DNA of 25,359 nt. Origin: a virus. Made by a program: the position numbers and the translations under genes. Location of the stretch: positions 545 to 25,903 of IMG/VR virus record IMGVR_UViG_3300030109_000679; one strand, given 5' to 3'. The notes under the pieces are model-generated. The model saw nothing but the letters and a program-made list of their open reading frames with translations. It had not been told where the DNA came from and made no database searches. Positions 1-25,359 of the stretch are shown here, piece by piece; the first letter of the stretch is position 1, and each line of letters begins with the position of its first letter.

Positions 1-21
1 CGCATGGCTTAACGCCACTGT

Positions 22-47
22 CGGGTCAGCTCAGGGGCTCGTTTTTT
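22..47 (+). terminator. Possible rho-independent terminator facing the minus-strand operon
   Basis: On the plus strand CGGGTC (22-27) can pair with GGCTCG (36-41) through four Watson-Crick and two G-U pairs, and six T residues follow (42-47). Read on the minus strand the two G-U pairs become A-C mismatches and no T tract follows, so the signal is directional. It would stop transcription entering from the left and suggests convergent genes beyond the window edge. The stem is short, so this is only moderately supported. Confidence 0.4.
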
Positions 48-62
48 CCAAAATGCCAAAAA

Positions 63-362
63 TTAGTGCTTGCCGTGCCCGTTTAAGCGATCGCGCAAGC
101 CGTTCATGAACTCCCACATGCTTGTAATCTGCTTGTTCACAACGTCCATTTCAGCGCGCAGTTTCACGATGTCCGCATTGTTGCCCAACTTTACGATGTC
201 TTCCGCCTGGTGTTGCGTCCACTTCGTATATCTGAGCAACTCGTCCTGCATTTGCTTGATGTCTTTCTGTGCCTCGCTTAAAAGCGCATAGCTTCGCGCG
301 GCGTGAAAGACGATGGCGCCTAATAATAAAATTTGATCCCAGTGAGCGCTTATCATGTCCAT
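63..362 (-). CDS. Small membrane-anchored coiled-coil protein, possible lysis accessory (99 aa)
   Basis: The function is not recognised. The protein has one predicted N-terminal membrane segment (roughly residues 8-22, rich in I, L, V and A). A long charged helical region follows, with heptad-like spacing (about residues 28-95), and the tail is basic. An N-terminal anchor plus periplasmic or cytoplasmic coiled coil is the layout of inner-membrane spanins and of several small phage DUF families, but no family-specific motif is visible. I chose the ATG at 362 because AAGGTGG lies about 7 nt upstream. An ATG at 356 would give an ATGA overlap with the preceding nuclease gene but has poor ribosome-binding spacing. 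It is the last gene of the minus-strand run, next to other small membrane or secreted genes, so a lysis role is a reasonable guess and no more. Confidence 0.75.
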   Translation of the reverse strand: MDMISAHWDQILLLGAIVFHAARSYALLSEAQKDIKQMQDELLRYTKWTQHQAEDIVKLGNNADIVKLRAEMDVVNKQITSMWEFMNGLRDRLNGHGKH

Positions 363-742
363 GAGGTTGCCACCTTCCACGTTTGTCTTTCACAGCCCTC
401 TACAAATTTATCAACCGGCACTCTCAGGTTTAACGCTTTACATTGGTCAACGTGTTTGAAAATCGTGCGGCGCAGCGGCAGCGCGCAGAGCGCAACGATG
501 TCGCATGTCTCGCTGGTCACTAGCCGCTTGTTTCGAGATCCGCGCGCAACGCTGAAACAATGAAACGAATTTTTATATGTTACGGTTTTTGACGATGTTT
601 TGACTTCGACGCGCCAATAACGATCGGCGGCGTAGGCGAGCAAGTCAGCACCGTCTGTTGGCGAGACCATGCATTGCACACCCAGGTCGATTAAAAGAGC
701 AGCGGTCAAATATTCGCCGGCTTGCCCAACTGCTGTGTTCAC
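353..742 (-). CDS. PD-(D/E)XK family nuclease (129 aa)
   Basis: The sequence shows the layout of a PD-(D/E)XK nuclease. A helix with the conserved Glu comes early (GEYLTAALL, about residues 8-16). It is followed by PTDGADLL with the catalytic Asp (about 28-35) and a beta strand VEVKT holding the E-x-K pair (about 45-49). The spacing and the GQAGEY start resemble the PDDEXK_5-type group, which includes the group I intron homing enzyme I-Ssp6803I as well as resolvase-like proteins. That family placement is from memory and needs a profile search. It begins with GTG in a GTGA overlap with the upstream gene, so the longer N-terminal extension in that frame is not used. Possible roles are DNA processing, host-DNA degradation or homing. 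Its place among lysis-type genes, away from replication genes, fits a mobile endonuclease. Confidence 0.8.
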   Translation of the reverse strand: MNTAVGQAGEYLTAALLIDLGVQCMVSPTDGADLLAYAADRYWRVEVKTSSKTVTYKNSFHCFSVARGSRNKRLVTSETCDIVALCALPLRRTIFKHVDQCKALNLRVPVDKFVEGCERQTWKVATSWT

Positions 743-1047
743 TCGGCGCTTTCGAGGACCGCCATTATGCACTCCTCTCCATCGGCGCGGGTGATGGTTA
801 CTAAGCCTCGACCACTGAGCATATGCACCCAAAACGCAACCAGCGGCTGAGTCGCATCGGTTTTCTGAACGATGAGACCTTGAGCAATCCGATCAAACTC
901 CGCACGGCTCATCGCCTCTGAAAGCTGACGATTTGACCAGCAAGGCATGGCTACGGTTGCGGTACTTTCCGGCGTTGCAATTTCGAACTCGGCCGCCGCC
1001 GCTGGTGCGACGAGCAGAATCAGCCCGATTAACGCGCGGATAACCAT
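739..1047 (-). CDS. Small secreted protein with signal peptide (102 aa)
   Basis: The family is not recognised. The N terminus MVIRALIGLILLVAPAAAA is a textbook signal peptide: one Arg, a hydrophobic core, and an Ala-rich cleavage site near residue 19. The mature part is about 83 residues with two Cys (one in AMPCWS, one in EECIM) that could form a disulfide in the periplasm. A longer reading frame continues upstream to 1212, but that part lacks coding character and is occupied by another gene (1029-1184) in a different frame, so I start at ATG 1047. The two genes overlap by 19 nt. The downstream nuclease starts in a GTGA overlap with this gene's stop. Position and secretion suggest a lysis or envelope role, but there is no lipobox and no lytic-enzyme motif. 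Confidence 0.75.
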   Translation of the reverse strand: MVIRALIGLILLVAPAAAAEFEIATPESTATVAMPCWSNRQLSEAMSRAEFDRIAQGLIVQKTDATQPLVAFWVHMLSGRGLVTITRADGEECIMAVLESAE

Positions 1048-1184
1048 TTTCGGACAACCCCGATCATGCGCCCAGCATACCACGCAATCGTAAACGCTGC
1101 GGCGATTTCTGGAAGCCAAGCCAAAAAAGCCGCCAAGCCATTGAGACCGGCAGCGGCATCGCCAAGATTTTTGAGATCGTTCAT
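1029..1184 (-). CDS. Holin-like small membrane protein (51 aa)
   Basis: This short gene begins MNDLKNLGDAAAGL and carries one or two tightly spaced hydrophobic stretches (about residues 14-24 and 26-44, with LAAFLAWLPEIAAAFTIAWY). It ends in a basic tail, VRKWLSAR. One membrane segment followed by positive charges resembles class II/III holins and the small membrane proteins common after podovirus tail fibre genes. The start is fixed by an ATGA overlap with the stop of the upstream gene (1181-1183). The 3' end overlaps the next signal-peptide gene by 19 nt in another frame, so a single stretch of DNA encodes two membrane-targeting segments. A holin function is inferred from size, topology and location, not from a family match. 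Confidence 0.75.
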   Translation of the reverse strand: MNDLKNLGDAAAGLNGLAAFLAWLPEIAAAFTIAWYAGRMIGVVRKWLSAR

Positions 1185-1402
1185 ATTTCTGTCGGCTTTC
1201 GGAAGCAATCAATCTGCTTAACAGGGGAGTTACTGTAATGCTCGCGCGCCAACAATTTTAATTCGTCAAGATTTTTTCGAACGTGTTCTCGGCAGTAGGT
1301 AGCATCAGAAAACTCAAGCGGCTTCCCGTGTAAGTGAGTCACCGTCAGAGCGTCGTTTTCTGCGTCTAGCGGCATGAACATGAAAATCACGATAACCCAC
1401 AT
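1181..1402 (-). CDS. Small secreted protein, two cysteines (73 aa)
   Basis: The family is not recognised. It starts MWVIVIFMFMPLDA, a short, very hydrophobic N terminus that fits a signal peptide or signal anchor. A polar domain follows with two Cys (ATYCREH near residue 37 and QIDCFRK near 66) that could pair in the periplasm. I start at ATG 1402, two bases after the stop of the preceding chaperone-like gene, rather than at the longer 1423 start. The short TAA-AA-ATG junction suggests translational coupling. The stop overlaps the start of the holin-like gene as ATGA. Secreted, Cys-paired small proteins of this kind occur in the lysis or tail region of many podoviruses without known function. 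Confidence 0.7.
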   Translation of the reverse strand: MWVIVIFMFMPLDAENDALTVTHLHGKPLEFSDATYCREHVRKNLDELKLLAREHYSNSPVKQIDCFRKPTEI

Positions 1403-1404
1403 TT

Positions 1405-1698
1405 TTACGGCTTCGTCGGCCAAGACGGCACGGCTGGGTCAGAGGTGTTGGCGGGCAAATCCCGCAACGCTTGGCGATACGCTTTTTGAGCTTCGCTCAT
1501 CGTTAAATCGGATGACGCCATCCAATCGGTCTCGGCAAGCAACTCATTTCGACGCGCGCGCAATGTTGCCCAAGCACGAGATGTTGCGCCGTCGTTGTAG
1601 GCTTTTTCGGAAGCCTCTAGCGCAGCAAGTTCGTCACCAACGATCTCGACTTTGGTCTGGCCGTCAGGCGTTCCGACCGTTTTATATCTAGCCATCAT
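1405..1698 (-). CDS. Tail-fibre assembly chaperone-like protein (97 aa)
   Basis: The C-terminal half contains RRNELLAETDWMASSDL and then AYRQALRDLP (about residues 49-82). This matches the pattern 'R..LL..TDW ... YRQ.LRDLP' of phage tail assembly chaperone proteins (Phage_tail_APC-type). These are usually encoded beside the tail fibre and help it fold or attach. The N-terminal part is a small charged domain. AGGAG lies just upstream of two consecutive ATG codons (1698 and 1695). The second has the better spacing, so the true product may lack one Met. It sits 6 bp downstream of the tail fibre gene, the expected place for a fibre chaperone. Confidence 0.8.
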   Translation of the reverse strand: MMARYKTVGTPDGQTKVEIVGDELAALEASEKAYNDGATSRAWATLRARRNELLAETDWMASSDLTMSEAQKAYRQALRDLPANTSDPAVPSWPTKP

Positions 1699-1704
1699 CT
1701 GCTC

Positions 1705-3210
1705 CTAACTGTTGGCAATTCCGTACACGCGCACTGTGCCTGAGGTGATATTTCCCGATTCATTTTTTATTTGAAAAGCATCGTCGTCGGTTGCGCTGCC
1801 GACGTATCCGCCGCCCACTAAAGACGCTGCCGTGTTTGATCCGTCGCCCATTTTCATAAATGACGCAAAATTAACATGAGTTCTGACCGCTGAATTCGTC
1901 GGACTGTGGATATACATATAGCCACTCAGGCCACCATCAGCGGCGGTGCTGCTAACCGCGAGCGCCAAACGTATCGAACTGTCGCCGGTTGACTCTGAGT
2001 TGCCGTCGCCTGAGGGGCCAACATAAAAATGTTTTATGTTGTAAACATAAGATGATCCAGTGACGAACGAGCTACCGTTGTCGGTCGAAAACAACATAAC
2101 GAACTCGGTGTTGTTGCTTGCGGGAAGAAGGTTCGCAAACGTCACAAAATACGAGTTGTAAGTGTCGGTGAGCGTTGAAGCGATGTCGATACTTGCGCTG
2201 TTACTTGCCGTTACAGTCGTGATGTGAACGAGCGACCCGCCCGCCGCAGTTTGGAAAGTTGGCGCTGCGCCAGCGCCGTTTGAGGTAAGAACTTGGTTTG
2301 CAGAGCCAGTGCTGACGTATGCTGGATTACCGCTCGTATCAAACGAAATCAGGTTCCCATCGGTCCCCGAAGCCATTTTAGCCAAAGTCACTGCGTCGTC
2401 CGCGATCTTGGCGGAGCTCACTGCGTCGTCCGCGATCATTGCGGTAGTCACTGTGCTGTATGCAAGCGCACCGCTGGCGTTTGTGTTCAGCACCGTGCTG
2501 TTGCTACCTTTAGCAAGGCGCTCGACGGCACTAGCACCGCGCACAATAATATCGTGCTGTGTTGTCGTGGGATCATCGAGATCCCCCGCCGGGCCTTGCG
2601 CCCCGGTATTTCCCGTGACCACGCCCAACGCGAGCGCGCCTGTCGTGGTGTTAAAGCTGGCTGTCGGTGTGCCGCCAGCACTGACAGCCGACACGCTGAC
2701 TGTGTTGACGCGGCCGGTGGTCGCCTCCAGGGTGTTGCCGTCTGAGCTAAATCCTAACAGTTTCGACGCGCGCGTACTGGCGTCGTCAACGAATTCAGGC
2801 GTTGTAATGCTGTTGGTTTTGGAAACCTTGAACGAGCGGTCAAGCTCTTCCTGAATACCCTGGGCAATAAATGTCAGGCGGTCCAAGCCGTCCTCGTGGC
2901 TGTCGGCTGGGAAGGGATCATTCTCGACGTAGTCTGTGCCCTGTGTCAGCGTAAGCTTGCGACGTATGACAACCGTCTCTCCGCTCGCCGGTGTGTTGCC
3001 GGTAGTAAACGTGACCGTACCGCCAGAATCGTTGCCGGCACCGGCAACCGTGTAATGAGTGGTAAGCGTCTTCGTTGTCTCAGCGCCGGTCGACGCACGT
3101 ATGATAACCTCAAGGTCGGCGTCTGCGAAGATTTTGAACCCATACGCAAACGCTGTCGTAGATCCGTTACCTGAGTGACTGTTTTTCGTCGTAGTGCTTG
3201 AGACGCTCAT
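1705..3210 (-). CDS. Tail fibre protein, T7 gp17-like N terminus (501 aa)
   Basis: This is a host-recognition fibre attached to the tail. The first 130 or so residues follow the T7-type fibre N-terminal domain that binds the tail: a Gly/Ser/Thr-rich start, FAYGFKIF, TVTFTTGNTPASGETVVIRR, DGLDRLTF and IQEELDRSFK. A short linker with a collagen-like GNTGAQGPAG patch follows (about residue 200). Next is a repeat region built on IADDAV (about 255-285), and then a beta-rich C-terminal receptor-binding part of a type frequent in marine phages. The start overlaps the upstream virion gene as ATGA. The protein is shorter than T7 gp17 (about 550 aa), and no DGR variable region or chaperone autocleavage motif was seen. 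Confidence 0.88.
   Translation of the reverse strand: MSVSSTTTKNSHSGNGSTTAFAYGFKIFADADLEVIIRASTGAETTKTLTTHYTVAGAGNDSGGTVTFTTGNTPASGETVVIRRKLTLTQGTDYVENDPFPADSHEDGLDRLTFIAQGIQEELDRSFKVSKTNSITTPEFVDDASTRASKLLGFSSDGNTLEATTGRVNTVSVSAVSAGGTPTASFNTTTGALALGVVTGNTGAQGPAGDLDDPTTTQHDIIVRGASAVERLAKGSNSTVLNTNASGALAYSTVTTAMIADDAVSSAKIADDAVTLAKMASGTDGNLISFDTSGNPAYVSTGSANQVLTSNGAGAAPTFQTAAGGSLVHITTVTASNSASIDIASTLTDTYNSYFVTFANLLPASNNTEFVMLFSTDNGSSFVTGSSYVYNIKHFYVGPSGDGNSESTGDSSIRLALAVSSTAADGGLSGYMYIHSPTNSAVRTHVNFASFMKMGDGSNTAASLVGGGYVGSATDDDAFQIKNESGNITSGTVRVYGIANS
2389..2448. repeat. Two tandem 30-bp units inside the tail fibre gene
   Basis: CACTGCGTCGTCCGCGATC occurs at 2389-2407 and again at 2419-2437, exactly 30 bp apart. 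A truncated third start, CACTG, follows at 2449. Each unit encodes ten residues containing IADDAV. The repeat falls in the shaft-like linker before the C-terminal head and is in frame, so gain or loss of a unit would lengthen or shorten the fibre without breaking it. Confidence 0.85.
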
Positions 3211-6200
3211 CGCCGCAGCCTTCCTTGATTAGACATTTGCGTTTTCACCATTTGCATATCCCCGTATGCCTTGCGGATGTTTTCGTACTCCGGTCGCGAC
3301 AACATCACCGGCAATGCGGACTCGTAAAACCGATCCTCAATGTCGCGTATCGCGGTGAATCTTTCTTTGTCGGTCATGCTCGCGTACTCGACTGAAGAGA
3401 TCATTCGCCCCAGCGCTTGGTTAAAGTTTTCAACCTCGCCGGCGGGCGATACCAATTGAACCAAGTTCTTTGCAGTGTTCGTCCACTGCGCCGCAAAAGC
3501 GTCAGGAAACGCAAACCCCTTTTCTTTATTGCGGGTTTCACGCAGCGGACCTTTCAGGCGCATTTGCTCACGCTGTAAAGCGGTTGGCGCCTCGCCTTTT
3601 TTGATCGTGAACGGTATCGCTGTGTTCCAGACTGCCATGACTGGGTTAACGTCGAAGCGGACGTTTATCTCTTTTGGCTTGCCGAAAACGTCGTATCGAA
3701 TTGCGCTCGTCTCATCGTCAGCACCGCCGAATATTTCTCGATCGCTGACCAGCGCCCCCCACTTGGACATGGCGTCATCAAACATTGCGCCGGCGCCGCC
3801 TTTGAGGCGACCAACCATCTCATACCGCGGTTCGCTTTTGCCATCGCCCAAATCTTTGAACGGCACGATGTCTGGATCTTGAACGTCGGCGATCGTGAAG
3901 TATTGCGGCGCCTTGCCGACTGCTCGGCGAGACGTTGGGTCTGCCACGCGCTCACCCGCGCGGATAGCAGAGCTGTACGGCAAGAAGCTTTGCAGCGGAG
4001 AGCTTGCCAGGTACGACATATCTGCGCGGCGTATCGATGTCTCAATATCACCGAGCGTTTTTAACATTGGCATGTCGGTGATGTAGTCAACTGCGCTCGC
4101 CGCGGCAGCGCTTGCCAACGATATCGCCATTTGTGGATTGTTGGTGCGCCGCATGCGCTCAGCGGTGTTCGCAGCAATCCCAAAGACGGCACCAATTGGC
4201 TCAAGGCCGGCATAGCTCACATATGTGAGCGGTCCATTCGGTATGCCTGTCGCGACATCGTACATCGGAAGCGGATCGCCTTCGGAATCGACCGGGAAAC
4301 CGTCGCCGCGAAAGACGAACGAATACGGCTGCCAACCAGGCGGAAGCATCTCCCGCTGCCGTTGGTCATTTGGCATGGCTCCGGTCAGACGCCCGTTCAC
4401 CGCATGCTGGTACACGGTATACATGACGCCCCAGCCCATCATTGCGCGCGCAACAGCGCGCTGCCTTTTGGCTGGGTCTTTCGTCAGGGCCCCCAAGGGC
4501 AGCACGCGCTCCATAAATTTCAGAATTGAGTTCGTCGGCGCAACAACGAACGGCATGACCATTTTCCCGAGAAACGGGACTTCTTGTAATTTACGAGCCA
4601 ACTGTCCAACCGCACCAAGGTCGCTCGTCATCGTGTTATAACGCGCTGCGTCGTCGAGCTGCCCAGCGAACGACCGCGGATCCAAAATGCTCATCGCAAA
4701 ATTATCGAAAGCTTCCTCGTCGGTTTTACCGAGCGCCTTCGCGCGCATTGCTTGAGCATACGCTTCTGCATACAGCTCGCCGCGTTGACTTCCTACGCGC
4801 CAGAAATCATCGGCCGCCATAAGTGCGCGACCTGGCATTCTGATGGCGCGGCCAAGCGCATCTACGTGCTGCCCTGCTTTGCCGCTAATATTTAAATTCT
4901 CAGCATCGATCGATCGGAGCTGCGCGCCCTCAATCTTATTCATCGCGTCAGCCGGCGATTCATTTTTAAATGTACGCCCTGCTACTATGAGCGCATCGCT
5001 TAGCATGGTTGACATGCCTAACACGCGAGCCACGGCTTGCCCTGCGAACACGCCTTCCTCTTGACCTTTAGCGCCGAGCGCTCTGCGCGTGGCGCGCTCA
5101 ATGCCGCCAAGCGTGCCGGCAATCAATTCCTCCGGTATCTGCCAAGCCATGAATAGTGGCGTAGCGACGAAGTTCTTGATGTGTGTTTTCGTCCAGCTCA
5201 GCAACCCGTTAATATATATCTCGCCGAAAACGCCGTTGGCTTTTGCCATAAATCCTTTGAAGGCATATTTATGCAGTGCGGCAGAACCGCCTTCTGCTTG
5301 TGCTTGCAATATGCCCTTAGCAAGCTTGATGGCTTCACCCTGTCCGCCTGTCGCTTTTAACAAATCCAAAGCAGCATCCGCTTGCAGCTCAGGCGTGCGC
5401 GCACTCGCCGGGATATTGAAAGCTTGCAGCGCGCGTGCAATTTCGGTCTGAGCTGCCTTGGTCTGCATCTGGATGCCGGCGTGGATCGCCATTTGCCGGC
5501 GGAACTGCACAAGGAATTGCGGCGATTGATTACCGTCTCGTATCTGTGTCGCCATCTCGGTAAGGCGCTCGCCACTCTTTACGAGCAATTGCCGCGCAGC
5601 CAGCATGTCGGATGCGTTTAACAATTCGCCGGTTTGACGCTTTAGCAATTTACGCGTGAAGCCCAGCTCGTCAGCAAGCGCTTGCTCCGCAGCTTCTTGC
5701 GTCATCTCTTTCTTTTGCACGCCACGCTTGGCCGCCTCGATCGGATCGGCGTACAGCTCGCTGGTGTAGTTGAACATCGCTTTAACGTCGTCGCCGGTTT
5801 CGATGCGATCAAAGTTAAAATCGACGCCTTCACTGCCAGCGCGCACTAAGTCATCAACGCGGCTCGGCTGTATTGCTTCCACGCCACCCATAGCGTCAAT
5901 TTCGGTCACAGGAGGTTTCTGCGGATCGCCGGCGCGCGGCGTCATGTTCTCATTGCTCACGCCGTACAGACCCTCGCGCGCTTGCCTCACAACGTCTGCC
6001 GCTGCCTGTGCTTCGACAGCTTCTAGAGCTTCGTTGCCTCTGATCGCTGCCGCTGCATTGCCGTCTGCTTCACTGAATCGACGCTGACCTTCTTCGGATA
6101 ACAGCTCGCGCGCTTGGTCTTGTTGCCTTGTCGCGTACTCACCAGGTTGCAGCAAGCTTTCTTCGACAGAGGTTGGCATGCGCCCATCTTCGATCTTGCC

Positions 6201-6332
6201 AGGTTGCCCACGTATTGCTTCAAAGATGGACATGATCAAATCCATCTTGCCGCCGGCAACCTGTGGGTTGTCGTCAGGCGATAGGGGAGCGCCGCGGCGC
6301 GAGGCTTCGGCCGCCTGGTCAGATATTGCCAT
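3207..6332 (-). CDS. Large internal virion / ejection protein (1041 aa)
   Basis: This large protein follows the internal-core genes and precedes the fibre, the place of T7 gp16-type ejection proteins. It has a polar Ala/Glu-rich N-terminal third that is probably helical. It then has a conserved-looking patch with INGLLSWTKTHIKNF and nearby hydrophobic residues (about 375-415), a DDFWRVGSQRGELYAEAY patch (about 520-540), and several hydrophobic helices that could insert in a membrane (about 600-680 and 730-790). The INGLLS..TH..NF pattern is common in large podoviral virion proteins that are thought to help form the DNA ejection channel. No transglycosylase motif was found. GAGG lies about 10 nt before the ATG. 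The gene is 5 bp from the previous one. Confidence 0.75.
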   Translation of the reverse strand: MAISDQAAEASRRGAPLSPDDNPQVAGGKMDLIMSIFEAIRGQPGKIEDGRMPTSVEESLLQPGEYATRQQDQARELLSEEGQRRFSEADGNAAAAIRGNEALEAVEAQAAADVVRQAREGLYGVSNENMTPRAGDPQKPPVTEIDAMGGVEAIQPSRVDDLVRAGSEGVDFNFDRIETGDDVKAMFNYTSELYADPIEAAKRGVQKKEMTQEAAEQALADELGFTRKLLKRQTGELLNASDMLAARQLLVKSGERLTEMATQIRDGNQSPQFLVQFRRQMAIHAGIQMQTKAAQTEIARALQAFNIPASARTPELQADAALDLLKATGGQGEAIKLAKGILQAQAEGGSAALHKYAFKGFMAKANGVFGEIYINGLLSWTKTHIKNFVATPLFMAWQIPEELIAGTLGGIERATRRALGAKGQEEGVFAGQAVARVLGMSTMLSDALIVAGRTFKNESPADAMNKIEGAQLRSIDAENLNISGKAGQHVDALGRAIRMPGRALMAADDFWRVGSQRGELYAEAYAQAMRAKALGKTDEEAFDNFAMSILDPRSFAGQLDDAARYNTMTSDLGAVGQLARKLQEVPFLGKMVMPFVVAPTNSILKFMERVLPLGALTKDPAKRQRAVARAMMGWGVMYTVYQHAVNGRLTGAMPNDQRQREMLPPGWQPYSFVFRGDGFPVDSEGDPLPMYDVATGIPNGPLTYVSYAGLEPIGAVFGIAANTAERMRRTNNPQMAISLASAAAASAVDYITDMPMLKTLGDIETSIRRADMSYLASSPLQSFLPYSSAIRAGERVADPTSRRAVGKAPQYFTIADVQDPDIVPFKDLGDGKSEPRYEMVGRLKGGAGAMFDDAMSKWGALVSDREIFGGADDETSAIRYDVFGKPKEINVRFDVNPVMAVWNTAIPFTIKKGEAPTALQREQMRLKGPLRETRNKEKGFAFPDAFAAQWTNTAKNLVQLVSPAGEVENFNQALGRMISSVEYASMTDKERFTAIRDIEDRFYESALPVMLSRPEYENIRKAYGDMQMVKTQMSNQGRLRR

Positions 6333-6337
6333 GCGTT

Positions 6338-9300
6338 TTAGTCCTCTTTAGGCGGATAGATGCGAGCGACTTCGGCGTCTTGTGCCGCAACGGCTGCGTC
6401 GTAGTCGTCAAAATAACGCCCGCCAGTTGGCGGGCCGAAATAGTCAGGGTCGTGAACCATGAACACTATGTCCGGTTCACCGTTGTTATAGTTTTTAAAG
6501 GTCTGTTTATCCCACGCGCGTATTGCTTCGGGCGGCGCTGGCGCAAATTCGTCGCTGAACTTCATGCGGCCAACAATTTTGAATCCAGCGGCGGAATAAA
6601 TTTCAGGCAAAAACGTGTCAAACGCGTCTAGTTTTTTACCACCGGCTTGGACAGCGGCTGACAACATTCCGTAGCCGGATCTCGGTTCATTGCCAGAACC
6701 AAAAACGGCGACAATGTCGCCGTCTGGTTTAATAGCAAATCCACCGCCGCCTTCAGTTCTGAAAAGTCTAAGCGATTTTAAGTCGTCTACCGATTTAATT
6801 TCTACTTGTGCGCCTTTGTCATTTTTAGACATGGCAGCAACCATGTCATTGTAATATGACTCCGCATTTTCGGCCGAAACTTGCCTTATTTTTGGAAGTG
6901 CTGCCGCCTTAGTAAGTTGCGCCGCAGCTTTTCCTTTTTTAGGCTCGAATTCTAAAAGCCCGCCTGTTCCAGATCCTTCTCTAACTCTTGCCTCGTAAGG
7001 CCCGGATGCCTCTCCAATATCCCCGGTATGAGAGCGGATCGCAATTCTTCGACGGAATCCGCGAACGGCTTCTCTTCCGGCGCTGTATCCGGTGCCAGCG
7101 GCGTTACCGGCAGTTGCGTCAACGCTTGCGCGACCGGACTTAACGAAGTCGTCGGCGATTCTGATGATGGCTTCTTGGTTGACTCTTGGGTCATTTACCC
7201 ACGCCTTTGTTGCATCTTCAAATTCTGAAACATTGAAGTCACCAGGTATAACACCCTCGCCTGGTTTATTCAATCTCTTAGCAAACTCGCTAAAGCTTTC
7301 AGGCGTAAACTCAACGCGTGTGCCGTTAGGTAAGGTGAAGTCTACAACGGGATCGCCGGCAGCGTTTCTGCCATATTCAGCGCCATACTGGTATTTGTGG
7401 AATCTACCTTCGATGGCACGCGCACCCGCTGTTGGCGTTGCAGCACCCGACATTCTTGCCGGGAAGTAACTAAGCGACCCATGCCCGACTTCTTGCCCAG
7501 AAGTCAGCACCCAGCTTTCCCAGTGGAACTGCCCCATTCCTCGGAATGGTCTGCCGAGCTTCGCATATACATCTGGCAGCACTTTTGTCAGCGCATCTTC
7601 AACTGCCTCATAAAGCACAAGACCCTGCGCTGAGCTGCCGGCCTCCTGAATTGAGGAGCCTGGCGCCATGACCAAATCTGGTGCGCCGCTCGCTTTCATA
7701 ACAGGATTGCCCTGACTGTCCGCTTTCGGCAGCGTCATGCCTTGATAAAGATTGAAGTTATTGGGGAAACGCCCATCGTCAAATAAATGGTTAAACTGTA
7801 TGCGATCGAAAACCATTACGTCGTTGCGACCAGTCAACAACAAGATGAACGATAGCACCTTGTTATCGATACCGACGCCTTCTGCGGCCTTGTAGAATTC
7901 ACGCCGTATCTGTCTGCCCGTCATATTCGGATCAGAAATTGCATCATGTAGAATTTGCAATGGCATACGCCCGTCTGCCATAGGCGTTGTCATTTTCGGT
8001 AGAAATGTTTTCGCAAACGCGTTGAGATTTTCTGATGCTGCGCGGCCTGGTGACGCTTTCGGGTAGACCTCGCCGGCCCATCGCAAAAAGTCATCGACGC
8101 TGCCTCTGCCAGCAACGAAGTCGCTTACAAATGTTCTAAAGGTTTTACCGTTGCTGTCTGCATGCGTAACTGCATCGATAAATGCGCTCTCATGCGGGAA
8201 CGCAGATTTCATGCGCGATAAAATGCCCCACAGAAACAGCTCGGCTGTGTCTTCTACGCTTGCTGCTTTAGTCGCATATCTTTGTGCAATTTGATCCGCT
8301 GTCTTAAAACCGTCAGACGCTAAGCGTATTTGGTCTGGCGACATGCGCGACATGACTTCGCTCAGAAGATCGGGATCGTTTACATATTTTATAGCCTGGT
8401 ACGGCGGTATGATTGAAAAGTCGGTCCCAAATGCATCACTCCAATAACGCGCAAAATTCTCGGGGCTCGCGAGCGGGTCAGGATGGCGCGCATGATTTTC
8501 GTCTAGCGCTCTAATGACGCGCTCAGCGTTGCGCGGGTTTATCTTTTTAGGAATGCCACCTGTTGGATTTTCAAGTGGACTATCGACGGTGAGAAAGGAT
8601 TGATATGTGCCGCGCTTGCTTTCGTTTGCGGCGGGAGCCGTTGGTAGCGCACGCACGTTTTCGATTTGCGTCTCTAGGTTAGCATCACGCGCGGAGCCTC
8701 TTAATAAATCAACCAACCTGGCCGTCGCTGAAACAGCAACATCACCCGCTGCACCGATCGGATTGGCAGACAACGTCGTACCGCGTGCCATACTACCCAG
8801 GCGCTCGTCAGCTCGCGCACCCGCTTGCACAATGCTTTCCTGCAACCGATCCCACGGTATCTGCTTGCTGGCGCGCACCAGATATCCAACGCCTTCAATA
8901 GTCTTCTCAATGGCGCCGCCGATCACCATGCCGTCAAGAGCAACACGCGCACGGTTAATGAATTGAGGATCTTCTTTCTGCGCAGCGAAGACATCTATGA
9001 CTGCGTTCGCAACGGCGCTGCGCTCTTCAGGTTTAGCGCTTGTCAAAAATTCGGTCAGACTGGATATCGCCGTCGCGTCGTCCGGTTGTGCGTTGATAAA
9101 GTCAGCAACCCCGCCCCAAGCCATTCCGCGCGCAAATGGACCGGCTGCGCTGAACGCGCGCAGATACAGCGCCGGCGTCACAGATTGCGCGCCGAACTCA
9201 GTAATCCCCGATACTATTTCCTGTAACAGCGGCACCGACGCTTTTTCGGAACGGAACTCCATGTCTGATTTTTGCAACGCGTCTGGCATTATAAAATCAG

Positions 9301-9874
9301 CAAAGTCCACCATAGCTTCGACGCCATCGCGGATCATTTCACTGCCGCCGATTGGATAGTCGGAACGAAGGTCTAGACCAAAAACATCGCCGACATAGCC
9401 GACGCCTTCGTTAACCAAGTCAACTGGCTTGCCAATAATTGGCAGCGCTTCATTTAAGCTTTTGCCCGCCTCAAAACCGCCCTGCGCTAGGCCGCGGCGA
9501 ATATCTCGAAAGACGCCGCCTTCCGGTTCCTCTTCTTCTGTTGCTTCCGGTGCTGGGCCAGATGTTAAGCCGACACCCTCGCCTTCAGAGCTGCCAAACG
9601 ATACAGCTACACCGCTTTTCTTTTCTCCGGTTTTACCAAGCAACCACTGGCTGCCGTCTTGCCGCACCTCAACATCGTAGCTCGTGCCGTTATCAACCTG
9701 TTGATAGATCTTTGTTGATAGCGGAAACGGCACGCCCTGCGATACGCCATAAGTATTGCCGTCGTCGTCACGCTCAATCGCTTCGAAGTCGTCAGCAATC
9801 AGCGCGCTGGTGTCCATGCCACGGCGCACCTCGGCGGCGTCGTAGGCGTCGAGATTGTCGTCGATTTCGTTCAT
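6338..9874 (-). CDS. Giant internal virion protein with C-terminal GNAT-like domain (1178 aa)
   Basis: This is a very large virion-module protein lying between the gp15-like and the next ejection protein. The N-terminal 130 residues are acidic and low in complexity (GDDFEAIERDDDG-type and EATEEEEPEG stretches). Residues about 140-330 contain Gly-rich helices that may be membrane-active. The middle holds helical stretches of unknown type. The C-terminal part (about 1010-1150) reads like an acetyltransferase fold: a DGDIVAVFGSG strand, a GYGMLSAAV helix, then LDAFDTFLPEIYSAAGFK. GNAT-like domains of this kind occur at the ends of large 'polyvalent' phage proteins. That assignment is by pattern only. 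It starts one base into the stop codon of the preceding gene (TAATG). It probably enters the cell with the DNA, which is inference from position and size. Confidence 0.75.
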   Translation of the reverse strand: MNEIDDNLDAYDAAEVRRGMDTSALIADDFEAIERDDDGNTYGVSQGVPFPLSTKIYQQVDNGTSYDVEVRQDGSQWLLGKTGEKKSGVAVSFGSSEGEGVGLTSGPAPEATEEEEPEGGVFRDIRRGLAQGGFEAGKSLNEALPIIGKPVDLVNEGVGYVGDVFGLDLRSDYPIGGSEMIRDGVEAMVDFADFIMPDALQKSDMEFRSEKASVPLLQEIVSGITEFGAQSVTPALYLRAFSAAGPFARGMAWGGVADFINAQPDDATAISSLTEFLTSAKPEERSAVANAVIDVFAAQKEDPQFINRARVALDGMVIGGAIEKTIEGVGYLVRASKQIPWDRLQESIVQAGARADERLGSMARGTTLSANPIGAAGDVAVSATARLVDLLRGSARDANLETQIENVRALPTAPAANESKRGTYQSFLTVDSPLENPTGGIPKKINPRNAERVIRALDENHARHPDPLASPENFARYWSDAFGTDFSIIPPYQAIKYVNDPDLLSEVMSRMSPDQIRLASDGFKTADQIAQRYATKAASVEDTAELFLWGILSRMKSAFPHESAFIDAVTHADSNGKTFRTFVSDFVAGRGSVDDFLRWAGEVYPKASPGRAASENLNAFAKTFLPKMTTPMADGRMPLQILHDAISDPNMTGRQIRREFYKAAEGVGIDNKVLSFILLLTGRNDVMVFDRIQFNHLFDDGRFPNNFNLYQGMTLPKADSQGNPVMKASGAPDLVMAPGSSIQEAGSSAQGLVLYEAVEDALTKVLPDVYAKLGRPFRGMGQFHWESWVLTSGQEVGHGSLSYFPARMSGAATPTAGARAIEGRFHKYQYGAEYGRNAAGDPVVDFTLPNGTRVEFTPESFSEFAKRLNKPGEGVIPGDFNVSEFEDATKAWVNDPRVNQEAIIRIADDFVKSGRASVDATAGNAAGTGYSAGREAVRGFRRRIAIRSHTGDIGEASGPYEARVREGSGTGGLLEFEPKKGKAAAQLTKAAALPKIRQVSAENAESYYNDMVAAMSKNDKGAQVEIKSVDDLKSLRLFRTEGGGGFAIKPDGDIVAVFGSGNEPRSGYGMLSAAVQAGGKKLDAFDTFLPEIYSAAGFKIVGRMKFSDEFAPAPPEAIRAWDKQTFKNYNNGEPDIVFMVHDPDYFGPPTGGRYFDDYDAAVAAQDAEVARIYPPKED

Positions 9875-11514
9875 TAGTTCGAACCCTCGGGCTCAAAAAT
9901 TTGCAAGCTGAATTCTTCGTTGATGAGTTTTTGGAAACCGAGAAGCAGCGCATCACCAGGGCTGTCTAGCAACGCCTTAGTCAGGCCTTGGTTCACAGCT
10001 TCTATTGAGGCAGTCGCCGGATTGGGTATTTTTGCCTTGAGAGCTGGCGCGAAACTGCCATAGCTTGCGCGCAAGCGTGCTTGACGAAACTTGCGTTGCT
10101 TTTCAATAAACTCGGCTTGTGACTCTTTTACAATTTTACGCGCCTTGTCCAAAATTTCGGTCGTTGATTTCGTTTTGTTCTTCGAAAGCCACTCGCGAAA
10201 CTCAATACTCGATCGGCGAAACGCCATGCGCGAAGGCGTCTTTAAATTTGCTTCAGCTTTTTCTGTGTAGTCATAGGCGTCTCTGAAAATTTGAATGCCT
10301 TCTTTCTCAGCGGCATCACGATCGCCCTCAATTGCTTGTAACATTTTACTGTAGAAGCCTGGATCGACTTGGCCTTTAGCCTTGATCAATTCTTCATAGG
10401 TCAACTGGTCGAGAATTTCTTTTTCTTCCAGCGTTTGTTGCAGGGCATCCGATTCAGGTGTCGCCACAAACTTTTCAGACGCAGCGGATATCTCTAATAA
10501 GTCTTCGACAGCGTTTCGCTTCGCCGGCGTTTCGTAGAAACCCGCTGCCAGCAAACGCTCATGCCCCTCTAGCGCTCCCTCGCGCTGCATTGGGTCTGAC
10601 ATATCTGCGTTCACAACAAGATTATATATTTTTACGTTACCCTCGTTCGCTTCTGCATCAGCCGCCTTACGCGCATTCTCACGAGCTTTCACAACTCGGT
10701 TTGCTTGTTTTAAAGCGTCGTCGGCGATTTTGTTGACATCTTCCGGCGTCAACAATTTTTGCGCAGATTTGATAATTTCGTCGGGACTGTTGCCTTTGCG
10801 AAACTCCGAGATAATGCCTAACGCATCCGCGCCTTCGGCATTCACCATGTTTAGAAGCGTGCTTGCGACCGTTGATTTTGTAAACGCCTCAATACGCTCT
10901 TGTACTTTGTCGGCGCCTATATCTGCTGTCGCTGCAACGATAGCATTAATGCCTTCGCGCAACGCGTCGTCTCTTACAGCAAAGCTTTTTGTACGATCAG
11001 CGCCTTTGCTAATGGCAAAGGTTTCTGCCTTATCCAGGTTCGCCGTGCGCATCTCAACGACACGTTTGTTGATTTCTTTTCTGAAATCTAAAACTGTGCT
11101 GACCCGACGCCTAGAAATCTTGTCAGTGAACAACGACTTTTGTTGGCGGCGCGTCAGTCCGCGACCATGTATGCTTTCCGCTGTTTTAACGTCACGATCG
11201 AATTGCTTTTCGGCAGCAATTGGGTCTGCAATTTTTAAAGCGGCATCTTTCGCGTCATTAATCGTTAATTCGAAATTGTCAGCGGCCGTAGTCGCTTTAG
11301 CGTCGTCGGCAATTTGTAATTTTTTGACTGCAAAGTCGGTTAGCTTGTCTCCAAATTGAGCAAGCTGTTTGCCCCCTCTGCTTTTCATTTCGCCCGCTTT
11401 GGCAAACGCTAGTGCTGGCGCTTCCATAGCTGCGCTACTTAGTTGCGCTGTTAAAAAAGTGCCTTGCCCACGCGTAGGTATAGGGGCTTGAGATTGGTAA
11501 GTTGGAACCTTCAT
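9874..11514 (-). CDS. Internal virion protein, T7 gp15-like position (546 aa)
   Basis: This long, charged, mostly alpha-helical protein is rich in Ala, Lys, Asp and Glu, with coiled-coil-like stretches through much of its length. The position directly after the gp14-like gene and before the two giant virion genes matches T7 gp15, one of the ejected core proteins that extends the tail across the periplasm. It is shorter than T7 gp15 (747 aa), and no enzymatic motif was seen. The N terminus (MKVPTYQSQAPIPTRG) is Pro-rich. The ATG overlaps the stop of the gp14-like gene as ATGA, so the two are likely translated together. Confidence 0.75.
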   Translation of the reverse strand: MKVPTYQSQAPIPTRGQGTFLTAQLSSAAMEAPALAFAKAGEMKSRGGKQLAQFGDKLTDFAVKKLQIADDAKATTAADNFELTINDAKDAALKIADPIAAEKQFDRDVKTAESIHGRGLTRRQQKSLFTDKISRRRVSTVLDFRKEINKRVVEMRTANLDKAETFAISKGADRTKSFAVRDDALREGINAIVAATADIGADKVQERIEAFTKSTVASTLLNMVNAEGADALGIISEFRKGNSPDEIIKSAQKLLTPEDVNKIADDALKQANRVVKARENARKAADAEANEGNVKIYNLVVNADMSDPMQREGALEGHERLLAAGFYETPAKRNAVEDLLEISAASEKFVATPESDALQQTLEEKEILDQLTYEELIKAKGQVDPGFYSKMLQAIEGDRDAAEKEGIQIFRDAYDYTEKAEANLKTPSRMAFRRSSIEFREWLSKNKTKSTTEILDKARKIVKESQAEFIEKQRKFRQARLRASYGSFAPALKAKIPNPATASIEAVNQGLTKALLDSPGDALLLGFQKLINEEFSLQIFEPEGSN

Positions 11515-12077
11515 ATTATTTGCGAAGCCCTAAATCCGAGACTGCCTAGACTGCTAAACGCGTCGGCGTAACCTTGCGTCCGCGCAGCGCTCGCTTGAAT
11601 GTTGTAACCGCGCGCGCGTTGACTGCCCTCAAGCAAAGCAATGTCGCCCATCAGTCGCTGGTTGACGCCAGACTCGCGCAGCCGTCCAGCGTCAGTACTC
11701 GCTGCCAATTGTGTTAGCTGTACTTCTTCTTCCGCTTCATCGGCGTTTTCAGCAAGCACCAGAAGCGGCGTGCCTGTTGAAACAGCAACGCCACCTTTGC
11801 GAAACGCCGTTTCTGTGCGCGCTTGTAGTTTGCTAAATTTTTTACGGAACCGTAACGCTTCACGATCGCCAACGCGCTCGCGCAGATCCGCCTCTTGCCG
11901 CGCCACACGTTCGTTGCGCAATCTTATACGGCGGTTGAAGTCCGCGGTTACCCTGGCAGCGTTTGCAGCTCCTCTTAATCCAGCCGCTTGTTGCTGCGCA
12001 CCCATGAATGAGATGCCAGTGCCAACGGCAGACGTCCCCAGGCCAATGTATCCAAGTGTTAGCGGATCTAAACCCAT
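11511..12077 (-). CDS. Internal virion protein, T7 gp14-like (188 aa)
   Basis: The protein has a Gly-rich hydrophobic N terminus (LGYIGLGTSAVGTGISFMG, about residues 8-26). An Arg/Glu-rich helical middle (RRIRLRNERVARQEADLRER) and a Gly/Ser-containing C terminus follow. This is the familiar make-up of podoviral gp14-type proteins, small ejected proteins that insert in the outer membrane. Order supports it: it lies between the gp13-like and gp15-like genes. I start at ATG 12077 because the longer TTG start at 12089 adds only four residues and has no better ribosome site. The ATG overlaps the end of the upstream gene by 10 nt. Confidence 0.8.
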   Translation of the reverse strand: MGLDPLTLGYIGLGTSAVGTGISFMGAQQQAAGLRGAANAARVTADFNRRIRLRNERVARQEADLRERVGDREALRFRKKFSKLQARTETAFRKGGVAVSTGTPLLVLAENADEAEEEVQLTQLAASTDAGRLRESGVNQRLMGDIALLEGSQRARGYNIQASAARTQGYADAFSSLGSLGFRASQII

Positions 12078-12514
12078 TCTCGCACCCAACTGAACATATC
12101 GTAGTCCTCACGATTTGGCGTCATTTGCCGGATCGTCCCTTCGTATTCCATTCCAAGAAAACGCGCCCAGCGCGATAACTCGGGCCAGTCCGTTTGCATG
12201 TGCGCTTGCACTCGGTGCAGCTCTTGCTCGTCCGCAATCTTACGCATCCATCGTTTGCAGATCCGACTGACCGAAATTTTGTGCGCGTCTAATTTATCGC
12301 TTGCCAACAGCCAGGCTTCGCCGACGCCAGGCCAAAGTGGCTGAATCCCACTGATGGCAATCAGATGCCCATGATTAATGAACGTGAACGCCATGTCTGG
12401 CTGCGCAAAATGCTCCAACATCTCAGTGCCAAACGAAGGGCGGTTCCGATCGTCGTTAACATCATCAGCGAGTAGTGCTTCGGCGTGTTCGAATTCGAAC
12501 GGCGCGAGGATCAC
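12068..12514 (-). CDS. GNAT-fold protein in the T7 gp13 position (148 aa)
   Basis: The sequence has the outline of a shortened GNAT domain: a strand with MAFTFINHGHLIAISGIQPLW (about residues 42-62), GEAWLLAS (about 65-72), and near the end a helix and strand with WARFLGMEYEGTIRQM (about 115-130). T7 gp13 and related phage proteins carry this fold, and in T7 the gene sits exactly here, between gp12 and gp14. In T7 it is needed for virion assembly rather than known to acetylate. The acetyl-CoA loop is not clearly conserved here, so enzymatic activity is uncertain. It begins at GTG in a GTGA overlap with the tail tube gene. Confidence 0.78.
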   Translation of the reverse strand: MILAPFEFEHAEALLADDVNDDRNRPSFGTEMLEHFAQPDMAFTFINHGHLIAISGIQPLWPGVGEAWLLASDKLDAHKISVSRICKRWMRKIADEQELHRVQAHMQTDWPELSRWARFLGMEYEGTIRQMTPNREDYDMFSWVREWV

Positions 12515-14985
12515 TGCTCAAACGTCGATAAGGTTGCGTAGGCTGCGAGGACTGTCATCGGCAGCGGTTGATCTTGCCGGATCGTTATTTGTCCGTTTGT
12601 GTCGTAGACGCTGTTTAGCTCGATCTCTTTGTCGCCACTGTAGAGCGCGATCGCCGCGTCCATCGAATCCGCGCTCGATCTAAACGGTACGACATCGAGG
12701 TTGTCGGCATCGCGGCCGACTTTAAGACCAACGGACCTGTGCAGTCGTACTGTCAGCTCATTAATGCGTTTAATTTTACCTTGCGCCGTGCCAGCGGCTG
12801 CCCCGGCGTCAACGCGCAATGTGCGCAGCGTGCTGTTATAACCTAGACCGGCGTGCGCTTTCGTAACGTGACGATCGAGCGTGACTGCGCCAGACGATAC
12901 TGTCTTGTCCGCGTGAACGGAACCATCTGCCAATATCGAAACAGTCTGCCCTTCCAGGTGACTCAACCCGGACAACGTCGTCGCCGCTTGTGTGACTGTC
13001 GCACCCGACGCATGCACTGCCGCGGCGCCGCTTACCGCTCGGGTGCAGCCGGTGAGCTGATTAGAACTGTTGCCGGTATAGCTGATGATCTCAGTGCCGA
13101 TCTTGACGGCACCAGAACTTGGGAACGAAGTGCTATCTGTAAGTGCAATCGTTGTCGCCGTTGCACTCAGCTCGGACGATAGCGTATTCGATACACCTGT
13201 AAACGTCAGGGAGCTGTCAACGAATATGGCGTTGGTAACGTCAGTGCCGAATTCGAAATCTCTAATGTATTCGATGTAGCGTTTCGTGGCTCCGCCGATC
13301 GTCCGCTTGACTACGAAATAAACCTCGTCTTCGTCCAAGTCACCAGGTATGACGACAAGGCGCTCGACAACTGCGTTGCCGGTGCCAAACGCACCTCCAA
13401 TAATTTGCCGCGACCAACCTAGCACCTGTTCCTCTCGCTTATACGTCAGGCAAGCGAGCTGCCCATCTGTGCGTACACTCCAGATGATGCTGTCGGGCTC
13501 TTGCTGGTATTGCATCTCAACTAGGCCACTCTCCGTAATATGCTCGGAGATGAGTGTAACGTCTGGCGCGACGAAGCCATCAACATCAAAGTTAAATTGC
13601 AGCTCACGTACTTTCCGTTTTGCTCGCTGAATAAACAGCGTGGCGTTGCCAGCTTGTATTGGACTTGTGTCGGCTGACCCGTGGTTAGTTTGCTGCTTGA
13701 TCTGTATGTTTGTTGGCGTGATGGCGTCATCACTCGCACCGGCTCGGACGACGAACTCACCGCCAGATGTACCGACGATCAGGTTGCGCGTCGATGCTAG
13801 GAATCGAATGACGTTTACAACATTCGAGCCCAACGTGAACACCATGCCGTCGTCGGCTTCTGTGCCGGCTTCGAAGTTTTCGAAGTCGCCGCCTTGACTG
13901 AAAAACAAGGTTTGCGGTTGCGTGCTTGTGCCAGCAAAAACGAGACGCTCTTCGAAGAACGTGACAGCGCGCGGATGCCCTGTCGTTCCTGAGAACGCAC
14001 CGAGCGACCAATCGTCCTTCGCCTCTAACTTGCCCTGAATTGTAAACGAGCTACCGGCACTTTCATTAGCCAGATCTGCGCCCGGCGCCAGCGTCAAAAC
14101 ACTATCTGTTACATCAACAAGCAGAAAGCCGGCGGTCGTGTTGTTGCTAGACGTACCGCTTATGATGATCGTTTGCCCTGCCTTAAAACCTTCGTCGATG
14201 AACGCGCCGGCCGAATCCTCAATTCGGTCATTATGCTCAAGCCCAGTCGAATCGGGATCGCCCTCGTGGAACGAAATCGTTGACGCTGCGTAGTCGGGCA
14301 TCAGCTCCGAACGGCCATCTTCTAATTCTTGCACTGCGCCCGTGACTGACGTTGCCGACGAGAACGCGGTTATCTTAATGAAGCCTTCTTGCAGTTTTAT
14401 AAGGCGACCGACATCTGTGCTGGCAAAGGTGTTAGCCGACGCTGTTACCGTTACGTTGCCCGATCGGCCGTTAGAGGTCAGAGTCGTCGTTGTGCTGTTT
14501 GGATCAAGCATCGGGCCGCGCGCCAAATCCACTTCACTGATCGACCATGCCGTGTCACTCGTGCGTTCGATTTTGCGCACTGCGTGATTGGGCGAAACCA
14601 CATACATAACGTCGGCGCTTTGAGCATACTTGAGCGTGTCGAGATCGCTCGCAGTGTATGGCGTTGCTACTTCGACTGGCGATCCACTGGACTCAACAAC
14701 ACCACCATCTTTGAACACTCGAAAATACGACGGCCCAAATTCGAGTACATAGGTTTGCTCAACATTGAACTCGAACCCCACCAATTTAACAGCGTTCGAG
14801 CTGTTTTTGACTTCGGCAATGAATCGCGTTCCTGGTCGTCTTGTCAGCCCGCCATGCGGCTGCACCAGAAAATTTTCAACAGTCTCTGCGCCGTTGTCAT
14901 ACTTTGAAATGTCAGTGCGGCCGTGCAGCCGCTCTGTCAATTCGCCGGCGGTAAAATTCTGGAACGCTTTGGTGACTTTTGGCAC
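12511..14985 (-). CDS. Tail tubular protein B, T7 gp12-like nozzle (824 aa)
   Basis: This forms the nozzle of the short tail. The start is diagnostic: FTAGELTERLHGRTDISKYDNGAETVENF and then HGGLTRRPGTRFI (residues 11-55), as in T7 gp12-type proteins. Further on are FFEERLVFAGTSTQPQTLFFS and GSNVVNVIRFLASTRNLIVGTSGGEF (about 345-410), which are typical beta-propeller strands. A Ser/Thr-rich insertion (about 590-670, with LTDSTSFPSSGAVKIGTE) is seen in many marine podoviruses and may face outwards. Length is close to T7 gp12 (794 aa). It starts at GTG one base into the TAG stop of the gp11-like gene. Confidence 0.93.
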   Translation of the reverse strand: MPKVTKAFQNFTAGELTERLHGRTDISKYDNGAETVENFLVQPHGGLTRRPGTRFIAEVKNSSNAVKLVGFEFNVEQTYVLEFGPSYFRVFKDGGVVESSGSPVEVATPYTASDLDTLKYAQSADVMYVVSPNHAVRKIERTSDTAWSISEVDLARGPMLDPNSTTTTLTSNGRSGNVTVTASANTFASTDVGRLIKLQEGFIKITAFSSATSVTGAVQELEDGRSELMPDYAASTISFHEGDPDSTGLEHNDRIEDSAGAFIDEGFKAGQTIIISGTSSNNTTAGFLLVDVTDSVLTLAPGADLANESAGSSFTIQGKLEAKDDWSLGAFSGTTGHPRAVTFFEERLVFAGTSTQPQTLFFSQGGDFENFEAGTEADDGMVFTLGSNVVNVIRFLASTRNLIVGTSGGEFVVRAGASDDAITPTNIQIKQQTNHGSADTSPIQAGNATLFIQRAKRKVRELQFNFDVDGFVAPDVTLISEHITESGLVEMQYQQEPDSIIWSVRTDGQLACLTYKREEQVLGWSRQIIGGAFGTGNAVVERLVVIPGDLDEDEVYFVVKRTIGGATKRYIEYIRDFEFGTDVTNAIFVDSSLTFTGVSNTLSSELSATATTIALTDSTSFPSSGAVKIGTEIISYTGNSSNQLTGCTRAVSGAAAVHASGATVTQAATTLSGLSHLEGQTVSILADGSVHADKTVSSGAVTLDRHVTKAHAGLGYNSTLRTLRVDAGAAAGTAQGKIKRINELTVRLHRSVGLKVGRDADNLDVVPFRSSADSMDAAIALYSGDKEIELNSVYDTNGQITIRQDQPLPMTVLAAYATLSTFEQ

Positions 14986-15575
14986 TAGAATCTCGCGCTC
15001 GTGAATATGTCACTTTCAACAAACAGAGAGCGATCCTGGTTGATAACATTGTCGGGGATGCCCTCAGTGGCATCAACGAACCGCGCTTCGCTGACCTTGT
15101 TTTCGTACAGTTGGAAAAGCGATTGCGTTAGCGTTGCGCTGTTCACAAGCGCATACGAAATGTCAGCGGCGAGCCGCGCCGCGATCGATTCAATCAATAA
15201 CTGGTCGTACTCGTTTGGATCGGTGATACGCGCCACGTAGATAAAGTTGAACGGCGTCGTATCCGATAAAATTTTTCTGCCTTCTACGCGAAAGATTGTG
15301 TCCAGGTCTTGGGCTCGAATAACCCGTAGGCAATAGGGATCGTTGGGCATCAAATGCTGATGCTCAAATTCAAATGCCGGCGCCTCAGACTCAGCCGATA
15401 TCGACGCCCTGCGCAACAGGCAGTTCCATGGGTGGGCCCGACTCACGGCATCTCGAATGAACTCGAAACGCTGATTGCAAACGCGCGCAGCGCGACTGTC
15501 TTCTGTCAGCGACACAATGTTGCTCGCGCCGATCATGTTCAGCGCCGAGTTGCAGATATCAACGTCGGATGCCAT
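14985..15575 (-). CDS. Tail tubular protein A, T7 gp11-like gatekeeper (196 aa)
   Basis: This adaptor joins the portal to the tail nozzle. It has the usual pattern: DICNSALNMIGASNIVSL at residues 6-23, CNQRFEFIRDAVSRAHPWNC (about 33-52), and a later helix with ESIAARLAADISYAL (about 128-142). Length matches T7 gp11 (196 aa). A ribosome site AAGGA lies about 7 nt before the ATG, and that site directly follows the T tract of the terminator at 15587-15617. This is the first gene of the tail block and is coupled to the gp12-like gene by a one-base overlap. Confidence 0.93.
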   Translation of the reverse strand: MASDVDICNSALNMIGASNIVSLTEDSRAARVCNQRFEFIRDAVSRAHPWNCLLRRASISAESEAPAFEFEHQHLMPNDPYCLRVIRAQDLDTIFRVEGRKILSDTTPFNFIYVARITDPNEYDQLLIESIAARLAADISYALVNSATLTQSLFQLYENKVSEARFVDATEGIPDNVINQDRSLFVESDIFTSARF

Positions 15576-15586
15576 GTGAATTCCTT

Positions 15587-15617
15587 AAAAAGAAAAGGGG
15601 GGCACAAGGCCCCCCTA
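15587..15617 (-). terminator. Strong rho-independent terminator after the head genes
   Basis: On the minus strand an 8-bp perfect stem (AGGGGGGC with GCCCCCCT) encloses a 5-nt loop, CTTGT, and is followed by TTTTCTTTTT. The plus-strand arms are 15596-15603 and 15609-15616. It lies between the capsid-associated gene and the gp11-like gene. It should lower tail gene expression relative to capsid genes, as the terminator after the capsid gene does in T7. Confidence 0.92.
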
Positions 15618-15622
15618 ATCCA

Positions 15623-16099
15623 TTAGTCGACGACGTAGAACATCACTAACTCGATGGTGCCGGTGCCGGCAGCACCTCCCATCGTAGCCGTGACGACAAA
15701 CTCGTTGTCGATTACCGATTGACTGATATCAACCGCGGTGTTCGCCGAAAGGGCGAGCGTTGCAGCGACATCAGTGCGCGCAGCGGAGGACGTTGACGTT
15801 GCCGCCAGGTACTCATCTGCGTCTGCCGACACTGACGAGCCAGAGCTGTCAGTGTATGCAGCGTGGCCGACGCTCAAGGTCGTCGAAGACGCCAGTGCGT
15901 CGTTGTAGAGATAGCCGCCGAGAATGCGCGCGCCTTGCGGCAGAGCGAACATCTCAATGACATCTCCAGAAGCTAAGCTAGAAGCTTCGTATGTGGCATG
16001 CGCCACGCGAATTGAACCGCCAAGCTGATTAGCTTTGACGAATTCTTTCGGATCGTCCTGCGTAAGGTCGGTCCGAACATTACTGTAAACAGTAGCCAT
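15623..16099 (-). CDS. Capsid-associated / decoration-type structural protein (158 aa)
   Basis: The protein matches a recurring podovirus pattern: MATVYSNVRTDLTQ at the start, GGSIRVAHATYEA (about 27-39), then DVIEMFALPQGARILGGYL (about 46-64), a Ser/Thr-rich beta region, and a GTGTIELVMFYVVD end. Proteins with this pattern lie just after the major capsid gene in many podoviruses and are found in virions; whether they decorate the shell is not settled. A strong ribosome site AAGGAG lies 8 nt before the ATG, which suggests high expression. It is separated from the capsid gene by 16 bp and followed by the terminator at 15587-15617. Confidence 0.82.
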   Translation of the reverse strand: MATVYSNVRTDLTQDDPKEFVKANQLGGSIRVAHATYEASSLASGDVIEMFALPQGARILGGYLYNDALASSTTLSVGHAAYTDSSGSSVSADADEYLAATSTSSAARTDVAATLALSANTAVDISQSVIDNEFVVTATMGGAAGTGTIELVMFYVVD

Positions 16100-16115
16100 T
16101 GTTCAGTCTCCTTCC

Positions 16116-17393
16116 TTACTCGTTGCAGGCGATTTCAACGACTTTGTCTTCCTGCATCCTGGTCGCTCCAAACGTCGAGCAGTAGTAGACCTGATGACTA
16201 TATGACTTGTCGCTGCGCTGATCGATGCGAGCCATAACGTCTTTGCCGATCGCCAGCTTGCAGCCATCCTGCGCCCATGCATAGCAGAGGCGAGAAGTGC
16301 CGTCGTCGCTGAGACGGTTAGAGACGATGAACTCGAATCCAACAAACGTGTTAATGTCACCTTGAACCAGTGCTTTCCGTCACACTTCGGGTTTCCCCGC
16401 CAGCTTTCGCTGTTCGTGCGCTGGACTTTCTCTTCGTCTACTAGAGACGCCGCCCGTCAAGTCTCTACACCTTCCGCTTTCGCGGCTTGGCTCGGGATCA
16501 GCATGTAAAAGCCTTCCCCGAATTTGAGCGGTTTTCAACTAATCGTCGCCGACTAGTTAGGCGAATCCACCGTGTTAAAATCACTGGAAGTGACAGTCGT
16601 GTTGTTGAGCAGATCTTCGATCTGTTCAGGTGATACAACAATGTATCGCTTGATTGACGGATCGACCGACTGGGCATCCAAGAGCTTCTTGGCTGTGACC
16701 AATTTTGCAATCGTCAATCCGGCAGAACCGTGTGCGATTTTCTGACCAGATGGGAAAGACGTAGATGTCGTTCCATCTTTGCCAGTCTTCGCAGTTCCAC
16801 CGAGTGCATCGATGATGACATCATCCTGCGCTCTTCCGATTGCCGCGGCTGCGGCGCGAGCATAAGAAGATGTCGGATCGATCAACATGCGGACCTTGTC
16901 CGCGTCGTCAATCAAGTCAGCCCACTCGTAAGTGGTTAAGCTAACCTGTCGCCGAGAGTGCTTTCTGTTATGGCGATCGCTAATCGCCTCTCCGATTCCT
17001 CGGAGTGTCGGACCATATCATCACCTCATAGAGGTGCGCTGCGCTTCGGGACGGCTTCGTCCCTACTCCTTTCGGATGGCCTCTGAACCTTCCGCGATTG
17101 CGGCTTGGATGCTGATTACCCGTTCTGGGTTTCCAGCAATTCACAGCGTTTGCATGCAACGTCGCCGCTGCATGGCCCCACTAATGTAAAGGCGTCTCGA
17201 CGAGTGGCGTGTCTCCGTGCCGACTGGTACGGGCGATCGCCGCTGCCTCTCCGATTTGATCGAAAAAGGCCTTTTCACCAGTGACGCTTTCAACGTCAAC
17301 GGCGCCTCGCAACAGACTTCCCATCTGCTGCGAGAGCATTTCGACGTTCGATGAAAACTGGTTCACGAACGCCGTAGTGACCTGGGTACTCAT
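16116..17393 (-). CDS. Major capsid protein, three exons split by two group I introns: join of 17393-17190, 16960-16569, 16377-16116 (285 aa)
   Basis: This is the shell protein. Exon 1 gives residues 1-68 (MSTQVTTAFVNQF to TPLVETP). Exon 2 gives about 69-199 (HSRRQVSLTTYEWADL ... TVTSSDFNT). Exon 3 gives the rest (KALVQGDINTFVGFEF ... KVVEIACNE, stop TAA at 16116-16118). Exon lengths 204 + 392 + 262 = 858 nt, exactly 286 codons. Both junctions restore motifs typical of T7/BPP-1-like podoviral capsid proteins (VETP-HSRRQVSL and FNTV-KALVQG). Without splicing, translation from exon 1 stops at TAG 17183-17181, and exon 2 reading runs into TAG at 16555-16553. AGGAG lies about 9 nt before the ATG at 17393. 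Length is a little below the common 300-350 aa. The exon boundaries come from frame, conserved motifs and intron helices, not from RNA data. Confidence 0.93.
16378..16568 (-). ncRNA. Group I intron 2 in the capsid gene (191 nt, IC3/Azoarcus-like, no ORF)
   Basis: This is a self-splicing RNA. P1 is GGTG-GATT-CGCC, with the last exon base T (16569) paired to G in the internal guide, the diagnostic U-G pair. AACTAGTC pairs with GATTAGTT as P2. P4 is TCGGG with CCCGA, in the string AAATTCGGGGAAGG ... CCCGAGCCAAGCC. P6 is CCGC-GAAA-GCGG, directly followed by GAAGGTGTAGAGACT, the P3/P7 strand seen nearly unchanged in small bacterial tRNA introns such as that of Azoarcus. AGTCC closes P7. Two GAAA-capped hairpins follow (CAGC-GAAA-GCTG and CGGG-GAAA-CCCG), and the intron ends in G (16378). 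There is no room for an endonuclease ORF. Confidence 0.93.
16961..17189 (-). ncRNA. Group I intron 1 in the capsid gene (229 nt, no ORF)
   Basis: The 5' exon ends GCCT, which pairs with GGGC in the intron (T17190 to G) to form P1. Core strings follow: AATTGCTGGAAACCC ... GGGTAATCAGCATCCAAGCC gives P4 (TGCTG with CAGCA) and P5 (CCC with GGG). CCGC-AATC-GCGG is P6. AAGGTTCAGAGGCCA and ATGATATGGTCCGA supply P3/P7 (GGCCA with TGGTC). Peripheral hairpins GGGACG/CGTCCC, CACCTC/GAGGTG, CTCCGA/TCGGAG and GGCGAT/ATCGCC fill the rest. The last base is G (16961). It is distinct in sequence from intron 2, so the two are not a recent duplication. Subgroup not assigned. Confidence 0.93.
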
Positions 17394-17436
17394 GTGCCCA
17401 TGCTCCTACAGTTGTGGTTGTCAGATGCGTGGGTTA

Positions 17437-17472
17437 TCGGGCAAAGCCCGACTCACTGTCGGTTAGGCCGAC
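17437..17472 (-). promoter_or_regulatory. Paired hairpins in the leader of the capsid gene
   Basis: The 78-nt gap before the capsid gene (17394-17471) holds two hairpins. One is TCGGGC-TTT-GCCCGA (17437-17451) and the other GTCGG-CCTAA-CCGAC (17458-17472). Neither is followed by a T tract, so they are unlikely to terminate. They could protect or process the capsid mRNA, for example as RNase III-type sites. That role is inference. Confidence 0.4.
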
Positions 17473-17642
17473 TACTCCGCCTTGCTCACAGGCTTGCGCC
17501 GGGGGGCCTTGGAAGGCTTGTCCTCGGATTTCACGAACTCCAAATAACGCTCTGCGAGCATCACGGGATCGTTTACTGTGCGCGCGCTGCCGAACTCAAC
17601 GGCCAGGCGCAGGCATTCTAATTTAATCTCCTTTTCATCCAT
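17472..17642 (-). CDS. Small conserved-position protein between scaffold and capsid genes (56 aa)
   Basis: The function is unknown. The protein begins MDEKEIKLECLRLAVEFG, a predicted amphipathic helix. It continues with PVMLAERYLEFVKSED and ends in a basic, Pro/Lys-rich tail (PSKAPRRKPVSKAE). Short proteins with this helix pattern often lie next to the scaffold gene in podoviruses and may assist head assembly, but I know of no proven role. I prefer the ATG at 17642, overlapping the scaffold stop by 8 nt, to the GTG at 17654. Neither has a clear ribosome site, so translation probably depends on coupling to the scaffold gene. Confidence 0.7.
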   Translation of the reverse strand: MDEKEIKLECLRLAVEFGSARTVNDPVMLAERYLEFVKSEDKPSKAPRRKPVSKAE

Positions 17643-18438
17643 CGAGTTGCTCACGCAGTCTCAAGACCTCGTTCACCATTCGATCGTGATCGGGATGCAT
17701 TCGCTCCCAATACGGCGAGCCCTTTTGCGATAGCTGACTGATGCGCGCCTGGATGTCTGTCTCGCTCAGTCCTGGCCGACTGTCGCGGCCGGCGAGCCCG
17801 TCTTCGCTAATCTCGCTGTTGATGTAATCGGTGACGCGTACAAAGAACTGAATGAATTCTAAATTGTCACCGAGCGCACTGCCGTCTGCCATCCGCATTT
17901 CAGTCAGGTCGGGCGCGTTCATCTCCTTCAGAAGCACATTGGTGGCTTCCATTTTGTCCTCAAAGTCAGCGCCGTACTCGCCGCGCAGCTCTGCTTCAAT
18001 TGATTCGCGTTGCGTGTCTAGTTGTGCCTCTGTTTGCTGTAGCGCGCCGCCAGTAAATTCTTGATACGCTTCCGCAATCATTGCTGCCTGGCGTCCAGAT
18101 AAACCCGACTTGTGTGCCGCTTCCCGAAACCAGTCTGTGAATTCTTCGTTGGCGTCTTCGCCCAGACTAAACTCGTATTCCCCTGGATCCTGTGGGCGTC
18201 CCAGTTTGTTGTAAACCAGATCCCAGTCCTCGTCCGTCGCCCAGCTCCCCGGCACCGCCAGCTTTTCGGCGCCTACCATTTTTTGGGCGTTTATATAGGA
18301 CTTCGCCATCCCTTCGACGCTTCCAATGTGCTGGAGCGACGGGTCGGATTGCAATTCCGTAGGTAAACTTGACTTCCAATCGTCAGACGGTGCTTCCCCG
18401 GCTTCTACCGGAGCAACCGCTCCCTGCTCTTCGGACAC
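17635..18438 (-). CDS. Scaffolding / capsid assembly protein (267 aa)
   Basis: This acidic, helical protein guides procapsid assembly and is removed before packaging. The N-terminal part carries WKSSLPTELQSDPSLQHIGSVEGMAKSYINAQKMVG (residues about 22-57), a pattern typical of podoviral scaffolds. LAVPGSWATDEDWDLVYNKLGRPQDPGEYEF follows. The C-terminal third ends with charged helices (HPDHDRMVNEVLRLREQLDG), where scaffolds usually contact the coat protein. GTG is the start, with AAGGAG 7 nt upstream. That site lies inside the end of the Bbp19-like gene. The order portal, small gene, scaffold, capsid is as expected. Confidence 0.9.
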   Translation of the reverse strand: MSEEQGAVAPVEAGEAPSDDWKSSLPTELQSDPSLQHIGSVEGMAKSYINAQKMVGAEKLAVPGSWATDEDWDLVYNKLGRPQDPGEYEFSLGEDANEEFTDWFREAAHKSGLSGRQAAMIAEAYQEFTGGALQQTEAQLDTQRESIEAELRGEYGADFEDKMEATNVLLKEMNAPDLTEMRMADGSALGDNLEFIQFFVRVTDYINSEISEDGLAGRDSRPGLSETDIQARISQLSQKGSPYWERMHPDHDRMVNEVLRLREQLDG

Positions 18439-18439
18439 T

Positions 18440-18634
18440 TCACTTCTCCTTCAATGTTGCGTGAATAAATAAAACAACGTCCCTCTGTCCTTCGCGGAAC
18501 GCCGTCTCGTTGCTGTCTGGAACGTAGCTCGTGCGCCATAGTCCAAACCTCTTTTCCATATCTTCTAAGACTTGCTTGCCGTCGTCGCTTCCGAAGACCG
18601 ACTTATAGGTTGCCTTGAGTTCTTTAGGCGTCAC
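18440..18634 (-). CDS. Bbp19-like small phage protein (64 aa)
   Basis: The sequence TYKSVFGSDDGKQVLEDMEKRFG, then SNETAFREGQRDVVLFIHATL, matches the Bbp19-type pattern 'F..vFgt.dGk.vL.dL...' and 'fREGqR.Vvl.I'. The type member is from Bordetella phage BPP-1, where the gene also lies by the portal and scaffold genes. The function is not known; a head assembly role is inferred from constant synteny. GTG start in a GTGA overlap with the portal gene, and 1 bp before the scaffold gene, so the three are translationally linked. Confidence 0.82.
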   Translation of the reverse strand: MTPKELKATYKSVFGSDDGKQVLEDMEKRFGLWRTSYVPDSNETAFREGQRDVVLFIHATLKEK

Positions 18635-20268
18635 GCCGGTATCGCCTCGATCGTTTCCAAGCCGCCTTCGCGCAGCTCTTTAATGGCTGGCGCAGCCTGT
18701 CCCGCGGCTTGCGCAGTTTGTTGCATCATCGCCATCTCTTGCTGTTGTGCTTGCTGTTGCGCACGCTGTTCGCGCAGCTCGGCCACCTCCGCATCGCCAC
18801 GCGTTACAACCGCCGGCGTGCCCGTCACCTTGATGACATGGCGAGCGAGCCCGTCCATATCGAGGAAGTCGACAACACCTGGATCCAGCTCCATCAGTGG
18901 CGCCAGGAATTCAAACATCTGCATGACGGCCTGTACGTCGCCGCTCCGCTGTGCCTTCGCCAGCGGGCTCACATACTCGATGTCGATGTCGCCGCCGCTG
19001 AGACTTTCGGGTGGCGGCACAAATTTCTTTTGACGCGACAGGATCGCGAAACAGCGATTGATCAGCGGCTGAAGTAGCTCGGCTTGTAGTCGGCCCAGGA
19101 CCGGACCCAGCAAGCGCATTTTTTCCTCAGTGCGCTGTATGACTTCTGTCGCTGTCATCTGGGGGCCCTGCCCCAGGATGAGCTGATCAACGTAGAACGC
19201 TGCGCGGATCGCCTGACGGCGCTGTTCTAATTGGTTTTCGCCAAGCGGATTATTCGAGCCAATGTTGAGCGGCTCAATGCGATCACGGGTGCCCGATCGA
19301 TAGAAGTTAATGCCGCCAGGTGTGGTTCTCACCGGAGCCATGAAACCATCATCCGGCACCATAAGAGGCGGATGTATCTGGAGCTGGGCCGCGCGGATCA
19401 CAACCTCGCTCATCTTGTTGACCATCTTCGTATCGCTAAGCGCGGTCATGCTCGGCGATCGGCCGTAGCCAATCTCGAAAGAGCCCTTCAAAAACCTCGG
19501 TACACAATATGCGAATTCCTGGTAGCCGCTTTCGCCCAGGATCATCTTCTCTTCGGCGTCCATATAAATAGACGCGAAGGGCATATTGAGCGTGTTCTTC
19601 TTTCGCCGATTGTAGTCGTCTCTCGGCATGACAATGTGCAGCAACTCAATCTCAGCGTATGGGTCTTCTGTAAATAATTTCGATATGCGTTGTGTGACCT
19701 GTTGCTCGCCGAATTGCCGCACCGCTGCGCGCGCTGTCGTCTTGTATTTACGAAATACAGTATCGACGCGCCCATCCTCGTCTTCCGAAACGTAACACTC
19801 CGCTATGTGGCGGGCGCTAAACCGGAAACCATTATTCTTGTCGTCCTCGATGAATATGACGGCAGTGCCAAACGTCACGAGATCCGCGTACAGCTCGTGT
19901 ATCTGTTCCTGAAAGTTACTGCGCGCCAGGTGCTGGTACATGACCAGGGTGGCGCCTTCCAGCCACTCCTTAGCCTCGTCGTCGCCGTTGAAGCTGTCGT
20001 CCTCATATCGCAGGGAGAACCACGGCGCTGCCGCGTTCGTCAGCATGCCGTGCAGACTGGCTGCCATCAGCTCAGCCGCATGTATGGCAGTGCCGTCGAA
20101 GATCAGCTCTGAACGCTTGTCGCCGGCAGTGCGCTTCTTCGTTATATCCGCCTTGCGCGGTATGACGAAGTCAGCGACCTCCTGCCAGTGCGACTCCCAA
20201 TGCGAGCGCTGTTGCTGCAATGTTGTGTAGCGTTTTATCAACGCTTCAGCGCGTGGATCAGCTTCCAT
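18631..20268 (-). CDS. Head-tail connector / portal protein, T7 gp8-like (545 aa)
   Basis: The portal forms the twelve-subunit ring through which DNA enters and leaves the head. The N-terminal part has RYTTLQQQRSHWESHWQEVADFVIPR (about residues 14-39), DGTAIHAAELMAASLHGMLTNAAAPWF (about 58-84), and later GSFEIGYGRSPSM and VDQLILGQGPQMTATEVIQRTEEKMRLLGPVLGRLQ (about 363-398). All are hallmarks of T7 gp8-type connectors. The C terminus has a Gln/Ala-rich helical tail (EQRAQQQAQQQEMAMMQQ, about 501-518), usual for the crown or barrel. Length matches T7 gp8 (536 aa). It starts at ATG 1 bp after the preceding gene. Confidence 0.95.
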   Translation of the reverse strand: MEADPRAEALIKRYTTLQQQRSHWESHWQEVADFVIPRKADITKKRTAGDKRSELIFDGTAIHAAELMAASLHGMLTNAAAPWFSLRYEDDSFNGDDEAKEWLEGATLVMYQHLARSNFQEQIHELYADLVTFGTAVIFIEDDKNNGFRFSARHIAECYVSEDEDGRVDTVFRKYKTTARAAVRQFGEQQVTQRISKLFTEDPYAEIELLHIVMPRDDYNRRKKNTLNMPFASIYMDAEEKMILGESGYQEFAYCVPRFLKGSFEIGYGRSPSMTALSDTKMVNKMSEVVIRAAQLQIHPPLMVPDDGFMAPVRTTPGGINFYRSGTRDRIEPLNIGSNNPLGENQLEQRRQAIRAAFYVDQLILGQGPQMTATEVIQRTEEKMRLLGPVLGRLQAELLQPLINRCFAILSRQKKFVPPPESLSGGDIDIEYVSPLAKAQRSGDVQAVMQMFEFLAPLMELDPGVVDFLDMDGLARHVIKVTGTPAVVTRGDAEVAELREQRAQQQAQQQEMAMMQQTAQAAGQAAPAIKELREGGLETIEAIPA

Positions 20269-20269
20269 A

Positions 20270-20488
20270 CTATTGACCTAAGAGCGTTTTCTTTGTGCTT
20301 GGCGTTTCGGTCAGCACACCAGTGCCGCCCGTCAAAATTGACGCCTGTGTGCCGCGCTTCTTTCGCACCCGTTGCTCAACCCGCTCTTGTTCCTTGGTGT
20401 CCTTCGGTTTGATAGGTGGATCGGGGGGGACGGGCGGAATTGGCGGCGGGGGCGGCGGACTCGGCGGCGAAGGACTCAGGAAACCCAT
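20270..20488 (-). CDS. Small proline-rich protein upstream of the portal gene (72 aa)
   Basis: Residues 5-28 are almost all Pro and Ser, including seven consecutive Pro-type positions within PSPPSPPPPPPIPPVPP. A charged helix follows (DTKEQERVEQRVRKKRG) and then ASILTGGTGVLTETPSTKKTLLGQ. The end pattern 'ILTGG.GV ... TKKTLLG' recurs in small proteins beside the portal gene of many podoviruses and related phages, with virion association reported for some. The function is unknown. The Pro run should slow ribosomes and depend on EF-P. It overlaps the GNAT gene's stop as TAATG and sits 1 bp before the portal gene. Confidence 0.78.
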   Translation of the reverse strand: MGFLSPSPPSPPPPPPIPPVPPDPPIKPKDTKEQERVEQRVRKKRGTQASILTGGTGVLTETPSTKKTLLGQ

Positions 20489-20940
20489 TACATATTCCTC
20501 TTCATTGTCGCGCCGGCATGTTCAAAACCAACGCGCGTCAACAAGTTCTCAAAAAGTCTCTGTTGCGTTTTTCCAAGTTGCGCAGCCGCCGACACGTAGA
20601 TCGACAAACACTCGCGTTGCCCTGCGAACTCGATTAGATGAGCGACCAGGCGGCGCGCCACCATCGATCGGCGCCCGGTCGGCCTTACCCAAAATTTTAA
20701 GAGACCGCAGAGCGGCTCTGTCCACATTTCATGTCCGACGACGGCACAGTAGGCGCCGAGTATCTCGTCGCCCTCTACGGCAACGATGGCTGACGCGGCG
20801 TCCCAGTGCATGTACGTGCGAAAGTACTCAGTCGCACGCTCTGCATTGAACGTGCCCTGAAAAGCACTCTCCCTTGTGCCTTCCTCTGTCATCGCCAGGA
20901 TTTGCGGAAGATCCGCATCCTCGGCCGGTCGAAGTATCAC
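20488..20940 (-). CDS. GNAT-family acetyltransferase between terminase and portal genes (150 aa)
   Basis: The N terminus MILRPAEDADLPQILAMTEEG is a standard GNAT beta-1/alpha-1. DEILGAYCAVVGHEM (about 58-72) matches beta strands 2-3. The acetyl-CoA loop region is VRPTGRRSMVARRLVAHLIEFA (about 85-106), with R-x-x-G-x-R/S-like features. YVSAAAQLGKTQQRLFENLLTRVGFEHAGA (about 114-143) is the last helix and strand. Substrate unknown. It is encoded with the packaging genes in several podoviruses, so a virion or DNA-packaging partner is possible. GTG start in a GTGA overlap with the terminase gene. Confidence 0.83.
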   Translation of the reverse strand: MILRPAEDADLPQILAMTEEGTRESAFQGTFNAERATEYFRTYMHWDAASAIVAVEGDEILGAYCAVVGHEMWTEPLCGLLKFWVRPTGRRSMVARRLVAHLIEFAGQRECLSIYVSAAAQLGKTQQRLFENLLTRVGFEHAGATMKRNM

Positions 20941-22232
20941 GCCGCGAAGTTGTACGGGTTGTATGACATGTCTGCTTCGCGCTGGAGCGGACGATCGCTT
21001 GTCGTCATCTCCTGCATTGCGATCGCGCAGTAGCGTAAGCTATCGGCGGCATGACTCGACCAGTCATGCACCGGCTTGTCGCGGAACGCTCGCGTGCGCT
21101 CGTTGAACGCGCGGTGATAGTGACGCAGCGCTTCTAAACCCTGGCGGCAATTGTCGCGATCGAACCAGCACCGCGGCAACAACATGCGCGCCGCGTGGAT
21201 GCCGTCCTCGATCGGTAGGCGCGGCACAATGCGAAAGTTCAGGCCAAGGGATTGCGCGGCCTCGCGCCGGCTCTTGCCGGTGCCCATTTCTTTGACCTCA
21301 AGATCGTGCGGCCCGTAGTGGACGCCGTAGGTGTAGTTGCGGTTGTGCAGCTCTTGGATGTAGTGCGGCAGACCTTCGGCGCGGTTCTCATAATAATCGA
21401 TTATATGGACTTCGCCGCGTCCGACGCTCTGCGTAAACCAGATCGCCGTGCTGTCATGCATGCCGATATCCCAATGCGTATCGACCGCGATTTGTGGTTG
21501 GTGTGGCACGCTGTTGATGCGGCCAGCGTCGTCCGCCTCTTGTAGCTCTTTTCCAAAGATGCTCCCTGGGACATTTGCCACAAAAGAACATTCGAATTCT
21601 TGGAGATACTGGCTTTCCGACATTGTCGCCCTGGCGGCTTCCAACTCCTCCTCGTCGAGAATGCTCGTCTCGCTCGCCTTGTACATCTTGCGGGCCCAAC
21701 CATCGGTGCTGGCAGCCGCTTCCCACAGATCGTGGAAGTAGTTGTGCCCCTGCGGTGTGCCTATAAAAGCGCACGAGCCTTTGCGATCAGAAAGCGCTGG
21801 GCGGATGACCTCGGGGAAGATGCTCGCCGGCATGTCGGCGACCTCGTCCATCACGGCCATATCAAGGTAAATGCCGCGCAAGCTTGCCGGGTTCTCAGCG
21901 CCAAGCAAGCTTATGCGTGCGCCGTTGGGCAAGTCGCAACGCAGCTCCGTCTCGTGGAACTTGCAGTCGGGGATGCTGCCGGCAAACTGCTTCAGGTAGT
22001 CCCAGGCGACGTTCTTTGCCTGGCGGTACGTCGGTGCAATGTAGGCCAGGCGCGGGTTTGGTTTCTCCTCAAGTATTGCGCGCTTCAGTAGATGATTGAT
22101 GGCGCACACCGTCTTGCCAAAGCGGCGGTGAATGACCATCACGTTGAAGCGGTGCTTATCGAGCATCGCGTGCAGCTCACGCTGAAGCGGCCGCGGCGTG
22201 TAGCCTATGTCGATGACTTCTTCAGTCGGCAT
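20937..22232 (-). CDS. terL: Terminase large subunit (431 aa)
   Basis: This is the packaging motor with nuclease. The ATPase half shows a Walker A-like IHRRFGKT (residues 34-41), Walker B AVMDE (126-130) with the catalytic Glu, and a coupling motif GTPQG (158-162). The nuclease half has the RNase H-like acidic residues in DTHWDIGMHD (D251 and D255), PHDLE (D310) and HDWSSHAADSLRY (D397). Length is typical for the family. The TTG at 22235 is possible, but ATG 22232 overlaps the upstream stop as TGATG and is preferred. It works with the small subunit at 23621-24094 and the portal. The packaging type (cos, headful or direct repeats) cannot be read here. Confidence 0.95.
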   Translation of the reverse strand: MPTEEVIDIGYTPRPLQRELHAMLDKHRFNVMVIHRRFGKTVCAINHLLKRAILEEKPNPRLAYIAPTYRQAKNVAWDYLKQFAGSIPDCKFHETELRCDLPNGARISLLGAENPASLRGIYLDMAVMDEVADMPASIFPEVIRPALSDRKGSCAFIGTPQGHNYFHDLWEAAASTDGWARKMYKASETSILDEEELEAARATMSESQYLQEFECSFVANVPGSIFGKELQEADDAGRINSVPHQPQIAVDTHWDIGMHDSTAIWFTQSVGRGEVHIIDYYENRAEGLPHYIQELHNRNYTYGVHYGPHDLEVKEMGTGKSRREAAQSLGLNFRIVPRLPIEDGIHAARMLLPRCWFDRDNCRQGLEALRHYHRAFNERTRAFRDKPVHDWSSHAADSLRYCAIAMQEMTTSDRPLQREADMSYNPYNFAA

Positions 22233-22393
22233 CAATGCACGCTATCGCTCTCAAATTCATAATGCGGTGATTCGTAGGGCGCCATCAGGATCTTGAGGAA
22301 GAGCTGCGCGTCGTCTTGGTCCTCAAAACCATCGAAGAACAATGCCAAGCGCATGGTGCCGTCTGGCGCCGCTACGCAATAAGCCTCGTACAT
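22232..22393 (-). CDS. Small acidic protein before the large terminase (53 aa)
   Basis: The function is not recognised. It begins MYEAYCVAAPDGTMRLALFF and continues with an acidic helix, FEDQDDAQLFLKILMAP, ending YEFESDSVH. The start overlaps the previous gene as TAATG, and the stop overlaps the terminase ATG as TGATG, so it is held in a tight translational chain. This supports a real gene despite its small size. It is acidic, unlike the three basic proteins just upstream. Confidence 0.72.
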   Translation of the reverse strand: MYEAYCVAAPDGTMRLALFFDGFEDQDDAQLFLKILMAPYESPHYEFESDSVH

Positions 22394-22551
22394 TAGCTGT
22401 TGCGGCCCATTACTGACTTTTTCTTGTTTTTCTTGCTGTTGGGAAAGCCGGCTTTCATGTCCGAGTATGCGGACTTGCTGATCGTAGACTTCTTTTTGGT
22501 GCGACTGGTGCCCGCTTTTTTGCGGCGGTTGATGTTCTCGTACAAGCTCAT
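22393..22551 (-). CDS. Small lysine-rich phage protein (52 aa)
   Basis: The protein starts MSLYENINRRKKAGTSRTKK and is strongly basic throughout, with KKKSTISKSAYSDMKAGFP and then SKKNKKKS. The pattern 'YENI..RRKAGTSR.K..STIS..AY..MK.GFP' is common in small proteins of cyanophages and other marine phages. Role unknown; nucleic acid binding is likely from charge alone. A longer frame runs back to 22671 but overlaps the previous gene fully, so I start at ATG 22551, one base after that gene's stop. Confidence 0.78.
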   Translation of the reverse strand: MSLYENINRRKKAGTSRTKKKSTISKSAYSDMKAGFPNSKKNKKKSVMGRNS

Positions 22552-22552
22552 G

Positions 22553-22849
22553 TTATTTGCCCTTGTTGCGTTTGCTGATCGCGGCGGCCTTGCGCTTGGC
22601 GTCGGCCTTGGATGACGCGCCCCACTTACGGAGAGAGAGCAAAAGCCGGGTGGGGCGGCCCTTCTCGTCACGCTCGGGGCCGCTTGTGCCGCCCATGCGC
22701 GCCAGGAAAGAAGCTCGTCTTGGATTATCGCCTTTCTTGACTGGTGCCTTCAGATTGCTGCCAGGGTTCTCGCGCTCGTAGCTACGGCGCCCCTTTTCGT
22801 TCAAGCCGCCTTTGGGGTTTTTGCCGGCTTTGCGTTGCCAGGCGCTCAT
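22553..22849 (-). CDS. Basic DUF6321-like phage protein (98 aa)
   Basis: The sequence shows WQRKAGKNPKGGLNEKGRRS, then VKKGDNPRRASFLARMGG, and later RPTRLLLSLRKWGASSKADA. This matches the 'WqrkeGKnp.GGLn.kGr.sy' and 'ddprRasFlARM' pattern I associate with DUF6321-type proteins of tailed phages, which lie near terminase genes. The function is unknown. Net charge is strongly positive, so DNA binding during packaging is plausible. ATG overlaps the previous stop by one base. The family name is from memory and should be checked by profile search. Confidence 0.78.
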   Translation of the reverse strand: MSAWQRKAGKNPKGGLNEKGRRSYERENPGSNLKAPVKKGDNPRRASFLARMGGTSGPERDEKGRPTRLLLSLRKWGASSKADAKRKAAAISKRNKGK

Positions 22850-23178
22850 TATTTAGGCCCTATAATTGTCTTTTTCTTTTTCAAGATGCGCCGCGCCTCA
22901 TCTGCCGTAATTGGTTTCATGTCTTTGTGCAGATTGATGTCGTAGGCGCGCAATCCCTCATGCGTTTCACGCGTGGGCCAACGAACACCGCTTTTAATGG
23001 CGCGCTTTGTTGCATCTTGCTGGTTGAGAATTTTGCCGTCCCAAACACTCGGTATAAGCGTCGGCACGCCATTGATATCTACCTGGCGCGTGAAAACAGT
23101 CGATAGGCTGCCGTCTTTGTTCTGCACGGCTTTGCCTTCCGCAATGTTTCGATAGTGATGCTCAAGAATAGGGTCCAT
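22849..23178 (-). CDS. Conserved phage domain protein (109 aa)
   Basis: The central part reads NKDGSLSTVFTRQVDINGVPTLIPSVWDGKILNQQDATKRAIKSG (about 20-64), ending with HEGLRAYDINLHKDM. This is a recurrent phage domain with the pattern 'v.N.DGS.STv......d..g...LIPtv..dG..ls..eA'. It also occurs inside large virion proteins of other phages and often ends in 'A...a..lH...'. Here it stands alone with a basic tail (ILKKKKTI). The function is unknown. ATG overlaps the HNH gene stop by one base. Confidence 0.75.
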   Translation of the reverse strand: MDPILEHHYRNIAEGKAVQNKDGSLSTVFTRQVDINGVPTLIPSVWDGKILNQQDATKRAIKSGVRWPTRETHEGLRAYDINLHKDMKPITADEARRILKKKKTIIGPK

Positions 23179-23396
23179 TATTTTCGTTTGCGCGCTAGAT
23201 TGGCGGCGCGCGACATGGCGCGAAGGTTGCTCGGCCGGTTGTCGAGGGCGTTGCCATTTTTGTGGTCTACGTCCTGGCCGTCGCCTTTTTTCACGCGCCC
23301 CTTTTTCATAAGGCTGTAGCGGGCGCGATTGCGGGCGGCGCGCTTCTTTTTACGCTCGCCGGTTTCGCGGGCGTATTCTGCTTTGTAGTTTCTCAT
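23178..23396 (-). CDS. Small HNH endonuclease (72 aa)
   Basis: This compact, very basic protein has its HNH core at residues 42-62. DVDHKNGNALDNRPSNLRAM supplies the DH pair, the N in NGNALDN, and the NL end of the beta-beta-alpha metal finger. HNH proteins near terminase genes can take part in packaging (as HK97 gp74 does), but small stand-alone ones also act as homing enzymes. The lack of zinc-finger Cys pairs and the size favour a short nuclease of the homing or DNA-nicking kind. I use ATG 23396. The longer frame to 23510 runs through hairpins and G-tracts and looks non-coding. No clear ribosome site was seen. Confidence 0.83.
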   Translation of the reverse strand: MRNYKAEYARETGERKKKRAARNRARYSLMKKGRVKKGDGQDVDHKNGNALDNRPSNLRAMSRAANLARKRK

Positions 23397-23488
23397 GGCA
23401 GGGACAGAGCCTGTGAGCCTCAGTTGTGGACGTATTATTGTATTAGAACCCTGCGCCGCATTTCTTTGGGGGGTGGGGGGTCCGTTCG

Positions 23489-23506
23489 CCGAAAATAAAT
23501 TTTCGG
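23489..23506. other. Perfect short hairpin CCGAAAAT-AA-ATTTTCGG
   Basis: Two 8-nt arms with a 2-base centre lie in the 224-bp gap between the small terminase and HNH genes. No T tract follows on either strand, so it is unlikely to be a terminator. Next to it (23468-23480) are two runs of six G separated by one T, and at 23523-23544 the tandem pair ATTGCGGGGAG / ATTGCGGGGAC. The gap has no convincing gene. Confidence 0.5.
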
Positions 23507-23578
23507 TCACACGATCGGCACAATTGCGGGGAGATTGCGGGGACTGCTGCCTAACCTATTGATATCATTGGCTTGACC

Positions 23579-23597
23579 TTCAGGTTGCCAACCTGAA
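23579..23597. promoter_or_regulatory. 19-bp palindrome, possible operator or recognition site
   Basis: TTCAGGTTGCCAACCTGAA has two perfect 9-nt arms around one central base. It lies 24 bp after the small terminase stop codon. Its symmetry suits a dimeric DNA-binding protein or a recombination/packaging site. There is no following T run, so termination is unlikely. No matching second copy was noticed in the window. Confidence 0.5.
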
Positions 23598-23620
23598 ACA
23601 AATTGAAATGCGGGCCTGGG

Positions 23621-24094
23621 TCAGTGCAGATTCTCGCGCGCGGATCGCTGCGGAACTTTAGATGTACCTAACCCGTTGCTCTCATCTGTTGTGACTTCAG
23701 CCCCGTCGTCGCCCCATCGTATCGTTAACGTCGTCGGCTTCTCGACCTGATCCTCCTGCTTGTCACGCAGTCCCTTGGCTTGTGCAGCTCCGATCGTACG
23801 GTTGATGACATCAGCCTCAAGCTTACGCCGTTGGACTTCAGCGTTAGCCATCTGCTTGTCTGCCGGCAACGGCCGCTGCGTTAGCTCGATCAGGTAATCC
23901 CTCAAGCTTTCAGCCTGGTCGATCCTTGCCTTCCGATACCTGGCATAGATCTCGTCATTGTCGCGAACATGCTGCAAGAACGTCCGCCAGTTTGGGTAAC
24001 GCGGCTCTCGGTCACAAATCGAACGCAACGACTGCCCTGTCGCAATCAGCTCAAGTATCTCAGCCAGGACTTTCTCGGTTAGCTTACGCTTCAA
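23621..24094 (-). CDS. terS: Terminase small subunit-like protein (157 aa)
   Basis: This is the DNA-recognition part of the terminase. The core RKLTEKVLAEILELIATGQSLRSICDREP, followed by WRTFLQHVRDNDEIYARYRKARIDQAESL, is the helix-turn-helix and oligomerisation pattern of Sf6/HK97-type small terminases. A helical middle (NAEVQRRKLEADVINRTIG) and an acidic C-terminal tail that may touch TerL follow. Start choice: the frame is open to GTG 24205, but the extra 37 residues do not look like the family and cover a terminator-like hairpin (24105-24148). I therefore place the start at TTG 24094 (leading MKRKLTEK), with a weak GGGTG site upstream. The start is the least certain point; the family call is firm. 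Confidence 0.83.
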   Translation of the reverse strand: MKRKLTEKVLAEILELIATGQSLRSICDREPRYPNWRTFLQHVRDNDEIYARYRKARIDQAESLRDYLIELTQRPLPADKQMANAEVQRRKLEADVINRTIGAAQAKGLRDKQEDQVEKPTTLTIRWGDDGAEVTTDESNGLGTSKVPQRSARENLH

Positions 24095-24104
24095 TTTATC
24101 ACCC

Positions 24105-24148
24105 AAAAGAAAAAGCCGCCCCAGATCGACAAATCGGTGGGCAGCTTT
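24105..24148 (-). terminator. Terminator-like hairpin just before the small terminase
   Basis: On the minus strand AAAGCTGCCC pairs with GGGCGGCTTT (10 bp, one G-U) around a 17-nt loop with an inner CGA-TTTG-TCG stem, then TT-C-TTTT. The plus-strand direction has an A-C mismatch and a weaker T run. It separates the replication-side genes from the packaging and structural block and ends about 10 bp before the preferred terS start, so it may act as an attenuator. Confidence 0.65.
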
Positions 24149-24173
24149 CTCATGCACAAGGAGGAATCTCAGA

Positions 24174-24275
24174 ATGTCACTACAGGACTCAGCATTTTGC
24201 GTCACCGCCCCACAGCGTAACTATTTATTACGCGATTTCGCGTGTATCGTCAACACGGGACGCAAAATAATCTAA
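24174..24275 (+). CDS. Possible antisense mini-gene with a strong ribosome site (33 aa)
   Basis: On the plus strand AAGGAGG (24158-24164) lies 9 nt before an ATG, and the frame runs 33 codons to TAA (MSLQDSAFCVTAPQRN ... RKII). It overlaps the 3' end of the DUF6362-like gene and faces the rest of the operon. A consensus ribosome site this well placed is rare by chance, but the peptide has no recognisable features and no promoter is obvious. Treat as a weak candidate. Confidence 0.2.
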   Translation: MSLQDSAFCVTAPQRNYLLRDFACIVNTGRKII

Positions 24276-24692
24276 CTTATACCACAGCTCCAAGATCGCC
24301 CTCTCGAATCGCCTACGCACCGTCTGTGCGTGCAGACCTCTTACCCTACCTACCTTTGCCCAAGCGGGCCCGCGCACCCTTCTAAACGCGCTGTGAGCGC
24401 AAGCCCACACAAGCTTGGCATCATCCGCATCCATCGCCGGCGTAATGCGCAATGCCCAATCGTAATTCCTGACCGTAATTGCATTCGCTGGGCCCAACCG
24501 CATTTCTTCCTCGTTATAGCCATAAGCCAGCCCAGCATCCGGCATCGTCTCAGGCCAACCCGTCTTCGCTCGCAGATCGATCGCGCCTGGCAAACGCCGC
24601 TCCGTATCCGCGGCCTCGATAAACAGTCCAGCAAGACCATCGACGCCGGCGCAGTGCTTTCTCACCTCGATCGCTACTTTTCTCTCAATCAC
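24228..24692 (-). CDS. DUF6362-like phage protein with C-terminal helix-turn-helix (154 aa)
   Basis: The N-terminal half has FIEAADTERRLPG (about 20-32) and GWPETMPDA. The C-terminal half has RRVRGPAWAKVGRVRGLHAQTVRRRFERAILELWYKL (about 103-140), which reads as a helix-turn-helix followed by a Trp-containing helix. Both match the layout of DUF6362-type phage proteins ('EAadt.rrLP' and 'W..va.rlgvhr.Ta.RR...al'), which often lie beside terminase genes and may act in packaging or regulation. The longest frame begins at TTG 24731 inside the repeat array. I use GTG 24692, preceded by GGGGG with 5-nt spacing. It lies upstream of the hairpin at 24105-24148. The family name is a pattern-based guess. 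Confidence 0.75.
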   Translation of the reverse strand: MIERKVAIEVRKHCAGVDGLAGLFIEAADTERRLPGAIDLRAKTGWPETMPDAGLAYGYNEEEMRLGPANAITVRNYDWALRITPAMDADDAKLVWACAHSAFRRVRGPAWAKVGRVRGLHAQTVRRRFERAILELWYKLDYFASRVDDTREIA

Positions 24693-24722
24693 AGCTACCC
24701 CCACAGAAGTCGTGAGATACGT

Positions 24723-24824
24723 TAGCCGCAACGCCGCATTTCTATAGATAAATGCGGCTTTTGCGGCGTCTTACCGTACTAGCCGCAAACACCGCATTTC
24801 GGCTTTTGCGGCTTTTGCGGCGTC
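24723..24824. repeat. Two palindromic GCCGCA/TGCGGC-rich repeat modules (iteron-like)
   Basis: Module 24723-24770 and module 24780-24824 share TAGCCGCAA at one end and GCGGCTTTTGCGGCGTC at the other. The first also contains GCCGCATTT-CTATAGAT-AAATGCGGC, a 9-bp stem. The two modules together hold eight GCCGCA/TGCGGC-type hexamers (one degenerate) in about 100 bp. The array fills the 130-bp gap between the ATPase gene (its stop overlaps the edge) and the DUF6362-like gene. Possible roles are replication origin or regulator binding, or a processed or terminating RNA structure. Confidence 0.85.
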
Positions 24825-25359
24825 ACTCTATTACCCACGCCATACCCGATTCATAACCGACGAATTCATCACCAATGAGACTATCAACCGATCGCCGAAA
24901 CGTCGTCGACTTGTGCCGACTATCGCCGCTCAGCAAGTTATATGCTTCACGCTGCCACAGCTCTTCTGAGACAATACGCGCCCGCCGATCGGCAACACTC
25001 CTGCCGTGATCGATCAGCGCATTGGTCAGCGCCTTCAGCACAGTGCGCTGCACCTTGCCGCCAGGCTTTCGCTTACGCGTCTGAGACCTTGCCTCTGCCT
25101 CAACCACAACGCACGAGGTCACAGGCTTGCCGCGCGTATTCGTACCCAGCTCGACCACCTGTAGCGAGAACCCAAACTCGCCGGCAATCTCCAGCTCACG
25201 CTGCTTGGTGACCTTGGCAAGCGACACACCATTGCCACCGCTAACCTCGATCTCGGTGTCGGTCGCCGCACGCAGCGAGCTATGCCCCCTGGCCCCGCGC
25301 GCTTCATCCTTGCCAGTATGATGCACAAGCATGACATGACATCGCGCCTCTTCGCGAAT
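24823..25359 (-). CDS. RepA/DnaB-like hexameric ATPase, C-terminal part only (178 aa visible)
   Basis: The gene enters from beyond the right edge; the frame is open to the last base, so the start is missing. The visible part begins IREEARCHVMLVHHTGKDEARGARGHSSLRAATDTEIEV. 'VMLVHHTGK' with 'RGHSSLRAA' is the Walker B and sensor/Arg region of RepA-type (AAA_25) plasmid and phage helicase-like ATPases, which usually follow a primase domain. The C-terminal part, with RTVLKALTNALID and STTFRRSVDSLIGDEFVGYESG, looks like a winged helix. The N-terminal Walker A is outside the window. It probably unwinds or loads at the phage origin. It is directly followed by the palindromic repeat array. Confidence 0.88.
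   Translation of the reverse strand: MREEARCHVMLVHHTGKDEARGARGHSSLRAATDTEIEVSGGNGVSLAKVTKQRELEIAGEFGFSLQVVELGTNTRGKPVTSCVVVEAEARSQTRKRKPGGKVQRTVLKALTNALIDHGRSVADRRARIVSEELWQREAYNLLSGDSRHKSTTFRRSVDSLIGDEFVGYESGMAWVIE

Follow-up and report, generated by a model that had tools for sequence, protein, structure and literature searches.

The window, by which we mean the whole stretch of DNA analysed here, comprises 25,359 nt (positions 545–25,903 of the IMG/VR virus record IMGVR_UViG_3300030109_000679, from an uncultured phage of marine type) and contains a gene for a major capsid protein (MCP) that is located on the minus strand (17393–16116), an orientation absent from an earlier, sequence-only reading of this DNA. 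That reading had proposed two different group I introns in one capsid gene, and a splice-aware protein-to-DNA alignment yields three exons and exactly two introns, with the same lengths of 229 and 191 nt and the same junctions (Table 1). Likewise, removal of both intervals restores one frame of 858 nt (285 codons plus the stop), as had been anticipated, with exact joins in the motifs VETP-HSRRQVSL and FNTV-KALVQG.

Table 1. Features of the capsid gene and its surroundings (window coordinates)
Feature	Coordinates	Strand	Description	Basis
MCP exon 1	17190..17393	-	Residues 1-68, ends ...GAGACGCCU	Splice-aware alignment
Group I intron 1	16961..17189	-	229 nt, phase 0 after residue 68	
MCP exon 2	16569..16960	-	From residue 69 through two bases of codon 199; 3′ end ...AACACGGU	
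Group I intron 2	16378..16568	-	191 nt, phase 2 after residue 198	
MCP exon 3 and stop codon	16116..16377	-	Restores KALVQGDINTFVGFEF...IACNE*	
Upstream neighbour, scaffold position	17635..18438	-	Unknown function	phrog_3742; phrog_458 protease match weak
Portal (head-tail adaptor)	18631..20268	-		phrog_332, E 4.6e-159
Tail tubular proteins A and B, short-tailed phage module	12511..15575	-		phrog_394, phrog_376

Over residues 1–284, i.e., 284 of its 285 residues, the spliced protein has a match to phrog_3437 ('major head protein'; E 4.7e-95), and a sequence search of the PDB retrieved phage capsid proteins, the best of them 9eg4 (E 5.2e-12). Uninterrupted homologs show 93% amino acid identity in the IMG/VR loci L006–L008 and 67% in Pelagibacter phage HTVC010P. 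The gene order terminase, portal, scaffold-position gene, MCP and tail is also that of HTVC010P, in which the gene upstream of the MCP occupies the same place; the full-length match of the spliced protein, together with this order, identifies the product as an HTVC010P-type MCP (phrog_3437). Compared with L006, 137 of the 184 nucleotide differences fall at third codon positions and, on this comparison, the exons are under purifying selection. A separate intact capsid gene had been proposed as potential counter-evidence to the introns; no second intact MCP was found in the window, which lacks only 544 of the 25,903 bases of the record, itself possibly a fragment. With no intact copy in the record, synthesis of the shell protein would depend on splicing, as the sequence-only reading had maintained. 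A GNAT acetyltransferase-like gene (20488–20940, minus strand) lies between the portal and terminase genes.

Structure and boundaries of the two introns

A covariance search against Rfam RF00028, suggested earlier as a check, matched both intervals, intron 1 above the curated cut-off of 50 bits (68.7 bits, E 9.6e-16; match at 17198–16989) and intron 2 below it (40.6 bits, E 2.5e-7 over the window), with no match elsewhere in the 25 kb window (E 0.01). The identity of intron 2 was established through its homologs: we consider it real in spite of its low score because several introns from the same site pass the cut-off (50–84 bits) and because the lineage shows covariation. The latter was evaluated with 26 diverse introns of this site, including that of the window, and with a structure (RNAalifold structure plus P7 and P10) derived from the same alignment. 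Paired cells amounted to 98.6%, versus 27–47% in slid controls (n = 26 introns), a comparison that favours an alignment-derived structure over its slid versions; the stronger sign is the count of compensated pairs, with compensatory changes on both sides at 35 of the 56 pairs, P7 included. The covariation score was 0.464, against 0.144 (sd 0.009) for shuffles and 0.045–0.060 for the slid controls. Intron 2 from the window forms all 55 scorable consensus pairs, including P7 and P10, and keeps the terminal G. The core of intron 1 (P3-P8, P4-P6 and P7), whose site has three members only, is supported by the match to the RF00028 model.

Both introns end in G, and both 5′ exons end in a U that pairs with a guide G in P1. 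The guide of intron 1 (AGUG-GGGC) forms a P1 of 4 bp (GCCU/GGGC) and a P10 of 4 bp (CACU/AGUG), and that of intron 2 (UUC-GCC) forms a P1 of 3 bp only (GGU/GCC) plus a P10 (GAA/UUC). Across 84 distinct introns, P1 and P10 sum to at least 7 in 74%, versus 14% when the same introns are placed at random T-ending sites; however, among the 187 T-ending sites of the spliced gene, the scores of introns 1 and 2 from the window are reached at 15 and 56 sites, respectively. The P1/P10 pairings are therefore not unique for these two introns, and the placement of their junctions rests on protein homology and on the homologous introns. Immediately before the intron-2 site (nt 596), the sequence CGGU is present in 54 of 54 intron alleles and in 22 of 127 empty alleles, counts that carry no correction for kinship. 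In this same comparison, the Thr/Ser codon at site 596 ends in the synonymous G that pairs in P1 in all 54 intron alleles, against 22 of the 127 empty ones; co-conversion would also produce this fixation.

The first in-frame stop occurs 9 nt into intron 1 and 16 nt into intron 2, and between 2 and 55 nt (median 19) into each of the 84 distinct introns. Early in-frame stops in group I introns have been linked to the exclusion of ribosomes (PMC3984707), and those found here probably keep ribosomes off the ribozyme cores. Most of the alternative ends tried for intron 2 break the frame or lose the K of FNTVKALVQG. A version of 182 nt after CGCCU is in frame but inserts DSP, and a 191 nt intron shifted by one base leaves an identical protein but no U before the junction. 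An intein or translational bypass is ruled out by stops within 16 nt together with the covarying RNA.

Distribution and turnover of introns among relatives

We searched IMG/VR with residues 86–199 only, avoiding a bias towards uninterrupted genes, and 44 of the best 80 loci contain an interrupted MCP gene (32 with one intron, eight with two and four with three), a prevalence that applies to the closest relatives and not to the whole family. At the level of clusters of ~98% identity, these 80 loci contain an interrupted gene in 30 of 53 clusters. The arrangement had been called unusual in the sequence-only reading, which is wrong for this clade; introns in capsid and tail genes had, besides, already been published, as discussed below. 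A larger census comprised 229 loci, 175 of them distinct, and is enriched in introns because three of the scans used intron or junction patterns; with the window included in both figures, an intron occupies the intron-2 site in 49 distinct loci and the intron-1 site (nt 204), where L380 and L395 carry a near-same intron, in three. Three introns are present in each of eight genes of the census.

Across 20 loci selected to represent the insertion sites, 33 RF00028 matches pass the cut-off within the span of the MCP gene and, paired by hand with the site calls of the census, they correspond to 15 sites (nt 127, 150, 156, 158, 180, 190, 194, 195, 198, 204, 207, 251, 596, 772, and 816). Site 140 is a further one, on the basis of 86.5% identity to introns from site 596; the count leaves out sites 152, 191, 252 and 265, together with the call at 194 in L196, all of them with uncertain boundaries. 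A whole-record scan with RF00028 gave 18 matches in 15 of the 28 records with this MCP, many of which are fragments; 12 of these matches are confirmed in the MCP gene by intron coordinates and the other six fit there by offset, size or score. Introns are thus apparently confined to the MCP gene in these records. A diverged MCP locus, L355, contains two RF00028 matches whose insertion sites are not exactly placed.

The presence of an intron at site 596 is highly dynamic. In a FastTree phylogeny of 170 MCPs, from which the columns around this site were left out, its state changes about 20 times, at least 17 of them forced by well-supported branches. The clearest case is the pair L377 (with intron) and L384 (empty), which are 98.5% identical and in which nine of 13 differences concentrate within 58 nt around the site (nt 579–636), a clustering reached in none of 20,000 permutations; this is one clear instance of a co-conversion-like tract in the exon flank. 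The pair L435/L436 (99.1% identical) is weaker, with three of eight differences at nt 594–600 and the rest elsewhere, and the flanks of a second intron of L436, at site 190, are unchanged. Altogether, six close pairs differing at site 596, several of which share a member, show 40 of 171 differences in nt 560–640, compared to 102 of 1,292 in 40 pairs in which both alleles are empty. Such a pattern in the flanks would be expected of homing co-conversion or of plain recombination between co-infecting phages.

Introns are 153–279 nt long and the longest open stretch in any of them, counted between stops and with no start required, is 92 aa; no ORF is evident in either intron of the window. We found no HNH (PF01844) or GIY-YIG (PF01541) domains in the 28 records, and HNH_3 (PF13392) in four of them, all intron-less. 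A small free-standing HNH_3 endonuclease gene also occurs in the window (23178–23510, minus strand), beside the small terminase gene. As candidates for an endonuclease acting in trans, the HNH_3 genes of the four intron-less records out of 28 and of the window are too few to conclude.

Introns from different sites of the MCP gene can be closely related, with 84–87% identity between those at sites 140, 158 and 194 and those at 596, between 150 and 156, and between 127 and 180. When matches at the same site are set aside, 57 of 79 introns are most similar to an intron at another MCP site rather than to any of a biased, pattern-limited pool of 213 loci that lack this MCP (scans with intron patterns supplied 206 of these). 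The match from outside the MCP is better at several sites (152, 198, 207 and 772 and, marginally, 204, the site of intron 1 in the window). These relationships suggest jumps inside the MCP gene plus arrivals from outside. The target sites of related introns share approximately three to four bases upstream of the splice point, which fits what reverse splicing needs, but splicing depends on the same pairing wherever an intron sits. Support for reverse splicing as a way of reaching new sites is circumstantial only and comes mainly from rDNA (PMC3984707).

Interpretation and relation to known introns

We conclude, with little doubt, that each of the two intervals is a self-splicing group I intron with no endonuclease evident, and that the two lie in one and the same essential gene, that of the MCP. 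Within the late transcript, the RNA of each intron would fold into a core of P1-P10, P3-P8 and P4-P6, and an external guanosine would attack after the U of the U-G pair in P1 (after 17190 and 16569); the freed exon would then attack after the terminal G of the intron, joining the exons into one message for an MCP of 285 aa. At an occupied site, introns may pass from one co-infecting phage to another through DNA recombination with co-conversion of the flanking exon, with occasional arrivals at new sites of the same gene. The sequences show where the introns lie, the frame restored by their removal, the P1/P10 pairings, the covarying structure of the intron-2 lineage, the distribution among relatives and the repeated gain or loss; we infer the splicing itself, its efficiency and the agent that would cut or copy the DNA. 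The introns most plausibly represent near-neutral mobile elements. More tentatively, as a possibility that falls short of being probable, the MCP gene could be the one standing target, in this clade, of ribozymes without an endonuclease of their own, which would jump between short guide-matched sites within the gene in a manner resembling reverse splicing and then sweep through co-infecting phages by gene conversion, such that most lineages at any time would splice this gene one to three times.

Explanations that dispense with one or both introns fare poorly. The source is a metagenomic virus record, and frameshifts or assembly errors in an environmental contig could have left a broken or chimeric gene; we give this virtually no credence, given that near-identical introns occupy the same sites in independent metagenomes (L380 and L395 for site 204, and 49 distinct loci for site 596) and that junctions and structure are precise. 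An assembly artefact is ruled out by the same introns in independent assemblies. Equally negligible is the idea that three separate exon products assemble into the shell without splicing: loci from phages HTVC120P and uvDeep1-GF2-KM23-C739 were indeed deposited as separate 'capsid protein' CDSs, but what lies between the exons is a conserved ribozyme RNA, which would unite them precisely in frame, and homologs without introns are one chain. Very unlikely, although slightly less so, is an active intron 1 accompanied by a decayed intron 2, such that the window genome would make no full-length MCP. The 40.6 bits of intron 2 relative to the cut-off of 50 could be taken as decay; against this, the copy in the window keeps its 55 scorable pairs, P7, P10 and the terminal G, homologs from the same site reach 50–84 bits, and the exons are under purifying selection.

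The remaining alternative accepts the introns but holds that they are kept for a benefit to the phage, for example a delay of capsid synthesis until RNA folding or GTP conditions are suitable, or an edge over intron-less co-infecting phages. Every intron located in the 28 records lies in the MCP gene or fits there, about half of the relatives carry one, and intron alleles invariably use the codon that pairs in P1; additionally, an intron endonuclease contributes to competition between phages (PMC11620839) and introns have been proposed as switches (PMC11878797). We nonetheless find a benefit unlikely, since site 596 flips about 20 times and near-identical phages differ at it, as would a near-neutral mobile element, many relatives are intron-free, and endonucleases of the families searched were not found in most intron-bearing records.

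Introns in capsid genes, as well as structural genes with several introns, are already known. A close precedent with experimental evidence is mycobacteriophage LittleE (Cluster J), with a major capsid intron whose splicing was documented by RT-PCR and N-terminal sequencing of virion protein (PMC3706429). As in the window, the intron is in the major capsid gene, the 5′ exon ends in U and the intron in G; LittleE, however, is a siphovirus with one intron of 819 bp containing a putative endonuclease, whereas the window, from a short-tailed phage, has two short introns with none evident. The same work describes a group I intron in a tail gene of BAKA (PMC3706429) and also cites Tuc2009 (PMC3706429). 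The tail tube gene orf142 of Staphylococcus phage Twort has three group I introns, with exon skipping (PMC11878797); it is likewise a structural gene with several group I introns, but, as far as described there, a single gene from Twortvirinae, whereas the clade studied here shows a pattern over 15 sites.

Two marine cases involve another capsid protein family and other insertion sites. The deep-sea uncultured phage Deep1-GF2-KM23-C739 (L003, KT997847.1) has a T7-like capsid gene with two short introns of the same type as intron 2 (2969–3149 and 3678–3858; RF00028, 78.0 and 76.9 bits), and the capsid gene of Pelagibacter phage HTVC120P (L002, MH598807.1) is split by a 200 nt element similar to intron 2 (2971–3170), below the RF00028 cut-off and recognised by similarity. 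Each of these records contains two separate capsid CDSs and no intron feature. Conversely, the introns of Bastillevirinae and Jug phages, with many endonucleases, are in genes for terminase, polymerase and nucleotide metabolism (PMC11878797, PMC12363816); they resemble ours in having several introns per gene, and those of Jug are also ~206 nt and partly confirmed by RNA reads, but those of the clade of the window are, within the records scanned, limited to the capsid gene. We found no publication on introns in HTVC010P-type MCP genes in the open-licence literature, and what appears to be new is how dense the introns are, how many sites they occupy and their restriction to the MCP.

In an environmental type of phage, a structural gene that is essential and as a rule very strongly expressed appears to be dependent on ribozymes, and the MCP gene, with introns in over half of the closest relatives, appears as a hotspot for mobile ribozymes that had gone unrecognised. 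The question has been raised of why introns in phages colonise only genes for DNA and nucleotide metabolism (PMC11878797), and this clade is a clear counter-example. In practice, gene callers split these genes, such that surveys based on capsid genes may miss or miscount these phages. The many sites, the empty alleles and the near-identical pairs with and without intron make the gain, loss and site-jumping of ribozymes directly testable, and the presence of related introns at multiple positions in a single phage gene offers a new test case for reverse splicing. A host search of the genome contigs retrieved only two distant MAG matches (51–52% identity), and no host was assigned. Klebsiella phages RCIP0099 (L001) and HF0522 (L004) also contain sequences similar to intron 1, that of HF0522 being located between two RNA polymerase CDSs.
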